From assembly GCA_013314755.1 (NCBI GenBank), contig JABUFA010000002.1, positions 124,001-188,000 on the forward strand: 64,000 nucleotides of DNA, in the 5' to 3' direction. The notes beneath the pieces are model-generated. The model saw only the letters and a list, made by a program, of their open reading frames with translations. It was not told the DNA's origin and did not search any database. Shown here piece by piece: positions 1-64,000 of this stretch (position 1 is its first letter; each line of letters starts with the position of its first letter). The position numbers and the translations under genes were made by a program. This stretch comes from Chthonomonadia bacterium (GTDB lineage: Bacteria; Armatimonadota; HRBIN16).

Positions 1-1392
1 ATAGTCGTAGGTGTAGGTGGTCACGATGCCGCGCGGATTGGTTACCGTCAGCACATTGCCATACTGGTCATAGGTGTAGGTGGTCACCTTGCCGTCCCGG
101 TCGGTGATGCGAGTGGGTCTGCCCGGGTTAGCCGGGTCTTCATACTCGATGGTGAGGCGATTGCCGTTGGCATCCGCCGTTCCCGTGTTGCGCCGAAACT
201 CGTTGAAATACTGTGTCCACTGGTAGACAACGGTGCCGGAACTATCCTTCACCGTCACCGACGTCTGACCTGGTGTGCTGTAATTATATTCTGTGCGGTT
301 GCCGTTGGCATCTACCCGCGCTACCACCCGTCCATTTGCATACTGCAGGGTAGAAGTGGCAACGCCAGAGCCGGTCGGGCTGGGCACGGTGATGCTGGAA
401 AGCAGAGGCTTGTTGGAAGCATACGCCACATAGCCGTAGCTGTAACGCATGGGCGGATTGGGTGTGCCTGCCGGTACTACCTGTGATACCCAGGTCAGAC
501 ACAGCGTTGTGCCCATATTAGCGGGCACTGAAAAGGCGTACGCCACCTGCCTGCCGTAGGCATCGGTCACCATGGACAGTTTATTGTTAGCCCCATACGT
601 CAAACTCAACAGAACCATCCCACTACCCGCTTCGGTTACCGAAACCAGACGACGCAGGGAATCCCAGGTGAAAGTGATGGAACGTCCCACCCGATTGATA
701 ATGGCTTGCAGCACATACAGGTCCGACGAGAAAGGCACAAATACCCACTGGGTTTGGTCACGCCAGGTGATGGTAATAGACTGCCACACATAAGGTGTGG
801 AAGAGGGAACACCGCGCACAAAATATGGACATCCGGAAGGCGGGACAAGCACCCCGGTCGGCTGTCCGTTCGCATCCAGCTGCGCCGTTAATACTTCGGA
901 GGCACCATAGGGATAGACCAGGCTGACCGACCATGTTCCTGCCGTCTGGTGCAGGGTGATGTCGTAGGAGTGCACCCAGCCCGGCGAAAGACCGGGGGAG
1001 CCATACTCATCCCCTGCGGCGAGGCCTCCATAGTAGTGTCGCCTCCACACCACCCGCGGTCCGTAAGGATTATACACTACCAGGTCGTCTGCTGGGCGAT
1101 AGGCTTCCACCCCAGCCGCCAGGTTCACCGGGTCGCCCGAAGAGGGAGCGTACACAGGATACAATGCACCCCCGCCGCACGAACCTCCACCGCCCGGAGG
1201 CTCACCACCATCACCAGGGTCGAGCACCGGGCAACCCGGCGGGTCAAAAGGACAACTGCCTTCCCAGGGAGAGGGCGGAGGGTCGGTAACCGGAGGGGGG
1301 TCCCCAGCTTTGTTCTTGTCTGCCCACGCTCCACCCGATAGTATGAGTAATAGAACACTCAACATGCACCAGCGATGAAGCTTGCCGTTCAT
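1..1392 (-). CDS. RHS/YD-repeat secreted protein, 3' end beyond the left edge
   Basis: The reading frame is open from the left edge to an ATG at 1392, preceded on the minus strand by a strong GGAGGGG ribosome site, so 464 N-terminal residues are visible. Residues 1-24 form a signal peptide (charged MNGKLHRW start, Leu-rich core, AWA end). A Gly/Pro/Cys-rich spacer follows. A long beta-rich region then passes into typical RHS/YD repeats such as RITDRDGKVTTYTYDQYGN and RVDANGNRTEYNYS near the truncated end. RHS proteins form large beta-cocoon shells, often with a variable, sometimes toxic, C-terminal tip. That tip lies outside this window, so function cannot be assigned. The gene starts 14 nt after the upstream TPR gene stops, so the two are probably co-transcribed. 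Confidence 0.9.
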   Translation of the reverse strand, partial: MNGKLHRWCMLSVLLLILSGGAWADKNKAGDPPPVTDPPPSPWEGSCPFDPPGCPVLDPGDGGEPPGGGGSCGGGALYPVYAPSSGDPVNLAAGVEAYRPADDLVVYNPYGPRVVWRRHYYGGLAAGDEYGSPGLSPGWVHSYDITLHQTAGTWSVSLVYPYGASEVLTAQLDANGQPTGVLVPPSGCPYFVRGVPSSTPYVWQSITITWRDQTQWVFVPFSSDLYVLQAIINRVGRSITFTWDSLRRLVSVTEAGSGMVLLSLTYGANNKLSMVTDAYGRQVAYAFSVPANMGTTLCLTWVSQVVPAGTPNPPMRYSYGYVAYASNKPLLSSITVPSPTGSGVATSTLQYANGRVVARVDANGNRTEYNYSTPGQTSVTVKDSSGTVVYQWTQYFNEFRRNTGTADANGNRLTIEYEDPANPGRPTRITDRDGKVTTYTYDQYGNVLTVTNPRGIVTTYTYDY

Positions 1393-1406
1393 CTTGTTCC
1401 CCTCCC

Positions 1407-2478
1407 TCAACGCGATGACTGCGACGGCGAAACGTTCGCGGGTAGATGTTGTTCTATCTGTGACGCTACACGGCGTAGTTCAGCCAGTTTCTGTTCTCGC
1501 TCCTTTGAACGCGCCACCACCCGACGCATTCCCTCCAGCCACTTCTGAGCCTGCGTTAATAGAACCGCATTGCGGCTACCCGCTAACCGCTGGGGGCGAC
1601 TCAGGCTCTGTTCCAGCGCCGACAACGAACGCTCGGCATCCCCTAACCGCGACCAGATGGCAGCCTGCCACATCCATGCCCGCTCAGGAAGCGCATTACC
1701 CAGCGCTAACGACCGTAGAACTATCCCCTCCCCGACCTCTCCAATCTTTTTCACCTGCTCAAAGGCTTCCAGCGCCTGCCCATACTTGCGCTGACGATAC
1801 AGGGATACGCCCAGGGCATACCAACCCTGCGCCAGCACTACTGGATGAATCCCCTCCGGCTCAGCCAAAATCTTCCGATACGCTACCTCTGCCTGCTCTG
1901 GTAAACCCTGGTACAGATATGCTTCACCAACCCCTAACAGCGCGTAGCCCGCCGCTGTGCGCCCAACTTCGTCCTTGCGCGTGGAGAGCTTCTGGGCAAT
2001 CTGCAAGAGGCGCGTTTTACCTTCCTCTAGCAACTTCCAACGCTCTGCTCCAGATCGATCCGCAGAAGCCCAGTACCGAGAGATATAAACAAAGCCAGTC
2101 TGCAGGAGTGCCTCCGCTTGAATATCTGTAGGCGCAAGAAGGTGATTGGATACCTGCTGGAACAGACGCTCGGCTTCCTCAAAGCGACGGTCATTGAGGC
2201 GGTAATACGCTACCATCCAGGCCGCTTCCGCACCGGCAGAAGTGTTAGGGTAATCTTGCAGAAGCTTCTCAAACAGCGTCAGCGCATCAGCACGTTTGCC
2301 GGCACTTTTGGTCTCATAAGCCTGTTTAAGCAGAGCATTGGCATCCTGTGAGGGGTCTTGTTGGAGGGCCAGGCTAAGCACTAACGGGGCATGTTGTGCT
2401 GGTGGTGTACCCCCCCCCCGCAACAGGTACACCTGCAGAGGTCAGGACTAGCAATGCACATAAAGCGTATGCTTTCAT
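1407..2478 (-). pseudogene. TPR-repeat secreted protein, frameshifted at a 10-G tract (or phase-variable)
   Basis: An ATG at 2478 lies behind an AGGAGG ribosome site and encodes a clear signal peptide (MKAYALCALLVLTSAGVPVA). After GVPVAGGG the coding strand enters a run of ten G (2410-2419). In that frame translation stops about 11 codons later. The frame that runs on to 1407 encodes tetratricopeptide-like helices (for example AGKRADALTLFEKLLQDYP and FEEAERLFQQV). Removing one G from the tract joins the two into a single 356-residue secreted TPR protein. As read, the long frame could only start at an internal GTG (2432) without a signal peptide. The gene may be a pseudogene, a phase-variable gene, a slippage-expressed gene or an assembly homopolymer error. 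It precedes the RHS gene by 14 nt and may help export or assemble it (inference). Confidence 0.8.
2410..2419 (-). repeat. Homopolymeric tract of ten G (coding strand) inside a gene
   Basis: Ten consecutive C on the + strand, read as G10 by the TPR gene, sit exactly between its signal peptide and its mature domain. Nine G would restore one continuous frame. Tracts of this length are classic sites of slipped-strand phase variation and also of sequencing error. Confidence 0.9.
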
Positions 2479-2671
2479 GGCAGCGCCTCCTGTCTGGGCA
2501 CATTTTCCACTTCCTATATATAGCAAGAATCGTACCAAAACTGGGGTTTTAAGGGGTTCAGAGCCAAAAATTTCTTGGTTTTTTTGCGACCATCGCTTCC
2601 CTCATGAATGCAGGAATCTCTCGCCGCTTCGCGAACACTTGTCTCAAACCTTCAGGAGGGTGTCCTGAACG

Positions 2672-5600
2672 ATGAGGCGTGGGATAATGGGCTTGGTGTG
2701 CCTGCTGATGATGGGAGCATCTGCCATGAGCCAAACGGTGAATCCAGAGTTTGACCCTAACGAAAAGCCGGGCGAACGCCCCTACGAAATGGTATGGGCA
2801 AACCGCAAGGAACCTGCCCCACCGACCCTGACCTTCCACAACCTGCAGGGCTGGCGCATGGAAGTCCACAACGGCGCGGAGGCGGTTCTGCAGGTCAGCA
2901 GGGCGCAAAACGTCTGGGATAGACCCGTCGCGAAACTGCGCTACCGGGGCAACGGGCAGGCGAACTCAGCGCCGCGTATCGTGATCCTTCCGCCCGCGCC
3001 GGTGGCGATACCGGATGGTGCAGACTGCGTGGAACTATGGGTGTACGGCAACCGCTGGAGCTGGGAGAACCCGCCCGACACGCCGCCCGTGCATATCTCC
3101 GTGATACTGCGCGATAGCGCAGGTGGTGAGTACACCGTACAGGTTGCCAGCGTGGAGTGGAAGGAGTGGTGGTTGCTGCATCGCAGGTTGCCCGCCGGCA
3201 TCCGCTTCCCCGCGCAGATGATGCGCATGGAGGTTTCCGGCGGCTGGCAGAACGACTGGCGCGAGATTTTCTTCGACTCGGTGCGCTTCTATCGCGAGCA
3301 ACTGCCCCCCTTGCAGTTCGCCCCGCGCCCAAAGAGGAACCTGACGCTGTTTGAGGGACAATCGCCGGGAGCAAACACCGGTCCGGGCAAACTCCCCTTC
3401 CCCACGCGCGATCTGACCATCCTGCCCATGCACTTCAGCGGCGCGTTCAAAAACCACCTTCAGCCCGACGGCGCAGGGCGATTCGTCTTCCTTTACGAGG
3501 GCAAGGACGGCAAGCTGGTATACCGATTTGACGCCAGCAGGGGCATCAACGGCATCCGCGCCGAATGGAACGGCAGGACGGTGTGGCAGTTTTCGGGCGC
3601 GGGCGTGCGCTTCGGTGAAAGTATCGGTGAACCCAAACTGAAGGGAGTGAGCGCCCAGCGAAGCGTCATCTCCGCCGAATACGACGACGGCACGACCCTG
3701 CGCCTGCAAATCGTGCAGAAATCGCTGATTGTGGACGTCATCAACCGCACCGCCAGGGCGACCGAACTGCACTTCGGACAGCTGGGCGGAGTCCACCAGC
3801 CGCGTGCCATGTACATACCTTATATTACTTATGGCAGTTCGCACCCCACCGTTCTGCTTTCGCGTGCGGGCAACCGCTGGCTATTCAGTTCGATATGGCT
3901 GGACTGGTATCGCTCCAACGGTTCAGAGCCGTACGGCGCCGAGTATGCCTCTGGCGACATCGCCCGCATCAACGGCGGCGTGCGCTACCATCCCAAAACC
4001 GACGGCACACGCAACCCCATGTTCGAACGCCTCTTCATCACCGTCTCGCCCATGCTGGAAGAGGTTCTGCCCACCATCGCCAACCCGGTGGGACTGCACG
4101 CCAAACAGGCGGTAGACCGCCTGTGGCAGGAATCGTGGGGACCGGACAACTACGAAAACCAGATGAAACGCAGTCGGATGCTGAGGGCGTATGGGATTGA
4201 GAAGCTGATACAGTGCAACCATGAAATCTCGTGGCGCGATGAGGGCGAGAGCTTCACCCTGCGCACCCGCGCCGCGCCGGGCAAAGGCGGCGATGAGGCG
4301 TTAAAACGCTACGTCGCGCATCAGCGGTCGATCGGCTGGTTCAGCGGGCTGTACACCAACTACTGCGACTTCGCCCCCGTCAACGAGCACTGGAACCCCG
4401 ATTTCGTCCAGCGCCAGCCCGACGGCGAATGGCGACCCGCCTGGCCCCGAAACTGGGCGCTGAAGCCGCTGAAAGCGGTGGAGTTCGACGCCATCCTCGC
4501 GCCGCAGATTAAGGCAAAATACAACCCCAACAGCGCATACACCGACGTGCACACCGCCGTACAGCCCTGGTGGTATACCGACTACGATGCCCGCGTGCCT
4601 GGCGCGGGAACCTTCGCGCAGACCTTCTACGCCTACGGCGAGCTCCTGCGCAACGACTCCCGCGTGTACGGCGGTCCCATCTTTTCGGAGGGCACGTACC
4701 AGTGGCTGTACGCCGGGCTGGCGGATGGCAACTACGCGCTGGCATACAACGGGCGACCGCTGGCGGTGGAGCCGCTCCTGCCGGTGTTTGACCTCTATCA
4801 GATACATACCAAAGAGTGCGACATCGGCATGGCGTGGACATCCTTCTTCTGCGATGCCATTCCCAACTGGCGAGCGCCTGAGAACATTGACCGCGCCATT
4901 GACCGCTTCCTTCTGCACACGCTCGCCTACGGGCATATCGGCTGGCTGGTGGAGGAAGAGCACGGCATTGAGCGCACCTGCCGCTCCTACTACATGCTCC
5001 AGCAGGTTCAGGCGCGATACGGTTTGCTGGCTCCCGCCCGCATCGCCTACTGGGATGGCGCGAAACTGGTGGGCGTCTCGGAGGCGGTTGTGCGCGACCT
5101 TCCTCGCACCCGCCGACAGCTCTATGTAGAATACCCCAACGGGCTGAAGCTGTGGCTGAACGACCACCCCTCCGAAGAGTGGAGAGTGAACATCGGCTCA
5201 CGGGCGTTTATCCTGCCCCCCGCCGGCTGGTTAGCCTACCAGAAGGATGCGTTGCTGAGCTACTCCGCGCTGGTGGAAGGGCGCAAGGTGGACTACCTGC
5301 GCAGTGAGGCATACATCTATCTGGACGGGCGCGGCGAGCTCTTCAACGCGCCAGAAGCCTCTTCAGACGGCGGACTCGCCATCACGCGCATCGCACCCAA
5401 CCGCCTGCAGGTCATCCACATCAGCGGCAAAGAGCAGTTTCGCATCGGGCGACCGTTCGGGGTCCAGGGCGCGCTGGTCTCCTGTCGGGCATACGATGTG
5501 GACGGCAACGAGCTCGCCAGACCGGCGACGCACGACAGCGGGCAGGAGACATGGGTGGAGCCAGTGGAGAAGGCGGTTCGCTACGTGCTGGAGTTTTCGG

Positions 5601-6655
5601 GGAAACGCACGTGGAGCATCGCGCCCGAGCGGAGAGAGGTTGTGCCCGGCGGAAGTGTCAGGGTAACCCTGCAGGGTGTGGCACAACAGGCACGGTGGCA
5701 GGTAGAAAACGGCGCATACGCGGACGGGGTGATACGTATAGACCCAGACCTGAGTCCGGGCGACACAGTGCTGGTGCGTGCAACGATTGGCGGCGGGAAG
5801 CGCGAGGCGGTGCTGAGGGTGGTGGAGCCGGTGCGCTGGCGATGGCAAACAGGCGGCTGGCAGAACCCGCAGCGCCTGACGCTAATCCCTATCTGGCGCA
5901 TCGCGCCCTCGAAGGACGAACCGCTCTCTGTGGAGTTCAACACCTCTGAAGGCTGGCAGGTGTCGCCGCGCTCCCTGCGCGTTGAGGGCGGCAGGATGCC
6001 CGCAAAGATTGACCTGCAGGTGCGAACCGACCTTCCCACAGGAACGGAGGGCGACCTGAGCATCACCCTGCGCGACGGCATCGCGCCCCACCGCGTCGGA
6101 CTGCGCCTGTGCGTGACGGAGACCCAGCCGGTGCTGACAGAGCTGACCAGCGCCGTAGCGATGTGGGGCATCGCGCGACGGGGACAGAAGGAGATTCCCG
6201 ACCCCGGCGGCACCGGCGCTCTGTATTACACAGGCGACCTGCCCGTGGGCGGCGTTTCAAAGAAAGGCATCTTCATGCACCCGCCGTACACAGGCGGGGT
6301 GGGCTATACCTGGGCGGAACTGAGAGCGATAACGTTACCCAATGCACCTTGCCTCTTTCACAGCTGGATTGGCATCCGGGACGGCGGCAACCCCAGCGAC
6401 GGCGTGCTGTTCAGGGTGGAACTGATAGACCAGCAGGGCAAGGTGCATCGGCTGGTGGAAGGTACGGGAATACAGGGCACGTGGCGCGAGCTGACCGCCG
6501 ACCTCTCATCGTTCGCTGGACAGACGGTACGCCTGCGCCTGATCGCAGACGTGGGACCCAACGACGACTCCACCGCCGACTGGGCATCCTGGGGCGAACC
6601 GTCGATAAAGGTCAAGGCGCCGGTGCGCACGCTACAGGTTGCGGAGGCGCGATGA
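2672..6655 (+). CDS. Very large secreted glycoside-hydrolase-like multidomain protein
   Basis: The 1327-residue protein starts at an ATG preceded by CAGGAGGGTG. Residues 1-20 are a signal peptide (MRRGIMGLVCLLMMGASAMS). An N-terminal beta-sandwich resembling a carbohydrate-binding module follows, then at about 240-470 a mutarotase-like super-sandwich, then at about 480-770 a probable TIM barrel with acidic clusters (YTDVHTAV near 622, GPIFSEG near 670). Ig-like beta domains come next, and a C-terminal NPCBM-like galactose-binding domain (about 1185-1320, GGVSKKGIFMHPPYTGG). This order resembles GH101-type or alpha-galactosidase-like extracellular enzymes, but no exact family is recognised and the catalytic residues are not proven. 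Its stop overlaps the next ATG (ATGA), so it is translationally coupled to another GH-like gene. Probable role: extracytoplasmic glycan cleavage. Confidence 0.75.
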   Translation: MRRGIMGLVCLLMMGASAMSQTVNPEFDPNEKPGERPYEMVWANRKEPAPPTLTFHNLQGWRMEVHNGAEAVLQVSRAQNVWDRPVAKLRYRGNGQANSAPRIVILPPAPVAIPDGADCVELWVYGNRWSWENPPDTPPVHISVILRDSAGGEYTVQVASVEWKEWWLLHRRLPAGIRFPAQMMRMEVSGGWQNDWREIFFDSVRFYREQLPPLQFAPRPKRNLTLFEGQSPGANTGPGKLPFPTRDLTILPMHFSGAFKNHLQPDGAGRFVFLYEGKDGKLVYRFDASRGINGIRAEWNGRTVWQFSGAGVRFGESIGEPKLKGVSAQRSVISAEYDDGTTLRLQIVQKSLIVDVINRTARATELHFGQLGGVHQPRAMYIPYITYGSSHPTVLLSRAGNRWLFSSIWLDWYRSNGSEPYGAEYASGDIARINGGVRYHPKTDGTRNPMFERLFITVSPMLEEVLPTIANPVGLHAKQAVDRLWQESWGPDNYENQMKRSRMLRAYGIEKLIQCNHEISWRDEGESFTLRTRAAPGKGGDEALKRYVAHQRSIGWFSGLYTNYCDFAPVNEHWNPDFVQRQPDGEWRPAWPRNWALKPLKAVEFDAILAPQIKAKYNPNSAYTDVHTAVQPWWYTDYDARVPGAGTFAQTFYAYGELLRNDSRVYGGPIFSEGTYQWLYAGLADGNYALAYNGRPLAVEPLLPVFDLYQIHTKECDIGMAWTSFFCDAIPNWRAPENIDRAIDRFLLHTLAYGHIGWLVEEEHGIERTCRSYYMLQQVQARYGLLAPARIAYWDGAKLVGVSEAVVRDLPRTRRQLYVEYPNGLKLWLNDHPSEEWRVNIGSRAFILPPAGWLAYQKDALLSYSALVEGRKVDYLRSEAYIYLDGRGELFNAPEASSDGGLAITRIAPNRLQVIHISGKEQFRIGRPFGVQGALVSCRAYDVDGNELARPATHDSGQETWVEPVEKAVRYVLEFSGKRTWSIAPERREVVPGGSVRVTLQGVAQQARWQVENGAYADGVIRIDPDLSPGDTVLVRATIGGGKREAVLRVVEPVRWRWQTGGWQNPQRLTLIPIWRIAPSKDEPLSVEFNTSEGWQVSPRSLRVEGGRMPAKIDLQVRTDLPTGTEGDLSITLRDGIAPHRVGLRLCVTETQPVLTELTSAVAMWGIARRGQKEIPDPGGTGALYYTGDLPVGGVSKKGIFMHPPYTGGVGYTWAELRAITLPNAPCLFHSWIGIRDGGNPSDGVLFRVELIDQQGKVHRLVEGTGIQGTWRELTADLSSFAGQTVRLRLIADVGPNDDSTADWASWGEPSIKVKAPVRTLQVAEAR

Positions 6656-7962
6656 AGCTTCCTGAATACTGCGTGGAGATAGACCCCTTCCTCGGAAGGT
6701 ACTACGCGGGTCGCAGTATGGAAAGCATCGCGGAAGAGCTGGCTGTGCACGGGTTCGACGGCGTGCAGTACGTGATTACCCGCGATAGCCGCGTGAATCG
6801 CGACCTGATTGACGCCCTGCATCGGCGCAAAATACACGTGGACTACGCCACCTTCGGCAACGGCACATACGACACGCAGGATTTGCCTGCGGGATGGGAG
6901 GGGTGGCGTATGGTCACCCGCCAGCCGATGAACGACGGCTACACCCGCCTGTGTCTCAATCATCCCGACTACCGCCGATGGAAGAAAGCGCAAATCGCCC
7001 GCATCCTGCGGGAGCACCCTTTTGATGGCGTGCATATCATGGAGCCGTTCTGGCCCGAGTACCCGGGACCTTCCGCCCCGGCATATGCTTGCCTGTGCGA
7101 ACGGTGTCGTGGGCTGTTTACTCAGATGCACCCTGGCGAGGAGCCGCCGGAGTTCACGGATGAATCGCATCCTCTCTTCTGGCGCAAGCAACCGGAGCTT
7201 TACGCAAAATGGGTGCAGTTCCGCGCCAGCTGTCACACCGACTTTCTGCATGACCTGCTGAACGGCGAGGGTGGCATCCGCCAAACGCGCCCGCGCACGC
7301 CGGTGACGGTCTGGATACTCGCTATTGACGTGCCCGACCCGGTGCGCTTTGTCAAGGAGGTACACGGTCAGGACATCGCCGATGTGGTTCGGCGGGCGCG
7401 CCCGGACGCAATTTGCCTGCAGACGCACTGGCCCGACTGGATCAAGGCAAACCTGCTTCCCGATTACGTGCGCGCATATCAACCGCTGGTGCGTGCCGCT
7501 CGCGCGGTGCGCTCCAACCTGCCGATAATGGTGCAGGCGGACATCGGCTCACAACCGCAGAACCGCCAGTCGTGGGATTGGATTGCCCGTTTCCGCCAGG
7601 CGTGCCGGCAGATTGGAGTACAGAGCGTCACGCTCTACGAATATATGCTGGGGATGTACATGTACACCGACCCGCCGCGCGTGATGAGGGCGATAAAAAC
7701 CGCACAAAACACGGTAATGCTCGTGTTCAACAAACGGGTGGACGCCCAAAACGCGGGCGACAAGAGCAGATATACTTTCGCGCCGCCGCTGGAGATTGAC
7801 AGCGTGCAGGTGGACGGTAATCTCGTGTACCTGCACACCGCCGCGCTTCGCCGGGGGCAACGCTACCGCCTGACCATCAAAGCGGTCAGAGATGACCCCT
7901 CTACTCGCTGGCTACCCGACACGCCTGCCTGTACGCTGGAGGAACAGACTGTAACGCTGTGA
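6652..7962 (+). CDS. TIM-barrel glycoside-hydrolase-like protein with C-terminal Ig-like domain
   Basis: The start is the ATG at 6652 that overlaps the preceding stop as ATGA; longer upstream openings in this frame are only the shadow of the larger gene. The 436-residue protein has no signal peptide. It shows barrel-like strands such as FDGVHIMEPFWPEYPG and a Cys cluster CLCERCRGLF (about 143-152), a signature common in uncharacterised GHL-type glycosidase barrels. Residues from about 350 on (VMLVFNKRVD...YRLTIKAVRDD) look like a bacterial Ig/SbsA-type domain. It lies between a secreted GH-like protein and a glycosyltransferase, so a role in processing a glycan seems likely. The substrate is unknown. 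Family assignment is inference from fold-like motifs only. Confidence 0.65.
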   Translation: MKLPEYCVEIDPFLGRYYAGRSMESIAEELAVHGFDGVQYVITRDSRVNRDLIDALHRRKIHVDYATFGNGTYDTQDLPAGWEGWRMVTRQPMNDGYTRLCLNHPDYRRWKKAQIARILREHPFDGVHIMEPFWPEYPGPSAPAYACLCERCRGLFTQMHPGEEPPEFTDESHPLFWRKQPELYAKWVQFRASCHTDFLHDLLNGEGGIRQTRPRTPVTVWILAIDVPDPVRFVKEVHGQDIADVVRRARPDAICLQTHWPDWIKANLLPDYVRAYQPLVRAARAVRSNLPIMVQADIGSQPQNRQSWDWIARFRQACRQIGVQSVTLYEYMLGMYMYTDPPRVMRAIKTAQNTVMLVFNKRVDAQNAGDKSRYTFAPPLEIDSVQVDGNLVYLHTAALRRGQRYRLTIKAVRDDPSTRWLPDTPACTLEEQTVTL

Positions 7963-9065
7963 TGCAGAACGTCACACATCGCGTGCTGATACTGAACTCC
8001 ACCTATTCCGTAGGTGGTGCAGAACGCATCCTTCAGCAGATTGCGCTGGGTCTTCGTTCCCGCTTCGAGATTCACGTTTGCGCCCTCTATCAGCCCGGCG
8101 TCATCGGGGAACAATTGGCTCAGCAGGGTGTCCCCGTACATGCCCTGTACGGCGCCTCTCGCACCGACCTGCGGGTGTTGCCTCGCTTTGTGCGCCTGTT
8201 ACGACAGATTCGCCCCCAGGTGCTGTTGACCGTCGATTCGCCGCACGCTGTGGTGTATGCGGTCATCGCGAAACGATTGCACCTGGTGCCGAGGCTGATT
8301 ATCGCGGTACACTCCTTCGGCAAATCGCAACGAGCACGCGAGATAGCCATCGCGCGCCGCCTGGCATCAGGGGTGACGGACACACTCATCGCGCTGACAG
8401 ACCTGCACCGCCGTTTCCTGCTGGAACAGGAGGGATGGAAGGCACGGCAGGTGCTGGTCATTCCCAACGGGGTAGACCTGCAACGATTCTCACCAGAGGG
8501 ACAGCACCTCCGGGAGGCATTGGGGTTGAATGCGCACACCGAATCATTCGGAATCGTCGCGGGACTGCGCTCGGAGAAAAACCTCTTCCGTTTCCTGCGC
8601 GTGGCTGAGCAGGTGCTCTCTGCCCTGCCGAACGCCCGGGCTTTTATCGTCGGCGATGGCGAACTGCGCGACGACCTGCAGGCGTTCTGCCAGCAGATGA
8701 AGCACGCTTCACGAATAACCTTCACCGGCGCCCTGCAGGACATTCCCGCCGTGTGGCGCTCGCTGGACGTGGCGGTGCTGACCTCCGACCGCGAGGTGTT
8801 ACCCATGACGCTGATTGAAGCCGCCGCGTGTGGCGTGCCCGCAGTTAGCACCGACGTGGGCGCGGTGCGCGACATCGTCCTGGAAGGCGAGACAGGTTTC
8901 GTGGTGCCGGTGGAGGATGAAGGGCTTCTGGTGGAACGCATCATTTACCTGCTACAACATCCCGACGAGCGCAGACGTATGGGCGAACGCGCCCGCCAGC
9001 ACGCCGAAGCACACTTTGACCTGCAGACCATGCTGGAACGATACGCGCAGGTACTCGCCCTTTGA
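7962..9065 (+). CDS. GT4-family glycosyltransferase
   Basis: The protein has 367 residues from ATG 7962, which overlaps the previous stop by one base (TGATG); a GTG at 7959 would add one residue. It has the GT-B architecture of retaining GT4 enzymes. The N-terminal domain carries the acceptor-side GGAER motif (about 14-18). The C-terminal nucleotide-sugar domain has VIPNGVDLQRFSP, FIVGDGELRDDL, and the EX7E-type element in LIEAAACGVPAVSTDVGA. It probably transfers a sugar from an NDP-sugar to a cell-surface glycan or lipid at the cytoplasmic face. It is the last gene of the three-gene carbohydrate operon. The donor and acceptor cannot be read from the sequence. Confidence 0.88.
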   Translation: MQNVTHRVLILNSTYSVGGAERILQQIALGLRSRFEIHVCALYQPGVIGEQLAQQGVPVHALYGASRTDLRVLPRFVRLLRQIRPQVLLTVDSPHAVVYAVIAKRLHLVPRLIIAVHSFGKSQRAREIAIARRLASGVTDTLIALTDLHRRFLLEQEGWKARQVLVIPNGVDLQRFSPEGQHLREALGLNAHTESFGIVAGLRSEKNLFRFLRVAEQVLSALPNARAFIVGDGELRDDLQAFCQQMKHASRITFTGALQDIPAVWRSLDVAVLTSDREVLPMTLIEAAACGVPAVSTDVGAVRDIVLEGETGFVVPVEDEGLLVERIIYLLQHPDERRRMGERARQHAEAHFDLQTMLERYAQVLAL

Positions 9066-9091
9066 CTTCTGCCCGATTCTGGTGGTAACAT
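9062..9091 (+). promoter_or_regulatory. Candidate sigma-70 promoter for secA
   Basis: TTGACT (9062-9067), an 18-nt spacer and TAACAT (9086-9091) lie about 95 nt upstream of the secA start. The -35 element overlaps the stop codon of the preceding glycosyltransferase gene. Found by eye; no transcription-start data. Confidence 0.45.
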
Positions 9092-9187
9092 TAATGGGGA
9101 ATACATCGTATTCTACGTAGCGGAAACAGCCGAAAATAACGTCGTAGCAGTTTTGTGGGTGCCTCACAAGCGCCGAAGGAGTACGCC

Positions 9188-12100
9188 ATGCGATTCTTAC
9201 TCAGCCTGTTCGACAGCAACGAGCGCGACATCCGACGCTACCGCAAGGTGGTGGAAAGAATCAACGCGCTGGAAGACCAGATATCTGCCCTCAGCAACGA
9301 GCAGTTGCGCGCCAAAACCGACGAGTTCCGCAACCGTCTGGCGAAGGGCGAAACGCTGGACGACCTTCTGCCGGAAGCCTTCGCGGTGGTGCGGGAAGCC
9401 TCCAAGCGCACGCTGAAGATGCGCCACTTTGACGTGCAGCTCATCGGTGGGATGGTGCTACACGACGGGCGCATCGCCGAGATGAAGACGGGCGAAGGTA
9501 AAACGCTGGTGGCTACCCTGCCCATCTATCTCAACGCGCTGGAAGGCAAAGGCGTGCATCTGGTGACCGCGAACGACTACCTGGCGCGGCGCGACGCCGT
9601 GTGGATGGGACCCATCTATCACCTGCTGGGCATGAGCGTCGGCGTCATTCAGGGGCAGAGCCCCGAAACAGGCGAAATCGGCGGCTCCTACATCTACACA
9701 CCCGGCTACCAGGCGCCCGACCCGCGCTACCTGCACCTGAAGGAGTGCAGCCGGAAAGAGGCTTACCTCGCAGACATCACTTACGGCACCAATAACGAGT
9801 TCGGCTTTGACTACCTGCGCGATAACATGGCGTTCTCCATCGAGGAGGTTGTCCAGCGTGAACTGAACTACGCCATCGTGGACGAGGTGGACAGCATCCT
9901 CATCGACGAGGCACGCACACCGCTCATCATCTCCGGCTACGCGGGCGAGTCTACCGACCTCTACTACCGCGTGGACCGCGTGGTGCGCCATCTCCAGCCC
10001 GGGCGCGACTATACGCTGGAAGAGAAGCAGAAGATAGTCACCCTGACCGAAGAGGGCATCCAGCGCGTTGAGCAGGGACTGGGCGTGAAAAACCTCGCCG
10101 AAGACCCCGACCTGATGCACCACGTCAACGCCGCGCTAAAGGCGCATACCATCTTCAAGCGCGATGTGGACTACGTGGTGCGCGATGGCGAGATTATCAT
10201 CGTGGACGAGTTCACCGGACGCCTGATGTTCGGGCGGCGCTACTCCGACGGCTTGCATCAGGCAATTGAGGCAAAGGAAGGCGTGCCCATTCGCCAGGAA
10301 AACCAGACGCTGGCGACCATCACCTTCCAGAACTACTTCCGCCTGTACAAGAAGCTGGCGGGCATGACCGGTACCGCCAAGACCGAAGAGGACGAGTTCC
10401 GCAAGATTTATGGGCTGGACGTGGTGGTCGTGCCGACCAACAAGCCGATGATTCGCATCGACCACCCCGACGTCATTTACAAAACCGAAGAGGCGAAGTT
10501 CCGCGGTATCGCCACCGAGATTCTGCGCCTGTATGTGAAACAGCAACCGGTGCTGGTGGGCACACGCTCCATTGAAATGTCCGAAAAGGTGAGCGACCGC
10601 CTGCGCCCGGACAGGTTGAAACTGCTGTGTCTGATCCACATCCTGCGCGATGAGCTGGAGAAGCGCAAAGACATCCCCAACGAGAAGAAGAAGGAGTATC
10701 GCGCGCTGATGAATCGCCGGCTGGATGAGCTCAGCCTCAGCGCGCTCACGCCGCTGGCGAAGGAACTTGGCGTCGTGCCCGACATGAACCTGCCCGAAAA
10801 TCTCCAGCGTGCCGTCCAGCTCATCGGGGCGCCGCCGGAGAACATTGAATATCTCAAAGAGGCGTTCGCGCACGGCGTGCCACACAACGTACTCAACGCC
10901 AAGTATCACGAAAAAGAGGCTATCATCATCGCCGAGGCGGGACGCAAAGGCGCGGTGACGGTCGCCACGAACATGGCAGGACGCGGTGTGGACATCATCC
11001 TCGGCGGAAGCGTGGCTCCGCAGACAGCGCAGGAAGGCGAGGAAATGGACGAGGAGGCGGAACTGCAGTGGCAGTCCTTCCGGCGCGGGCGTGCCCTGCC
11101 TCCGCCACCGCTCAGCGAAGCCGAGCGCTCCAAAGCCGCCGAAGAGGTGCGTCGACTGGGCGGGCTGTTCATCCTCGGCACCGAGCGCCACGAGTCGAGA
11201 CGCATCGACAACCAGCTGCGCGGTCGTTCAGGGCGACAGGGCGACCCGGGCGAGAGCCGGTTCTACGTCTCCTTAGAGGATGAGCTGTGGCGACGCTTTG
11301 GCGACCCCTCCAAACAGCGACTGCTCGCGATGTGGGAAGAGAGCGAGAGCGTGGACGTAAAGCTCCTCTCCCGCCTCATTGAGAAGGCACAGAAGAAGGT
11401 AGAGGCATATAACTTTGAAATCCGCAAGCACGTGCTGGAATACGACGAGGTGATGAACGAACAGCGCCGCGTCATCTACGGCGAGCGACGGCGCATCCTG
11501 GAGGGACACCCGCTCACCCCCACCATTCACGACTTTATCCGCCAGAAGGTGGAAGACTCCGTGATGATGTTCACCCTGCAGGACACGCGCAACGCCGAGG
11601 TGGACGCGGAAGGGCTGTTCCGTCGGCTGGAGGAGCTGTTCGGCATCTCTCGCTGGATTACCCCAGACGACCTGAAGCGCCGCCCCGCCGACCAGCTGGT
11701 GGACTACCTGCAGGAAGTGGCACTGCAGGCTTACGCCCAGCGCGAGGAGGAGCTCGGCTCGGAGCTGATGCGTGCGCTGGAGCGGTGGGTAATGCTTCGC
11801 GTCATCAACGAGAAATGGATGGAACACCTCGCCAACATGGACTACCTGCGCGAGGGCATCGGCTTGCGCGGCTACGCCCAGCAAGACCCGCTGGTGGCGT
11901 ATAAAAAGGAAGCGTACGAGATGTTCCAGCAGATGCTGGCATCCATTCAGGAAGACGTGGTGCGCTGGATGTACCACGTGCAGGTAGCGCCACCTCAGCC
12001 CCAGCCGAACGTGCAGGTTACCCGGATGTCCGGCGCAGGCGACGCGGCACCCGTTGAAGACAATGGTTCCCCACGCTCTGCAGGACGTCCTGCACCTGCA

Positions 12101-12211
12101 CCAGTTGGCACCGTGGTCAAGACCCAAAAAGTCGGGCGCAACGACCCATGCCCCTGCGGCAGCGGCAAAAAGTACAAAAAGTGCTGTATGAATAAAGACC
12201 TCGCCCGGTAG
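9188..12211 (+). CDS. secA: Protein translocase ATPase SecA
   Basis: SecA is the motor ATPase that drives unfolded preproteins through SecYEG. The ATG at 9188 follows GAAGGAG with normal spacing, giving 1007 residues. Visible elements are Walker A GEGKT (about 101), the DEAD-type box [46 protein letters not shown] and the C-terminal SEC-C zinc motif [13 protein letters not shown]. It is longer than the usual 800-900 residues. One reason is an insertion of about 90 residues (about 470-560, rich in Lys/Glu/Leu helices) between [14 protein letters not shown] and [16 protein letters not shown], which are normally almost adjacent. A smaller insertion ([18 protein letters not shown]) precedes [16 protein letters not shown]. 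The gene is monocistronic in appearance and converges on the next gene. Confidence 0.97.
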
Positions 12212-12213
12212 TG

Positions 12214-12230
12214 GGAAGCTTACAGCTTCC
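12214..12230. terminator. Short hairpin between convergent secA and the DUF4380-like gene
   Basis: GGAAGCT-TAC-AGCTTCC forms a 7-bp stem followed on the + strand by TCAAAAAA. It overlaps the stop codon of the minus-strand gene. It could act in both directions, but there is no real U tract for the secA transcript. Confidence 0.35.
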
Positions 12231-13185
12231 TCAAAAAATCAGCCAGCGCTTCGGGTGATTGCTCCTGTGGGGGAATGCGGTACAGCTCCCAGATTACCTC
12301 CAGGGAGACGCTTTCCCCCTTACTGAGCACCTTTAAGGGCGAGGTGAACTCCAGCTCGATGTACGGTAACTCGTCCGAGTTGGAGAATATCTGAGCATGG
12401 TCGCCCGGCTTGTAGGCGGACAGCCCCTCTGCAACCAGCGGTGACTTCTGCACCACCAGATACGGCGCACGAAACCATGCCAGTATCTCCGCATCACAGC
12501 CCAACTTGACCGCCACGTCGGAACGTCTCTCGGGAATCAGAATATCCTCGCCCAGCCGACGGACGCTTTTCCACGGGTCTGGACTGAACAGCTTGTAACC
12601 ATCGGGCAGTGTCGAGCCTGGGTGCAGGCGCACCAGAAGCGTATCGGGCGCGGGTAGCTGCGAGACCGTCCAGGCAGACACCGGGAAGTCTGCACCGCCG
12701 CGCAGCTTCTCCAAACGGGTCAGCGTGTGCACGCGGGTTCCCGTCGGCTCCAGCCAGACCTCCCGCACGATTCGCACCCCATATCCTGCCACCACAGGCG
12801 AAACCATCCGAATCCTGTTGCCCTGCACTATCTCTACCTGATGAGGCACCTGGTCGGTCGCAGAGGGAGGCGGCCACCCCCTGCCGATGCGCAGGGGCCA
12901 TTCATCCTGAGGCCAAACCCATGCCTTATCCCCACCGTGATTGGGCCACTCGCCCGGCTTGACCGGCTTGCCCTCTGTGGCAGGGTTCACCCACAGAACG
13001 TTCGGCTCACCCACGAAACTGTAGTGCATGATACGCGCGATGGACGGGACGACCACCACTTCCACCGTGCCGTTCGTGATACGGTAGCACCCTTGCCAGC
13101 CCCGGTAGGAGACCTGCTGGACCACCTGGGCGCCCGCTGATGTCCACAACAAACCAATACCCAAAAGCAGAACAATTCGCCTCAT
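12220..13185 (-). CDS. Secreted DUF4380-like (mutarotase-fold) protein
   Basis: The protein has 321 residues from the ATG at 13185, chosen because AAGGAG lies about 7 nt upstream; ATG 13191 would sit too close to that site. Residues 1-21 are a signal peptide (MRRIVLLLGIGLLWTSAGAQ). The rest is beta-rich: ITNGTVEVVVVPSIARIMHY, a Trp/Pro-rich stretch near VWPQDEWPLRIGRGWPPP and EYELEF-type strands near the end. That pattern matches the DUF4380/aldose-epimerase-like super-sandwich, a fold that binds sugars. No catalytic His/Glu set could be assigned. It probably acts outside the cytoplasm on a carbohydrate (inference). It is divergent from the collagen-like gene and appears to be transcribed alone. 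Confidence 0.6.
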   Translation of the reverse strand: MRRIVLLLGIGLLWTSAGAQVVQQVSYRGWQGCYRITNGTVEVVVVPSIARIMHYSFVGEPNVLWVNPATEGKPVKPGEWPNHGGDKAWVWPQDEWPLRIGRGWPPPSATDQVPHQVEIVQGNRIRMVSPVVAGYGVRIVREVWLEPTGTRVHTLTRLEKLRGGADFPVSAWTVSQLPAPDTLLVRLHPGSTLPDGYKLFSPDPWKSVRRLGEDILIPERRSDVAVKLGCDAEILAWFRAPYLVVQKSPLVAEGLSAYKPGDHAQIFSNSDELPYIELEFTSPLKVLSKGESVSLEVIWELYRIPPQEQSPEALADFLRKL

Positions 13186-13287
13186 ATGCATTCTCCTTCC
13201 GAACACACCTTTTCTCTATTCCCCCAGTATCAGGCGATTCCTGCCATTGATGCAATCTCGTATATCCCGTTACCTTTGCCCCGCCAG

Positions 13288-13317
13288 TTGCGTCTAACGA
13301 GTGGCAGGCGGTACACT
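13288..13317 (+). promoter_or_regulatory. Candidate sigma-70 promoter for the collagen-like gene
   Basis: TTGCGT (13288-13293), an 18-nt spacer and TACACT (13312-13317) lie about 110 nt upstream of the ATG at 13430. They are in the 244-bp divergent intergenic region; the remainder shows no other clear element. Confidence 0.4.
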
Positions 13318-13429
13318 ATGGAAGAGAGAATTGTGGATGCAGAGCAGGAAATCCGCCTGTCGTTGCCGAAGAGTGCACACCAGAAAAGCTTTCTTAACGC
13401 CAAATGACGAACGAATGGGAGGAAACCAG

Positions 13430-14443
13430 ATGAGGAACATGGCAGGCTTGCTCCGGACAAGCGGGGTAGCAGGTGTCGCGGTTGCGGTTTGCTTGCTTGG
13501 GCTGATGAGCCCGGCTTACGCCGTCGAGCGCCAGTTTCTGGGCATCCGCATGTTGTCCAAAGTGCAGACCGTTCTGTCCCGGTTCGGCAACCCCACCCAG
13601 GTCACGGTCGGGCAGGTAGCGTATAACCTGCCGGGAGCGCAGGCGGGTATGGCTGGCATGGCAGGTGTGCCCGGACGCGCTGGACTGGCGGGTGCACCCG
13701 GTGTGCCCGGAGTGCCAGGAATTCCCAGCTACGCGGGAACCGGACCGACACCCGGAATGCCCACCTACGGATACGGTGGGATGCCTCCGATGGCTGGGGT
13801 CGGTGCCGCCACCGGAATGGGCGGGATGATGACCGGTCCCCGAATGGGCGGCATGGTCGGTGGAGGCATGGGCCGCTTTGGCGGTGGTGGAAGGCTTGAA
13901 GAAGAAGAAGGCATGGCAATGATGGGTGGACCGATGATGGGCGCTCCCACGTCAGGTGCACCCGGTTTACCCGGTTTGCCCGGTGGCATTGGTGCACCGG
14001 CACGCCCCGGTATGCCTTCCATGCCCGGTACTCCTGCGATGCCCGGTATGCCCGGAATGGCTGGGCTGGGTGGAGCACCGTCGGGACTCGGACTGCCTTC
14101 CATCGGCTTGCGCACCACGCCGGGGGGCATGATGTATGAACAGGAGACCACCCTGATATACGAGCGACCGGGTGGCGTTATCTACGAGTTCCTGGTGAAC
14201 AAAGACGGCTATGTCGTACAGGCGAAAGCCATCGGCTACGAGGATAAATCCGGGCTGGCACGCACATCGCGCGGTATCAAGCTGGGCGACACCTACCAGA
14301 AAGTGGTCGCCGCATACGGCTGGCCCAAAGAGCACCAGAACATGGGAGCTACCCTGTACATCCGGTATCCCGACCACCATGTGGGCTTCCAGCTGTACGA
14401 CAACAAGGTGGTTTCTATCATCGTCGCCGCGATGGAGGAATAA
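13430..14443 (+). CDS. Secreted Gly/Pro/Met-rich collagen-like protein
   Basis: The ATG at 13430 follows GGGAGGAAACCAG, giving 337 residues. Residues 1-30 form a signal peptide (hydrophobic VAVAVCLLGLMSPAYA). A short conserved-looking block (QFLGIRMLSKVQTVLSRFG) follows. About 170 residues of low complexity then carry GxPG, GMPGMPG and GMGG repeats, with one acidic patch (EEEEG). A compact C-terminal domain of about 95 residues is last (YEQETTLIYERPGGVIYEFL ... KLGDTYQKVVAAYGWP). The terminal blocks read like one small SmpA/BamE-like fold interrupted by the repeat region (inference: LGI..V...FG and LGDTY..V...YGWP look like two copies of one motif). Function is unknown; a surface or structural role is plausible. 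No partner gene is coupled to it. Confidence 0.85.
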   Translation: MRNMAGLLRTSGVAGVAVAVCLLGLMSPAYAVERQFLGIRMLSKVQTVLSRFGNPTQVTVGQVAYNLPGAQAGMAGMAGVPGRAGLAGAPGVPGVPGIPSYAGTGPTPGMPTYGYGGMPPMAGVGAATGMGGMMTGPRMGGMVGGGMGRFGGGGRLEEEEGMAMMGGPMMGAPTSGAPGLPGLPGGIGAPARPGMPSMPGTPAMPGMPGMAGLGGAPSGLGLPSIGLRTTPGGMMYEQETTLIYERPGGVIYEFLVNKDGYVVQAKAIGYEDKSGLARTSRGIKLGDTYQKVVAAYGWPKEHQNMGATLYIRYPDHHVGFQLYDNKVVSIIVAAMEE

Positions 14444-14503
14444 GGGGTAACCGTTCGGATACCCAGCAGGCAGGAGCCAGCCTGATGATGGAGGAAGGTG
14501 TCT

Positions 14504-16312
14504 GTGGCATCACGCGCCAGTGCAGACCTGGACGAGATCCGTGCGCGCAGCGACATCGTGGAAGTGGTCTCGCAGTACGTGGCGCTGAAGCGAACGGGCA
14601 AAAACTTCAAAGGATTGTGTCCGTTCCATGCCGAGAAGACACCTTCCTTTACCGTTAACCCGTCTCTGCAACGCTGGCGTTGCTTCGGATGCGGACAGTA
14701 TGGTGACGTGTTTGATTTCATCATGCGCATCGAAAACGTCACCTTCCTCGAAGCAGCCAGAATGCTTGCCGAACGGTTAGGGCTGGAGTTTCGAACCGCA
14801 GGAACGGCGTCTACGCAGGAGCAAAAAGACCGTCGCGAACAGATACTGCAGGTTAATCAGCTCGCCGCGCAGTTCTTCCGGGATATGCTGAAGCGCTATC
14901 CCCTCCCCCAGCGCATCCTGCAACAGCGGGGAGTGCTTCCTCAAACACAAGAGCGATTCGGCATCGGATATGCCCCTCCCGAATGGTCAACGCTGACCAA
15001 CCTTCTGCGGGCGAAGAAAGTGCCTTTGACCGTTGCGGCAGAAGCCGGGCTGGTTGTGATGGGCGACAACGGCGAGTACTACGACCGCTTCCGCGACCGC
15101 CTGATGTTCCCCATCTGGGACCGGCAGGGGCGCGTGGTCGCTTTCGGGGGACGCGCTCTGGGCGATGCCCAGCCCAAATATCTCAACAGCCCCGAAACCC
15201 CCGTCTTTCGCAAAAGCCGCACCATCTACGCCCTGCACCTCGCCAAAGAGCGCATGATGACCGAACGCACCGCACTGCTTCTGGAGGGATACATGGACGT
15301 GGTGGCGGCGCATCAGGCGGGCTTTACCCACGCCATTGCCACCATGGGCACCGCTCTCACCGAGGAACAGATAGCCATCCTCTCGCGACTGGTATCGCGC
15401 GTGATTGTCGTGTACGATTCCGACAGCGCAGGCGTGGAGGCGGCGAAACGGGCGGCGGAAATCCTGCGCCAGCACGAAATAGAAACGCTGATAGCCCGCC
15501 TGCCCGACGGTGAAGACCCCGACAGTCTCCTGCGCCGGCTTGGTGCTTCCGCGTTGGAAGAGTGCCTGAACAAAGCCGAACCGCTTACAGCATTTCTGAT
15601 TAACGACCTCTACCGACGATACGATGCAAACACCGTGGAAGGCAGGATCAAGATACTGAAATCATCCATTCCCATACTGGCGGGGATACCTTCCGGTATC
15701 GAACGAGATCGCTATATCAGCCAGCTGGCGCCGCTTCACCCCGCATATTTTACAAATCCCAGTAAACCTGAGGAGCTGATTCGGCGGGAAGTGGAACGAT
15801 TCTTGCGTTATAAAGAGTCGGAAAAGAAAAAGGAGCCATCGCAGGCGGAAGAACCCCCGGTTGTGGAGATAGACGAGCAGCTTCCGCCGGCGGTGGTACG
15901 AGCGGAAAGCACATTACTTCGGGGTATACTATCTGACGAGTGGAGATCGCTGGTACTGCAAATTGCCCAGGCTGGCGATATGGTTTCAGAGGCTGGAAAG
16001 CAGTTTTTCGAGCTGGTCAGGCGTGCGTGGGACGCGGGCATGGAACTGCATCTTCCGTCGCTTCTTTCTGCACTGAGCAACCCGCGCCTGCGAGAGGCGG
16101 TGTCGACAAGGCTATTGCTGGAAGAGCCGCTGAGTGAGCAGGTTCTGCGTGACTCGGCGTCTTTCCTTCAGCGGTGGCACAAACGCACGCGGCAGGTACA
16201 GATTTCAGCACAACTGGCGCAGGATTTCTCGCCCGATAGCGTGAACTATCAAGAATATCAGAGGCTCATAAACGAGTTGCACTCCGATGCCCGGCACAAC
16301 CGAAAGGAGTGA
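14504..16312 (+). CDS. dnaG: DNA primase DnaG
   Basis: DnaG synthesises RNA primers at the replication fork. The GTG at 14504 is preferred over GTG 14498 because GGAGGAAG then has normal spacing; this gives 602 residues. The N-terminal zinc ribbon is C39-P-F-H42 with C60-F-G-C63. The catalytic core has the [13 protein letters not shown] Toprim acid and [17 protein letters not shown] helicase-binding-type C-terminal helical region follows (about 440-602). It is followed after only a few bases by rpoD, the classic macromolecular-synthesis operon order in which primase and the main sigma factor share a transcript. Confidence 0.97.
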
Positions 16313-16320
16313 AACAAGGC

Positions 16321-17433
16321 ATGGAGATGGACAATAACGATAGCGCACAGATGCACCGGCTTTTCCAGCAAGGCAAAGACAGAGGCTACATCACCTCTGA
16401 CGAGCTGAGCGATGCCCTCTCGGAGATGGATATCGACACCGACGAACTGGAACAGATGCTGGAGTTCTTTGACATGCAGGGTATCCAGGTAGTCGGCTCC
16501 GTCAAAGGGATGCCACTGCTTGAGGACGGCTACCCCTCGGACATCTCCGCCAAAGAGTACGAAATCGCCGACCAAGAAATCGCGCAGCTGGAAGGTGCTC
16601 CCTTAGACGACTCGGTGCGCATGTGGCTTCGCGAAATCGGCAAAACTCCCCTGCTCAGCCAGGCAGAGGAACAGCGCCTCGCCGAGCTGGTAGCCCAGGG
16701 CGACGAGGAAGCCAAACGCAAACTGATTCTCGCTAACCTTCGCCTCGTGGTCTCAATTGCCAAACGCTACAGCGGACGCGGAATGCCCTTCTCCGACCTC
16801 ATTCAGGAAGGCAACCTGGGGCTTATCCGCGCTGTGGAGAAGTTTGACCATCGCCGCGGATACAAGTTCAGCACCTACGCCACGTGGTGGATCCGGCAGG
16901 CGATTACCCGTGCCATCGCAGACCAGGCACGCACCATCCGCATCCCGGTGCACATGGTGGAAACCATCAACCGCCTGATGAAGCGGCGCAGCCAACTCGA
17001 GCAGGAGCTGGGGCGCTCCCCCACCCCCGAAGAGCTGGCTGAGGACCTGGGCATGTCGGTGGACAAAGTCTGTGAGATTATTCGAATCGCGCCAGAACCC
17101 CTGTCGCTGGATACCCCGGTGGGAGAGGAAGAGGATACCCAGCTGCTGGACTTCATTGAAGATGATTCCTGTGATTCCCCAGCCGACGCTGCAGACCGAA
17201 GCCTGCTGAGAGAACGTATTGAGGAAGCCCTCCGTGTGCTCACCGACCGCGAGCGCGAGGTCATCAAGATGCGCTTTGGACTGATCGACGGAATGCCACA
17301 CACGCTGGAAGAGGTCGGCAGGCATTTCAACGTAACGCGCGAACGCATCCGCCAGATAGAAGCCAAAGCCATCAAAAAACTGCGCAACCGCCATAACTGC
17401 AAGAGGCTGCGCGACTACTCCACCGGTTTGTAG
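16321..17433 (+). CDS. rpoD: Primary sigma factor RpoD (sigma-70 / SigA type)
   Basis: The protein has 370 residues from ATG 16321, with AAGGAG about 11 nt upstream; an in-frame GTG at 16309 overlaps that site and is rejected. It has a short region 1.1-like acidic start ([20 protein letters not shown]), region 1.2 ([17 protein letters not shown]), region 2 with [19 protein letters not shown] and [17 protein letters not shown] for -10 recognition and melting, region 3, and region 4 ([22 protein letters not shown]) for -35 recognition. It lacks the long non-conserved region of proteobacterial sigma-70, as in Gram-positive-like SigA. The consensus -35/-10 promoters seen in this window fit this factor. 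Confidence 0.97.
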
Positions 17434-17435
17434 GG

Positions 17436-17951
17436 ATGCCGTCCGGGCGCGTTCACGACGCAATTACCATTCTGACTGCCGTCGCCGCGGTACCCGTCAT
17501 TGAACGGATATATCCTCACCCCGACTGGACAGCGGTTGGGGTGGGTATTGGTGCTTATGTCTTCTCGGGGATGGCGCTGTCGCCCGACCTGGACGTGAAC
17601 TCGCGTGCCTACCGCAGGTGGGGTATCTTCCGGTTCTTCTGGCTTCCATACCAGTGGCTGATCCCACATCGGCACTGGCTGTCGCACAGCTGGGTGTTTG
17701 GTCCGGTGCTGCGTGCTCTTTACTTCTTCCTGATGCTGTACCTCCTGCTGAGACTGGGCATTCACGCCATTGACCAGTGGGTGGTGCCGGTGAACCAGTC
17801 GGAGATACTGCGTGCGCTGGAACGTGAACTGCGCCTGACGCTTCGCGCCCATGTGACCTGGACACAATCCGCACTGATTGGGCTGGTCGCAGGCGGCGTT
17901 GTGCACTCCCTCACCGATGGTTTCGTCACGTGGTTCAAAAGGACGTTGTGA
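17436..17951 (+). CDS. DUF2227-type putative metal-binding membrane protein
   Basis: The 171-residue protein starts 2 nt after the rpoD stop. It begins MPSGRVHDAITILTAVAAVP, the characteristic start of the DUF2227 family. It contains His/Asp clusters (SPDLDVNSRAYRRWG, PHRHWLSHSW, GGVVHSLTDG) suited to metal binding, resembling the membrane-bound metal-dependent hydrolase (YdjM-like) group. At least three hydrophobic segments are visible (about 10-25, 35-52, 90-110). Activity is unknown. Tight spacing suggests it shares the dnaG-rpoD transcript. Confidence 0.8.
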   Translation: MPSGRVHDAITILTAVAAVPVIERIYPHPDWTAVGVGIGAYVFSGMALSPDLDVNSRAYRRWGIFRFFWLPYQWLIPHRHWLSHSWVFGPVLRALYFFLMLYLLLRLGIHAIDQWVVPVNQSEILRALERELRLTLRAHVTWTQSALIGLVAGGVVHSLTDGFVTWFKRTL

Positions 17952-17960
17952 GCGCGAACG

Positions 17961-18761
17961 ATGGAGACCGTTACCCAGCTGAAACACCCCGTCTTCCGCG
18001 CTGCCTGCCGCCTGACCGAGTCGGCGCCGCGCGAGGCAGAGCGTCGCTTCCTGCTCGAGGGGGCGTCGCAAATCGCCAAAACGCTCCATGCTCCACTGCG
18101 CCCCCTGCAGGTGTTCATCAAGGAGCAGACGGAACCCGACTTAGCCCGCACCTGCGAGCAGGCAGGCATCCCCACCTATGCCGTCAGCAAAGGACTGTTC
18201 CACCGACTGCTGGTCAGCGGATACGAGACCAGCACCACCGCCGTTGCCGTCCTGCCATACTGGGACGTCCGTCTGGAAGAGGTGTGCGCAAACCCGGCAG
18301 GCACAGTGCTGGTCGCCGAAAGGATACAGGACCCGCGCAATCTGGGGATGCTGATACGCACCGCCGACTCGGCGCAGGTGCGCGCTCTGGTTCTCGCCTC
18401 CCCCATCGCCGACCCCTACAGCCGCGCCTGCGTGCGCTCTACTACCGGCAGTATCGCTTTTCTGCCCATCGTCATCTGCCCCGACACCGCAACGGTTCTG
18501 GAATCTTTTCGCCGGCACGGCTGGCGACAGGTCGGCTCCAGCGCACATGCCGAAAAGCTGTTCTGGGATGAAGACCTGACGGCGCCGCTTTGCCTGTGGG
18601 TGGGCAATGAGGAACAGGGCTTGCTTGCCGAAACGCGCTCGGCGATGGACACGCTGATACGCATCCCCATGGGCGGCGGCGCGCACTCGCTGAACGTTGC
18701 CGTGGCGACCGGTATCCTCCTGTTCGAAGCTATCAGGCAGAAAAGAGTTTCACAGGGATGA
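17961..18761 (+). CDS. TrmH/SpoU-family RNA 2'-O-ribose methyltransferase
   Basis: The protein has 266 residues. The N-terminal substrate-binding domain (about 1-100, with FLLEGASQIAK) resembles L30e-like domains of 23S rRNA methyltransferases. The SPOUT knot follows, with motif 1 RIQDPRNLGMLIRTADS, motif 2 LWVGNEEQGL and motif 3 IPMGGGAHSLNVAVATGILL, which together form the S-adenosylmethionine knot. It probably methylates a ribose in 23S rRNA; the exact nucleotide cannot be predicted. It lies 9 nt after the DUF2227 gene and so probably in the same transcript. Confidence 0.92.
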   Translation: METVTQLKHPVFRAACRLTESAPREAERRFLLEGASQIAKTLHAPLRPLQVFIKEQTEPDLARTCEQAGIPTYAVSKGLFHRLLVSGYETSTTAVAVLPYWDVRLEEVCANPAGTVLVAERIQDPRNLGMLIRTADSAQVRALVLASPIADPYSRACVRSTTGSIAFLPIVICPDTATVLESFRRHGWRQVGSSAHAEKLFWDEDLTAPLCLWVGNEEQGLLAETRSAMDTLIRIPMGGGAHSLNVAVATGILLFEAIRQKRVSQG

Positions 18762-18824
18762 CCCGCAGGAGTGTGCGCCTCCTGTCACGAAAGGGGAATC
18801 AACATGTGTTACTGGAGGTGAAGC

Positions 18825-19796
18825 ATGTCCGTTCGTATCGGTTTCTTTGGATGTGGAGGAATTGCCAACGCCCATTTCAACGCGCTTGCCCGGATACCCG
18901 AAGCGAAACCGGTAGCGTTCTGTGATATCGACGCCTCGCGGGCAGAGTCCGCCGCACAGCGGTTCGGCGGCAGGGCATACACCGACTGGAAACAGATGCT
19001 GGATAGCGAACAGCTGGACGCGCTGTATGTGTGCGTTCCACCCCATGCGCACGTGGGCGCAGAGGAAGCCGCCGCCGAAAAGGGCATCCATCTGTTCGTG
19101 GAGAAGCCGGTGGCGCGAACCTTAGAGAAAGCAAAAGCCATCGAGCAAGCCATCGCCAAGAACGGCGTCATCAGCAGTGTGGGCTACCACTTCCGCTATA
19201 TGGCAACCACCGCCAAAGCCCGCGAACTGCTGGAAGGCAAGACGGTCGGCATGGTCACCGGCTGGTGGATGGGCGGGATGCCCGGCGTGGCTTGGTGGCG
19301 CGTGATGGACCAGTCGGGTGGGCAGTTTGTGGAACAGACCACGCATATCGTTGACCTCGCGCGTTACCTGGTGGGCGACATCGTGGAGGTGTACGCGCTG
19401 ATGACCAACCGCCGGCTGGATAAAGAGGTGGAGAACTACAGCGTGTACGACGTGGGCACTGTGGCGGTGAAGTTCGCCAATGGCGTCATCGGTGCGATAC
19501 ACAACACCTGTCTGCTCAATATGGGCTGGCGCGTGGGGCTGGACATCGTGACGCCCGATATCGTGATTGAAACCGACTGGGGCAGTGTGAAAGCCACCGA
19601 GCCCGGCAAGGTGACCACATACCACCTGAGCAGTGACCCCTATCTGGAAGAGAACAAAACCTTCATTCAGGCTATCGTGACGGGTGACCGATCGGGGATA
19701 CGCTCCACGTATGCCGACGCCGTGAAGAGCCTGGCGGTAACGCTTGCGGCAAACGAGTCGGTACTCACCGGTCAGCCGGTGAAGGTTGCGGGATAA
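18825..19796 (+). CDS. Gfo/Idh/MocA-family NAD(P)-dependent oxidoreductase
   Basis: The protein has 323 residues; TGGAGGTG lies 7 nt before the ATG. The N-terminal Rossmann domain begins RIGFFGCGGIANAHFNAL (dinucleotide-binding GxGxxA). The family signature EKPVARTLEKAKAIEQ is at about 90, and the C-terminal beta-sheet substrate domain includes GGQFVEQTTHIVDLARYLVG, with the likely catalytic-site histidine. Members oxidise or reduce sugars, inositols or their derivatives. Substrate is unknown. It stands as a single gene, converging on the heptad-repeat gene across a GC-rich hairpin. Confidence 0.92.
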   Translation: MSVRIGFFGCGGIANAHFNALARIPEAKPVAFCDIDASRAESAAQRFGGRAYTDWKQMLDSEQLDALYVCVPPHAHVGAEEAAAEKGIHLFVEKPVARTLEKAKAIEQAIAKNGVISSVGYHFRYMATTAKARELLEGKTVGMVTGWWMGGMPGVAWWRVMDQSGGQFVEQTTHIVDLARYLVGDIVEVYALMTNRRLDKEVENYSVYDVGTVAVKFANGVIGAIHNTCLLNMGWRVGLDIVTPDIVIETDWGSVKATEPGKVTTYHLSSDPYLEENKTFIQAIVTGDRSGIRSTYADAVKSLAVTLAANESVLTGQPVKVAG

Positions 19797-19824
19797 TCTG
19801 GGGGTCACGGCACCGGATGATTCG

Positions 19825-19849
19825 GAGGGCACGCCCGGCGCGTGCCCTC
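19825..19849. terminator. GC-rich hairpin between convergent genes
   Basis: GAGGGCACGC-CCGGC-GCGTGCCCTC is a perfect 10-bp stem with a 5-nt loop between the dehydrogenase stop and the stop of the minus-strand gene. It could terminate both transcripts, although no long U tract follows. Confidence 0.55.
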
Positions 19850-20826
19850 TATTCCAACTCCTGTTCCAGCGCGCCGTCCAGCACTACCGTCACGCCCATC
19901 TCTCGCGCTGACTGATGGGCATTGGGGTCGATACCCTCGCCAGCAACTACGGGTACAGCAAGCAGTCCCGCCTTACTCAACGTCTGCGCGCGGCGCGCCG
20001 CCCGCTGAACATCCTTCATCCCAACGCCCCATGACGCTTCTACCACAAGATAGACCTCCTGTCCATCGTCGCGGCGTCGCCCACGCACGATAACGTCCGC
20101 TTGCAGTAAGTCAGCCACCTCATGTGGCGTCAGTGTGCCCTGCTCCTCCAGGTCATCCAGCATCGCGCTGATTTCTTCAGGTGGCAGTGCCCGAATCCGC
20201 TTCAGAAGCTTGCTGAAATAGGCATGAGCGCGGGTAAAGTACTTCTGCTCGTGGTAGAACTTCTTCAGCTGGGCAATGTCATCCGCCATCCTTTGCTGGC
20301 TCATCGCCAGTTTCTGTACATTGGCGGTCAGTTCGTCCACCCGTTGGGTTAAATCACTCACCAGCTGCGTTAATTCGTCTACCCGAGCGGTCAACTGGTC
20401 TACCCGCAGGGTCAGTTCGTCCATCCGTCGGGTTAAATCAATTACCAGCTGCGTTAATTCGTCTACCCGAGCGGTCAACTGGTCTACCCGCAGGGTCAGC
20501 TGCTCTAGCTTCTGGGCGAGCTGATCTACTCGCTCCGTGAGCTGGTTAAGTCGCAGAGCGAGATCGTCTATCCGAAGGGTCAGTTGTTCTACGCGCTGGG
20601 TCAGCTGTGAGAGATGAACGGCCTGCTGGCGCACCTCCTGGGTGAGTTCGCGCACCAGTTCAGGCAAGGTGAGCAGCTCCTCGCTGAGCAACATGCGCCG
20701 AAGCTCGACACGCCACTCGGGATGCTGTTGCAGCAGGTCCAGTAGGTCACGAAAATCTCGCAGTGTGAAAGCCATCTCCAGTACCTCATCAACACTGTGC
20801 GTCTCTATTTTACCACTTTTGTCCAC
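19849..20826 (-). CDS. Heptad-repeat coiled-coil protein with PD-(D/E)XK-like C-terminus
   Basis: The 325-residue frame starts at a GTG (20826) with a weak ribosome site; the start is uncertain and a later ATG is possible. Residues about 60-185 are an almost pure heptad array (LTLRVDQLTARVDELTQLV and variants) predicted to form a long coiled coil. Residues about 190-230 link to a C-terminal domain with ADVIVRGRRRDDGQEVYLVVEAS followed by KDVQRAARRAQ. Its Asp and Glu plus downstream helix look like a degenerate PD-(D/E)XK nuclease core, as in DUF3782-like proteins. The coiled coil is encoded by near-identical 69-nt repeats 84 nt apart. Function is unknown; it has no cotranscribed partner. Confidence 0.75.
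   Translation of the reverse strand: MDKSGKIETHSVDEVLEMAFTLRDFRDLLDLLQQHPEWRVELRRMLLSEELLTLPELVRELTQEVRQQAVHLSQLTQRVEQLTLRIDDLALRLNQLTERVDQLAQKLEQLTLRVDQLTARVDELTQLVIDLTRRMDELTLRVDQLTARVDELTQLVSDLTQRVDELTANVQKLAMSQQRMADDIAQLKKFYHEQKYFTRAHAYFSKLLKRIRALPPEEISAMLDDLEEQGTLTPHEVADLLQADVIVRGRRRDDGQEVYLVVEASWGVGMKDVQRAARRAQTLSKAGLLAVPVVAGEGIDPNAHQSAREMGVTVVLDGALEQELE
20346..20498 (-). repeat. Internal 84-nt-period repeat in the coiled-coil gene
   Basis: A block of about 69 nt at 20346-20414 recurs at 20430-20498 with one or two differences. The 84-nt shift equals 28 residues, exactly four heptads, so copy-number change would keep both frame and coiled-coil register. Confidence 0.85.
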
Positions 20827-20899
20827 CTTCGCAAAGGGCAGGAGAACCCCATCCCCTCGCGAACAGAATCCCTGAAAATCACCTGCCGGAGGTAACGGA

Positions 20900-22129
20900 A
20901 TGGAACAGATAAACGATGACCGCGAGCGTCGCCTGCAGTGGTTCCGCGCGGCGCGATTCGGGATGTTTATTCACTGGGGCTTGTATTCGCAGCTGGGCAG
21001 GCACGAGTGGGTGATGAACCGCGAGCGCATCCCCGTTGAGGAGTATGAGAAGCTCGCCGACACCTGGAACCCCAAACCCTACCCCGCTCGCTGGTGGGCG
21101 CGTCTGGCGAAGCTGGCAGGGATGCGCTACATGGTCATGACCACCAAACATCACGAGGGTTTCTGCCTGTTCAACACCCAGTACACCGATTACAACGCGG
21201 TGAAGCGGGGCCCCAAGCGTGACCTGGTGGCGGAATACGTGGAGGCGGCGCGTGCGGAGGGACTGCGCGTGGGCTTCTACTACTCGTTGATGGACTGGCA
21301 TCACCCCGACGGCGCACGCTGTAAGCACGACGAGGCTGCTCGCAAGCGGTTTGTGGAGTTTACGCACGGTGTGGTGCGCGAGCTGATGACCAACTACGGC
21401 AAGATTGACATCATGTGGTACGACGTCAACTGGCCCCTTACCCCGGAAGAGTGGGAAGCGGAGAAGATGAACCGCATGGTGCGCGAACTTCAGCCGGATA
21501 TCATCATCAACAACCGCTCCGGTCTCCCCGAGGACTTCGGCACGCCGGAACAGCATATCACTCCCGAAAAGGGCGGGCGCATGTGGGAGGCGTGCATGAC
21601 CTTTAACGAAAGCTGGGGCTACACGCCGATTGACAACCGCTGGAAGGACGCCTGGCAGATTGTGTCCATGCTCAGGCAGGTCGCGGCGGGCGGAGGCAAC
21701 CTGCTGTTGAACATCGGTCCCGCACCCGACGGCAGTGTGCCCGAAGTGTGCGAGCAGGAGCTGCTGAAGGTGGGCAAATGGCTGCAGGAATACGGTCCGT
21801 CGGTATACGATGCCACCGACCCCATGCAGCAGGAGTGGATGATTACCGGGGCATTCACCCGCAAGGGGCAAACGCTGTACTACCACTGCAACCGCTGGCC
21901 TGGCAGTGAACTGGCAATCGGTGGCTTGCAGTGCAAGGTGCTGAGCGCACGGCTGATGAACGGTCCGGAGGTCGCCTTCACGCAGACCGAAAACCGCCTG
22001 GTGCTCAAGGGGTTGCCAGAAACCGCCCCGAACCCGCTGTGCACCGTGATCGAACTGCAGGTGGAGGGCGAACCCAAACAGGTTCTGGGTGCAGGGTATG
22101 TGCTGATAGAGAACGACCCGTGGCGATAG
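20900..22129 (+). CDS. GH29 alpha-L-fucosidase
   Basis: The protein has 409 residues; CCGGAGGTAACGG precedes the ATG. It begins directly with the catalytic barrel (WFRAARFGMFIHWGLYSQLG at about 14) and has no signal peptide, so it is probably cytoplasmic. Family hallmarks include YMVMTTKHHEGFCLFNT, VGFYYSLMDWHHPDG and the nucleophile region DIMWYDVNW (about 170-178), where Asp of WYD is the expected nucleophile. The later GGGNLLLNIGPAPDGSVP also matches. GH29 enzymes release terminal alpha-L-fucose with retention. A small C-terminal beta domain follows. It reads divergently from the coiled-coil gene and ends in a strong hairpin. Confidence 0.93.
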   Translation: MEQINDDRERRLQWFRAARFGMFIHWGLYSQLGRHEWVMNRERIPVEEYEKLADTWNPKPYPARWWARLAKLAGMRYMVMTTKHHEGFCLFNTQYTDYNAVKRGPKRDLVAEYVEAARAEGLRVGFYYSLMDWHHPDGARCKHDEAARKRFVEFTHGVVRELMTNYGKIDIMWYDVNWPLTPEEWEAEKMNRMVRELQPDIIINNRSGLPEDFGTPEQHITPEKGGRMWEACMTFNESWGYTPIDNRWKDAWQIVSMLRQVAAGGGNLLLNIGPAPDGSVPEVCEQELLKVGKWLQEYGPSVYDATDPMQQEWMITGAFTRKGQTLYYHCNRWPGSELAIGGLQCKVLSARLMNGPEVAFTQTENRLVLKGLPETAPNPLCTVIELQVEGEPKQVLGAGYVLIENDPWR

Positions 22130-22135
22130 GTAGCT

Positions 22136-22161
22136 GGGGGTAGCCTGGTCAGGCTACCCCC
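22136..22161 (+). terminator. Perfect hairpin after the fucosidase gene
   Basis: GGGGGTAGCCT-GGTC-AGGCTACCCCC is an 11-bp perfect stem just after the fucosidase stop. The following CTTCCTCAG is only weakly U-rich. It is one of several similar compact palindromes in this window. Confidence 0.6.
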
Positions 22162-22221
22162 CTTCCTCAGGGACGGTACGACAGTAAGTCACACAGATAA
22201 CCTTCACAGGAGGAGTACAAA

Positions 22222-23307
22222 GTGCAGGAACTGACCAGTGTGGAACGCATCACGAATATCCTGAAACGCCAGCCTGTAGACCGCATCGGAGTGTTCGAGC
22301 ACTTCTGGGGCGACACCTATCGGAGCTGGCTGGAAGGCGGCTACATTCGCGAGGGCGAGAACCTCGCCGACCATTTTGGCTATGACCTGGAGCTGTGCTG
22401 GCCTTTTAACATGGTGGCGGACCTGGACTACGTGCCCGAGGTGGTGGAAGAGACGGAAGAAACCATCCTGGTGCGCGATGGCAATGGAGCACTCCTGCGA
22501 CGCCACAAATTGCATGACTCCACCCCCGAACACGTGGACTTTCTGGTGAAAGACCGCCGCGCCTGGCTGGAGCATATCAAACCCAAACTCACTCCCGACC
22601 GTCGGCGCATTAACTTCGAGGCATATCGCAACACTCGCCGCTATGCACGGGAAAAACAGCGGTTCTTCTGCTGGTCGGGCGTGAACGTGTTCGAACTGAT
22701 GCATCCCGTGTGCGGGCACGAGTATATGCTGATGGGCATGATCGACGACCCCGACTGGGTACGCGATATGGTGAACACCTACGCCGAGCTGACCATTAAC
22801 CTCATGGAGATACTCTTCGCCGAGGAGGGCCTGCCCGACGGCATCTGGTTCTACGAGGACATGGGCTTCAAGGGGCGTCCGTTCATGTCGCCCGCGATGT
22901 ACAAAGAGATTGTCCAGCCGGGACACATTCGCACCATTCAGTACGCCAAAAGCCTTGGATTGCCGGTGATTATGCACTCGTGCGGATATGTGGAGCCGCT
23001 GGTTCCGGGCATGATTGAGGCGGGCATCGACTGTTTGCAGGTGATCGAGGTCAAGGCGGGCATGGACCTGGTGCGCCTGTATCGTAACTTTGGCGACCGG
23101 CTATCATTCATGGGGGGCATTGACGTGCGCGTGCTTTACTCCAACGACCGGCGCCGGATTGACGAGGAGCTGGAGTCCAAAATCCCGATAGTCAAGGGGA
23201 ACTACGGCTACGTCCTTCACAGCGACCACTCCATCCCCAACACGGTGCACTACGAGACCTACCGCTACTTTGTGCAGCGCGGCCTGGAGCTGGGAAGGTA
23301 TGGGTAG
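22222..23307 (+). CDS. Uroporphyrinogen-decarboxylase (URO-D) superfamily protein
   Basis: The protein has 361 residues from GTG 22222, with AGGAGGAG upstream. It has the URO-D/MtaA barrel pattern: start ELTSVERITNILKRQPVDRIGVFEHFWG, SPAMYKEIVQPGHIRTIQYAKSLG, and the His-Ser-Cys-Gly motif LPVIMHSCGYVEPLVPGMIEAG. The His and Cys there suit zinc/thiolate methyl transfer rather than heme synthesis. Such proteins are frequent in sugar-rich gene sets of this kind of bacterium, with unknown substrates. True HemE motifs for uroporphyrinogen binding (the N-terminal RQAGR) are absent, so a heme role is unlikely. Confidence 0.85.
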   Translation: MQELTSVERITNILKRQPVDRIGVFEHFWGDTYRSWLEGGYIREGENLADHFGYDLELCWPFNMVADLDYVPEVVEETEETILVRDGNGALLRRHKLHDSTPEHVDFLVKDRRAWLEHIKPKLTPDRRRINFEAYRNTRRYAREKQRFFCWSGVNVFELMHPVCGHEYMLMGMIDDPDWVRDMVNTYAELTINLMEILFAEEGLPDGIWFYEDMGFKGRPFMSPAMYKEIVQPGHIRTIQYAKSLGLPVIMHSCGYVEPLVPGMIEAGIDCLQVIEVKAGMDLVRLYRNFGDRLSFMGGIDVRVLYSNDRRRIDEELESKIPIVKGNYGYVLHSDHSIPNTVHYETYRYFVQRGLELGRYG

Positions 23308-23388
23308 GATAGAAAGGCAGAACGTGGAGGCTTTCGTTTAGTTGTCGCGTTATAGAGTTATTCTGCAGTAATGATATTATCGTGTCTG

Positions 23389-23417
23389 TTGACACTTTAC
23401 AGACCCCATGCTATAAT
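23389..23417 (+). promoter_or_regulatory. Perfect-consensus sigma-70 promoter of the helicase gene
   Basis: TTGACA (23389-23394), exactly 17 nt, then TATAAT (23412-23417), about 50 nt upstream of the helicase ATG. Both hexamers match the consensus at all six positions, the only such promoter with ideal spacing in the window. Confidence 0.85.
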
Positions 23418-23467
23418 GGCGGTGAAATTGCCACAACCATCAGTATGCTCGGAGAGGTGTTGCAGAC

Positions 23468-26400
23468 ATGCAAGATATTGTCCTGCAAAGATATGAGAAC
23501 GCCCGCAAGTCGCTTGTTGACCTGAGTTTGCGTAATCGCTTCTTAAACTATCGTATAAACAACAAAAGAGGGCTTCGATTTGTATCGCCATCGGCTAGAG
23601 AAATCTACAATACTCTGGTTATCCAACACGCGAAGGTCAGCCTCGCACCAGAACCCGGGGATGGCGAAGAAGCGTTAGAGGTAGAACACAGGGACGATAG
23701 ATCTCACGTAGTGTATGTTTCCGAACGAAAGGAAACTATAGATGAAAAGATTCTCGAGCTATGGCGCGAGTCGCGCTCGATTCAAGATGAGCGAGGGCTA
23801 AACCTTCTGTTTGTCGCTATAGGATTCCTGAAGTGGTACGAGGCTGACAGTACCGAAAAAGCACTGTACGCACCCTTGATCCTCGTTCCCGTGTTGATTG
23901 AGAGAGCAAAAGACCGCAAGTTCTACCTGATGTATGAAGATACAGAGGTAGTCACTAACCTCTCGCTGGGCGAAAAGATGAAAGAGTTTGGCATTTCACT
24001 ACCAGACACAGGCGACGACGAGGATTTGGATGTAGAAGAGTACTTCAAGCAGCTGGAACAGCGTCGGCAGGAACGGTGGGAAGTTTGCAGCGAGATGGTC
24101 GTTCTTAACCTGTTTGATTACACAAAGTATGTGATGTATAAAGATTTAGACCCTGACAATTGGCAAATTGGTCAACATGCTGTCCTTAACTCTCTACTCT
24201 CTGGAGAGTGCCTCTTCGAATCTGCCGATAGCATCCCAGACGACAATATTGACAAGGTGCGTCCGGTAGAAAACGCATTAGAGGTCTACGATGCTGATTC
24301 TTCACAGGTATCAGCCATCCTGCGTGCAAAAAATGCACCGTTAACAGTTATCCAAGGTCCTCCAGGCACTGGCAAGTCGCAGACAATAACGAACATTATC
24401 GCCGAAGCCGTATACGAGGGCAAAAAGGTACTGTTCGTTTCGGAAAAGCGTGCAGCGCTGGAGGTGGTATGGAGGCGTTTGAACGAGGCTGATTTATCGC
24501 CGATCTGCCTCGAACTGCACAGTAGCAAGTCACACAAGGCAGGGTTTTATGCGGAACTAAAGAGCACCTGGCAGGAGGGTCCCAAAAAGCGCGCGATACA
24601 AGAAAGCATTCTTAGAGAGATCGAACAGAAGCGTGAGTATCTCAACAGCTATTGTAATGCACTGCACACGCCGGTAGGTAAATACGGAGTAACTCCCTTT
24701 CAATGCATCGCGGAACTGTGCAGAATCGGTGCAGAGCGGGGAAAGTTTCGCCCCGAAGATTTCCAGGTAATGAAGGAATGGACAAAGGAGGACTTTGAGA
24801 AAGCATCCAGCCTCGTTGAGAAGCTGCAGTTACATGTTGCGCGATATGGTCTGCCATCTCGGAATCCCTTTTGGGGCAGTCAGGTTCAGAATGTTACTTA
24901 CGAACGCTGGCACACGGTTCGAGAGGCTGTGGCATCTGCGCTGCGGGCTGCGAACCATGCTAAACAGGCTTTTGAGGGGCTTCCGGAAAGTTTGGGCAAC
25001 GATCTGTTGCAAGCCGTGCGCTCTAATATTACGGTGTGGAGACACGAGATTCAGCAGATAAGGGAAGCATTTTTTACTTACCACACTCGCTGGTACCGTA
25101 GTTTCATATCTCGCTACCGCAGGTGCGAAAAGCTGCTACGAGACCTCATAGGCAAAAAACTGTATGAACAGATTCGCGAGCCCGCGTTTAAGAAAGACAT
25201 TTTAGATACACTAAACACCATACAGGCGGTCGTGGAGGCAGATAAAGAGCTAGAGCATCTGCTGGTGAATGTCTTGGAGGCGCAAGAACTATGGAAAAAT
25301 TGGCGAAACCAACCTTTACAAGATCAGATAGCACAGCTTGAACAATGGAATAGTATGGAGAGCGACAAACCACTACAGGATCTGGCGCGCTTCAATCGGC
25401 TGCGGCAAGAAGCAAAAAATCTGGGTATCGCCGACTTTGCAGAATACGCAGCCAAATGGGATGAGGCAGACAAGGATTTGTTACAATACTTTCAGCAGGT
25501 ATGGTACGAGAGCATATTGCAGGAAGCTATACACAACGAGCCTCTCCTGATGGATTTTGACCCGTTAGAGCACGAGCGGATCATAAAACAATTTCAAGAA
25601 CTCGATCAAACACTGCTTCGAATCAACAGACTGCGAGTGGCTCTAAGACATGCAGAGAACCTGCCCATGATGCAAACGTTTGGGAATATCAGTAAACTCC
25701 GTCATGAATTCGCCAAAAAACAGAGACACAAACCAATTCGTCGCATCATGCAAGAAGCGGGAGATGCCGTGCTGGCTATCAAACCTGTTTTTCTGATGTC
25801 ACCTCTCTCTGTCGCCGTTTACCTGCCTCCCAATTCAGTAACTTTCGACATAGTCATCTTTGATGAAGCGAGTCAGGTCAAGCCAGCGGACGCTTTTGGA
25901 GCAATATTGCGCGCCAAACAGGTAGTTATCGTTGGCGACGATAAACAACTTCCCCCCACTACCTTCTTTGAGAGAATGACCACAGATGAAGATTTCTCCG
26001 ATGAAGAGGAGGAAACCGATGTGGTTTCCGACATAGAAAGTATTCTCGATCTCGCGTACTCGGTTGTTCCCAAGCCCCATCAACTGAGGTGGCACTACCG
26101 CAGTAAGCATCATTCACTCATAGAGTGTTCGAATCGTCTGTACTACAACGATAGTCTTGTCATCCCACCGCATCCAGACCAGAAACCTCAGGATGTCGGC
26201 GTGGTATTTCATTACCTACCCGATGGCATATACGACCGAGGCAGAACCAGAACGAACCAACGAGAGGCTGAAGCTGTTGTAGATGCCATCATTCAGCACA
26301 TTGAAAATCACCCTGATCTATCGCTGGGGGTAGCAGCATTCAGCATGGCACAACAGAGAGCCATTGAAGATATGCTGGAACAGAGAAGACGGGATGCCCT

Positions 26401-27778
26401 GATAGACGCGCAGCTAGCTAATTTTGATAAAATCCACGCAAACGAGCCTTTGTTCATCAAGAATCTGGAAACGGTTCAGGGCGATGAGCGCGACGTTATC
26501 TTTATCAGTATTGGTTACGGCAAGGACAAGGACGGTCATGTTTCCATGAATTTCGGTCCATTGAACAAGGAGGGCGGAGAGCGACGGCTCAACGTCCTGA
26601 TCTCACGCGCGAGACACCGCTGTGAGGTTTTCAGCAGTATCAGGCATACCGATATACGAACTGACGCCAATAGTCCGAAGGGAGTTATTCACCTTAAGAA
26701 CTACCTTAAGTTCGCAGAGACTGGAGAGATAGAAATACCCCCTGCTGTCGAGAAAGATCCCATGTCGCCGTTCGAGGAGGAGGTGATCAAGGTTCTGCAG
26801 TCTTGGAATTACGAGGTGCATCCACAGGTAGGATGTGCAGGGTTTTACATAGATATCGGCGTCGTTAATCCTCAAAAACCCGGAGAGTACATTCTTGGTA
26901 TAGAATGCGACGGATCTCAATACCATTCTTCACGATCTGCCCGAGACCGCGACCGATTGAGGCAGCAGATACTGGAACAACGAGGCTGGCGCATCTACCG
27001 AATATGGAGTACTAGCTGGTACAGGCAGAAACAGGATGAGATGCGCCGCCTCTGGCAGGCACTGCAAGAGGCTCAAAATAAACCAGTCAACGGTGGCCCT
27101 CCTGAAGCCACCTGCGAGTCCTCCACTCAAAATATCGACCACACTGACGCTGAAGAGCCTGAATCAGCACGAGAAGACCTTACCGGTGGAAGCCAAACAA
27201 ATACGGCTGTGCCGCCTCATGAGATACTACCGCGTTACAATTACGCGCAAATATCACAAAAACCTAAACTGGCGCAGTGGTTGCAAGATGGTTATAGTAG
27301 CGCGATGTTGTCAACCGTTGTGGTTGAGATAGCCAAGGTCGAAGCACCTGTACACATCGAGGAGGTTATTACAAGGATACGTTCCGCCGCAGGGTTCAAA
27401 CGGACAGGCGCGCGAATACGCGAGAGCATACTGGACGCGGTGAAGTATGCAGAACGGGCAAAAAAGATTATGGTCGATGGCAATTTCATCTGGACAGTTC
27501 CAAAACAAAAACCTGTTCCACGCAATCGCTCCAATGTACCGGATGCTTCGCGCAAAGCAGAATACATCCATCCTGAAGAGATACGAGAAGCTGCTTTGCA
27601 AGTCGTGAGAACTGCGTTTGGCATCGATGAGGCTGAATTGAGAGACGAGCTGTTTAGATTCTTCGGCTTCAAGCAAGTGAACGACGAGATGAGAAAACGG
27701 AGCCAAGAGGCTATTGATGCATTGTGCCAGCAGAAACGGCTGTCGCGAGATCAGAATGGCACGCTCAAAATACTCTGA
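23468..27778 (+). CDS. DUF4011-SF1 helicase-PD-(D/E)XK nuclease-DUF3320 protein (putative defence protein)
   Basis: The protein has 1436 residues; GGAGAGGTG precedes the ATG. In order: N-terminal DUF4011-like region (SLVDLSLRNRFLNYR at about 15); superfamily-1 helicase with Walker A GPPGTGKSQTITN (about 296); a long coiled/helical insertion; Walker B IFDEASQVKPADAFGA (about 797) with VIVGDDKQLPPT; ETVQGDERDVIFISIGYG (about 1000) and NVLISRARH. A Vsr/DUF559-like PD-(D/E)XK nuclease follows (about 1095-1180; FYIDIGVVNP, GIECDGSQYHSS, RGWRIYRIWSTSW), then a DUF3320 domain (about 1290-1340). Proteins of this architecture are recurrent in defence islands. Base composition is visibly more AT-rich and codon use differs from its neighbours, suggesting transfer. 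It is a stand-alone gene whose last bases overlap the convergent trpC end. Confidence 0.88.
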   Translation: MQDIVLQRYENARKSLVDLSLRNRFLNYRINNKRGLRFVSPSAREIYNTLVIQHAKVSLAPEPGDGEEALEVEHRDDRSHVVYVSERKETIDEKILELWRESRSIQDERGLNLLFVAIGFLKWYEADSTEKALYAPLILVPVLIERAKDRKFYLMYEDTEVVTNLSLGEKMKEFGISLPDTGDDEDLDVEEYFKQLEQRRQERWEVCSEMVVLNLFDYTKYVMYKDLDPDNWQIGQHAVLNSLLSGECLFESADSIPDDNIDKVRPVENALEVYDADSSQVSAILRAKNAPLTVIQGPPGTGKSQTITNIIAEAVYEGKKVLFVSEKRAALEVVWRRLNEADLSPICLELHSSKSHKAGFYAELKSTWQEGPKKRAIQESILREIEQKREYLNSYCNALHTPVGKYGVTPFQCIAELCRIGAERGKFRPEDFQVMKEWTKEDFEKASSLVEKLQLHVARYGLPSRNPFWGSQVQNVTYERWHTVREAVASALRAANHAKQAFEGLPESLGNDLLQAVRSNITVWRHEIQQIREAFFTYHTRWYRSFISRYRRCEKLLRDLIGKKLYEQIREPAFKKDILDTLNTIQAVVEADKELEHLLVNVLEAQELWKNWRNQPLQDQIAQLEQWNSMESDKPLQDLARFNRLRQEAKNLGIADFAEYAAKWDEADKDLLQYFQQVWYESILQEAIHNEPLLMDFDPLEHERIIKQFQELDQTLLRINRLRVALRHAENLPMMQTFGNISKLRHEFAKKQRHKPIRRIMQEAGDAVLAIKPVFLMSPLSVAVYLPPNSVTFDIVIFDEASQVKPADAFGAILRAKQVVIVGDDKQLPPTTFFERMTTDEDFSDEEEETDVVSDIESILDLAYSVVPKPHQLRWHYRSKHHSLIECSNRLYYNDSLVIPPHPDQKPQDVGVVFHYLPDGIYDRGRTRTNQREAEAVVDAIIQHIENHPDLSLGVAAFSMAQQRAIEDMLEQRRRDALIDAQLANFDKIHANEPLFIKNLETVQGDERDVIFISIGYGKDKDGHVSMNFGPLNKEGGERRLNVLISRARHRCEVFSSIRHTDIRTDANSPKGVIHLKNYLKFAETGEIEIPPAVEKDPMSPFEEEVIKVLQSWNYEVHPQVGCAGFYIDIGVVNPQKPGEYILGIECDGSQYHSSRSARDRDRLRQQILEQRGWRIYRIWSTSWYRQKQDEMRRLWQALQEAQNKPVNGGPPEATCESSTQNIDHTDAEEPESAREDLTGGSQTNTAVPPHEILPRYNYAQISQKPKLAQWLQDGYSSAMLSTVVVEIAKVEAPVHIEEVITRIRSAAGFKRTGARIRESILDAVKYAERAKKIMVDGNFIWTVPKQKPVPRNRSNVPDASRKAEYIHPEEIREAALQVVRTAFGIDEAELRDELFRFFGFKQVNDEMRKRSQEAIDALCQQKRLSRDQNGTLKIL

Positions 27779-28556
27779 CCCCCGCCATTTCCCTCAGCCG
27801 GGCGCCGACGTCCTCTGCTCGCATCAGCGATTCGCCCACTAAGACAGCATGGGCGCCGGCGCGGGCGACACGGCGAACATCCTCGGCGTTTTCAATCCCG
27901 CTCTCGCTGACGCACACGCAGTCGGACGGCACCAGCGGCGCCAGCCGCTCGGTCACCTCTAAGGTGGTGTGGAAGGTGCTGAGGTCGCGGTTGTTGATGC
28001 CGATGACGGTTGCGCCCGCCCGAAGCGCACGCCGGAGATCCTCTTCCGTGTGCACCTCCACCAGCGCGTCCATGTCCAGCTCGCGCGTGTAAGCCAGCAG
28101 GTCTGCCAGCGGTTCGTCCTCCAGCGCGGCCACAATCAGCAACACCGCATCCGCGCCCGCCACGCGCGCCTCCAGCACCTGATACCGGCTGATGAGAAAG
28201 TCCTTGCGCAGTACGGGCACAGGCACGCGCTGGCGAATCGCCCGCAGGTAGTCCAGATGCCCATGAAAGAAGCGTTGGTCCGTCAGCACGCTAATCGCGC
28301 TGGCGCCGTTCCGGGCGTACACCTCGGCGATATGCAGGGGGTCAAATTGCTCGCGGATAACGCCTTTGGAGGGCGACGCCTTCTTCACCTCGGCAATCAC
28401 CGCCACACAGCCGTCCTCGCGCTTCAGAGCCTGCGCGAACGGGCGTACCGCGGGCGCGGTGGGCAGCTGAGATTCCAACTCAGCAAACGGCGTTCGCGCC
28501 TGCGCCTCGGCAACCTCCCTCCGCTTGTGCTCCAGGATTTGGGCGAGTATGCTCAC
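27765..28556 (-). CDS. trpC: Indole-3-glycerol phosphate synthase
   Basis: The protein has 263 residues. It closes the ring of CdRP to indole-3-glycerol phosphate, the fourth step of tryptophan synthesis. The beta/alpha barrel motifs are all visible: VIAEVKKASPSKG (catalytic Glu/Lys), SVLTDQRFFHG, VLRKDFL, ALVEVHTEEDL, GINNRDLSTF and VSESGI. The start overlaps the trpD stop as ATGA. The last codons (RVF, stop at 27765) overlap the 3' end of the convergent helicase gene by 14 nt. Confidence 0.96.
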   Translation of the reverse strand: MSILAQILEHKRREVAEAQARTPFAELESQLPTAPAVRPFAQALKREDGCVAVIAEVKKASPSKGVIREQFDPLHIAEVYARNGASAISVLTDQRFFHGHLDYLRAIRQRVPVPVLRKDFLISRYQVLEARVAGADAVLLIVAALEDEPLADLLAYTRELDMDALVEVHTEEDLRRALRAGATVIGINNRDLSTFHTTLEVTERLAPLVPSDCVCVSESGIENAEDVRRVARAGAHAVLVGESLMRAEDVGARLREMAGVRVF

Positions 28557-29587
28557 GACGATGCCCCCGCCTGCTGGGTGAACCGCACGTACTCCTCCAG
28601 CTTGCGCAGTGCCTTGCCGGAGTCCAGCATCTCGCCCGCCAGATGGATACCATCCTCCAAACTCTGCGCCCTGCCTCCCACCACCAGCGCAGCCCCCGCG
28701 TTCAGCAGGAGCAGGTCACGGTATGCGCCCTGTGCCCCGCTGAAGAGGTCGCGAATCAGCTGGGCGCACTCCTCCGGCTTGTCTGGGGCAGTGACCTCTT
28801 CGGGGCGGGCACGGCGGAACCCAAACTGTTCGGGCGTGACGCGCTCTTCGGTGGTTTTTCCATCATGCACGTGCACCACCACCGTCTCGCCGAGTGTGGA
28901 TAGCTCGTTCAGACCGGGTTCTCCGTGCACCACCATCGCGCGCTCCGTACCCAGCTCGCGCAGAACGTCCGCGATAAGGTGTACCAGACCACCATCGTAC
29001 ACGCCCAGCAGTTGTCTCGGAGCGCCGGCAGGATTGGTGAGTGGTCCCAGCAAGTTGAACACCGTACGCACGCCCAGCTCCTGGCGAACCGGTGCGGCGT
29101 ACTTCATGGCGGGATGGTGCGCCCGGGCAAACAGGAAGCCGATGCCTATCTCGTCAATCGCCTGCGCCAGCTGTTCCGGGCTCAGGTCCAGGCGACAGCC
29201 CAGCGCCTCCAGCACATCGGCACTGCCGCACTTGCTGGTCACCGCCCGGTTGCCGTGTTTGGCAACCGGCACGCCTGCCGCCGCCGCGACAAACGCTGCT
29301 GCCGTCGAGACGTTAAAGGTCTTCACGCGGTCTGCCCCTGTGCCGCAGGTATCTATCAGTTCGGGCTGGCGCTGAGACTTCACCGGCACCGCGTGCCGCC
29401 GCATGGTTTCGGCACAGCCGGCAATCTCCTCGGCGGTTTCGCCCTTCATGCGCAGGGCTATCAGCCAGCCGGCGGTCTGGGCAGGAGTGGCGTTGCCGCT
29501 CATGGTGGCTTCCATCAGCGACGCCGCCTCTTCGCGGGTCAGGTTCTGCCTTTCAACCAGTTTGGCAATCGCTTGCTGAACGGTCAT
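28553..29587 (-). CDS. trpD: Anthranilate phosphoribosyltransferase
   Basis: The protein has 344 residues from ATG 29587 behind AGGAG; the frame is open further upstream but that part overlaps the M24 gene. It joins PRPP to anthranilate. Family motifs: LIDTCGTGADRVKTFNVSTAAA (PRPP binding), KHGNRAVTSKCGSADVLEALG, and NLLGPLTNPAG. It lies 5 nt after the M24 peptidase gene and is coupled to trpC by ATGA. Confidence 0.96.
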   Translation of the reverse strand: MTVQQAIAKLVERQNLTREEAASLMEATMSGNATPAQTAGWLIALRMKGETAEEIAGCAETMRRHAVPVKSQRQPELIDTCGTGADRVKTFNVSTAAAFVAAAAGVPVAKHGNRAVTSKCGSADVLEALGCRLDLSPEQLAQAIDEIGIGFLFARAHHPAMKYAAPVRQELGVRTVFNLLGPLTNPAGAPRQLLGVYDGGLVHLIADVLRELGTERAMVVHGEPGLNELSTLGETVVVHVHDGKTTEERVTPEQFGFRRARPEEVTAPDKPEECAQLIRDLFSGAQGAYRDLLLLNAGAALVVGGRAQSLEDGIHLAGEMLDSGKALRKLEEYVRFTQQAGASS

Positions 29588-29592
29588 ATCTC

Positions 29593-30708
29593 CTATCCTA
29601 TCTCCCGAATGTGTGGTGGAGGTTCCGCGTTGAGCGATTGGCATCCGTCGGCGGTAACCACCACCAGATTCTCGATGCGCACACCGAAGCGTCCGGGCAA
29701 GTAGATACCGGGCTCGATGCTGAAGCACATACCCTCCTCCAGTATCTGCTTGTTGCCTTTTACGATATAGGGAGGCTCATGCACCGACAGTCCGATACCG
29801 TGCCCGGTGCGGTGCACGAAAAACTCGCCGTAGCCCGCCTTCTCAATCACCGAACGCGCCGCCGCGTCCACCGACTCTGCGGTGACACCGGGTTTGACCG
29901 CCGCGCGCGCCGCGTAGTGGGCGTCATACACTATCTTATAGACCTTCTGCACTTCGGGCGTGGCTTCGCCGATGCACACCGTGCGCGTCATGTCCGAGTT
30001 ATATCCGTTCAGGCGCGCCCCATAATCAATCACCACGACGTCGCCCGGGTGCATGACGGTATTGGTGGTACGATAATGTGGCTGTGCGCTGTGTTTGCCC
30101 GCGGCGACAATCGGCAGTCCGAAAGCCATCTCCGCTCCCTGCGCTTCAATCTCCGCCTGAATGGCGCAGGCGACCTCGCGCTCGGTGTTGCCTGCGGCAC
30201 ACATCGCCAGCCCGGCACCGAAAGCGTTATCGGCGTAGCGCGACGCCTGGGCGATATGCCAGAGCTCATCCTCGTCTTTGCGGATGCGCGCAGCTGCCCA
30301 GATTTCGGTGCCCGGACGATACAGGGCTGTAGGAAGTATCTGCTGAAGTTTCAGCAGAAAAAGCGCAGGCAGTTCTTCGTCAATGGCGATGATGGCTGTG
30401 GCAAGGTCCAGCTGCTGCGCTACCTCGCGCAACACGGGTTCTACCCCTTCGTGGTCCTCCCACACCCGGATATCACCAACACCAAACGCCTCCTGCCTCG
30501 CACTCTCCGCGCTGAGCGCAGGCACAATCAGCACCGGCTCACCCTGAGCAGGCACAAAAACCGCCATGAACCGCTCGTGCGCCGGCTCCACAAACCCCGT
30601 GAGATACTGCATGTTCACCGACGGCGCAGCCACAAAACAGTCCACACCCTCCCGAAGCATCGCCTCCTGCATCACTGCCCGGCGACGATGAAGAATGTCC
30701 GTGTTCAT
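29593..30708 (-). CDS. M24-family Xaa-Pro aminopeptidase/dipeptidase
   Basis: The protein has 371 residues. The N-terminal creatinase-like domain (about 1-130) is followed by a pita-bread catalytic domain with all five metal ligands in place: VIDYGARLNGYNSDMTRT (two Asp), GTGHGIGLSVHEPP (His), SIEPGIYLPG (Glu) and GVRIENLVVV (Glu). It cleaves peptide bonds involving proline at or near the N-terminus. It is unusual in sitting between trpG and trpD, with 44 nt and 5 nt gaps, so it is probably cotranscribed with the tryptophan genes. No direct metabolic link is evident. Confidence 0.92.
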   Translation of the reverse strand: MNTDILHRRRAVMQEAMLREGVDCFVAAPSVNMQYLTGFVEPAHERFMAVFVPAQGEPVLIVPALSAESARQEAFGVGDIRVWEDHEGVEPVLREVAQQLDLATAIIAIDEELPALFLLKLQQILPTALYRPGTEIWAAARIRKDEDELWHIAQASRYADNAFGAGLAMCAAGNTEREVACAIQAEIEAQGAEMAFGLPIVAAGKHSAQPHYRTTNTVMHPGDVVVIDYGARLNGYNSDMTRTVCIGEATPEVQKVYKIVYDAHYAARAAVKPGVTAESVDAAARSVIEKAGYGEFFVHRTGHGIGLSVHEPPYIVKGNKQILEEGMCFSIEPGIYLPGRFGVRIENLVVVTADGCQSLNAEPPPHIREIG

Positions 30709-30752
30709 CGCAGTCCCCCCTTTTTCTCACCGCAGAAACATCATACAATGGT

Positions 30753-31319
30753 TCAGCGCATGTTCAGAAAGTTACGCAGGAGGTCCTTACCCGCCTGAGT
30801 CAGGATAGATTCGGGATGGAATTGCACCCCTTCTATCGCGAACTCGCGGTGGCGCACCCCCATAATCTCTCCGTCATAGGTCTCTGCTGAAATCTCCAAA
30901 CAATCGGGCAGGCTCTCACGAGCAATGACCAAGGAGTGGTAGCGCGTGGCTTCAAACGGATTCGGCAGGGAACGAAACACGCCTCGTCCGTCGTGGTAGA
31001 TGGCGGAGGTTTTGCCGTGCATCAACTGCCGCGCCCTCACGATTTGCCCTCCGAACGCCGCGCCGATACACTGATGCCCCAGGCACACCCCCAGAATGGG
31101 CACTCTGCCCGCAAACCGCTGGATCAGGGGCACCGAGATGCCCGCCTCGTTCGGCGTGCAGGGACCGGGCGAGATGACGATGCGCTCGGGCTGCATCTCT
31201 TCAATCTTTTCCAGCGTAATCGCATCGTTACGATAGACGCACAGGTCGGCGCCCAGCTCGCCGAAATACTGCACGAGGTTATAGGTGAAACTGTCGTAGT
31301 TATCAATAATCAACAGCAT
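30753..31319 (-). CDS. trpG: Anthranilate synthase glutamine amidotransferase subunit
   Basis: The protein has 188 residues, a class-I glutamine amidotransferase that supplies ammonia to TrpE. It shows [29 protein letters not shown], the nucleophile elbow GVCLGHQ (Cys about 80) and the His-Glu pair in [10 protein letters not shown]. It starts 6 nt after trpE ends. In many bacteria this subunit also serves PabB for folate synthesis; no pabB is present in the window. Confidence 0.95.
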
Positions 31320-31325
31320 CTCTGC

Positions 31326-32807
31326 TCACTCCAGACCTGCCTCTGCCATCTCCACCGCACGCATCAGCGCACGCGCTTTGTTCAGACACTCCTGATGCTC
31401 GCGCTCGGGCACGGAATCCGCTACGATGCCCGCGCCTGCCTGAATGTAGGCTATACCGTTCTTCATCACGACGGTGCGGATAGCGATACAGGTATCCATA
31501 TCGCCGCTGAAGCTGAAGTAGCCCACCGCTCCAGCATAGATGCCCCGTCGCGTCGGCTCCAGCTCCTCGATAATCTCCATCGCGCGCACTTTGGGCGCAC
31601 CCGATACCGTGCCCGCCGGAAAACATGCCCGCAGGGCGTCAAAGGCGTCTTTATCGGGCGCAAGCCTCCCCTTCACATGAGAGACGATATGAATCACGTG
31701 CGAGTACTGTTCAATGGTCATCAAATCCTCGACGCGCACCGTGCCGTAGGCGCACACCCGCCCGAGGTCGTTGCGCCCCAGGTCCACCAGCATCACGTGC
31801 TCGGCACGCTCCTTCTCATCCGCCAGCAGCTCCTGCGCCAGTCGCCGGTCATCCTCTGGCGTCTTACCGCGGGGGCGCGTGCCCGCAATCGGGCGCGTGG
31901 TAGCAATCCGCTTCTCCACCGTAACCAGAATCTCCGGCGATGCTCCCGCCAGCACCACGTCGTCCAGCTCCAGATAGAACATGTACGGCGACGGATTGAG
32001 CGAACGCAGGGCGCGATACACGTCAAAGGGATGCGCCTGAACGGGAGCCTGCCACCTCTGCGAGATAACCATCTGCGTGCCGTCGCCAGCTGCGATGTAC
32101 TCTTTCGTGCGCGCCACCGCCTGCTGGTACTGCTCCGGGCTCTGGTTGGGAGTGAACACCACGGGCGTCTGCCTGGGTGGACTTTTTGGTGCAGCAGGAA
32201 GCGGAGCTCGCAATCGCTCGATAAGCTGGTCTACCCGGGCACATGCCTCGTCATACGCTTTGTCTACGTCACCCTGCACATGGGCGTTGCTCAGCGCGAT
32301 AATGCGGTGACGCACATGGTCGAATATCAGCAGCGAATCCGCCAGCAGGAAGCAGCTGTCATCCACCCCCAGGTCGTCCACCGTCTGTTCGGGCAGGCGT
32401 TCAAAGAAGCGCACCATGTCGTACGCAATGTAGCCTACCAGCCCGCCCACAAAGCGGGGCAGCTCCGCTGGCAGGGCGATACGATAGCCGCTGAGCAGGC
32501 TTTTGAGACGGTGCAGAGGGTCCTGTCCGCTCGGGATGGTTTCGGTGGTCTCCGTATCGTCGCGGATAAGGCGCACCTGTCTGCCCTTGCTTCGAAACAC
32601 CAGCGCAGGCTCCGTGCCCAAAAAGGAATAGCGGGCGATGCGCTCACCTCCGGCAACGCTTTCCAGAAGAAACGAGTATCTCCCTCGCGCGATTTTGCGG
32701 AACGCCGACACGGGTGTTTCCATGTCCGCCAGTATCTCGCGATAGACAGGTATCAGATTACTCTGCTGAGCCAGACGACGGAACTCCTCTCGCGAGGGAG
32801 AGAACAT
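31326..32807 (-). CDS. trpE: Anthranilate synthase component I
   Basis: The protein has 493 residues. It converts chorismate and ammonia to anthranilate. The N-terminal domain includes SRYSFLGTEP-like sequence (IARYSFLGTEPALVF), which contributes to tryptophan feedback binding. The chorismate-binding domain shows PSPYMFYLELDDVVLAGASPE, RPIAGTRPRGKTPEDD, DLGRNDLGRVCAYG, FPAGTVSGAPKVRAMEIIEELEP and QAGAGIVADSVPE. It is first in the unit trpE-trpG-M24-trpD-trpC. trpF, trpB and trpA are not in the window. Confidence 0.96.
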   Translation of the reverse strand: MFSPSREEFRRLAQQSNLIPVYREILADMETPVSAFRKIARGRYSFLLESVAGGERIARYSFLGTEPALVFRSKGRQVRLIRDDTETTETIPSGQDPLHRLKSLLSGYRIALPAELPRFVGGLVGYIAYDMVRFFERLPEQTVDDLGVDDSCFLLADSLLIFDHVRHRIIALSNAHVQGDVDKAYDEACARVDQLIERLRAPLPAAPKSPPRQTPVVFTPNQSPEQYQQAVARTKEYIAAGDGTQMVISQRWQAPVQAHPFDVYRALRSLNPSPYMFYLELDDVVLAGASPEILVTVEKRIATTRPIAGTRPRGKTPEDDRRLAQELLADEKERAEHVMLVDLGRNDLGRVCAYGTVRVEDLMTIEQYSHVIHIVSHVKGRLAPDKDAFDALRACFPAGTVSGAPKVRAMEIIEELEPTRRGIYAGAVGYFSFSGDMDTCIAIRTVVMKNGIAYIQAGAGIVADSVPEREHQECLNKARALMRAVEMAEAGLE

Positions 32808-32850
32808 CAGCGTCTATCCTCCAGCTACTGTGATGGATGGTTGGTGATAT

Positions 32851-32880
32851 ATTATAGCAGATTCGGGGAGAATGCGTCTA
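32851..32880 (-). promoter_or_regulatory. Candidate promoter of the trpEG-M24-trpDC unit
   Basis: On the minus strand TAGACG (32880-32875), an 18-nt spacer and a perfect TATAAT (32856-32851) lie 43 nt upstream of the trpE start. The leader is too short for a T-box or a peptide attenuator, and none is seen. Confidence 0.55.
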
Positions 32881-32893
32881 CATGTCCAGAGGC

Positions 32894-33163
32894 TCAGTGT
32901 TGCAGCACAAACTGCTCTAACACCTGCCGGTCACCGCCCTCAACCCGAAACACCTTCTCGCGGTGATGCGCCCCCTGCACCAGCACTATTTTGCTTTTGG
33001 GCACACCCAGCGCCTTCGCTAGCAGGTCACGGCACGCCTCGTTCGCCTGCCCCTCTGCGGGCGGCGCGGTCACCCGAATACGCAGGATTTCGCCGTCCCA
33101 GCTCTCTATCTCGTTGCGTGAAGCGCGAGGGGTCACCCTTACCTTTAACGTCCATACATTCAT
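32894..33163 (-). CDS. DUF167 / YggU-family small protein
   Basis: The protein has 89 residues from ATG 33163, which overlaps the stop of the upstream protease gene as ATGA. The whole protein matches the YggU family: VRVTPRASRNEIESWDGEILRIRVTAPPAEGQANEA and SKIVLVQGAHHREKVFRVEG. The function of the family is unknown. It commonly accompanies YggT and DivIVA/SepF in division-cluster neighbourhoods, as it does here. Confidence 0.93.
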   Translation of the reverse strand: MNVWTLKVRVTPRASRNEIESWDGEILRIRVTAPPAEGQANEACRDLLAKALGVPKSKIVLVQGAHHREKVFRVEGGDRQVLEQFVLQH

Positions 33164-34602
33164 CCGGCTATCCTCAACAACTGTGCGGCAACAAGGGCAA
33201 GGGTGTTGTTGAGGGCATGCATCCAGATGCAGGGTAGCAGACTGCGCCGCTCCACGAACAACGCCCCCAGCATGACCCCAATCACAAACACTGCTATCCA
33301 CCCAAGATACAGCTGGGGATGAAGCACCGAGAATACCAGCGCGGAACCGATGATACCTACCCATTTGCTGCCGGTATGTGCCCACAGGGCGTTTAGCAAT
33401 ATGCCGCGGAAGAAGACCTCCTCGAACAACGGCGCAAACACCGCCGCTACCAGAAACAACAGAGCCGTGACCCATGCGGGGTTCTGCGCGGAGGCAACGC
33501 CGGCAATTGGATGGGCGGGACTGGGTATCGCCGGCAAAAGTACCTGCACCAGCATAATCGTCATCAACAGAACCGGCACCGTCGCCAGGTACGCCCCCGT
33601 TCCCCACAGCAGATGCACAGGCAACGGCTGCCACGTCAAGCCGATACTGCGCCAGTCGATACCGTCTCTCTGCATGTTCTGATGCAGGATCAACAGAGCG
33701 ATGCCACCGGTGGCCACCTGCGTCAGCAACACCAGCACCACCAGATGGGGCGTGGACGGCGGCAGAGCGCGTGCCGATAAGCCGGCAATCCATCCACCGG
33801 CGTACGTCGCGGCGAAGTACGCCACCAGCCCCCACAGCACCGTATCCACATGACGTCGGGATAGTATCGCTCCAGCCGGCTGGGCAGAACGACTGCCGCT
33901 CTTCCAGACCGCATATACCAGCCATGCCAGCACTCCGCCCAGCAGAAACACCACCACTATCCCAAAGGCTGCCAGCAGTAGTCTCTGCAGAGTATTGGCT
34001 TCCTGCCGTGCCTGCACATCCCAGCGACGCGCTTCGTCCATATTGCCTGCCCAGAACTCCAGATGCTTCATCGCGAGCAGGCGCGTCCAGCCCAGATTGG
34101 CGTCGTTGATGGTGCGACGGAACTCGGCAAGCGCGGACGCCGACGGTTCTTCCCCCTCCCCATAAACCGCCCGACACCAGCGCAGGACGGCTTGTTTCTG
34201 CTCGGGCGAGAAGCGCGTCGGAGCGGAGGGCATTCGCTGTAACAGCTGGCGGATTCGCTCGCGGGCAGTTTTTTCCCCGATAACGCTTGCCCTCTCTTCC
34301 AGCAGAACCACCGCCCGCACCAGCGCACCGAAGGGGGCGTCTTTTGCCGTTAGCAGTTTCAGCACCTCGTCCCACTGCGAGCCCTGAACCGCCCCGAAGG
34401 GCAAAAAGTCACCATACAGCATCCGCGCGGTGAACTCTGCCTGCATGACCTTTGTGGACCACACGTCGATGCGGTCGGTCAGACGGGGACGCATCATGAA
34501 AAGATTAGACAGCAAAATTATCGCAAACAACAGGAGAGCAAGCCAGAATGCAGCCCCCCATCCTTGTGGTGGTTCCTCGGTTTCAGGTGCTTCGTTCCAC
34601 AT
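33160..34602 (-). CDS. CPBP-family intramembrane metalloprotease with long N-terminal region
   Basis: The protein has 480 residues. One N-terminal membrane helix is followed by a soluble helical region (about 45-200), unusual for the family. A multi-spanning C-terminal domain carries the CPBP/Abi signature: LFEEVFFRGIL (EExxxR), VFSVLHPQLY and MHALNNTLAL. These residues place a metal in the membrane, as in Rce1-type prenyl proteases. Its substrate is unknown. The start overlaps the end of divIVA by 20 nt, and the stop overlaps the DUF167 ATG, indicating translational coupling. Confidence 0.88.
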   Translation of the reverse strand: MWNEAPETEEPPQGWGAAFWLALLLFAIILLSNLFMMRPRLTDRIDVWSTKVMQAEFTARMLYGDFLPFGAVQGSQWDEVLKLLTAKDAPFGALVRAVVLLEERASVIGEKTARERIRQLLQRMPSAPTRFSPEQKQAVLRWCRAVYGEGEEPSASALAEFRRTINDANLGWTRLLAMKHLEFWAGNMDEARRWDVQARQEANTLQRLLLAAFGIVVVFLLGGVLAWLVYAVWKSGSRSAQPAGAILSRRHVDTVLWGLVAYFAATYAGGWIAGLSARALPPSTPHLVVLVLLTQVATGGIALLILHQNMQRDGIDWRSIGLTWQPLPVHLLWGTGAYLATVPVLLMTIMLVQVLLPAIPSPAHPIAGVASAQNPAWVTALLFLVAAVFAPLFEEVFFRGILLNALWAHTGSKWVGIIGSALVFSVLHPQLYLGWIAVFVIGVMLGALFVERRSLLPCIWMHALNNTLALVAAQLLRIAG

Positions 34603-35101
34603 GCGGCATCTCCGGCTCAGGGTGTTCAGCGTTGCCTGAGTTGGGTTCTGGCTCGGGAGGGAGCGGGGAAAGATGGCGGTTCACAAACTCCAGCATCCCG
34701 TTCAGCGCCGCGCGCAGCTCAATCGCAATCTGCAGTCGCGCCGTCTGCAGGTCCTCAATCGCCTTGCGGTACTGTTCCATCTGCTGTCGCGCCTGAATCT
34801 CTGCCTGCGCTCGGATCACCTCAGCCTCCCGGTGCGCACTGGCGCGCAGCTCATCGGCGGTACGCTGTGCCAGCACCAGCGCCTCCTTCATCGCCTCTTC
34901 CATCGCGCGGTAACGGTCGAGCTCCTGTTGCATCTGCGCCACCTGTTCGCGCAGGCGGGCGTTCTCGACCACCACCGCTTCGTAGTCCGCTACCACCTCC
35001 TGCAGGAACTCGTCCACCTCGCCGGGGCGGTAGCCGCGCAGGGCACGTCGGAACCGTTTGTTTGTGATGTCTATGGGTGTTAGACGAACCGGTGTGCTCA
35101 T
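34583..35101 (-). CDS. divIVA: DivIVA-domain cell-division/polarity protein
   Basis: The protein has 172 residues. The N-terminal DivIVA domain is unmistakable: LTPIDITNKRFRRALRGYRPGEVDEFL, the membrane-curvature-sensing head. A long coiled coil (about 40-130, rich in Glu/Gln/Arg) and an acidic Pro-rich tail follow. Such proteins mark poles or septa and recruit partners. It starts 1 nt after yggT ends and overlaps the CPBP protease gene, so five genes here form one minus-strand unit. Confidence 0.92.
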   Translation of the reverse strand: MSTPVRLTPIDITNKRFRRALRGYRPGEVDEFLQEVVADYEAVVVENARLREQVAQMQQELDRYRAMEEAMKEALVLAQRTADELRASAHREAEVIRAQAEIQARQQMEQYRKAIEDLQTARLQIAIELRAALNGMLEFVNRHLSPLPPEPEPNSGNAEHPEPEMPHVERST

Positions 35102-35102
35102 C

Positions 35103-35363
35103 TTATAAACGCCATATCAGCTGACGCACAATCTGAATGATAACCAGTGCCACCAGCGGGCTAAAATCCAAGCCGTATCGCCATGGAGGCACCATCTTGC
35201 GAATCGGGTCCAGTATAGGCGATGTGATGCGGTTGAGCGTGCGTGGCACGGGGTGCCAGGGGCTCCACTTCACCACATTCGCGTACATCAGCCATGACAG
35301 AATCGCGTCTGCCAGGATTGCCCACGTGAGCAGTTGCAGGAGCAGGTCAAGCACACCTATCAT
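35103..35363 (-). CDS. YggT-family membrane protein
   Basis: The protein has 86 residues with two hydrophobic segments (about 3-25 and 65-82) and the typical YggT core SPWHPVPRTLNRITSPILDPIRKMVPP. YggT proteins are small membrane proteins of unclear role near cell-division and DUF167 genes. It overlaps the upstream TPR gene by 4 nt (ATGA). Confidence 0.9.
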   Translation of the reverse strand: MIGVLDLLLQLLTWAILADAILSWLMYANVVKWSPWHPVPRTLNRITSPILDPIRKMVPPWRYGLDFSPLVALVIIQIVRQLIWRL

Positions 35364-35962
35364 TGCTGTCCGCTTTCCTCCAAGATACTGGTCACTGTGT
35401 CACGGATGTTTTTGCGTACCGCTTCCATCTGGTCTACCGGCATCATTGGAAAGCGTCGCAGGAGCTCCTGCCAGGTCTCCACTGCCTTCTGACGCTCGCC
35501 CAACCGGGCGTACGTATGTCCCAGCGTATTCCACACGAACCATTCGCAGGGATATTTAATCGCCTGCTCCAGATACACCTTCGCCTTGGCATAATCCTTC
35601 TTGCGGATATAGTAGTACTGTCCCAGCTCGTAGTACATATCGTACACATCCGGGTTGTTGCGCACGCCGCGCTCGTAAAGGGCAACGGCTTCATCATCGC
35701 GGTCGGAACTCCATAATAGCCATCCCGCGTTGGTGTACGCCTCGATGTTGTGCGGGTCAAAGACGATGACGAAGTAGGTCATGTTAATCAGCTGCTCATG
35801 CTGACCATCATGCCACCACTTGTCCATCTGTACAATCCAGCGGTCTACCATCCCGTCAAAGATGGCGTCTATCCGTTTCTGTACGCCTGCGGGAAGTTGT
35901 TGAGCCTGCACTGCTCCCAGCAAAACACATACCAGTGCCACGCTGATACCCAGCCGTTTCAT
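35360..35962 (-). CDS. Secreted TPR-repeat protein
   Basis: The protein has 200 residues from ATG 35962, chosen because AAAGGGA then has about 9 nt spacing; ATG 35971 would add three residues. A signal peptide (MKRLGISVALVCVLLGAVQA) precedes at least three TPR-like helices pairs (IEAYTNAGWLLWSSDRDDEAVALYERG, YELGQYYYIRKKDYAKAKVYLEQA, WNTLGHTYARLGERQKAVETWQELL). It is the first gene of the minus-strand unit that continues with yggT-divIVA-CPBP-DUF167, suggesting an envelope or division scaffold role (inference). Confidence 0.85.
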   Translation of the reverse strand: MKRLGISVALVCVLLGAVQAQQLPAGVQKRIDAIFDGMVDRWIVQMDKWWHDGQHEQLINMTYFVIVFDPHNIEAYTNAGWLLWSSDRDDEAVALYERGVRNNPDVYDMYYELGQYYYIRKKDYAKAKVYLEQAIKYPCEWFVWNTLGHTYARLGERQKAVETWQELLRRFPMMPVDQMEAVRKNIRDTVTSILEESGQQ

Positions 35963-36026
35963 TGTTCGCATTCCCTTTCTTTCGGGTAGTTTATCTCTAT
36001 TGTCGGCAAATACACCACCCTGTAGT

Positions 36027-36056
36027 AGTATACGGGGAATCGGAGGCAAAAATCAA
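36027..36056 (-). promoter_or_regulatory. Candidate promoter of the TPR-yggT-divIVA unit
   Basis: On the minus strand TTGATT (36056-36051), 18 nt, TATACT (36032-36027). It lies 65 nt upstream of the TPR gene start and only 6 nt from the divergent promoter on the other strand. Confidence 0.5.
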
Positions 36057-36062
36057 CGCGGT

Positions 36063-36092
36063 TTGACACCCGGCATACTTGCAGGTTATACT
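36063..36092 (+). promoter_or_regulatory. Candidate promoter of the second CPBP gene
   Basis: TTGACA (36063-36068), 18 nt, TATACT (36087-36092), 24 nt upstream of the ATG at 36116. The -35 box is back to back with that of the divergent unit. Confidence 0.6.
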
Positions 36093-36115
36093 GCGCCTGG
36101 CAGAAGGAGAAAGCG

Positions 36116-36673
36116 ATGGGGCGTCTGGTATCCACGTTGGTGTGGCTGGAGAGCGCGCTCGCGGTGGTGGGGTTTAGTTTGTTGACCCTGCGAGTGTATC
36201 TCCACAACCTGCAGTGGTCTCACCTGCTCAAACCTACATGGCGCGATACCGCCTCAGGGGTGCTCGTTACCGCCGTGATGCTGGGTATCGCCGCCGCTGG
36301 CTCGTGGGCGTCCGAAAGGTGGACCGCCTGGGCGTTTTTGAAGCGGTGGATGATGCAGGTAGGTCCACTGCTGGCACAGATACGCCCGACGCAAATCGTA
36401 TTGCTGTCAGTAATTGCTGGCTTTGGCGAAGAGGCTCTGTTTCGCGGCGTGCTTCAGCCGATCTTCGGCGTGTGGCTGACCTCCCTGCTGTTCGCGACGG
36501 TACACGTCCTGCGCTGGGATAGCGACGGCGTAAAGATGATCGCCTTCTACATGCCCTTTGGTTTGCTGTTGGGGTGGCTCTACCTGCTCACGCAGAACCT
36601 GTGGGGATGCATGGTGGCGCACACCCTGTATGACCTCATCGCGCTGTGGTGGATCCAGCGAAGCCTGAGATAA
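36116..36673 (+). CDS. CPBP-family intramembrane metalloprotease (short form)
   Basis: The protein has 185 residues; AAGGAG lies 8 nt before the ATG. It is the minimal membrane domain with the family motifs GFGEEALFRGVLQPI (EExxxR), LLFATVHVLRW and CMVAHTLYDLIALWW. Several hydrophobic segments span the length. It lacks the long N-terminal region of the other CPBP protein 1.5 kb away. Substrate is unknown. Confidence 0.88.
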   Translation: MGRLVSTLVWLESALAVVGFSLLTLRVYLHNLQWSHLLKPTWRDTASGVLVTAVMLGIAAAGSWASERWTAWAFLKRWMMQVGPLLAQIRPTQIVLLSVIAGFGEEALFRGVLQPIFGVWLTSLLFATVHVLRWDSDGVKMIAFYMPFGLLLGWLYLLTQNLWGCMVAHTLYDLIALWWIQRSLR

Positions 36674-36782
36674 AAAGCCTGTTCGAGAAGGAATCCTGCA
36701 GGTGGATGCACAATGGATTCAGGGCAATTTGGAAGCCGTCGGCGCGTAAAGAAATTTTTTTTCACAGCCCCCTCAAAACCCC

Positions 36783-36811
36783 TTTACAATTGCGGCGAGA
36801 TTGTGTAGAAT
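36783..36811 (+). promoter_or_regulatory. Candidate sigma-70 promoter for dnaE
   Basis: TTTACA (36783-36788), 17 nt, TAGAAT (36806-36811). It lies within the 281-bp AT-rich gap before dnaE, giving an expected start near 36818. Confidence 0.55.
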
Positions 36812-36831
36812 ATCTGCGCACGGTAAAGAGG

Positions 36832-36847
36832 ACACAATATATTGTGT
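36832..36847. promoter_or_regulatory. Perfect 16-bp palindrome in the dnaE leader
   Basis: ACACAATA-TATTGTGT is a perfect inverted repeat without spacer, about 15-20 nt downstream of the predicted transcription start. Its size and symmetry suit a dimeric repressor operator. Confidence 0.5.
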
Positions 36848-36954
36848 GAGTACCGATACAATTTACTACATGTTGTTTGTATTGACTTTTATCTACCTTT
36901 TTCCAGCCTACCGGGCTGAGCCACGCGGGAACTGAAGCCGGGGGTCAGAAAGCG

Positions 36955-39900
36955 ATGGGGAAACTGCAATTTGTGCATCTGCACACACATACGGAATACA
37001 GCCTGCTGGACGGGGCGAACCGCATCCAACCGCTTGTGAACCGAGCACTCGAACTGGGCATGCCTGCTCTGGCAATCACCGACCACGGAGTAATGAGTGG
37101 CGTTATTGAGTTCTATCAGGCATGTCTGGAGGCTGGTATCAAACCGATTATCGGCTGTGAAGTATACGTTGCCCCACGCAAGCGTACCGACCGCGACCCC
37201 CGCAAGGATTCCAGTGCGTTCCATCTGCTCCTGCTTGCGAAAAACCTCACCGGCTATAAGAACCTCATCCGCCTCAGCACCATCGCCTCGCTGGAAGGCT
37301 TCTACTACAAGCCCCGTGTGGACCACGAGGTGCTACAGCAATACAGCGAGGGGCTTATCGCCACCAGCGGATGCCTGAGCAGTGAGGTGTGCGTTGCGCT
37401 GATCAACCGCGACTACGAGAAGGCTCTGCGCATCGCCAGTTTCTACCGCGACCTCTTTGGCAGGGAGAACTACTTCATCGAACTGCAGGACCACGGGCTG
37501 AGCGAGCAGAAGGCGATTCGCGACGGGCTTATCCAGTTATCCCGCGACCTGGGCGTGCCGCTGATATGCACCAACGACGTGCACTACCTGACCGCCGAGG
37601 ATGCCCGGGCGCATGATGTTCTGCTGTGCGTGCAAACAGGTAAAACCATACACGATGAAGACCGCCTGCGCTATGGCTCCAACGAGTTTTACCTGAAAAG
37701 CGCGGAGCAGATGGCGCAGCTATTCCCCGACCATCCCGAGGCGCTGGAAAACACCCTGCGCATCGCCGAAATGGTGGACCTGCGCCTCGAGTTCGGCAGG
37801 GTGCATCTGCCCGAACCCGACCTGCCTCCCGGGCATACCGCCATCAGCTACCTGGCGCACTTGGCACGCGAGGGGATGAAACAGCGCTACTCCCCCATCA
37901 CGCCAGAGGTGGAACAGCGACTGGCGTACGAACTGGACGTTATCGATAAGACCGGCTTTGCTCCCTATTTTCTCATCGTACGCGATTTCGCCCAGTTCGC
38001 CCGCGACAGAGGCATCTTCTTCGGGGTGCGCGGCTCGGCAGCGGGAAGTCTGGTCTCGTACTGCATCGGCATCACCGACATCGACCCGATTTACTACGGG
38101 CTGACCTTCGAACGCTTCCTGAATCCCGAGCGCGTGCAGATGCCCGATATTGATATGGACTTTGAGGACACTCGCCGCGATGAGGTCATCCAGTACGTCA
38201 CCGAGAAATACGGCAAGGACCGAGTTGCCCAAATCGGCACGTTTGGTACACTGGGCGCAAAGCAAGCTGTGCGCGACGTGGGCAAGGCGCTGGGCATCCC
38301 CGCGCAAACCGTGGACCAGATTGCCCGCCAGATCCCCGTTGGACCGAAGGTGACCATTGATAGCGCCCTCAAGGACAACCCTGACCTGCAGGCGATGGTC
38401 GAAAGCGACCCCCGCTTACAGGAGCTGATTGAGATTGCGAAGCGTCTGGAAGGCGTTGCCCGGCACATGAGCACCCATGCCGCGGGAGTGGTCATCAGCC
38501 GCGACCCGCTTTCCGAGCACGTGCCGCTCGCCCGAGTAGGCGAAGGTCCGCCCGTCACCCAGTACGATATGGGCTCGCTGGAAAAGATTGGTCTGCTGAA
38601 GATGGACTTCCTGGGGCTGACCAACCTGACCATCCTGGCGAAGACGCTGAAGAACATCGAGCAGACGCGCGGCGAGCGCATTGACCTGCGCAGTATCCCT
38701 CTGGATGACCGCAAGACCTACGAGATGCTGGGACAGGGCGACACCACAGGCGTGTTCCAGCTGGAATCGCAGGGAATGCGGCGCAACATCGCGGAGCTGA
38801 AACCAGGCGACGTGCGCGAGCTGGCGGCGATGGTTGCACTCTATCGCCCGGGACCGATGGACCATATCCCGCAATACATCCGCTCCAAACTCGGATTGCA
38901 GGAGATTGTCTATCCGCATCCCCGCCTGGAGCCTATCTTAAAGGAGACCTATGGCGTTATCGTCTATCAGGACCAGGTGCTTCAGATTGTGCGGGCGCTG
39001 GCTGGATTTACGCTGGGACAGGCGGACATCCTTCGCCGCGCCATGGGCAAGAAAAAAGCGGAAGACATGGAGAAGATGCGCTCCAAGTTCATCGAAGGCG
39101 CGGTGCGCAACGGTATTGATGAACAGCAGGCAAAGGAGCTGTTCGGACTGATAGAACCCTTCGCCGGCTACGCCTTCAACAAGGCGCACGCGGTGTGCTA
39201 CGCGATGGTTGCCTACCAGACCGCTTATCTGAAAGCGAACTACCCGGTGGAATACTTCGCCGCGCTGATGGCAGCCCACTTCGACAATCAGGACAAAGTG
39301 GTGCAATATGTGGAAGAGTGCCGACGGCGCAACATTCAGATACTGCCTCCCGATATTAACCGCAGCGACGTGGACTTCACCGTGGAGAACGGCGCGATTC
39401 GTTTCGGGCTGGGCGCCATCAAGAATGTGGGCAAAGCGGCGGTGGAGGTTATCCTGCGGGCAAGGGCGGACGGACCGTTTACCAGCTTTTTCGACTTCTG
39501 CGTGCGCACGCTGGAACAGCAGAGCAACTTCGGCAAGAGCACTGTGGAGGTGCTCATTCAGGCAGGCGCGTTTCAATCGCTGGTTCCTAACCGCAACAAA
39601 CTGCTTTCCGCGCTGGAAGACACCTGGTCCGCCGCCCAGCGAGCCGTGCACAATCGGCGCATCGGGCAGGAATCGCTGTTCTCTGGCGAATCCGCTCAAC
39701 AGGCTGAGGAACCGCCCCTGCCGAACGTGCCCGAGCTGGCTCGGGAACAGATACTCGCTTTCGAGAAGGACCTGCTGGGCGTCTATCTGGCTGACCATCC
39801 CCTGCGCTCCCTGCAGTCTCGCATGAAGCAGATGGGTGTTGCGCCGTGCAACCAGCTGAAGGAAATGGCAGATGGCGCTCAGGTGCGCGTTGCCGGAGTT

Positions 39901-40425
39901 ATCACCAGCGTCCGTGCCCTGCGCACCAAGCGCGGCGACCGCATGGCGATGATCACGGTGGAAGACCTTACCGGAACCGTCTCGGCAACCGTGTTCCCCG
40001 CCGTCTTCGAGGAGTGCAAATCCCTGCTGAGCAAGGACAGTCTGGTGGTGCTGGAGGGCAGGGTCAAACATCGCGACCGCCTGCGGGGCGATGACCCGGA
40101 TTCGAGCGAGGTGCAGGTGGAGGTGGTGTGCGAAAAAGTGCATGCCTTAAACAACGGCAGTATGCCCAACGGAAACGGCAACAACGGCAACGGCAAACAT
40201 ACTGCCCGCACCCTGCACATCCGCCTGACCCCTGAGCACCGCCCCGCGCTGAAGGTGCTTCGTGAAATCCTGACGCGCCACCCGGGCGACGCTCGGCTGA
40301 TACTGCATGTCGACTCGGGCAGACAGCGGTTCCGGGTGATTTCGCACTTGAACGTAGACGCCAGCGACCACACACAGCAGGACCTGGTGCGCATCGTCGG
40401 GCGCGATTGCGTGTGGCTGCAATAG
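36955..40425 (+). CDS. dnaE: DNA polymerase III alpha subunit
   Basis: The protein has 1156 residues, the replicative polymerase. The N-terminal PHP domain keeps metal-binding motifs (HLHTHTEYSLLDGANRI, ITDHGVMSG, GCEVYVAPRKR). The polymerase palm/fingers have GVRGSAAGSLVSYCIGITDIDP and the catalytic aspartates in MPDIDMDFEDTRRDEVI (about 396). Helix-hairpin-helix and OB-fold (GVITSVRALRTKRGDRMAMITVEDLTG, about 980) come next, with an asparagine-rich linker (NGNGNNGNGK) before the C-terminal tail. An internal proofreading exonuclease is not seen, so this is DnaE1 type, not PolC. No other replication gene is adjacent. Confidence 0.97.
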   Translation: MGKLQFVHLHTHTEYSLLDGANRIQPLVNRALELGMPALAITDHGVMSGVIEFYQACLEAGIKPIIGCEVYVAPRKRTDRDPRKDSSAFHLLLLAKNLTGYKNLIRLSTIASLEGFYYKPRVDHEVLQQYSEGLIATSGCLSSEVCVALINRDYEKALRIASFYRDLFGRENYFIELQDHGLSEQKAIRDGLIQLSRDLGVPLICTNDVHYLTAEDARAHDVLLCVQTGKTIHDEDRLRYGSNEFYLKSAEQMAQLFPDHPEALENTLRIAEMVDLRLEFGRVHLPEPDLPPGHTAISYLAHLAREGMKQRYSPITPEVEQRLAYELDVIDKTGFAPYFLIVRDFAQFARDRGIFFGVRGSAAGSLVSYCIGITDIDPIYYGLTFERFLNPERVQMPDIDMDFEDTRRDEVIQYVTEKYGKDRVAQIGTFGTLGAKQAVRDVGKALGIPAQTVDQIARQIPVGPKVTIDSALKDNPDLQAMVESDPRLQELIEIAKRLEGVARHMSTHAAGVVISRDPLSEHVPLARVGEGPPVTQYDMGSLEKIGLLKMDFLGLTNLTILAKTLKNIEQTRGERIDLRSIPLDDRKTYEMLGQGDTTGVFQLESQGMRRNIAELKPGDVRELAAMVALYRPGPMDHIPQYIRSKLGLQEIVYPHPRLEPILKETYGVIVYQDQVLQIVRALAGFTLGQADILRRAMGKKKAEDMEKMRSKFIEGAVRNGIDEQQAKELFGLIEPFAGYAFNKAHAVCYAMVAYQTAYLKANYPVEYFAALMAAHFDNQDKVVQYVEECRRRNIQILPPDINRSDVDFTVENGAIRFGLGAIKNVGKAAVEVILRARADGPFTSFFDFCVRTLEQQSNFGKSTVEVLIQAGAFQSLVPNRNKLLSALEDTWSAAQRAVHNRRIGQESLFSGESAQQAEEPPLPNVPELAREQILAFEKDLLGVYLADHPLRSLQSRMKQMGVAPCNQLKEMADGAQVRVAGVITSVRALRTKRGDRMAMITVEDLTGTVSATVFPAVFEECKSLLSKDSLVVLEGRVKHRDRLRGDDPDSSEVQVEVVCEKVHALNNGSMPNGNGNNGNGKHTARTLHIRLTPEHRPALKVLREILTRHPGDARLILHVDSGRQRFRVISHLNVDASDHTQQDLVRIVGRDCVWLQ

Positions 40426-40465
40426 CCCACGCTTGACACTATATGTAAAAGGAAGAGGTGCAAAA

Positions 40466-41287
40466 GTGTATCAAATATACACATCAGGACGAGAACAGAT
40501 GGACGGCTTGCCCACCGCATTACGCAGTTACGTCATACCTGCGCAGTCGCTCCTGCTGGACGAGGAGATGGCACCAAGCTTTCTGTCTCTGCACAGCGCG
40601 CTTCGTCGGGTTTCGGAGGAGTTGAAGGAAAGCGGCGTACAGGTATTGCTGGTGGTATCGGCGGGATGGGTAACTCCAGATGCTTTTAGTGTAGGCGCCA
40701 GCCCTGAATATGTTGGAGTTCTTGAGGAAAACTTTGTCGGAATGATATCGTATCGTTACAGGGGTGCACCTCAGCTGGCGCAGACTATCGTGGAGCATGG
40801 TGCCGATGCTTCTCTGCCTGTATGCCTGATCGCCGAGGGAGGCGAGCTGGACATCAGCTCGGTGGTCGCACTGCGTGCGCTTCATCTGGACGAAACCATG
40901 CAGGTGGTACCGTTGAGCATCTGCCCGTTGTCTCTGCGAGACAGCTATCGGTGGGGACGGGTTATTGCGGAAACCGCCGCCACATGGAACAAACGTGTCG
41001 CCCTGCTGGCTGTGGGAGGGCTATCAGGGCGGCTGGACCACCGCGCGATTACCGCCGTGTCGCCCGAAGGCAAACTGCACGATGAGCAGGTTCTGCGCGT
41101 GCTGGAACAACGAGCGTGGAACGAACTGCTGAACCTGGACCCCCTCCTCTCTGCGCGGGCACAGCCCGCCGGCGGTTTGCATCACCTGGTAGTTCTGTCT
41201 GGCTTTGCTCAGCAGGCGCGTGAGGTACAGGTACTGAGCTATCAGGGTATCATCGGCACGGGGAATGCCGTGGTGCGATGTGTGTGA
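40466..41287 (+). CDS. LigB/MEMO-like class III extradiol-dioxygenase-fold protein
   Basis: The protein has 273 residues from GTG 40466, with GGAAGAGG about 8 nt upstream; a TTG at 40433 in the same frame has no ribosome site. It shows the LigB-fold sequence flow: VQVLLVVSAGWVTPDAF, YRYRGAPQLAQTIVEHG, VVPLSICPL and GGLSGRLDHRAITAVSPEGKLHDEQVLRVLEQ (corresponding to the GDLSH region). Metal-binding residues are not clearly conserved, so it may be a non-enzymatic MEMO-like relative. It follows dnaE by 40 nt and ends in an intrinsic terminator. Confidence 0.7.
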   Translation: MYQIYTSGREQMDGLPTALRSYVIPAQSLLLDEEMAPSFLSLHSALRRVSEELKESGVQVLLVVSAGWVTPDAFSVGASPEYVGVLEENFVGMISYRYRGAPQLAQTIVEHGADASLPVCLIAEGGELDISSVVALRALHLDETMQVVPLSICPLSLRDSYRWGRVIAETAATWNKRVALLAVGGLSGRLDHRAITAVSPEGKLHDEQVLRVLEQRAWNELLNLDPLLSARAQPAGGLHHLVVLSGFAQQAREVQVLSYQGIIGTGNAVVRCV

Positions 41288-41311
41288 CCGGTCTGTTACT
41301 CCCCTCTCCCT

Positions 41312-41340
41312 CTCCCCGCCCGCACGGCGAGGAGTTTTTT
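41312..41340 (+). terminator. Intrinsic terminator after the LigB-like gene
   Basis: CTCCCCGCC-CGCAC-GGCGAGGAG (one mismatch) is followed by TTTTTT. It is a good rho-independent terminator, ending where the convergent HEPN-like gene stops. Confidence 0.8.
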
Positions 41341-41897
41341 CATGCACCAAGCAACAGCTTCAGCATCTTAACCATGTCGTTTAGCGCATCCAGGATCTGC
41401 TCTGCCTGGTGGTGTTCTGGGGGTGGACAGTCTACGGACAAATCATGGTGAGCAATGCGGTGGTCTACCCACCTCCGGAACGGCGTGGCGAGGTTGTCAA
41501 AATCCTCCAACCATTGGCGAATCACCGTCTTGGGGATATGCAATGCCCCTTCGCCCGCCAGACGAGCAAAGAGACGATTTACCTCCTCGCGCTGAGCCAT
41601 GTCCGCGGAGCGTAGAGCACTCCGCCGTGACAGACATTCCGCATGGATTTCCATGTCCTGCAGGAGTTTCACCAGCGAGATGGTACGGTGCCGGGGGTTC
41701 GCATCCGCCAGTCGCCGTATCGCCAAGGATACCCCAACCAGGTATAGGTGATCCAACCACGCAACCCACTCCGGGTTATCCACAAGGCGATCGCGCACGT
41801 CGCGGTAAACCCGGCGTTCGTTGAGCAGGCGAGAGACCTCTGCCTCTATTACGCCAAGCCAGCGACGCCACTTGCGCCGCTTGCTGATTTCGTCCAT
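41340..41897 (-). CDS. HEPN/AbiU2-like helical protein following sbcDC
   Basis: The 185-residue all-helical protein starts with a one-base overlap of the sbcC stop (TGATG). N-terminal basic helices (KRRKWRRWLGVIEAEVSRLL) and LYLVGVSLAIRRLAD are followed by WVDHRIAHHDLSV (about 145-157). That last motif resembles the R-x4-6-H and AHxD signature of HEPN RNases and AbiU2-type abortive-infection proteins. The match is short, so the assignment is tentative. The coupling to sbcC implies coordinated expression with the DNA-end nuclease. Confidence 0.55.
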   Translation of the reverse strand: MDEISKRRKWRRWLGVIEAEVSRLLNERRVYRDVRDRLVDNPEWVAWLDHLYLVGVSLAIRRLADANPRHRTISLVKLLQDMEIHAECLSRRSALRSADMAQREEVNRLFARLAGEGALHIPKTVIRQWLEDFDNLATPFRRWVDHRIAHHDLSVDCPPPEHHQAEQILDALNDMVKMLKLLLGA

Positions 41898-44866
41898 CAG
41901 TTCGCAAACAGCCCCCCAAGTGCCTCAGGCTCAGTGAACGTATCGCTGTCGGTCACCGCTTCAAGCATCTCTGGCATGGTGAACAGACCGTACTCGCGCA
42001 CGGCGCTCCGGTGCTGGCTCGGGTTGTAGTCCACGCGCAGACAGCGGTCGGCACCAGCCTGTATCTCCTCAATATGCGAGATAATGATAATCTGGTCAAA
42101 GCGGTCGCGCAGGCGTCGGAGCAACTGCAGGGTGTTCTCGCGCCGGTCCGTATCCAGTGAACCGAACACCTCGTCCAGCACCAGCAATCCCAGCGGTTGC
42201 CCGGTGCGTTCGCAAATCATCTCCGCCATTGCCAGACGCAGGCTCAGGTTGACAATATCCTCTTCCCCACCGGACACGATGGGCTTCGGGCGGTCTTCGT
42301 CTATCAGCGTAAACTCAAAGTCCTCGCTGATATGAATCTGCGTGTATCTGCCGTCGGTTAGCAGGTTCAGCAGCTCGCTGGCGCGCTCCTGAAGTTCAGG
42401 CACTACCTCGCTGTTGAGCAGGTCGCCAAAACTGCGCATCCATTCCCTCACGATGCCATCTCGCCGCACCACTCGCTCCAGCTCGCGCAGTTCGCGCAAG
42501 TGCTCCTGCAGGCGCTCCCACTGCTGTTCCAGCGTAGCGACCTGTGCCTCGTGCTGGCGCACGCGCTCCTGCAGGACGCGCACCTGTGTCTCTGCCTCCT
42601 TGAGGCTCTGCTGACAGCGTTCGTACTCCTCGACAACCTTCTGATACTCCTGCGCGTCGTATGCCAGGTCCCGCAGGCTCCCCTGCGCCTGTTCCATCTG
42701 CTCCTGCGCCTTCTGCACCTCTGCCTGAGTCGCCTGGTAGCGCGTCTGCAGGTCGTCCAGCCGGTCGGATATCGGACGCAGGCGTAGCGCCTCATCCCAG
42801 ATTGGCTGAAGGGCATCCATCTCTCGCCGCAGCTGGTCGTGCACCTCCGCATCGTAGCCCGCGGGCAGTTGCTCCATCTCTGCCGTGGCGGTCTGAATCT
42901 CCTGTCGCGCCTGTGTCAGGAAGTCTTGCAGTTGCTCCATGACCTGTGTGACGCGCCCCACTTCGCGTTTCCACTGGTTATAGCGTTCCCGCCAGACCTG
43001 TTCCTGCGCCACCGCCTGCTGTGCCAGCGGCTGTATCTGCTCGTACTGCTGACGAAGCGATTCATGCTCCTGAGCATTATAAGCGGCAGAGACCTTCTCT
43101 CTGCGCTGGATAAGGGCGGCTATCTGCTCCTGCAGTTTTTCCACCTGCCTGAGCTGATCATTCCGCTGACGATACTGCTCCTGCAGGCGTGTCAGCTGGG
43201 CGCGGTACTGTTCAAGGTCTGCACGTGCCTCTTGCAGGCTCTGTCGGCAGGTGTCAATCGCTTCGGTGTCGCGTTCAGCCTCTGCCTTGCGGCTCAGCGC
43301 GGACTGTAACTGTCGCTCCACCGCCTGCAACTCCACCTCAAAATGCTTCACCACACTGGAAAAATCCTCGCCCAGGCGGCGGGTGCACACGGGACACTCG
43401 CCATCGGGTCCCAGCTCCTCCACGCGCCGGCGGCGCTCCTCAATCTCCCGCATCTGTCGGCGCAGGTTGTTCACCTCGGCGTCCGCGCTGGCTATGGCAC
43501 TGGCACGCAACCTCTCCAGACGAGCCAGTTCCGCCTCCAGTTCGCCCACTCTGCCCTCCGCCTCACGCACCAGCATCTCCGTGCGCTGGAGGTCAGCCTC
43601 AACCTGCTCGGTCAGGGCAAGCTGGGCGTTTATCCCCTCCACCTGTTCGCGCAGTGAGCTAATCTGCGCATCGAGCGCCGAAATCTGCTTTTGCACCTCC
43701 AGTTTCTTTCTGTCCAGCTCCTCCAGCTGGAGGCGCAGCTGTTCCGCCTGCTGTGCCTTCTGCTTCAGCTCGCGTACATACTGCGCCTGCTGGTTCAGCT
43801 CCGCCTCCTGGCTTTGCAGCTGAGACAGCTCCGCCTGTGCCTGCGCCAGCTGGCTTTCTCTCTCAACGACCTGCGCCTGAAGGCTCTCTATCTGTACTCG
43901 CAGTTCCGCGCGGCGCTGTTCATAGCGCTGAAGCTCCTCCATCTGGCGCAACTGCTCACGCACCTGCTTGTATCTCTCGCCCTGCGGTCGCAGTTCTACC
44001 AGCCGTGCCCGAGCGCTCTCCGCCTCAGCCAGCTCGCTCTGAAGGCGGTTCAGCTCCTCCTGTCGCGCCCGGACAGTCTGCTCCAGTATCTGAACCTGCG
44101 TTTGCAGGCTGTCATAAGCCGTCTTTTTGGCGTTCCATTGCTCAAAAACAGGTTGCCATTTCTCTACTTCTGCCCGGACGGTCTGCAGGCTCCCCTCCGC
44201 CTCCTGCAAATCGGCACGGGCTGCTGCAAGGTCCGCCTGTGCCTGTTTCAGCCGCGCCTGCGCCTCTTCGGGGCTGATGGGCAAAGACTGTTTGCCGCGC
44301 AGCTCGGAACGCTCTGACTGGAGCTGCTCCTCCAGCCACTTCACACTGCGCGTCACTCGCTCCAGCCCCAGCATCCGCAGAACCTCATCCCGCCGCTTTG
44401 CCTTGTCGAAGTTCAGAAACTCCAGCTCCCCCTGCTGGGCAAAGAAGGAGGTGAGGAACTGACGGTAGGTCATGCCACCAAGCAGTTTCTGAATCATGCG
44501 GTTGACGCCAGTGGTGCCATCCGCTATCGCTTCACGCTCGGACTGCAGGCGGTACAGCCGCGCCCCCTGCGCCGTGCGCTCTACCTCGTAGGTATTTCCT
44601 CCCAGCGAAAAGGTAAGCACCGCTTTGGGGTTCGTTCCCCGCGCTCGCAGAGAGCTGCTGTCCAGCAGGTTGAGAAACAGAGGGCGCACCTCCTCCACCT
44701 TACTGCGCAGTGCCTCCGCCCCATACAGCGACCAGCAGATTGCCTCCAGCAGAGTGCTTTTGCCCGAACCGTTTGCACCGATGATGGCGGTGATGCCATC
44801 CTCAAAGGTGATGTCCAGGTCTATATACTGTCGGAAGTTATTCAGTTGCAGACGCTGTATTTTCAT
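41897..44866 (-). CDS. sbcC: SbcC/Rad50-type SMC ATPase
   Basis: The protein has 989 residues. The N-terminal ATPase half has LNNFRQYIDLDITFEDG and Walker A IIGANGSGKSTLLEAI. Two long coiled coils flank a zinc hook CPVC (about 490) in DGECPVCTRRLGEDF. The C-terminal half has the signature IVSGGEEDIVNLSLRLAMAE and Walker B LLVLDEVFGSLD. With SbcD it processes DNA ends, hairpins and blocked ends. It begins 2 nt after sbcD ends and overlaps the HEPN-like gene at its 3' end. Confidence 0.95.
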   Translation of the reverse strand: MKIQRLQLNNFRQYIDLDITFEDGITAIIGANGSGKSTLLEAICWSLYGAEALRSKVEEVRPLFLNLLDSSSLRARGTNPKAVLTFSLGGNTYEVERTAQGARLYRLQSEREAIADGTTGVNRMIQKLLGGMTYRQFLTSFFAQQGELEFLNFDKAKRRDEVLRMLGLERVTRSVKWLEEQLQSERSELRGKQSLPISPEEAQARLKQAQADLAAARADLQEAEGSLQTVRAEVEKWQPVFEQWNAKKTAYDSLQTQVQILEQTVRARQEELNRLQSELAEAESARARLVELRPQGERYKQVREQLRQMEELQRYEQRRAELRVQIESLQAQVVERESQLAQAQAELSQLQSQEAELNQQAQYVRELKQKAQQAEQLRLQLEELDRKKLEVQKQISALDAQISSLREQVEGINAQLALTEQVEADLQRTEMLVREAEGRVGELEAELARLERLRASAIASADAEVNNLRRQMREIEERRRRVEELGPDGECPVCTRRLGEDFSSVVKHFEVELQAVERQLQSALSRKAEAERDTEAIDTCRQSLQEARADLEQYRAQLTRLQEQYRQRNDQLRQVEKLQEQIAALIQRREKVSAAYNAQEHESLRQQYEQIQPLAQQAVAQEQVWRERYNQWKREVGRVTQVMEQLQDFLTQARQEIQTATAEMEQLPAGYDAEVHDQLRREMDALQPIWDEALRLRPISDRLDDLQTRYQATQAEVQKAQEQMEQAQGSLRDLAYDAQEYQKVVEEYERCQQSLKEAETQVRVLQERVRQHEAQVATLEQQWERLQEHLRELRELERVVRRDGIVREWMRSFGDLLNSEVVPELQERASELLNLLTDGRYTQIHISEDFEFTLIDEDRPKPIVSGGEEDIVNLSLRLAMAEMICERTGQPLGLLVLDEVFGSLDTDRRENTLQLLRRLRDRFDQIIIISHIEEIQAGADRCLRVDYNPSQHRSAVREYGLFTMPEMLEAVTDSDTFTEPEALGGLFAN

Positions 44867-44868
44867 GA

Positions 44869-46035
44869 CTATAGCACCTCGCTGACCGCACTCATTGCCT
44901 CCAGCCCTCGCGCAACGACCTCTTCGGGGCGGATGTCGGCAGGCAGTTCATCCTTGCGCTCCTCCACGAACTGCCGCCAGCGTTCCTCCACCGGCTGAAT
45001 CTCTCCCGTGCCCCCTGCCTGTTCCTGCGCGATAGCGACCTTTTGTGGAGCGCGGAAGTCTACCTGCACATGGAACGCCTGCGCCATCCCCGTCACTATC
45101 GCCCGGTGCGTGCGGGCACGCTCGCCATACGGAAGGTTCAGCACGCGCACGCGCACCAGCGCATCCGCGACCTCCTCCTGCTCCGCCTCTGCCAGCACCT
45201 TCTCCACCACTTCCTCCACGGATGCACACGTATCGGCGTCCACGTCAGGCAACGTAACCACCCGCCGGGTTGGAACAGTGCGATGGCGGATCAACGGGGG
45301 CTTGCCCTTCTCTATCTCCACCCACACCCATCCCTTCTCGCGCTTCTCGCTCCAGATGTTGGTGGTGGTGAACTCTGTTGCCCCGGCATAGGCAGCGTTG
45401 TGGCTGAGCTTGCGAAAATCGTGATAGTCTCCCAGCGCGATATAGTCCCACCGCTCGTCCAGCACGCGCGCCATCGGCAGGAAGAAAGGCGTGTAATCGT
45501 AGGGTGTCATGCCCTGCAGCACGCCATGCACCGCCAGGATATTGAAGCGATACCTTTCATCTGGCTCCGGGCGCAGGTTCTCCTCTAGCAGGCTTGTGGC
45601 GCCAGCGGCAGGCACGCACATCACCGCTGTGTCCAGCTCTGGCAGTTCAACCCGCTCGGGCTTCGCGTAAACCACCCTGATGCCCGGTATCTCCTCAAAG
45701 AGAGGAAAGACCGCACTGCTCTCGCGCGTGCGCGGGGTGTCATGATTGCCCCCCAGCAGAATCAGCGGCTTGTAAGTGCGTTCTTTCTGCAGCTTCCCCA
45801 GAACCCTGAACGCCTGGCGCAGGGACCAGATGCTCGGCACTTTCTTGTCAAAAAAGTCGCCCGTGATGAGCACGAGGTCCGGCGAGGCTTCCAGAATGGC
45901 TTTCATCGCATGGGCGAATGCGTGATAGACATCCACCTCGCGCTGATTCAGCCCCGTTTTAGGCTCTTCTTTGGACAGTGAACGATACCCCAGGTGGGTA
46001 TCGCTGATATGGGCAATGGTCAGCTTCTCCCGCAT
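44869..46035 (-). CDS. sbcD: SbcD/Mre11-type nuclease subunit
   Basis: The protein has 388 residues. The calcineurin-like phosphoesterase motifs are complete: AHISDTHLGYRS, LVLITGDFFDKK, ILLGGNHDTPRTRESS, ILAVHGVLQGM and ALGDYHDFRKL. They bind two Mn ions for exo/endonuclease activity. A capping domain and a C-terminal SbcC-binding tail follow. It is the first gene of sbcD-sbcC-HEPN. Confidence 0.95.
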   Translation of the reverse strand: MREKLTIAHISDTHLGYRSLSKEEPKTGLNQREVDVYHAFAHAMKAILEASPDLVLITGDFFDKKVPSIWSLRQAFRVLGKLQKERTYKPLILLGGNHDTPRTRESSAVFPLFEEIPGIRVVYAKPERVELPELDTAVMCVPAAGATSLLEENLRPEPDERYRFNILAVHGVLQGMTPYDYTPFFLPMARVLDERWDYIALGDYHDFRKLSHNAAYAGATEFTTTNIWSEKREKGWVWVEIEKGKPPLIRHRTVPTRRVVTLPDVDADTCASVEEVVEKVLAEAEQEEVADALVRVRVLNLPYGERARTHRAIVTGMAQAFHVQVDFRAPQKVAIAQEQAGGTGEIQPVEERWRQFVEERKDELPADIRPEEVVARGLEAMSAVSEVL

Positions 46036-46036
46036 C

Positions 46037-46960
46037 TTACTTCGCCTCCAGCGCGTCTACAATCAACCGGTGGAGAGAGGGAATGCTCACCCGATGGTCC
46101 ACGCGCAGGTTGAACCCTCTGCCACCCAGCGACGTCGGGCGCACGACAATGTTTTTAGAGGGGCGGTAAAAATAGTCGTTCAGACCGCGGCGGATGTCAA
46201 AGTTAGCGGTGGTGATGGGATGCACCTGATAACCCAGGTTACGGGCGATGCTCAGCGCCTTCAGGAACACCTCGGGGCCGATGACCGCCGAGCCGAAGTT
46301 CAGGTAACACCCTTCCTTCATCTGCGCCACGCTGTGGCAGAATATCTTAAAATCTGTATAAGTTGCTAAACCTGTTCTTGCACCATCGCAGGTCGGATGC
46401 TGGTGGATGATGTCTGTACCGATGGCAACATGCACCGTTGCAGGCACACCCAGCCGATAGGCAGTGGCGAGGATGCTGTACTCCTGATAGGGCAGATTGT
46501 GCTCCACAATCCACCGCCCTATCGCGTAGCCCATGCCCTCCTCGGCGTACCGGTTGATGGCTTCGTTCATGAAGCGTCCGGTCTCCTCTGCCATGCCGAA
46601 GGAACCATCCTCAATACTGCGAGGCACGTACTCGCTGGTTTCTCCTATCAACGCCATTTCAAAGTCGTGGATGGATACCGCTCCGTTCATCGCCAGGTGG
46701 GTAATCACGCCTCGCTTCACCAGGTCAATAATCAACAGGGATAGCCCGCTCTTGACCACATGTCCACCCATCATCACGATAATCTGCTTCTTTTCCTTCG
46801 CCGCCCGGATGACGCGCTTTGCCAGCTGCAGGAACTGTCGGTTCTGCCATACAGGAAAATCACGGGTGTCGGCAATGAAATCCGAACGTTTCACCAGGTT
46901 GTGCCGTTCGGCGATGGGATAGGTTTTGATTTTGGACAGGTCAATCATGGCTCGTTCCAT
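46037..46960 (-). CDS. Deoxyhypusine-synthase-like Rossmann protein (tentative)
   Basis: The protein has 307 residues from ATG 46960 behind GGAAGGTG. It contains IIVMMGGHVVKSGLSLLIIDLVKRGVITHLAMNGAV, HDFEMALIGETSEY, VPATVHVAIGTDIIHQHPTCDGA and FGSAVIGPEVFLKALSIARN. These glycine-rich loops and the 'GSAV...PE.FLKAL' element recall NAD-binding deoxyhypusine/homospermidine synthase-like proteins. The catalytic lysine region of true deoxyhypusine synthase is not recognised, so substrate and activity are unknown. It follows an isomerase-like gene, separated by a strong hairpin, so it may act on a sugar or polyol product (speculative). Confidence 0.55.
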   Translation of the reverse strand: MERAMIDLSKIKTYPIAERHNLVKRSDFIADTRDFPVWQNRQFLQLAKRVIRAAKEKKQIIVMMGGHVVKSGLSLLIIDLVKRGVITHLAMNGAVSIHDFEMALIGETSEYVPRSIEDGSFGMAEETGRFMNEAINRYAEEGMGYAIGRWIVEHNLPYQEYSILATAYRLGVPATVHVAIGTDIIHQHPTCDGARTGLATYTDFKIFCHSVAQMKEGCYLNFGSAVIGPEVFLKALSIARNLGYQVHPITTANFDIRRGLNDYFYRPSKNIVVRPTSLGGRGFNLRVDHRVSIPSLHRLIVDALEAK

Positions 46961-46979
46961 TTCGCACCTTCCTGTGGGG

Positions 46980-47005
46980 CTGGAGGGCGATGGCTCGCCC
47001 TCCAG
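46980..47005 (-). terminator. Strong hairpin between the isomerase-like and DHS-like genes
   Basis: CTGGAGGGCGA-TGGC-TCGCCCTCCAG is a perfect 11-bp stem in the 64-nt gap between two same-strand genes. No U tract follows on the minus strand. It may be a partial terminator or an mRNA-processing/stability element. Confidence 0.5.
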
Positions 47006-47024
47006 AGAGTTATACCCGACTCGG

Positions 47025-48479
47025 CTAGCTCCAGAACGGAGGCTCCGGCGTCCAGACACCGTGCGTGGATTCCGGCGCGTATACATCCATGCCGAGATAG
47101 TTGCCCAGCGCCTCCCACAGCACATCGCCGACGGAGCCGAGCGTCATTGCCACGTGGTGCGGGAAGTGTCGGCACAGCACATCGCGATAGAACCTCTGCA
47201 AGCCCGGAATGCGGCACCAGCCGTATGCGCCGAAGGTCTTCGCGCGGTTCTCCTCTACCGTGCCCTGTGCCAGAGCCGCTTTCCACTCGCCATCCGCGCT
47301 CTGGGTGATGCGGCAGAGTGTGACAGGACCCTCCTTCACCTCGAACTCAATCACCCCTGTCGCGTTGTCACGCCCTGTGGAGGCGGCGATAATCTCCTGC
47401 ACACCGATGCGCGGCGGCGTCTTGGCAAAGGTGGTCGGATATACGCCACAGTGCCACAGGTTCGCCAGCTCGGGATCCTCGTTGTGCAGGTTATTCCAGT
47501 CCGCAAGCGTTGCCGGTGCACCCGACGCCAGCAGGGCAGCGTGCATGGACAGCGTGCCCATGATGTCCGACTCGCACGCGCAGGGAATGCCGCGGTCGCC
47601 CAGCCTGCTCATAGTGGTGCAGGTGCAGATGCCCAGATTCATCTGGATGGATGTCCAGCACTGTATCGCCAGAGCATCCAGCCCCTTCTCCTCCACAAAT
47701 CGCTCCACAAACAGCTCGAAGCGAGCCATTTTGTTCAGCACGTCCGCAGGCACGCCTTTTGCATCCGCGTACTGGGCAATCTCCTGCATCTTCTGCTGAA
47801 CCTCCGCGCTGTTGGGGTCCATGCGCTGGACACCCGCAATCGCCTCCGACAGGTCCAGCGTGACTACCGTCGGTCCCAGCCTCTGAAGCATCTTCTCGTC
47901 GTAGCGACAGGTCCAGAAAGCATCGGGGCGCGCACCGATTTGCCCATAACGTGCCTTGCGGATGCCGTTGACCACGCGACACACCGCGGCAAACCGCTGA
48001 ATGTCCTTTTTGAAAGCCTCCTCGCGCGGGAACAGAATAGGCACTCGCCCTACTGTGTAGTCCACTCCCAGCTGGCGCAGAGCCTCCCCGATGGACAATA
48101 GCCCACAGAACGAGTCGCGGCGCGGCGTGCTGGGAGTGAGAACCTCTTCCTCCTGGCATCCGAAGATGTAGATGGGCACGTTCAGGTCGGCGGTTTTTAT
48201 CGCGGCGGCAACGCCCTGCTCGTCACCGAAGTTCACCGCCGCCACCACGATGCCGTCCACTGCCTGTTCCCGGAAGAGCTTGCCGGCAACATACGCCTCT
48301 TTCAGCGTCTCCACACAGCCCAGCTTGGTCATGCTCTCATCCGGCACAACCACCTGAATGCCCACTTCCTGCATGGCGGCGATGGTCTCGTTGCGCATCT
48401 TCGCGGCGAGTTCGTCACTGAAGAAGCCCCGGTTTGCGGCGATTAGTCCAAGTTTTACAGGCGGAAGCTGTACCATCAT
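47025..48479 (-). CDS. L-fucose/L-arabinose isomerase-family protein
   Basis: The protein has 484 residues from ATG 48479 (a second ATG follows directly), with GGAGGAACAG upstream. The Rossmann-like N-terminal part has KLGLIAANRGFFSDELA and VDGIVVAAVNFGDEQGVAAAI. The central part has ALAIQCWTSIQMNLGICTCTTMSRLGDRGIPCACESDIMG, which in this family holds the metal-binding Glu/Asp. The C-terminal domain includes THGVWTPEP. It may interconvert an aldose and ketose such as L-fucose/L-fuculose. With the cytoplasmic fucosidase 25 kb away this suggests fucose use, but they are not in one operon. Confidence 0.85.
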   Translation of the reverse strand: MMVQLPPVKLGLIAANRGFFSDELAAKMRNETIAAMQEVGIQVVVPDESMTKLGCVETLKEAYVAGKLFREQAVDGIVVAAVNFGDEQGVAAAIKTADLNVPIYIFGCQEEEVLTPSTPRRDSFCGLLSIGEALRQLGVDYTVGRVPILFPREEAFKKDIQRFAAVCRVVNGIRKARYGQIGARPDAFWTCRYDEKMLQRLGPTVVTLDLSEAIAGVQRMDPNSAEVQQKMQEIAQYADAKGVPADVLNKMARFELFVERFVEEKGLDALAIQCWTSIQMNLGICTCTTMSRLGDRGIPCACESDIMGTLSMHAALLASGAPATLADWNNLHNEDPELANLWHCGVYPTTFAKTPPRIGVQEIIAASTGRDNATGVIEFEVKEGPVTLCRITQSADGEWKAALAQGTVEENRAKTFGAYGWCRIPGLQRFYRDVLCRHFPHHVAMTLGSVGDVLWEALGNYLGMDVYAPESTHGVWTPEPPFWS

Positions 48480-48565
48480 CTGTTCCTCCCCTCCAGCAAA
48501 TGTTTTTGGTCATTCCGTTCTTATGCTTCGCTCCTGCAAGCCTTTTTCCTGCCTGACACCTTTGC

Positions 48566-48594
48566 TTGCCTTCGCACAGGCTTTGGGGTACAAT
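48566..48594 (+). promoter_or_regulatory. Candidate sigma-70 promoter for mrp
   Basis: TTGCCT (48566-48571), 17 nt, TACAAT (48589-48594), 35 nt upstream of the mrp ATG in the 150-bp divergent gap. No equally clear promoter for the divergent isomerase gene was seen. Confidence 0.6.
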
Positions 48595-48629
48595 GTTCTA
48601 AAACTCACCCCAGACAAGAGGAAGGAACC

Positions 48630-49742
48630 ATGAGTGAACACGCGGTGACCGAACAGCAGGTGCTGGATGCGCTTCGCGCTGTGATAGACCCCGACCTGCG
48701 TCGCGATATCGTCAGTTTGGGTTTCGTAAAAGACGTTAAAATCTGCGACGGGAACGTCGCCTTCAAGATAGAGTTGACCACCCCCGCCTGCCCCGTGAAA
48801 GACCTCATGAAATCCCAGGCGATTCAGGCAGTACAACAAATTCCAGGCGTGAAGTCAGTCAACGTAGAGATGACTGCCAGTGTGCGCTCGCGTCAGGTGG
48901 GTGTAGAAGACCTCCTGCCGAACGTCAGGCACGTTATCGCGGTTGCCAGCGGCAAGGGCGGAGTGGGCAAAAGCACGGTATCGGTCAATCTCGCCGTGGC
49001 GCTGGCGCAAACAGGCGCAAAAGTCGGTCTGCTGGACGCCGATGTATACGGTCCGTCGGTTCCTCTGTTGATGGGCACGCGCGAAACGCCCCACGTGGTC
49101 AACGACAAGATTATCCCGGTGGAACGCTACGGCGTGCAGATGATGTCACTGGGTTTTCTCCTGCCCGACGACCAGGCGGTTATCTGGCGGGGACCGATGG
49201 TGGCTGGAACGGTACGACAGCTGCTGACCGATGTGGAGTGGGGAGAGAAGGATTACCTGATTGTGGACCTGCCGCCCGGCACGGGAGACGCCCCCATGAC
49301 CCTCTCGCAGTCGGTGCCCATTACCGGTGTGGTTATTGTGATGACTCCCCAGGACGTGGCGTTCACCATCGCCGCAAAGTCGGTAGCCATGTTCCGAAAA
49401 CTGGAAGAGGGGCTGGGGCGTCCAATACCCATACTGGGTATCATTGAAAACATGGCGCTATTTGCCTGTCCGCACTGTGGCGAGGTTACCCGTATCTTCT
49501 CCGGCGGCGGCGGCGAACAGGCAGCGGAGAGGCTGGGCGTTCCCCTGCTCGGTTCGATTCCGCTGGACCCCACCATCTCGCTCAGCGGCGACGAGGGCGT
49601 ACCTGCCATCATCGCTCACCCTGAGTCGGCACAGGCACAGGCGTTCCGCCAGATTGCCCAGGCACTCGCAGCGCAGTGCAGTATCCACAGCATGGCAGAC
49701 CACACCCTGCTGAGAAATATCCCGTTGATTTGGAGGAGCTGA
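48630..49742 (+). CDS. mrp: Mrp/NBP35-family Fe-S carrier ATPase
   Basis: The protein has 370 residues. The N-terminal MIP18/DUF59 domain (about 1-85; VIDPDLRRDIVSLGFV) is fused to a deviant Walker A P-loop ATPase (VASGKGGVGKSTVSVNLAVAL at about 106). DYLIVDLPPGTGDAPMTL follows, then the CPHC cysteine pair (ACPHCGE), which holds a bridging 4Fe-4S cluster in the dimer. It delivers Fe-S clusters to apoproteins. It is probably cotranscribed with nfo and the M32 gene. Confidence 0.95.
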   Translation: MSEHAVTEQQVLDALRAVIDPDLRRDIVSLGFVKDVKICDGNVAFKIELTTPACPVKDLMKSQAIQAVQQIPGVKSVNVEMTASVRSRQVGVEDLLPNVRHVIAVASGKGGVGKSTVSVNLAVALAQTGAKVGLLDADVYGPSVPLLMGTRETPHVVNDKIIPVERYGVQMMSLGFLLPDDQAVIWRGPMVAGTVRQLLTDVEWGEKDYLIVDLPPGTGDAPMTLSQSVPITGVVIVMTPQDVAFTIAAKSVAMFRKLEEGLGRPIPILGIIENMALFACPHCGEVTRIFSGGGGEQAAERLGVPLLGSIPLDPTISLSGDEGVPAIIAHPESAQAQAFRQIAQALAAQCSIHSMADHTLLRNIPLIWRS

Positions 49743-49745
49743 AGG

Positions 49746-50612
49746 TTGTCGGAAGCACAGGTGAACCGTCTGATCGGCGCGCATATGCCAACCACCGGCG
49801 GATTGCACAACGCGATTACGTCGGGGCACGAAATTGGATGCACCGCCGTCCAGCTGTTCACCGCCAGCCCCCGCCAGTGGCGCACGCGCCCCCTGACCGA
49901 AGCAGAAGTGCAAGCCTTTGCCAGAGCACGCGAGGAGACGGGCATCCACACGATTATCTCGCACGATTCCTACCTGATCAACCTCGCCGCTCCCAACCCA
50001 GACATTCTACACCGAAGCCGCGAAGCCTTCCTGGAGGAACTGCAGCGCGCCGAAGCGCTGGGCATTCCCTGGGTGGTCACCCACATGGGAGCGTATCTGG
50101 ACTCTTCGGAGGAGGAAGGGCTGAGGGTTCTGGGCGAAAGCGTGCGTCTCCTGCTGGAGCAAACCGCCGGCATGAAAGCCGGCATCGCGCTGGAAACCAC
50201 CGCCGGACAGGGTACCAACCTGGGGTATCGCTTCGAGCATCTGGCACGCATTATTGATGCTGTGGGAGGCTCGGAACGGCTGGGCGTGTGCTTTGACACC
50301 TGTCATGTGTTCGTGGCGGGCTATGAAATCCGCTCCGCTGAAGCGCTGTCCGCCACCATTGACGAGTTCGACCGCGTCATCGGTCTGGACAGGCTGAAGG
50401 TCATCCATGTCAACGACGCGAAAAAACCGCTCGGCAGTCGGGTTGACCGCCATGAGCACATCGGCGACGGCGAGCTGGGCAGCGAGACCTTCCGGGCGCT
50501 CCTGCACGAACCCCGCCTGCTGCATATCCCGATTATTCTGGAAACGCCGGAAGCCGAAAAGATGCACCCGGTGAACCTGCAGAGGCTGAAGGCATTGATG
50601 AACGACTCTTAG
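49746..50612 (+). CDS. nfo: Endonuclease IV (AP endonuclease)
   Basis: The protein has 288 residues from a TTG start (49746) with GGAGGAGCTGAAGG upstream, 3 nt after mrp. It is a zinc-dependent TIM-barrel AP endonuclease. It shows GLHNAITSGHEIGCTAVQLF, ETGIHTIISHDSYLINLA, ALETTAGQGTNLGYRFE, GVCFDTCHVFVAGY and VIHVNDAKKPLGSRVDRHEHIGDGELG, which carry the trinuclear zinc ligands. It nicks 5' of abasic sites in base excision repair. Confidence 0.96.
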   Translation: MSEAQVNRLIGAHMPTTGGLHNAITSGHEIGCTAVQLFTASPRQWRTRPLTEAEVQAFARAREETGIHTIISHDSYLINLAAPNPDILHRSREAFLEELQRAEALGIPWVVTHMGAYLDSSEEEGLRVLGESVRLLLEQTAGMKAGIALETTAGQGTNLGYRFEHLARIIDAVGGSERLGVCFDTCHVFVAGYEIRSAEALSATIDEFDRVIGLDRLKVIHVNDAKKPLGSRVDRHEHIGDGELGSETFRALLHEPRLLHIPIILETPEAEKMHPVNLQRLKALMNDS

Positions 50613-50626
50613 CGGAGGACAGCAAG

Positions 50627-52135
50627 ATGGACGCACAAAAGACCTACGAGCAGTTGGAAGCGTGGCAAAAGGAAATCGCCCTACTGGGCTCTATCGCGGG
50701 CGTTCTGGGCTGGGACCAACGCGTGACCATGCCCCCTAAAGCGGCTCCGCACCGCGCGAACCAGCTTGCCTTGCTGTCGGGCATGATTCACGAACGTGCC
50801 ACCGATCCTCGCGTCGGCGAGTGGCTCGCCGCACTGGAAGGGAGCGAGCTTGTTCAGCCCCCTGACAGCGTGACCGCCGTCAACATCCGGCAATGGCGAC
50901 GCGAATACGACCGCATGACCAAACTGCCCACCGAGCTGGTGAAAGAGTTCACGCGTACCACCGCCATCGCCGAGAAAGTGTGGGAAGAGGCGCGGGCGAA
51001 ATCGGACTACGCGCTGTTCAAACCGCACTTGCAGAGAATCGTGGAGCTGGTACGCGAAATCGCCGAGCGACTGGGCTATGAACAGGAACCCTACGATGCC
51101 CTGCTGGACGAGTTCGAGCAGGGAATGACCGCCCGACGGCTGGAAGAGATATTTGCCCCCCTGCGCCAGCGCACACCCGAACTGGTGGCAGCCATTCAGA
51201 ACGCGCCGCGCCGCCCCAGAACCGACATCCTGCATCGGCACTACCCACGCGACGCACAGGAGGCGTTCTGTCGGCTGGTAGCGGAGACCATCGGCTTTGA
51301 CTGGCAAAGCGGACGCCTGGACCCAACCGTGCACCCGTTTGCCACCCGTCTGGCGCCCGGCGACGTGCGAATCACCACCCGGTTCTACGAGGACTTCCTG
51401 AACCCATCGCTGTTTGGCACCATTCACGAGCTGGGACACGCCCTGTACGAGATGGGGCTGCCGCAGGAACACTGGGGCACGCCGATGGGAGAATCCGTTT
51501 CGCTGGGTATCCACGAATCGCAGTCGCGCATGTGGGAGAATTTTGTTGGGCGAAGCCGACCCTTCTGGGAATACTTCTACCCCATTGCCCAGCAACATTT
51601 CACCGCCCTGCAGGACGTCACCCTTGATGATTTTGTTTTCGCCATCAACGAAGTCAAGCCATCCACCATCCGCGTGGAAGCGGACGAGGTGACCTATAAC
51701 CTGCATATTCTCCTGCGGTTTGAGCTGGAGCTCGCGCTGATGCGCAACGAGCTGAGCGTAGACGACCTGCCCGATGCGTGGAAAGAGCGATTTGAACACT
51801 ATATGGGCTTCCGACCACCAAACGATGCAGAGGGCGTTCTGCAGGACGTACACTGGTCCGGCGGGATGATTGGCTACTTCCCCACCTATACACTGGGCAA
51901 CCTGTACGCCGCACAGCTCTTCGAGCAGGCGCAGCGCGACCTCGGCGACCTGAGCGCAATGCTGCGCAAAGGCGAGTTCCGCCCCCTGCTGGAGTGGCTG
52001 ATTACGCACGTTCACCAGCAGGGCAAGCGGTACACCGCCAGTGAACTTGTTGAGCGCATCACGGGCGAGCCACCCAGCGCCGACGCTCTGCTACGATACT
52101 TCCAGCAGAAGTTTCCGCCGCTCTACGGACTGTGA
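50627..52135 (+). CDS. M32 thermostable-type carboxypeptidase (Taq type)
   Basis: The protein has 502 residues. Its all-helical fold includes LGSIAGVLGWDQRVTMPPKAAPHRA near the start and the zinc motif TIHELGHALYEMGLP (HEXXH at about 266). The third ligand lies in GIHESQSRMWENFVGRS. It removes C-terminal amino acids from peptides. It is preceded by GCGGAGGACAGCAAG and follows nfo by 14 nt. It ends in a strong hairpin. Confidence 0.95.
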   Translation: MDAQKTYEQLEAWQKEIALLGSIAGVLGWDQRVTMPPKAAPHRANQLALLSGMIHERATDPRVGEWLAALEGSELVQPPDSVTAVNIRQWRREYDRMTKLPTELVKEFTRTTAIAEKVWEEARAKSDYALFKPHLQRIVELVREIAERLGYEQEPYDALLDEFEQGMTARRLEEIFAPLRQRTPELVAAIQNAPRRPRTDILHRHYPRDAQEAFCRLVAETIGFDWQSGRLDPTVHPFATRLAPGDVRITTRFYEDFLNPSLFGTIHELGHALYEMGLPQEHWGTPMGESVSLGIHESQSRMWENFVGRSRPFWEYFYPIAQQHFTALQDVTLDDFVFAINEVKPSTIRVEADEVTYNLHILLRFELELALMRNELSVDDLPDAWKERFEHYMGFRPPNDAEGVLQDVHWSGGMIGYFPTYTLGNLYAAQLFEQAQRDLGDLSAMLRKGEFRPLLEWLITHVHQQGKRYTASELVERITGEPPSADALLRYFQQKFPPLYGL

Positions 52136-52143
52136 ATCCATAC

Positions 52144-52173
52144 AGTATCCAGGGGCGAACGCCCCTGGATACT
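52144..52173 (+). terminator. Perfect 14-bp hairpin after the M32 gene
   Basis: AGTATCCAGGGGCG-AA-CGCCCCTGGATACT starts 9 nt after the stop codon. No clean U tract follows. It ends the mrp-nfo-M32 unit. The rest of the gap to 52295 shows no other structure. Confidence 0.65.
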
Positions 52174-52295
52174 CCATCAGCATCTATGCGTGCAAAATAG
52201 TTCAACACGTACAACATAGGTAAACAGCTACAGCATCCCTATAAAACACACTTACTGGCGCGAGAAAAGATGATCTATCCGCCGAAATGAAACAC

Positions 52296-52323
52296 TTGAC
52301 AATTTCGTATAGTATACTATAAT
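52296..52323 (+). promoter_or_regulatory. Near-perfect promoter with embedded palindrome upstream of the WYL regulator
   Basis: TTGACA (52296-52301), 16 nt, TATAAT (52318-52323). The 14-bp perfect palindrome TATAGTATACTATA (52308-52321) fills the spacer and covers the -10 box, as an autoregulatory operator would. The start codon is 80 nt downstream. Confidence 0.7.
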
Positions 52324-52402
52324 GTGAAATAGTCATGGCTACTACTGCGGTGACTGCAAGTCAACGTAGTAGTCCAAATCGTTTGGAACGGAGGATTGCG
52401 AT

Positions 52403-53422
52403 ATGCCCGAGGCTAACGTGTATGGTTTTCAGGCGAGGCGCCCGAAGACCGAGCGCCTGCTGGCACTCATGCAGGAGATTCGCAAACAGGAGGACCTCAG
52501 ACCCAAGCGTCTGGCGGAGAAGCTGGGAGTGTCTGAACGCACAGTGTATCGCTACCTGAGGATGCTAGAGGACAACGATTTGCTCGCAAAACGCTACAGC
52601 CGCCGACAGAGGCAGTACGTGCTGGAGCCGCAGACCTCTCTGGAACCCATCCGTTTCACGCCCCAGGAGGCACTGGCGCTGGAGATTGCGGCGTCCAACC
52701 CTGCTATTATGCAGGGTAGTATCTTCGCCCGCGACCTCCAAAACGCCATGCAGAAGATCCGCTCCATGCTGGATGCTGCCACCCAGCGGGAGGTGGACAG
52801 GCTCAAGCAGCACGTCAGCATCGACACCGATACCTACGCGAACTACTTTGCGTTCCAGACCATCATGCTCACCCTGCAGAACGCTTTCGCACTCAGGCGA
52901 AAGGTACGCATTCGCTACTGGGCTGCCTCCACTAACCAGGAAGAGGAGATTATCATCCATCCGCTCCACCTGACCTTCCGGGAGCATCACTGGTATCTGC
53001 TTGCCTTCTCGGAGCGACACGGCGAGGTGAGGCTGTTCCGAGTCTCGCGCATCCGCGAGGCAGAGATGCTCCCCCAGAAGTTCCGCAAACCCACCCGCTT
53101 TGACCCCGATACCTGGTTCGAGCGGTCGTGGGGTGTGTGGGGCAAGACCGATGAGGTCATCGTCAAGGTGAAGTTCTCGCCGCGCGTCGCCCACATCGTG
53201 AGGGACACCCACGGAAGGCGCTTCTACAAGATGGAGATGCAGCCCGATGGAAGCATGATCTGCATCGCCGAAACCTACGGCACGAAGGAGATTTCGTGGT
53301 GGATTCTCTCGTGGGGTGCTGACGCCGAGGTGCTGGAGCCAGAATACCTGCGGCAGGAGTTTGCCAAAATTACCAAAGCGATGGCTGACCTCTACGCCCC
53401 GGCAACATCCGAAGGGGTGTAG
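52403..53422 (+). CDS. HTH-WYL transcriptional regulator
   Basis: The protein has 339 residues; CGGAGGATTGCGAT precedes the ATG. The N-terminal winged helix (RLAEKLGVSERTVYRYLRML, about 38-57) binds DNA. The WYL domain (about 165-250; RIRYWAA, HPLHLTFREHHWYLLAFSE) and a WCX-like C-terminal domain sense a ligand, often nucleic acid or nucleotide in defence and DNA-damage regulators. It is monocistronic. The palindrome in its promoter suggests self-control. Neither flanking gene is an obvious target. Confidence 0.9.
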   Translation: MPEANVYGFQARRPKTERLLALMQEIRKQEDLRPKRLAEKLGVSERTVYRYLRMLEDNDLLAKRYSRRQRQYVLEPQTSLEPIRFTPQEALALEIAASNPAIMQGSIFARDLQNAMQKIRSMLDAATQREVDRLKQHVSIDTDTYANYFAFQTIMLTLQNAFALRRKVRIRYWAASTNQEEEIIIHPLHLTFREHHWYLLAFSERHGEVRLFRVSRIREAEMLPQKFRKPTRFDPDTWFERSWGVWGKTDEVIVKVKFSPRVAHIVRDTHGRRFYKMEMQPDGSMICIAETYGTKEISWWILSWGADAEVLEPEYLRQEFAKITKAMADLYAPATSEGV

Positions 53423-53448
53423 CCCGAGAGCGAATAAGCATCGCCGAG

Positions 53449-53490
53449 AAAGGGACAAATGTCCCTCTGGAGAGAGGGCTTTGTCCCTTT
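53449..53490 (+). terminator. Terminator hairpin of the WYL gene
   Basis: AAAGGGACAAA pairs with TTTGTCCCTTT across a loop that itself contains a small stem (GTCCCTCT/AGAGGG). The 3' arm ends in TTT. It follows the stop by 26 nt. Confidence 0.65.
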
Positions 53491-53504
53491 TATGTCAGAT
53501 GGCA

Positions 53505-53533
53505 TAAAAAAATAACCGCCTTTAGAGGCGGTT
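53505..53533 (-). terminator. Intrinsic terminator of galT
   Basis: Read on the minus strand, AACCGCC-TCTAAA-GGCGGTT is followed directly by ATTTTTTT. This is a textbook rho-independent terminator for the galT transcript. Confidence 0.85.
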
Positions 53534-53564
53534 TGCGGACTGCTGTATCTGCTGCCGCAAAAGG

Positions 53565-53621
53565 GAGGGCTTTCCCTCAATCGAGCTGCCGTCACTATTT
53601 ACTGACGCAGGGAAAGCCCTC
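53565..53621. repeat. 13-bp inverted repeat enclosing a small stem
   Basis: GAGGGCTTTCCCT (53565-53577) pairs perfectly with AGGGAAAGCCCTC (53609-53621). The loop of 31 nt holds a further GTCA/TGAC pairing. It lies in the 3' region of galT (minus), between the galT stop and the terminator above. It has no protein-coding content. Confidence 0.7.
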
Positions 53622-53645
53622 AGGTTACAACTTTTTTACCTCTTT

Positions 53646-54620
53646 TCACAATCTCGCCAGAGCCTCTCGTAACGCCGCTGCGGTCTCCTCTGCCAGGGTG
53701 TCATTGATGAACGTGCCTGCCTGCTCGGAACCTGCAAGATACTTCAGTTTGTCGCGCGTGCGGTTGAAGGGATAAAACTCCACGTGGAAGTGGTAATACG
53801 CACTGTTCACCTCACCCGCAGGTGACTGGTGCAACAGCATAATATAAGGAATGGGCATCTGCCACAGGTTGCGCAGAGTGCGCGTGACGGTAGACAGCAT
53901 CTCCGCCAGCGACCACCGCTCCATCTCGCTCATCTCCGTCAGCGTGCCCACGTGGCGCACAGGCATTACGTGTACCTCATAGGGGTATCGTGCGAAGAAG
54001 GGCACAAACGCCACAAAATGCTCGTTGCGGGTGAGCATCCTTCGACCGTCCTGTATCTCCTGTTGCATGACCGCACAGAACAGACACCTGCCGTTTTGCT
54101 GATAGTGCTTCTGCGCAGAGAGTACCTCCTTCTCAATTAGCGGAGGCAGAAACGGATAGGCATATATCTGCCCGTGCGGGTGCGGAATGGTCACCCCAAT
54201 CTCCTTGCCCTTATTCTCGAAAATAAGCACATACTTCACGAAAGGGTAGCTGGATAGTTCCGCGAATCGGTCGGTCCATACTTCCACCAGCTTCGCAATC
54301 TGCTCAACCGACAGGTCAGCCATCTCACCCTCGTGCTGGGGGGTGTACAGCACCACCTCACAAACCCCCTGCGCAGGCGTCACAGGGGTCAATTCCGTGC
54401 CTTCCACAGCCGGCTCCGGCGCATTGCGCTGAAGCGAAGGGAAGCGGTTTTCGAACACCACAATCTCGTAGTCAGGAAACGGCACCTCGGTCTCCATCTT
54501 GCCCGGCAGGGTCGGGCAGAGCGGACAGTATTCTTTGGGAGGCAGGAAGGTACGCTCCTGGCGATGTGTGGCGGTAATTACCCACTGCTCAAAGTACGGA
54601 TGCCACCTCAGTTCCGACAT
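53646..54620 (-). CDS. galT: Galactose-1-phosphate uridylyltransferase
   Basis: The protein has 324 residues of the HIT-like fold. It exchanges UMP between UDP-glucose and galactose-1-phosphate in the Leloir pathway. It has the zinc pair EYCPLCP (about 31), FENRFPSLQRN, IFENKGKEIGVTIPHPHGQIYAYPF (active-site His-Pro-His at about 161), CLFCAV and VPFFARYPYEVHVMPVRH. galK and galE are not in the window. It stands alone between two long intergenic regions. Confidence 0.95.
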   Translation of the reverse strand: MSELRWHPYFEQWVITATHRQERTFLPPKEYCPLCPTLPGKMETEVPFPDYEIVVFENRFPSLQRNAPEPAVEGTELTPVTPAQGVCEVVLYTPQHEGEMADLSVEQIAKLVEVWTDRFAELSSYPFVKYVLIFENKGKEIGVTIPHPHGQIYAYPFLPPLIEKEVLSAQKHYQQNGRCLFCAVMQQEIQDGRRMLTRNEHFVAFVPFFARYPYEVHVMPVRHVGTLTEMSEMERWSLAEMLSTVTRTLRNLWQMPIPYIMLLHQSPAGEVNSAYYHFHVEFYPFNRTRDKLKYLAGSEQAGTFINDTLAEETAAALREALARL

Positions 54621-54792
54621 CTATCTCATGTCCTCCGTATGCTCTGTGCTCAGGCTTGTTGCAGAAATCACTCCTGCAAAGGTAGGTTTAGCGAATTCCA
54701 CAGAAAATCCCTTCGGTCGCAGGCAGGGATAACGCCTCCCGCTGTGCAAACTATAGTGTGTCCAAAAGGTCTGAATGAGGCGAGTGAACGTT

Positions 54793-55236
54793 ATGCGAGT
54801 GCTGGAACTGATGCACACACACGTGGTCACCGTGCAACCCGAAGACACCCTGCGCGACGCGGTAGACAAGATGGACCTGTATCAGGTGAGCGGACTGCCT
54901 GTGGTGGACGATGAGGGGCACCTGGTAGGCGTCATCACCGAGCACGACATCATCCGTGAACTGCTTCCCCACCCCGGCGAGGAGCACACCGAAGAGACCT
55001 ACCGCGCCGAGTGGCAGGATCTTCCCACCCGCGCCGCGCGCGTGCGGGAAATGAAGGTGAAACAGGCGATGACCAGCAAGGTAATAGCAGTAGACGAAAA
55101 CACCGAGGTGCTGGAAGCGGCCGCCATCATGCTTCAGAAGAAGGTGAAGCGGCTCCCGGTGACCGCGAACGGCAAACTGGTGGGTATCATCAGCCGAATC
55201 GATATCTGCCAGGCAGTACTGGAGGACCGCCTGTGA
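54793..55236 (+). CDS. Tandem CBS-domain protein
   Basis: The protein has 147 residues from ATG 54793; ATG 54775 in the same frame is possible but has no better ribosome site. Two CBS domains make up the protein: VLELMHTHVVTVQPEDTLRDAVDKM with GLPVVDDEGHLVGVITEHDI, and VKQAMTSKVIAVDENTEVLEAAAIM with RLPVTANGKLVGIISRIDI. Such pairs bind adenine nucleotides and sense energy state. It ends 9 nt before the homocysteine-methyltransferase gene, so the two are probably cotranscribed. Confidence 0.92.
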   Translation: MRVLELMHTHVVTVQPEDTLRDAVDKMDLYQVSGLPVVDDEGHLVGVITEHDIIRELLPHPGEEHTEETYRAEWQDLPTRAARVREMKVKQAMTSKVIAVDENTEVLEAAAIMLQKKVKRLPVTANGKLVGIISRIDICQAVLEDRL

Positions 55237-55245
55237 GGAGGAACT

Positions 55246-56115
55246 ATGGACTGGCTTCGAGCGATTTCTGAGGGCGCAATCCTCGTCTCCGACGGCGCCA
55301 TGGGCACGATGCTGCAGTCGCTTGGGCTAGAGGCAGGACAGTGCCCCGAGCTGTGGAATCTGACCCATCCCGAAAAGGTTCAGCAGGTCCATCGCGCCTA
55401 CGTGGAGGTGGGAGCGCAGCTGCTCACCACCAACACCTTCGGAGGCAACCGCGTGCGCCTTGCCGGGCACGGGCTGGAGGCACAGCTCGCCGAGATTAAC
55501 CGGCGGGCGGTAGAGATAGCACGTGAAGCAGCGGGTGACCGCGCCGCCGTGATGGCTTCCGTCGGTCCGACAGGGTTGTTGATGGAGCCTCTGGGCGACC
55601 TGAGTGAAGAGCAGGCGTTCGATATCTTCAGCGAGCAAATTAAAGCGATTCGCGACGGTGGGGCGGATACCGTTATCCTGGAAACCTTTATGGCGCTGGA
55701 GGAGATTGTGGTCGCCCTGCGTGCAGCGAAATCGCTGGGTATGAAGGTGATTGCCAGCATGAGCTTCGGCGCCGGCGAGCGCACGATGATGGGCGTCACC
55801 CCGGAGCAAGCCGCCACCACGCTGATGCAGGAAGGGGCACAGGTCGTCGGAGCAAACTGCAGCACCGGTGCACAGGAGATGGTTCCCGTCATCCGGCGGA
55901 TGCGTGAAGCCGTTTCCATCCCGTTGATTGCCCAGCCCAACGCGGGGATGCCGGTGCTTGTGGAAGGCAAAACCACATACACCCAGAAGCCCGAAGAGAT
56001 GGCGCAGTTCACGCCGCAGTTTGTGCAGGCTGGGGCAAATATCGTGGGGTCATGCTGTGGTTCCACCCCCGAGTTCACACGCGCCATTGTTGCGACGATC
56101 GCCCGTCTGCGCTAA
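55246..56115 (+). CDS. Stand-alone homocysteine S-methyltransferase module
   Basis: The protein has 289 residues; GTGAGGAGGAACT precedes the ATG. It equals the N-terminal homocysteine-binding barrel of methionine synthase (MetH) or betaine-homocysteine methyltransferase: ILVSDGAMGTMLQSLGL, TTNTFGGNRVRL, ANCSTGAQEMV (zinc Cys) and GSCCGSTPEFTRAI (two zinc Cys). The folate- and cobalamin-binding domains of MetH are missing, so the methyl donor is a partner protein or a small molecule. The adjacent CBS protein may regulate it (inference). Confidence 0.9.
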   Translation: MDWLRAISEGAILVSDGAMGTMLQSLGLEAGQCPELWNLTHPEKVQQVHRAYVEVGAQLLTTNTFGGNRVRLAGHGLEAQLAEINRRAVEIAREAAGDRAAVMASVGPTGLLMEPLGDLSEEQAFDIFSEQIKAIRDGGADTVILETFMALEEIVVALRAAKSLGMKVIASMSFGAGERTMMGVTPEQAATTLMQEGAQVVGANCSTGAQEMVPVIRRMREAVSIPLIAQPNAGMPVLVEGKTTYTQKPEEMAQFTPQFVQAGANIVGSCCGSTPEFTRAIVATIARLR

Positions 56116-56197
56116 ACCCGTATCTCTGACAGCATAGCGGAACAGCCCTCGCGCCGATAATTCTGACAGGTAGCGACTTTTTGCGTCAGGGTGCGAG

Positions 56198-57160
56198 ATG
56201 GCGAGACTGCTCCGACAACTATCTCTGCGCAGACGGCTGTTCATTGGCATCTTTCTGTGCATGGCGGCGGTACTGGGGCTGTATACCATCATCGCCTACC
56301 ATCAGATTGTCAATGCACTGCGCGAGGCGGGTCTGTACAGCGATACCTCTTTGCAGGTGGTACGGCGCATTCTCCTGCAATCCCTGCTACCCGTCCTGCT
56401 GGCAGGGCTGGGGATTTCGGCGCTCGCCGCCATTCTGCAGATATACCCCGTGGTAAACCTTATCCGCAGGCTTACTCTTGCAGCACATGCTATCGCCAGC
56501 GGACAGTTCAATCAGCGGGTGCACGCCTCGCGCTGGGCGCCATACGACTTCCATCTGCTTGCCGAGAGCTTCAACCTGATGGCGATGCAGCTGGAGCAGT
56601 ACGCCCTCGCCCAGAAACAGCAACAACGAGAGCTGCAGCGACGCAACGAACTGCTGGAACACCTGTCGGTCACCGATGCGCTCACACAGGTCGGCAACCA
56701 CCGAGCGTTTCAGGAACACCTGCACGCCCAGATAAACCTCGCCTGTCGCCGCGGGCTCTCGCTGTGCCTGATGCTGATTGACGTGGACCGCTTCAAACAG
56801 CTCAATGACACCTATGGACACCTGCAGGGCGACCTTGTCCTGCGCGAGGTGGCGAGGCTCATCACCGAGAATGTGCGTGCATACGACTTTGTGGCGCGAT
56901 ACGGCGGAGAGGAATTTGCGGTCATCCTGCCAGATACAGATATAGAGACCGCCATGGTGGTGGCGGAGCGCGTTCGCCAGATTGTGGAACAACATCCCTT
57001 CCCCAAAGGCAGGGTGACCGTCAGCGTGGGGGTGGCGCAATGGCGTGCGGGTGTGGACCCCGGTAAACTGATACAGGAAGCGGACGACGCGCTCTACCGG
57101 GCGAAGCGTGCCGGGCGAAACCGGGTATGCATTGCGGAGCCGGGCGAACAGGCGGCATAA
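56198..57160 (+). CDS. Membrane HAMP-GGDEF diguanylate cyclase
   Basis: The protein has 320 residues. Two membrane helices (about 14-32 and 60-85) flank a very short periplasmic loop. A HAMP-like linker (IYPVVNLIRRLTLAAHAIASG) and coiled coil follow, then a GGDEF domain (about 155-310). The active site is RYGGEEF, and an RxxD inhibitory I-site (RAYD) lies five residues before it, so it should make cyclic di-GMP and be feedback-inhibited. No EAL or HD-GYP partner is in the window. Confidence 0.93.
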   Translation: MARLLRQLSLRRRLFIGIFLCMAAVLGLYTIIAYHQIVNALREAGLYSDTSLQVVRRILLQSLLPVLLAGLGISALAAILQIYPVVNLIRRLTLAAHAIASGQFNQRVHASRWAPYDFHLLAESFNLMAMQLEQYALAQKQQQRELQRRNELLEHLSVTDALTQVGNHRAFQEHLHAQINLACRRGLSLCLMLIDVDRFKQLNDTYGHLQGDLVLREVARLITENVRAYDFVARYGGEEFAVILPDTDIETAMVVAERVRQIVEQHPFPKGRVTVSVGVAQWRAGVDPGKLIQEADDALYRAKRAGRNRVCIAEPGEQAA

Positions 57161-57178
57161 GCACACAGGAGGTTGAAC

Positions 57179-58204
57179 ATGATTGGAGTTGGGGTTATTG
57201 GCTATGGCTACGCGGGGCGAGCCTTCCACTGCCCGCTCATCGCACAGGTAGAGGGATTGAGGCTTACCGCCATATCCTCACGCGACGCTGGCAGACGCGA
57301 GCAGGCACGCCAGCAGTGGAACGTGCGCGTCTATGAACAGCCCGAACACCTGCTCGCGGATGAACACGTCCAGCTGGTGGTCATCGCTACGCCTCACAAC
57401 ACGCACCATGCCCTCGCGAAGATGGCTTTGCAGGCGAGCAAGCATGTGGTGCTGGACAAGCCGTTCACCATCACCACCGCCGAAGCAGATGACCTCATCG
57501 CCGAAGCACAAAAGCGCAACCTCCTGCTGAGTGTGTTCCACAACCGCCGATGGGACTGGGACTACCTGACCGTGCGCCAGGTGATAGAGGACGGCCTGCT
57601 GGGCGAGGTGTGGCAGGTAGAAAGCTGCGTCGGGCGCTACGGACACTCCAGCCGGTGGCGAGCACAGCGCGACACCATGGGTTCTCTGTTGCACGACTGG
57701 GGCGCACACCTGGTGGACCAGGCACTCCAGCTGATGGGTTTACCGCAACGGGTTATCGCGTGGAAACACCCTCGCGTGTGGCAGGGCGACGTGGAAAGCT
57801 TCATCCGCGCCGTGCTGGACTACGGCGACGGGCGCACATACACCGTAGAGGTCAACTACCTGCGCGCTGCCGAGCGTCCGCGATGGTACGTGCTGGGCGA
57901 CAGGGGCGGACTGGTTAAATACGGGCTGGACCCGCAGGAGAGTGCCCTGAACGCAGGCGACATCACAAAAGCCAGCGAACCGCCCGAACATCAGGCTCGG
58001 CTATGGTTTCGCGAGGGAGACCAGACGGTTTCGCGTACCATGGAAAGCGTGCGTGGGGACTGGCGCGATTACTACCGCAACATCGCCGGTGTGCTTCTGC
58101 GCGGCGAGGCGCTTATCGTAACGCCGGAACAGGCAAGAGAGGTCATCCGCGTGATTGAAGCCTGCCTGCAGTCGGCGGAGACGGGCAAGCTGGTGATTCT
58201 GTGA
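57179..58204 (+). CDS. Gfo/Idh/MocA-family oxidoreductase
   Basis: The protein has 341 residues from ATG 57179, placed 6 nt after CAGGAGG; an in-frame TTG at 57173 lies too close. It starts IGVGVIGYGYAGRAFHCPLI (Rossmann) with LDKPFTITTAEADDL (the EKP-like lysine-proline motif) and has HDWGAHLVDQALQLMG in the substrate domain. It is related to YdgJ/scyllo-inositol-type dehydrogenases. It converges on the ABC permease gene with only 10 nt between stops. Confidence 0.92.
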   Translation: MIGVGVIGYGYAGRAFHCPLIAQVEGLRLTAISSRDAGRREQARQQWNVRVYEQPEHLLADEHVQLVVIATPHNTHHALAKMALQASKHVVLDKPFTITTAEADDLIAEAQKRNLLLSVFHNRRWDWDYLTVRQVIEDGLLGEVWQVESCVGRYGHSSRWRAQRDTMGSLLHDWGAHLVDQALQLMGLPQRVIAWKHPRVWQGDVESFIRAVLDYGDGRTYTVEVNYLRAAERPRWYVLGDRGGLVKYGLDPQESALNAGDITKASEPPEHQARLWFREGDQTVSRTMESVRGDWRDYYRNIAGVLLRGEALIVTPEQAREVIRVIEACLQSAETGKLVIL

Positions 58205-58214
58205 TGCAGGTCTG

Positions 58215-59042
58215 CTACACATCCCGCTTCTGAAACACGAAGATTGCCAGCAGAAGCACGACGGCGACATATCCGAACACATAGCCGATTTCCCATCCGC
58301 CCGGCGGGGTCTCAAACGCCTGAAACCGCTGGCTGGCGAGCATCCGCTCGGGAACTATCACCGCCATCTCCTCCAGTACCCACCGGCGCAGATGGTTCAT
58401 GGGCACAATCCAGCGTACATTGTTCGCCACGTTGATTAACGTCTCAATGTCGAAAACGATGCCGAACTCCCGCATCGGCTTCTCCGACCACGCCACGCCC
58501 GCCGCGATAATGGACAGCGCAATTGTCAGCCCCGTGGAGGCAAAGGTGGAGAAAAGCAGAGTCAATGTGCCGAACAGCACGGGATACAGCAGTACCACCA
58601 GCGGTGCACGCCACGTCTCCCAGTACGCCCTGCCCATCATCAGCCGAACACAAACGTACAGCAGAACCGCCCAGAACAGTGTGTTCAGCAGAGCAAACGA
58701 TAGGATACCTATCCACTTCCCCAGCACCACCTGATAGCGTCGCAGCGGCTTGTACAGGACGGCGTACAGCATCCCGCGCTCGATTTCCAGCGCAATCGCT
58801 CCCGATGCCAGCGTCATCGCCATCACCGAGCCGAAAAACTTCACCACATCCAGCCCCAGAATCAGCGTGATGCGCGGTACGACGCTCTGCACGATGGGGT
58901 CATTGGCACGCACCGACGCGCCCAGCTTCGCCACAAAAACGAAGCCGACCACCGCCAGCGAAGCCAGCAGGGACGCCACCCACAGACGCCGGCGCATCGT
59001 CTCCTTCAGCGTCAGAGAGGCTATGAGCCAGATTGCCCTCAC
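58215..59042 (-). CDS. ABC-2 type transporter permease
   Basis: The protein has 275 residues from GTG 59042, overlapping the ATPase stop as GTGA. Six hydrophobic segments are visible (starting ASLLASLAVVGFVFVAKLG, FFGSVMAMTLASGAIALEIE, FALLNTLFWAVLLYVCVRL). The EIERGMLYAVLYKPLRRYQVVLGKW block is typical of NosY-like/ABC-2 permeases. It forms an exporter with the preceding ATPase. It is the last gene of the five-gene unit headed by the alpha-2-macroglobulin. Confidence 0.88.
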   Translation of the reverse strand: MRAIWLIASLTLKETMRRRLWVASLLASLAVVGFVFVAKLGASVRANDPIVQSVVPRITLILGLDVVKFFGSVMAMTLASGAIALEIERGMLYAVLYKPLRRYQVVLGKWIGILSFALLNTLFWAVLLYVCVRLMMGRAYWETWRAPLVVLLYPVLFGTLTLLFSTFASTGLTIALSIIAAGVAWSEKPMREFGIVFDIETLINVANNVRWIVPMNHLRRWVLEEMAVIVPERMLASQRFQAFETPPGGWEIGYVFGYVAVVLLLAIFVFQKRDV

Positions 59043-59965
59043 TCGTGCTCCTCCACCACCCTTACAAACAGGTCCTCCAGGCTCTCCCGGCGAGGCGCAA
59101 ACCGTATCAAATCGCCGCCTGCCTGCACAATACATCGCGCCAGAGCGGGAATATCCTCCTCGCTCCCTACCTCTGCCGTAAAGCGCGTCCCATCCTCTGA
59201 GATGACTGTCGCCATCGCCCGCACCGCCTGCATCACCCCTTCCGAACGCTCCACCAACTCCACATCAACGACCGGATGCACCTGCAACAGCACATCCAGT
59301 CCTCCCTGCCTCTGCACCCGCCCGCCGCGCAGTATCGCCACCTCGTCGCACACCATCTCCACCTCCGACAGCAGGTGCGAGTTCAGAAAGACCGTCTTCC
59401 CGCGCGATTTCAGATGAAGGATAAGGTCGCGCACGTCCCGCCTGCCGAGCGGGTCTAAGGCGGAGGTAGGTTCATCCAGAATAATCAGGTCGGGGTCATG
59501 CAGGATTGCCTGCGCAATGCCAAGCCTCTGCTGCATCCCTTTGGAAAACTCGCGCACCCGCGATCGCGCCCGCGCCGATAGCCCTACCTGTTCCAGCACC
59601 TCGGGCACGCGCCGAGCCAGCGTGTGCCTGTCCATGCCAGTCAGCCTGCCGTGAAACCACAGCAGTTCCTCGGCAGTCAGCAGGTCGTGGAACTGGAACT
59701 TTTCGGGCAGAAAGCCGATGCGTCGGCGCACGCCCATATCCCGGATGGAGCGACCGAAGATGCGAAAATCGCCCGACGTCGGATACACACAGCCCAGAAG
59801 CATCATAATGGTGGTGGTTTTGCCCGCGCCGTTAGGACCGAGAAAGCCGAAAACGCATCCCACAGGCACTTTCAGGTTCAATGCGTCCACAGCCACCAGC
59901 CTGCGCCGGCGAAAGAGAGATAAGTAAATCTTGGTCAGGTTGAACGTCTCTATTGCCCAGTCCAC
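59039..59965 (-). CDS. ABC transporter ATP-binding protein
   Basis: The protein has 308 residues from GTG 59965, 2 nt after the zinc-ribbon gene stops. It has Walker A GPNGAGKTTTIMMLLG (about 43), the signature EFSKGMQQRLGIAQAIL, Walker B DLIILDEPTSALDPLGR and the switch-region FLNSHLLSEVEMVCDEVAIL. A C-terminal tail of about 80 residues resembles the regulatory domain of ABC-2 ATPases. The substrate is unknown. Confidence 0.94.
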   Translation of the reverse strand: MDWAIETFNLTKIYLSLFRRRRLVAVDALNLKVPVGCVFGFLGPNGAGKTTTIMMLLGCVYPTSGDFRIFGRSIRDMGVRRRIGFLPEKFQFHDLLTAEELLWFHGRLTGMDRHTLARRVPEVLEQVGLSARARSRVREFSKGMQQRLGIAQAILHDPDLIILDEPTSALDPLGRRDVRDLILHLKSRGKTVFLNSHLLSEVEMVCDEVAILRGGRVQRQGGLDVLLQVHPVVDVELVERSEGVMQAVRAMATVISEDGTRFTAEVGSEEDIPALARCIVQAGGDLIRFAPRRESLEDLFVRVVEEHE

Positions 59966-59967
59966 TG

Positions 59968-60741
59968 CTACACCGTCTGCTTCCAAGAACCGAATCGATT
60001 CAGGAAGTACCACGCCCCCACCACCAGCGCGGCAATCGTCACCAGCCCCTGCACGTCCAGAGGCAGGAGATAAAACACAAAGCCCAGCGCGGTCAGCACC
60101 GCCATCACCGTCAGCCAGAGGCGCAACACCTTCTGCACCACCTGCTCCTGCACCGCCCACTCCTTCAACGCGCTGAGAGTCTGCATGGGACTGCCGCACT
60201 GGATACACCGCCGCGCCTCGCCCGGATTCTCCGCACCGCACATCGGGCAGAGCACCAGTTTGCGCTGGGCGAACTCCAGTTCCCGCTTCCACAACTGCAG
60301 TTTACCACGTTCCATGCGCGAGATGGAGGGCGAATTCGACACGGCGTAATCCAGATGCTCAATCGCCTCCTCTAACCTGCCCAGCCTGTACAGCTTTTCC
60401 GCCAGCACCACCCGGGCGATATGGTTTTCGGGATTGGCGACCAACGCATCGCGGGCGCGATACATCTCCTCCTCTTCCATCTTGCGCAGGGCACGCCGGT
60501 TAAACATCTCCCCCAGCCACGGCACAATCGCCATGCCCGACACCATCAGCACCAGCGCCATCAGCATCAGCCACCCGCTGTTGCTCGTCAACAGCAGACC
60601 TATCAAGCCAATATACGTCACCACCAGCACCGCCAGCTCCCCGCCGGTGATGCTACCTTCCACCCACCAGCCGACAAAGCGATACACCGGAAACCCAGCC
60701 AGCAGTGCGCCAACCGAAAACAGAAACACCGCCTCGCCCAT
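59968..60741 (-). CDS. Membrane protein with TPR helices and zinc ribbon
   Basis: The protein has 257 residues. Two to three N-terminal membrane segments are followed by a cytoplasmic region with a TPR-like unit (IARVVLAEKLYRLGRLEEAIEHLDYAVSNSP). A zinc ribbon comes next (LCPMCGAENPGEARRCIQCGSPM, CxxC-x12-CxxC) and two C-terminal membrane segments. The family is not recognised. It sits 5 nt after the HicB-like gene and 2 nt before the ABC ATPase, so it may connect the transporter to the other proteins of the unit (inference). Confidence 0.8.
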   Translation of the reverse strand: MGEAVFLFSVGALLAGFPVYRFVGWWVEGSITGGELAVLVVTYIGLIGLLLTSNSGWLMLMALVLMVSGMAIVPWLGEMFNRRALRKMEEEEMYRARDALVANPENHIARVVLAEKLYRLGRLEEAIEHLDYAVSNSPSISRMERGKLQLWKRELEFAQRKLVLCPMCGAENPGEARRCIQCGSPMQTLSALKEWAVQEQVVQKVLRLWLTVMAVLTALGFVFYLLPLDVQGLVTIAALVVGAWYFLNRFGSWKQTV

Positions 60742-60746
60742 CTCCG

Positions 60747-61010
60747 CTATACCTCGATGGTTACCAGCTTTGCCCCTGCCTGTTCGTCGGTCTCGTCCCA
60801 GAACACCTCCACCGTGTCTTCGGGAATCGGCTGTCCCTCGTCTACCAGGCGCGCCAGATGCGCCTGCAATAACTGCTTCAACAGCACGAGGGCGGCCTCA
60901 TCCGTCTCGCCGTGCGCTATCATGCCCGGCACAGCGGGCAGGACCGCCACCCACCCCTTCGGGTCATCGGGTTCCACAATCACGCGGTAGATTCTACCAT
61001 AAGTGCTCAT
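60747..61010 (-). CDS. HicB-like (UPF0150) small protein
   Basis: The protein has 87 residues; the start overlaps the alpha-2-macroglobulin stop as ATGA. It shows the HicB fold pattern: VIVEPDDPKGWVAVLPAVPGMIAHGETDEAALVLLKQLLQAHL. HicB normally neutralises the HicA mRNA interferase. No hicA-like gene (dsRBD-type, about 60 residues with a conserved His) is beside it, and it has no C-terminal DNA-binding domain. It may serve another role in this operon. Confidence 0.8.
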   Translation of the reverse strand: MSTYGRIYRVIVEPDDPKGWVAVLPAVPGMIAHGETDEAALVLLKQLLQAHLARLVDEGQPIPEDTVEVFWDETDEQAGAKLVTIEV

Positions 61011-64000
61011 CGCTTCAGTGTCCTGACCATGTTTTCGGTACTGCTGGCGTTGATTTCGGGCAGATACATGCCGAACGCCTGCACAGGACGGGCGCGAACC
61101 TGTCCGGGACGCTCCGCACGCAGGGTGTAGGTGATGACGCTCTTGCCCCTCGGGATGAACGTGGACAGGAACGCCACCCGATCATCGCGCACCTCCCTGC
61201 GCGAGTACCAGTAGCGCCAGTCGTATCTGTCTTCCAAACGCTCCACGAATTCAAACCCTGCAGGCTTCGGGTCATCTATCACACCGTAGTAGATGTCGGT
61301 GGCGCAGTGCACCACCAGCTTAACCACCATCTGCTCACCCGGGCGGAAGACGCCCTTCGCCGGGCGCAGCTCCCACAGGTACTCCGACTCGTCGCCGTAA
61401 CGACGCCTCAAATCCGCACGCTCCCTGGGCGTCAATTGGCGCGGCACACGCTTCAGGTAGATTCGTTCCACACGCATCTGCTGGGCGGTCGCCTGCACAC
61501 GCTCCGTCGGCTCGAAATACCGCAGAACGGTCGCCGCCGCCACCTCGCCCTCGCCCTGATGCTCAATGCGCAGGACATTCTGCCCCTCGCGCAGGCGATT
61601 TGTCGGCACGGGGATGACATCCTCTGGCTTCAGCCAGTCTTCCGCGCGATACTCCAGCTCCTTGACCACTTCCCCGTTCAGCACCACGCGCACCCGATGG
61701 CTCCCCTTCACTACCTCGGGGCGCCTGTAAGCATACTCCACCAGCGCCATGACCACCTGCGCGGTGTCATTGGTGGAGTACCAGTAATCGCCCTGACGCT
61801 TCTCAGCCAGCCAGCGCAGCGCACAAGCCAGCAACGGATTACGCGGGTCATAGCGTGCCAGTATCCGCGCCACCCAGGCGGTAGCGTAGGTATCCTGGGC
61901 ATACCACAACCACTCGGAACGGCTTTGCAGGAAGGGGGTTGCCTCGCGCCAGAAGGCTGTGGTAGGCGTTTGCACCGCGCGGGCAAGTATCTCGCCCTCC
62001 AGCACCTTTGCCTGTGTCGGCAGGTTCGCGGAACGCAGTGCCATCACCAGCGCACACTGCGAGGACGTGCCCAGATACCTCCGCGATTCGTACAGGCGCA
62101 TCAGCGGTTTCCGAGCCCACTGCGGTGAGATGGACGCCGCACTGCACAGGGCATGTGCTTTCTGGTTTACCCGATGGACCCACTCCGCCATGACCATATC
62201 CCGCTTGTTCTTCGGAACCTTTCTCAGGTCGGGCGGCTGAGAGGGTATCTCCCCAATCAGGCGATAGAGCGCGTTGATGCCCTTACCGATACGCTCATCG
62301 GATACGCTGAACCCTGCCGACTTTGCGCGGCTCAGTGCCTCCAGCGCGAGCGCGGTCCACATCGCGTTACTCTCCGCGTGTTCGGTGTATCCCCAGCTCC
62401 CATCCCAGAACTGCATTCCGCTCAGGCGTATCACTCCGCGCCGGACGGCTTCCTCCGCCCTCTTGCGCAGGTCAGCGTTCTGCAGGTCCAGCGCATCCAT
62501 CGCCTCCAGCACGCGCAAAGCGCTCAGCATCGGGTGTACTGTCTGTTCGATGCAACCGTACGGATAGGTCAGTATCTCGTCCAGCGCACCAATCGCCGTA
62601 CCGAACCACGAAGGCGCCACCCGCACCACCAGTTTCAGACTGCCTGGAACGCGATGAGGCGCCACGTTGAACCGTTTCTCCACCGCATCTTTGACCACCG
62701 AAGCCGAAGCAACCAGACGGGGTACCCCCCGTGGGTATGCGGGAAGCGTCAGCTCCATGCCGTCGAACTCCTGCGCGGAGCGTGCGGTGAGGGTTAGCGT
62801 CGCCTCGCCGGGAGCGGTTACCTCCACCGTCCAGTCAACGTTCGCCTGCCCCTGCGGCGGCAGGGTGATTCGCCTGTCCTGTCCCTCCACAATGCGCAAA
62901 GGCGCACTCACCTGCAGGGAGACCACCACCTCCTGCGTCCCCTCTGTGTAGTTGTGCACCACGCCGGAGATGACTGAACGGTCGCCCTGGGTCAGGAAGC
63001 GCGGTGTCTGCAGGCGCACCAGCAGAGGCTTGAAGGTCTTGGCGTAACTGCGCACCGTGCCCACAGCCGTGTCCGCTGTCACCGCGCGGGCGGTCGCACG
63101 CCACTCGGTAAGGTTCTCGGGCATGGAGAAGCGCACCTGTGCCTCACCGTTGTTGTCGGTAACGATGGCGGGGTTCCAGAAGGCGGTGTCTTCGAATCGC
63201 CGACGCACCTCCTCCATCTCGCGCCTAGCAGCCTCTTTCGCCGCCCCCGCCGCGTACTCCCGCCCAAAAGAGACCGAAGTATTGACCGCGTTCGGCGTGG
63301 CGCCCCAGAAGAAGCGGCGGATGTCGGGAGTGTAGTCGGGCATGATGGAGTAGATGGCTTCGTCCACCACCCCAAGCGCAACCTCTGCGGATACGGGCTT
63401 GCCCTCGTCGTCGCGCGTGCGGATGGTATACACCGCCTCCTCGTTGGGCAGGTACCGCTCTTTGCTCGGTATTACCTCCACCTGCAGAATCTTGCCCTTC
63501 GGGGCAACTCTCAACAGCCTCTGCACCCGAATCAGCGTCTTGCGGTTCACCAGGTTAGCGGACACGAAGGCGTTGGGCGCGTGCTGCCACTCCGTCGGCA
63601 GTTCCACCACCCCTACCCCGCCGTTCAGGCGCACCACCTGTGAGGCGAACAGCTTGCGCCCCTCAACGGTTAACCACACCTCCGCATCGGGCACGGAAGA
63701 GCGTATCAGCACCTTTGCCCGCTCGCCGGGCAGGTAGTTTTTGCGGTCTAAGGTAACCTGCAGTGTCTGGGGCGCGCCCAGAGGCTCTCCACGATAGATG
63801 GGAGTGTATACGCCTATCGTGTACTCCTTCTGCGTGAATCGCCCTGCCCCGTCGGTCGCCGATGCCCGCAGGAGATACTCCCCTTCGCGCGGCGCAGTAA
63901 AATCAATCCGGGCGATTCCCCGCTGGTCGGTGCGCACGGTGCGGCTCCACAAGGGTATCTCCTCACGCTTCCACTGCTCGCCTTTCAGCCGTATCCAGCG
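61007..64000 (-). CDS. Alpha-2-macroglobulin-family protein, 5' end beyond the right edge
   Basis: The frame is open to the right edge, so 997 C-terminal residues are seen. Macroglobulin beta domains (YLPGERAKVLIRSSVPDAEV, VEVIPSKERYLPNEEAVYTI) are followed by a bait-like region and the thioester domain. CIEQ (62543-62554, in YPYGCIEQTVHPMLSAL) would form the internal Cys-Gln thioester that traps proteases. Alpha/alpha barrel repeats and a terminal receptor-like domain follow. Bacterial relatives protect the envelope from foreign proteases, usually next to PBP1c. Here they instead head a unit with a HicB-like protein, a zinc-ribbon protein and an ABC exporter. Confidence 0.9.
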   Translation of the reverse strand, partial: RWIRLKGEQWKREEIPLWSRTVRTDQRGIARIDFTAPREGEYLLRASATDGAGRFTQKEYTIGVYTPIYRGEPLGAPQTLQVTLDRKNYLPGERAKVLIRSSVPDAEVWLTVEGRKLFASQVVRLNGGVGVVELPTEWQHAPNAFVSANLVNRKTLIRVQRLLRVAPKGKILQVEVIPSKERYLPNEEAVYTIRTRDDEGKPVSAEVALGVVDEAIYSIMPDYTPDIRRFFWGATPNAVNTSVSFGREYAAGAAKEAARREMEEVRRRFEDTAFWNPAIVTDNNGEAQVRFSMPENLTEWRATARAVTADTAVGTVRSYAKTFKPLLVRLQTPRFLTQGDRSVISGVVHNYTEGTQEVVVSLQVSAPLRIVEGQDRRITLPPQGQANVDWTVEVTAPGEATLTLTARSAQEFDGMELTLPAYPRGVPRLVASASVVKDAVEKRFNVAPHRVPGSLKLVVRVAPSWFGTAIGALDEILTYPYGCIEQTVHPMLSALRVLEAMDALDLQNADLRKRAEEAVRRGVIRLSGMQFWDGSWGYTEHAESNAMWTALALEALSRAKSAGFSVSDERIGKGINALYRLIGEIPSQPPDLRKVPKNKRDMVMAEWVHRVNQKAHALCSAASISPQWARKPLMRLYESRRYLGTSSQCALVMALRSANLPTQAKVLEGEILARAVQTPTTAFWREATPFLQSRSEWLWYAQDTYATAWVARILARYDPRNPLLACALRWLAEKRQGDYWYSTNDTAQVVMALVEYAYRRPEVVKGSHRVRVVLNGEVVKELEYRAEDWLKPEDVIPVPTNRLREGQNVLRIEHQGEGEVAAATVLRYFEPTERVQATAQQMRVERIYLKRVPRQLTPRERADLRRRYGDESEYLWELRPAKGVFRPGEQMVVKLVVHCATDIYYGVIDDPKPAGFEFVERLEDRYDWRYWYSRREVRDDRVAFLSTFIPRGKSVITYTLRAERPGQVRARPVQAFGMYLPEINASSTENMVRTLKR

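Follow-up and report, generated by a model that had tools for sequence, protein, structure and literature searches.

The gene at positions 13430..14443 of the window, as we call the whole 64,000-nucleotide stretch of DNA analyzed here, lies on the forward strand and encodes a 337-residue protein. Our best explanation, held with middling confidence, is that this is a Sec-exported, probably non-enzymatic cell-envelope protein in which a tandem BamE/BLIP-like unit carries a looped-out disordered spacer. The function that we infer as most likely is that of an adaptor in the envelope whose disordered loop serves as a spacer. The unexpected part of the finding is the gene neighborhood, and among the results it is the operon position of the gene that most deserves a specialist's attention. 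Almost all of the genomes examined from this little-studied phylum contain a member of the family, which offers a way into the study of their envelope.

The reading frame begins with an ATG at 13430, and its stop codon ends at 14443. These are exactly the coordinates of the original prediction, which had described a collagen-like repeat separating two matching motifs of a small secreted domain, and both of the motifs that it quoted are present. The description of the coding sequence as a two-repeat BamE/BLIP-like, apparently exported protein with a low-complexity linker draws on the reading frame itself, on its relatives, and on structure models. Read by eye rather than by a predictor, the N-terminus (MRNMAGLLRTSGVAGVAVAVCLLGLMSPAYA-VERQ) looks like a Sec signal peptide bearing a type I site (residues 1-31, 13430..13522 (+), with cleavage at AYA|VE), and the model places a helix at residues 11-24. 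Inspection of the signal peptides of some genus members (L004, L008) revealed lipobox-like I-T-A-C or V-V-A-C sequences; this Cys is absent in L007 and is replaced by Ser in one genus member. A lipoprotein form of the protein would still be conceivable. Alignment and modeling define an N motif at residues 32-62 (13523..13615 (+)), which supplies a helix (45-52) and a strand (57-60) of repeat 1. The motif is followed by the disordered Gly/Pro/Met/Ala-rich linker at residues 63-236 (13616..14137 (+)), delimited by the model and by composition. The other three strands of repeat 1 occupy residues 237-272 (14138..14245 (+)) in the model, and repeat 2 covers residues 278-337 (14261..14440 (+)) with a helix at 289-296 and four strands, as assigned by the model and by hhalign.

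When the two flanks were joined across the linker, the resulting first half aligned with the second at an hhalign probability of 93.7 (E 3e-8), compared with 1.6 for the best of 40 column-permuted controls. The matching motifs are thus part of an internal duplication, and a profile of the C domain also detects the N motif in 88 of 98 family proteins. An AlphaFold monomer run on the full window protein gave a mean pLDDT of 65 and a pTM of 0.48, with 10-residue block means of 85-97 over residues 31-60, 92-97 over residues 241-330, and 36-55 over residues 61-240. A natural short-linker homologue of 208 residues from another genus yielded a mean pLDDT of 82 and a pTM of 0.68 with the same elements as the window model, and in both models the linker exits between strands 1 and 2 of repeat 1. 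The expectation that the terminal blocks fold together was borne out by prediction, with confidently ordered ends and a disordered insert, and the models and the hhalign result support the idea of one folded unit split by an insertion.

Structure comparison of the short homologue placed YjgB of Bacillus subtilis (DUF4309; 4ygt) closest, with a Z score of 12.0, an rmsd of 3.7, and 120 aligned residues covering both repeats; the overall fold is alike, but sequence identity is 13%. The CAP-associated N-terminal domains 4ifa and 4h0a gave Z scores of 10.9 and 10.4 over 119 and 121 residues. These domains sit in SCP/CAP proteins, whereas the window protein lacks a match to an SCP domain. YfeY of Escherichia coli (DUF1131; 2qzb) scored 10.5 over 123 residues. 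Single repeats resemble OsmE (4dm5), BamE (7txx and 5wam), and BLIP (2g2w) with Z scores of 6.3-7.0, a range that the tool calls common, and BamE and OsmE each have one repeat, in contrast to the two in the window family. Foldseek matches for the short homologue were weak (best E 3e-3); for the window model, 4ygt ranked at the top with an E value of 1.8e-4. Computation therefore shows two homologous half-domains, each a helix plus four strands, that are predicted to form one tandem BamE/BLIP-like unit. This assignment is made at the level of the superfamily, from the models, the Z scores of 10.4-12.0 against four entries, and the internal homology.

The window protein itself matched no Pfam family at E<=1 and no NCBIfam family. 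At the same Pfam threshold, 35 members of its family touched 10 families, all weakly: DUF2845 in six members (best E 0.00037; the one member shown scored 19.1 bits, where the cut-off is 21), CAP_assoc_N in four (best E 0.015), DUF3862 in three, DUF4309 (PF14172) in two (best E 0.02), DUF1131 in two (best E 0.06), and five others in one member each. The five named families we take to belong to one superfamily with each other and with the window family. Given the matches in two of 35 members and the absence of a match in the window protein at E<=1, we do not assign it to DUF4309. Nor is it assigned to BamE (PF04355), a model that matched nothing at the locus at E<=10 and whose single match in the same genome at that threshold lies elsewhere (contig C50, E 0.7). 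Searches by sequence for a relative among solved structures found none that was convincing, and the matches from profile searches were of low complexity or at the level of chance; the strongest, at E 0.0075, was to a fibril protein aligned in linker columns. A mobile origin of the gene was rejected, as its C-terminal 100 residues gave no tblastn match in plasmids or phages at E<=0.01. Among the matches listed, no title or abstract opening pointed to literature on this gene, and no paper was found that pairs Armatimonadetes with a collagen-like repeat or that joins any two of DUF4309, YjgB, beta-lactamase inhibitor protein, and BamE.

In the main, the repeat is a disordered linker that evolves fast. 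Its length had been given as about 170 residues, which is correct: the 174 residues include 54 Gly, 27 Pro, 23 Met, and 20 Ala, 10 charged residues, and neither Cys nor His. An acidic cluster, EEEE, is encoded at 13898..13909 (+). The longest unbroken Gly-X-X run comprises nine triplets (residues 73-99, 13646..13726 (+)), a length reached by 17 of 10000 shuffles, and the spacing between Gly residues peaks at 3 and 6 residues. At the DNA level, TRF reported solely an 18-bp unit in 2.6 copies at 14006..14052 (+). Among nine genus members the linker ranges from 162 to 186 residues with an identity of 0.79, and the N motif and C domain are constant in length with mean identities of 0.96 and 0.94; dN/dS is about 0.12 for the linker and 0.03 for the domains, values that are rough because dS is near 1 (near saturation) and the ratio is undefined in seven of 36 pairs for the N motif and one of 36 for the linker. 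This ratio and the use of all four Gly codons in the linker mark it as protein-coding sequence rather than a DNA microsatellite. Length variation among the nine is confined to the linker and one residue of the signal peptide. By these comparisons of sequence, the linker is under constraint, though weaker than that on the domains, and it absorbs nearly all length change. Two antisense reading frames of 158 and 128 residues overlie it (13602-14151 (-)), the second of which appears Pro/Gly-rich and scores higher with the collagen model than does the coding strand; both are probably shadows of the repeat.

The host genome is a 3.9-Mb draft, and its lineage, HRBIN16, is placed in Armatimonadota or Armatimonadales in the excerpted texts of two reports (PMC11071339, PMC9671151). 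A search with the single sequence matched the protein in 45 of 61 genomes, counting its own, and a family profile matched 201 of 205 phylum genomes that are at least 90% complete, a figure in which weak matches may be compositional since the profile contains linker columns. From the listed matches we took 84 regions in 84 genomes and 79 genera (six from the window genus and one from each of 78 others), out of 121 genera with a profile match; seven further chosen genera were left out. The C-terminal domain is present in all 84 regions by selection, as the regions were picked from matches. They hold 99 family proteins, 98 of them measurable once L130, whose gene is cut by the contig start, is set aside. 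All 98 carry a linker of about 34-195 residues (median 107.5), its ends being approximate because they were extrapolated from profile matches, and homologues of variable repeat length, as sought in the original prediction, thus exist. The average linker contains 33% Gly, 15% Pro, and 9% Met; Gly reaches at least 20% in 87 of 98, and Met ranges from 0 to 23%, with at least 10% in 44 linkers and at most 1% in 12. The two 34-residue linkers, both found in second copies, contain 6 and 9% Gly, and the N motif of these copies scores weakly. On a quick tree of the 98 proteins (98 rows, 138 columns, 41 of 95 inner branches open), the Met-rich state changed at least 18 times. Nature thus provides a linker series, from about 34 to 195 residues and from 0 to 23% Met, at one insertion point in one fold, which makes the role of disordered linkers in exported bacterial proteins directly testable.

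Stretches of this kind recur in the same genome, where the GMPGM codon pattern occurs at seven sites and its reversed control at none. A homology search of the genome with the linker returned solely the self-match at E<=1e-4, and the C74 pattern site lies in no reading frame of at least 100 residues that contains GMPGM. A further match is a lone GMPGM in a reading frame that appears ApbE-like by eye. Three other reading frames, found with the pattern and by inspection of the frames, carry long Gly/Pro/Met stretches: L163:1361-2971 (-), about 3 kb past the window end on the same contig, L165:1007-2194 (-), and L167:255-1541 (+). One of the three, of 537 residues, has a signal-peptide-like start and no Pfam match; another has a PKD domain and a signal-peptide-like start; and a third combines a stretch resembling a membrane helix with a CdsD_C match below threshold, the starts and the helix having been judged by eye. 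Because similar stretches occur in these three proteins, the Gly/Pro/Met linker seems to be a recurring feature of exported proteins in this organism.

That the collagen-like repeat could form a fiber had been suggested at the outset, but a collagen-like fiber is not favored as the main reading. With a cut-off of 27.2 bits, the Pfam collagen model (PF01391) reaches 17.2 on the coding strand (E 0.017) and 22.7 on the opposite strand of the linker stretch; the higher opposite-strand score points to composition. Collagen is not among the 10 Pfam families matched by the 35 members at E<=1. Gly-X-X runs exceed shuffles (p<0.05, 300 shuffles each) in all six other genus members. Outside the genus, 12 of 92 proteins have such runs, against about five that chance would give. 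As for the repeat in orthologues, a linker is present in all 98 measurable proteins, but long strict Gly-X-Y runs occur in the window genus and few others. Like bacterial collagen-like proteins, the linker of the window genus has Gly at every third place over a stretch; in the excerpted text of PMC8968730, prokaryotic collagens require this spacing, and the examples Scl1 and Scl2 have 50 and 79 triplets. The window linker, by contrast, has its nine triplets in the loop of a folded domain, and neither its score nor its longest uninterrupted array places it among collagen-like proteins. That the linker of the window genus nevertheless forms a short triple helix that trimerizes the protein into a stalk is very unlikely. 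The nine unbroken triplets, the 9-13 found in six other genus members, and the periodic Gly spacing speak for it, but the collagen scores, the rarity of such runs in other genera, the far longer Scl arrays, and the anchoring of both linker ends in one folded domain (in the monomer AlphaFold model) argue against it. Equally improbable is the proposal that a soft metal, for instance copper(I), is bound by the Met residues of the linker. The Met content of the window linker and of the 44 Met-rich linkers is compatible with it, but Met metal binding, which had also been suggested at the outset, is not conserved, given the 12 linkers nearly devoid of Met, and the window linker offers no Cys or His. 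Neither a conserved collagen nor a conserved Met metal site is supported; within the window genus alone, either may apply, with low probability.

The linker might instead lack a function of its own: an envelope protein common to the phylum would simply tolerate, in a surface loop, low-complexity sequence that is prone to slippage. We consider this a minor though real possibility. Its length, Met content, and motifs vary widely among genera, the Met-rich state has changed repeatedly on a tree in which many forks are unresolved, and similar stretches occur in unrelated proteins of the genome. Against this, all 98 measurable linkers are at least about 34 residues long, dN/dS within the genus is well below one, and the acidic cluster is kept at the same linker place in all nine aligned genus members (by eye). 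Least probable of all, a mildly hydrophobic flexible linker could form a loop that holds unfolded proteins after export in the manner of a holdase, for which the GGM tail of GroEL is an analogue; composition alone favors this, whereas the neighborhood gives no pointer to it and Met and hydrophobic content are not conserved. In the envelope-adaptor reading that we prefer, the folded unit would bind an envelope partner, either protein or polysaccharide. The linker would be a spacer, flexible and with little charge, that persists and keeps its overall character while its exact sequence and length drift, and the location before dnaG (and before rpoD in the regions checked for it) would couple expression to growth. 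Several observations run counter to this preferred reading: a linker dN/dS of 0.12 reflects more constraint than a free spacer needs, the window genus lacks the deacetylase neighbor described below, ten regions with at least 1.3 kb of downstream sequence lack an adjoining dnaG, the Foldseek E values of the short homologue are weak, and some genus members have the lipobox-like sequences noted above.

In the window, the gene order is secA (+), a divergently read gene at 12220-13206 (-), the family gene, dnaG, and rpoD. The divergently read gene has a weak DUF4380 match (E 0.001, below cut-off). With its first possible start taken, dnaG (14498..16312 (+)) begins 54 bp past the stop of the family gene, and rpoD (16309..17433 (+)) overlaps the end of dnaG by 4 bp. 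A pattern scan found no promoter-like sites (1.6 expected) and two terminator-like sites (3.5 expected), none of them between the family gene and dnaG. A same-strand dnaG lies downstream in 70 of 84 regions, or 65 of 79 when the five extra genus members are set aside, and these counts, like those for the deacetylase below, are lower bounds because several regions start or end near the gene. Four of the 14 regions without dnaG end less than 1 kb from the gene, and the rest are the ten mentioned above. Extrapolation from tblastn starts puts the median gap between the family gene and dnaG at 16.5 bp; 57 of 70 gaps are at most 100 bp, and two are 500 and 1016 bp. Both dnaG and rpoD are present in 16 of 19 longer regions and neither in three (L069, L074, and L085, the last of which ends 1.3 kb past the family gene). 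In L075 the family gene was missed by the single-sequence search and found by the profile.

A same-strand neighborhood with dnaG followed by rpoD makes this a putative macromolecular synthesis operon. The upstream gene differs: it is a member of this family here, but rpsU in E. coli (rpsU-dnaG-rpoD) and yqxD in place of rpsU in B. subtilis, according to the excerpted text of PMC2824700. The rpsU gene of the draft genome is on another contig. Upstream of the family gene on the same strand, tblastn found a polysaccharide deacetylase in 24 of 84 regions, 16 of which also have dnaG, and this neighbor points to a role in polysaccharide or wall assembly. Six of ten scanned upstream genes proved to be polysaccharide deacetylases, a proportion that is not a rate since the ten were chosen partly for recurring length. 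These six, all on the strand of the family gene, are L069:3950-5767, L073:4868-6928, L075:4411-6162, L076:7471-9228, L081:3874-5730, and L083:7549-9387, and the three in L069, L075, and L076 also have TPR matches. A deacetylase neighbor was not seen in the window genus, including its six other members, and a search of the window's own genome gave partial, deacetylase-domain matches only, located elsewhere.

It is possible, though we think it unlikely, that in this phylum an exported envelope protein rather than a ribosomal protein leads the dnaG-rpoD operon and ties wall or exopolysaccharide assembly to the machinery that starts replication and transcription, with the linker tuned by lineage to the envelope that it spans. 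If so, the deacetylase upstream in many genera would belong to that assembly. Two further observations concern the surroundings of the gene. In several genera of family f7 (L069, L092, L095, L102, and L118), tandem copies of the family gene occur with a deacetylase and no adjoining dnaG. Farther along the window, at 20326-20499, there is a tandem repeat with a period of 84/42/21 bp, comprising 2.1 copies of the 84-bp unit at 95%.

What the first reader, a model, noticed from the sequence alone, without database searches (positions are those of the whole stretch)
23389..27778. Stand-alone AT-rich DUF4011-helicase-nuclease-DUF3320 gene with perfect promoter
A 1436-residue protein combines an SF1 helicase, a PD-(D/E)XK nuclease and DUF3320. 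It is AT-richer by eye than everything around it, has a perfect TTGACA-17-TATAAT promoter and overlaps the end of trpC by 14 nt. This looks like a recently acquired single-gene anti-phage system inserted into a housekeeping region. The architecture is known from defence islands (family knowledge); its action alone is undescribed as far as I know.
Basis: partly seen in the sequence, partly recalled or inferred. Interest (0 to 1): 0.8.

Follow-up and report, generated by a model that had tools for sequence, protein, structure and literature searches.

The report
Single-gene anti-phage helicase-nuclease beside trpC
This is a real one-gene helicase-nuclease of a family already listed as an anti-phage defence candidate; it was not dropped in recently, but sits at a spot next to the tryptophan gene trpC where several related species carry this gene or a different defence-like gene.

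Summary
An intact 1436-aa ORF (23468-27778 +) has DUF4011, a UPF1-like SF1 helicase split by a ~330-aa insert, an REase_MTES_1575 nuclease and a C-terminus (DUF3320) predicted as two winged helices. It has a 12/12 sigma-70 promoter, overlaps convergent trpC by 14 nt, and has the lowest GC3 of 34 window ORFs (0.51; others 0.72, sd 0.06).

The family is known: PADLOC PDC-S37 (1548 bits, 1550-aa model). It scores high but below cut-off against NCBIfam "anti-phage protein ProA" (1321 vs 1500) and Hhe (933 vs 2000). So single-gene action is already claimed for the kind. "Recently acquired" is not supported: in 4 of 8 congeneric species with a resolved trpC junction the gene lies at the same place and orientation, always AT-rich. 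Two others carry a DUF4268 (PDC-S11) gene there, one with a methyltransferase; one is empty, one rearranged. Gene and species trees conflict (p-AU 4e-5), so alleles were swapped or sorted at a persistent site. The left "uroD" flank is a species-specific rearrangement.

Best reading: a stand-alone defence enzyme at a small trpC-linked defence hotspot. No phenotype was tested.

The parts
23389..23417 (+). perfect sigma-70 promoter TTGACA-17-TATAAT
   Evidence: 12/12 match; near-consensus boxes (TTGAC[AG], 16-18 nt, TATAAT-like) also lie upstream of the G002, G006 and G009 alleles (read by eye)
23468..27778 (+). 1436-aa DUF4011-SF1 helicase-REase-DUF3320 protein, PDC-S37 family, ProA-like
23513..23980 (+). 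DUF4011 domain (aa 16-171)
   Evidence: Pfam 5e-35; AlphaFold model of aa 1-285, pLDDT 87, no confident PDB or viral fold match
24356..24379 (+). Walker A, GPPGTGKS (K303)
   Evidence: invariant in 18-sequence alignment A1; K in 77 of 78 homologs
24548..25534 (+). fast-evolving insert between helicase motifs Ia and II (about aa 361-689)
   Evidence: 24-35% identity between most genus alleles against 57-85% in the core; dN 0.70 against 0.28 for G006-G000
25862..25873 (+). Walker B, DEAS (aa 799-802)
   Evidence: D799 and E800 in 82 of 82 homologs
26771..27064 (+). REase_MTES_1575 PD-(D/E)XK (Vsr-like) nuclease (aa 1102-1199), D1129 and E1146-C-D1148
   Evidence: Pfam 2e-39; D1129, E1146, C1147, D1148 invariant in 40-sequence alignment A3; nearest folds are the I-Bth0305I catalytic domain and NGO0050
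27200..27775 (+). DUF3320 region, predicted tandem winged helices
   Evidence: Pfam 3e-12; two HHH-EE units, model residues 181-259 and 285-351; winged-helix hits to SelB, cullin WHB, E2F
27765..28556 (-). trpC (IGPS), convergent neighbour and conserved edge of the site; 14-nt overlap
   Evidence: Pfam IGPS 8e-97
22222..23307 (+). URO-D family gene forming the left flank; rearranged in this species, not ancestral to the site
   Evidence: 92-94% orthologs lie elsewhere in relatives

Best explanation
A constitutively expressed, single-polypeptide anti-phage (anti-invader) enzyme of the PDC-S37/ProA-like family. Proposed action: the tandem winged helices, DUF4011 and the variable insert recognise a foreign or abnormal nucleic-acid state; the UPF1-like SF1 motor uses ATP to load on and move along the strand; the attached PD-(D/E)XK nuclease then cuts it. 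With no modification enzyme as a conserved partner, self/non-self discrimination would rest on DNA structure or replication state, as for other helicase-nuclease defences, not on a methylated site. The gene occupies a small, long-lived, variable defence site at the 3' end of trpC, where alleles and alternative defence genes turn over. Shown here: domain content, intact catalytic motifs, stand-alone organisation, promoter, the shared site and the tree conflict. Inferred: defence phenotype, substrate, order of events, sensing role of the insert.
For: Full-length PDC-S37 match, and strong ProA and Hhe matches. Helicase residues (K303, D799, E800, Q827, R878, R1040, R1047) essentially invariant in 78-83 comparable homologs. 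Nuclease D1129 and ECD invariant in 40. In aligned homolog pairs, catalytic parts show low nonsynonymous change (dN 0.11 G006-G009) while the insert (0.35) and wHTH region (0.39) change about three times faster, the pattern expected for a conserved engine with a changing recognition part. No conserved partner in 112 loci. Patchy: 59 of 291 phylum genomes, 427 plasmid records of which 24 cover at least 80%, a few viral contigs. Same trpC-convergent site in 4 species; DUF4268/PDC-S11, once with an N6/N4 methyltransferase, at that site in 2 others. A 46-aa methyltransferase C-terminus directly upstream of the gene in G009 is 98% identical to the methyltransferase at the same site in G001.
Against: No phenotype tested here. 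Of 109 neighbours of compact homologs elsewhere, few matched PADLOC models (mostly redundant GajA, 2 members), so defence-island association outside this genus is weak in that rough sample. DNA rather than RNA as substrate is unproven: UPF1-like helicases act on both, and related CoCoNuT CnuH systems are predicted to target RNA (PMC11090510). Below both NCBIfam equivalog cut-offs.
Confidence: 0.62

Rival explanations
1. Recent, one-off horizontal insertion of a defence gene into an otherwise stable housekeeping locus.
For: Low GC3; absent from 6 of 10 genomes of the genus; the most closely related species tested, G008, has trpC only 9 nt from the URO-D paralog.
Against: Homologs at the same position and orientation in G002, G006 and G009; the four genus proteins form one clade, 100/100; all four alleles are equally AT-rich.
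Confidence: 0.12
2. RNA-directed defence: the UPF1-like motor and Vsr-like nuclease act on phage transcripts or structured RNA, as proposed for CoCoNuT type III-B CnuH.
For: UPF1-like helicase family (TIGR00376/IGHMBP2 and UPF1/SMUBP-2 matches); a Vsr-like effector fused to the helicase and a large helical insert after Walker A are described for CnuH (PMC11090510); the winged-helix region also resembles the RNA-binding SelB domains.
Against: The nuclease's best structural relatives are DNA endonucleases (homing endonuclease I-Bth0305I); no McrB/McrC genes adjoin; SMUBP-2-like helicases also act on DNA (own knowledge).
Confidence: 0.25
3. A housekeeping DNA/RNA repair or surveillance helicase-nuclease rather than a defence protein.
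For: Conserved catalytic core, no conserved defence partner.
Against: Patchy presence, plasmid carriage, replacement by other defence-like genes at the same site, apparently disrupted allele in G002, curated defence labels for close relatives.
Confidence: 0.1

Closest known systems
PADLOC PDC-S37 (PDLC05009), single-gene phage defence candidate
   Same: Full-length match, 1548 bits, 1550-position model; same size class and architecture.
   Different: Nothing essential; the genus proteins are somewhat shorter (1429-1455 aa) because the insert between Walker A and B is reduced.
NCBIfam NF058533, anti-phage protein ProA
   Same: DUF4011-SF1-REase-DUF3320 core, 1321 bits. A compact Chitinophaga homolog (1546 aa) passes the cut-off with 1638 bits from model position 356.
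   Different: Below the 1500-bit equivalog cut-off. The model has about 355 extra N-terminal residues; one long member (L108) shows a transglutaminase-like match there. The publication behind the name was not found in the library.
Hhe (NF042953; PADLOC Hhe)
   Same: Shared helicase-REase core (933 bits; PADLOC 690 bits).
   Different: Far below the cut-off (2000). The MTES_1575-type giants described in PMC3710099 carry HEPN and transglutaminase domains; ours gives no Pfam match to either.
CoCoNuT type III-B CnuH (PMC11090510)
   Same: UPF1-like SF1 helicase with a large helical insert after Walker A and a fused Vsr-like nuclease.
   Different: CnuH works with McrB/McrC-type CoCoNuT partners; none lies next to this gene. 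No direct sequence comparison was made.
Mokosh (MkoA/MkoC)
   Same: Related helicase (109 and 93 bits).
   Different: Mokosh effectors are PLD-like (PMC10952713); here a PD-(D/E)XK nuclease and no PLD match.
Hachiman HamAB (PMC12278908)
   Same: Works-like analogy only: helicase senses DNA state, nuclease executes.
   Different: Two proteins and a different helicase and nuclease pairing; not treated as a relative.

Membership tests
PADLOC PDC-S37 | Full-length match to the family profile | tested here: met
   1548 bits, E=0; best stretch aa 584-1429 on positions 727-1541 of 1550, three matched stretches
PADLOC PDC-S37 | Encoded alone, no conserved partner | tested here: met
   Largest recurring neighbour family in 6 of 112 loci within 3.5 kb
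NCBIfam ProA (NF058533) | Score at or above the curated equivalog cut-off | tested here: not met
   1320.8 against 1500 bits
NCBIfam ProA (NF058533) | N-terminal ~355-residue extension of the full-length model | tested here: not met
   ORF begins with DUF4011 at aa 16; model positions 1-355 precede the core. Compact members without it can still pass the cut-off
Hhe (NF042953) | Score at or above the curated cut-off | tested here: not met
   933 against 2000 bits
Hhe / MTES_1575-type giants | HEPN and transglutaminase-like domains in the same protein | tested here: not met
   No Pfam match to either up to E=0.1; protein 1436 aa, against Hhe profile lengths 1797 and 1911
UPF1-like SF1 helicase | Walker A/B and SF1 motifs | tested here: met
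   K303, D799/E800, Q827, R878, R1040, R1047 conserved; matches SMUBP-2 and UPF1
REase_MTES_1575 / Vsr-like PD-(D/E)XK | Catalytic acidic residues in a PD-(D/E)XK fold | tested here: met
   D1129, E1146-C-D1148 invariant in A3; I-Bth0305I fold match, prob 1.00, TM 0.71-0.79 by target length
CoCoNuT type III-B | Operon with McrB/McrC-type genes | tested here: not met
   Flanks are alpha-fucosidase, URO-D family, trpC-trpD-peptidase M24-trpG-trpE
Mokosh | PLD-like nuclease | tested here: not met
   No PLD match in Pfam
Any anti-phage system | Protection against phage | not testable with these tools
   Needs plaque assays

The most novel reading that the evidence does not exclude
The 3' end of trpC is a persistent mini defence hotspot, without detected mobile-element or tRNA signature, in this genus; single defence genes (PDC-S37, PDC-S11 with or without a methyltransferase) and divergent alleles of one helicase-nuclease replace each other there. 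The helicase-nuclease alleles differ mainly in the insert and winged helices, which would then be the invader-recognition parts.
Probability: 0.5. Interest if true: 0.5.

Novelty: new member of a known kind. Interest (0 to 1): 0.4.

Why it matters
It turns a 'recent insertion' story into a testable natural series: four alleles, two alternative defence-like cargoes and one empty site at the same trpC junction. The domain-wise rate contrast suggests where recognition lies in a widespread single-gene family whose mechanism I could not find described, and whose N-terminal DUF4011 domain had no confident match among solved structures searched here.

Tried and rejected
Rfam and tRNA scans found no RNA gene or tRNA integration site in the window. 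Paper searches for the source of the name ProA, for PDC-S37 and for a mechanism gave nothing direct. Fold searches with the DUF4011 model: nothing significant in PDB, one weak viral hit with E 3e-3 and TM 0.28. dN/dS could not be computed because synonymous sites are saturated in the gene, so allele age cannot be dated; trp genes have GC-biased third positions, so their lower pS is not a clean clock either. A blastn of the 161-nt region upstream of the gene against relatives' loci gave no match, so no insertion target sequence was defined. Considered and rejected: a toxin-antitoxin or multi-gene operon (no conserved partner; upstream gap 160 nt with its own promoter).
Full report
OBSERVATION. 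The ORF is at 23468..27778 (+), 1436 aa, ATG start. The cited start, 23389, is the -35 box. The promoter is TTGACA-17-TATAAT with a TG before the second hexamer. Two perfect TTGACA-N15..19-TATAAT sites occur in the window where shuffles give 0.02. The stop of the ORF overlaps the stop of convergent trpC by 14 nt, 27765-27778. GC is 0.488 and GC3 0.514; 33 other long ORFs in the window have GC3 0.720 +/- 0.057, and none is lower.

ANATOMY. Pfam gives DUF4011 (16-171), SF1 helicase AAA_11/AAA_12 (Walker A near 303, second part 791-1055), REase_MTES_1575 (1102-1199) and DUF3320 (1278-1319). Closest solved structures by sequence are SMUBP-2 and UPF1 helicases. Walker A and B are 500 residues apart; the insert between them is among the fastest-changing parts. 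Helicase residues are essentially invariant in 78-83 comparable homologs, and the nuclease residues D1129 and E1146-C-D1148 are invariant in 40. Two regions were modelled with AlphaFold2. Residues 1-285 gave pLDDT 87, with no significant PDB match and one weak viral match, so the DUF4011 fold may be undescribed. Residues 1085-1436 gave a Vsr-like nuclease followed by two winged helices, with best hits to the homing endonuclease I-Bth0305I catalytic domain and to SelB, cullin and E2F winged helices. The last point agrees with the 2013 description of DUF3320-overlapping wHTH domains (PMC3710099).

FAMILY. PADLOC: PDC-S37, 1548 bits. NCBIfam: ProA 1321 bits (cut-off 1500) and Hhe 933 bits (cut-off 2000), so by curated standards it is a relative of both and an equivalog of neither. 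Compact homologs of about 1450-1670 aa and long ones of about 1830-2300 aa, many with N-terminal extensions, coexist; one compact Chitinophaga homolog passes as ProA, and one long homolog shows a transglutaminase-like match in its extension. The family occurs in 59 of 291 genomes of the phylum, in 427 plasmid records, 24 with at least 80% coverage, in a few viral contigs and broadly across bacteria and archaea. No neighbour family recurs in more than 6 of 112 loci within 3.5 kb: it is truly a stand-alone gene. Few of 109 neighbours matched PADLOC models at 1e-15; ORF calling there was rough (longest-first).

THE SITE. Of 10 genomes of the genus, four have a full-length homolog: G000, G002, G006, G009. 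All four have it tail to tail with trpC, at distances from a 14-nt overlap (G000 and G002) to about 50 nt. Eight species have a resolved trpC junction. G001 carries an N6/N4 methyltransferase, two unknown genes and a DUF4268 gene (PDC-S11); G005 carries a DUF4268 gene (PDC-S11); G008 is empty, trpC 9 nt from a URO-D paralog; G004 has unrelated genes (tRNA nucleotidyltransferase-like). In G009 the sequence directly upstream of the gene, at a contig end, encodes a methyltransferase C-terminus 98% identical over 46 aa to that of G001, so cargo at the site has been exchanged next to a retained gene. All four alleles are AT-rich (GC3 0.49-0.54). The four proteins form one clade with full support, although only same-phylum homologs were in that tree. 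Within the clade G006 groups with G009, whereas the trp-block species tree groups G006 with G002 (100/100). Holding G002 and G006 together is rejected (p-AU 4e-5), and the other species-tree grouping is also disfavoured (p-AU 0.018). So alleles were replaced or sorted at a persistent site; a single recent insertion does not explain this. The G002 allele contains an in-frame TAG.

THE LEFT FLANK. The 361-aa URO-D family gene has 92-94% orthologs elsewhere in relatives, as does the alpha-fucosidase (92-95%); in G005 the two lie about 640 kb apart on a contig that does not carry trpC. In relatives the gene beyond the site is a different URO-D paralog of about 420-448 aa, whose ortholog in this genome is on contig C87 (83% identity). 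The left neighbour here is therefore a species-specific rearrangement, or less likely a misassembly of a draft genome.

SELECTION. For G006-G009, dN is 0.11 in the helicase core and 0.13 in the nuclease, against 0.35 in the insert and 0.39 in the winged-helix part; the G006-G000 comparison shows the same contrast. Synonymous sites are saturated, so only the contrast between regions is used. The catalytic machine is conserved while putative recognition parts change.

MECHANISM. My preferred model is a one-protein, ATP-driven helicase-nuclease defence that recognises a foreign or abnormal nucleic-acid state and cuts it. Analogy: in Hachiman the helicase senses DNA damage and releases a nuclease (PMC12278908, abstract). 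The RNA-targeting alternative has support from CoCoNuT type III-B, where a UPF1-like helicase with a large helical insert carries a fused Vsr-like nuclease (PMC11090510). DNA versus RNA, and direct clearance versus abortive infection, cannot be settled from sequence.

VERDICT. 'Recent acquisition' is not supported and 'undescribed' is outdated. What is new is the trpC-linked, recurrently re-occupied defence site and the domain-wise rate contrast.

Noticed in passing
window 52296-52323 +: A second perfect TTGACA-16-TATAAT promoter, about 80 nt upstream of an ORF (52403-53422 +, 339 aa) that reads like an HTH-WYL transcriptional regulator (ORF seen, no family search run).
   Followed up: partly
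window 19849-20826 -: 325-aa ORF made of tandem coiled-coil-like repeats (QLTxRVDELTxxV...), with no Pfam match at 1e-8.
   Followed up: partly
L049:7683-11996 (G002): The G002 allele of the gene is split by an in-frame TAG into ORFs of 228 and 1196 aa; pseudogene or sequencing error.
   Followed up: partly
L048:3920-7297 (G001): N6/N4 DNA methyltransferase, two unknown proteins (311 and 180 aa) and a DUF4268 protein (PDC-S11) in a row between a URO-D paralog and trpC: looks like a restriction-type system with two unidentified members.
   Followed up: partly
genome G000: The genome holds 18 matches to the URO-D family query, an unusually large paralog set.
   Followed up: no
window 28553-32807 -: trpE, trpG, an M24-family peptidase, trpD and trpC run in one direction in this order; the M24 peptidase inside the trp block is conserved in the relatives examined.
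   Followed up: no
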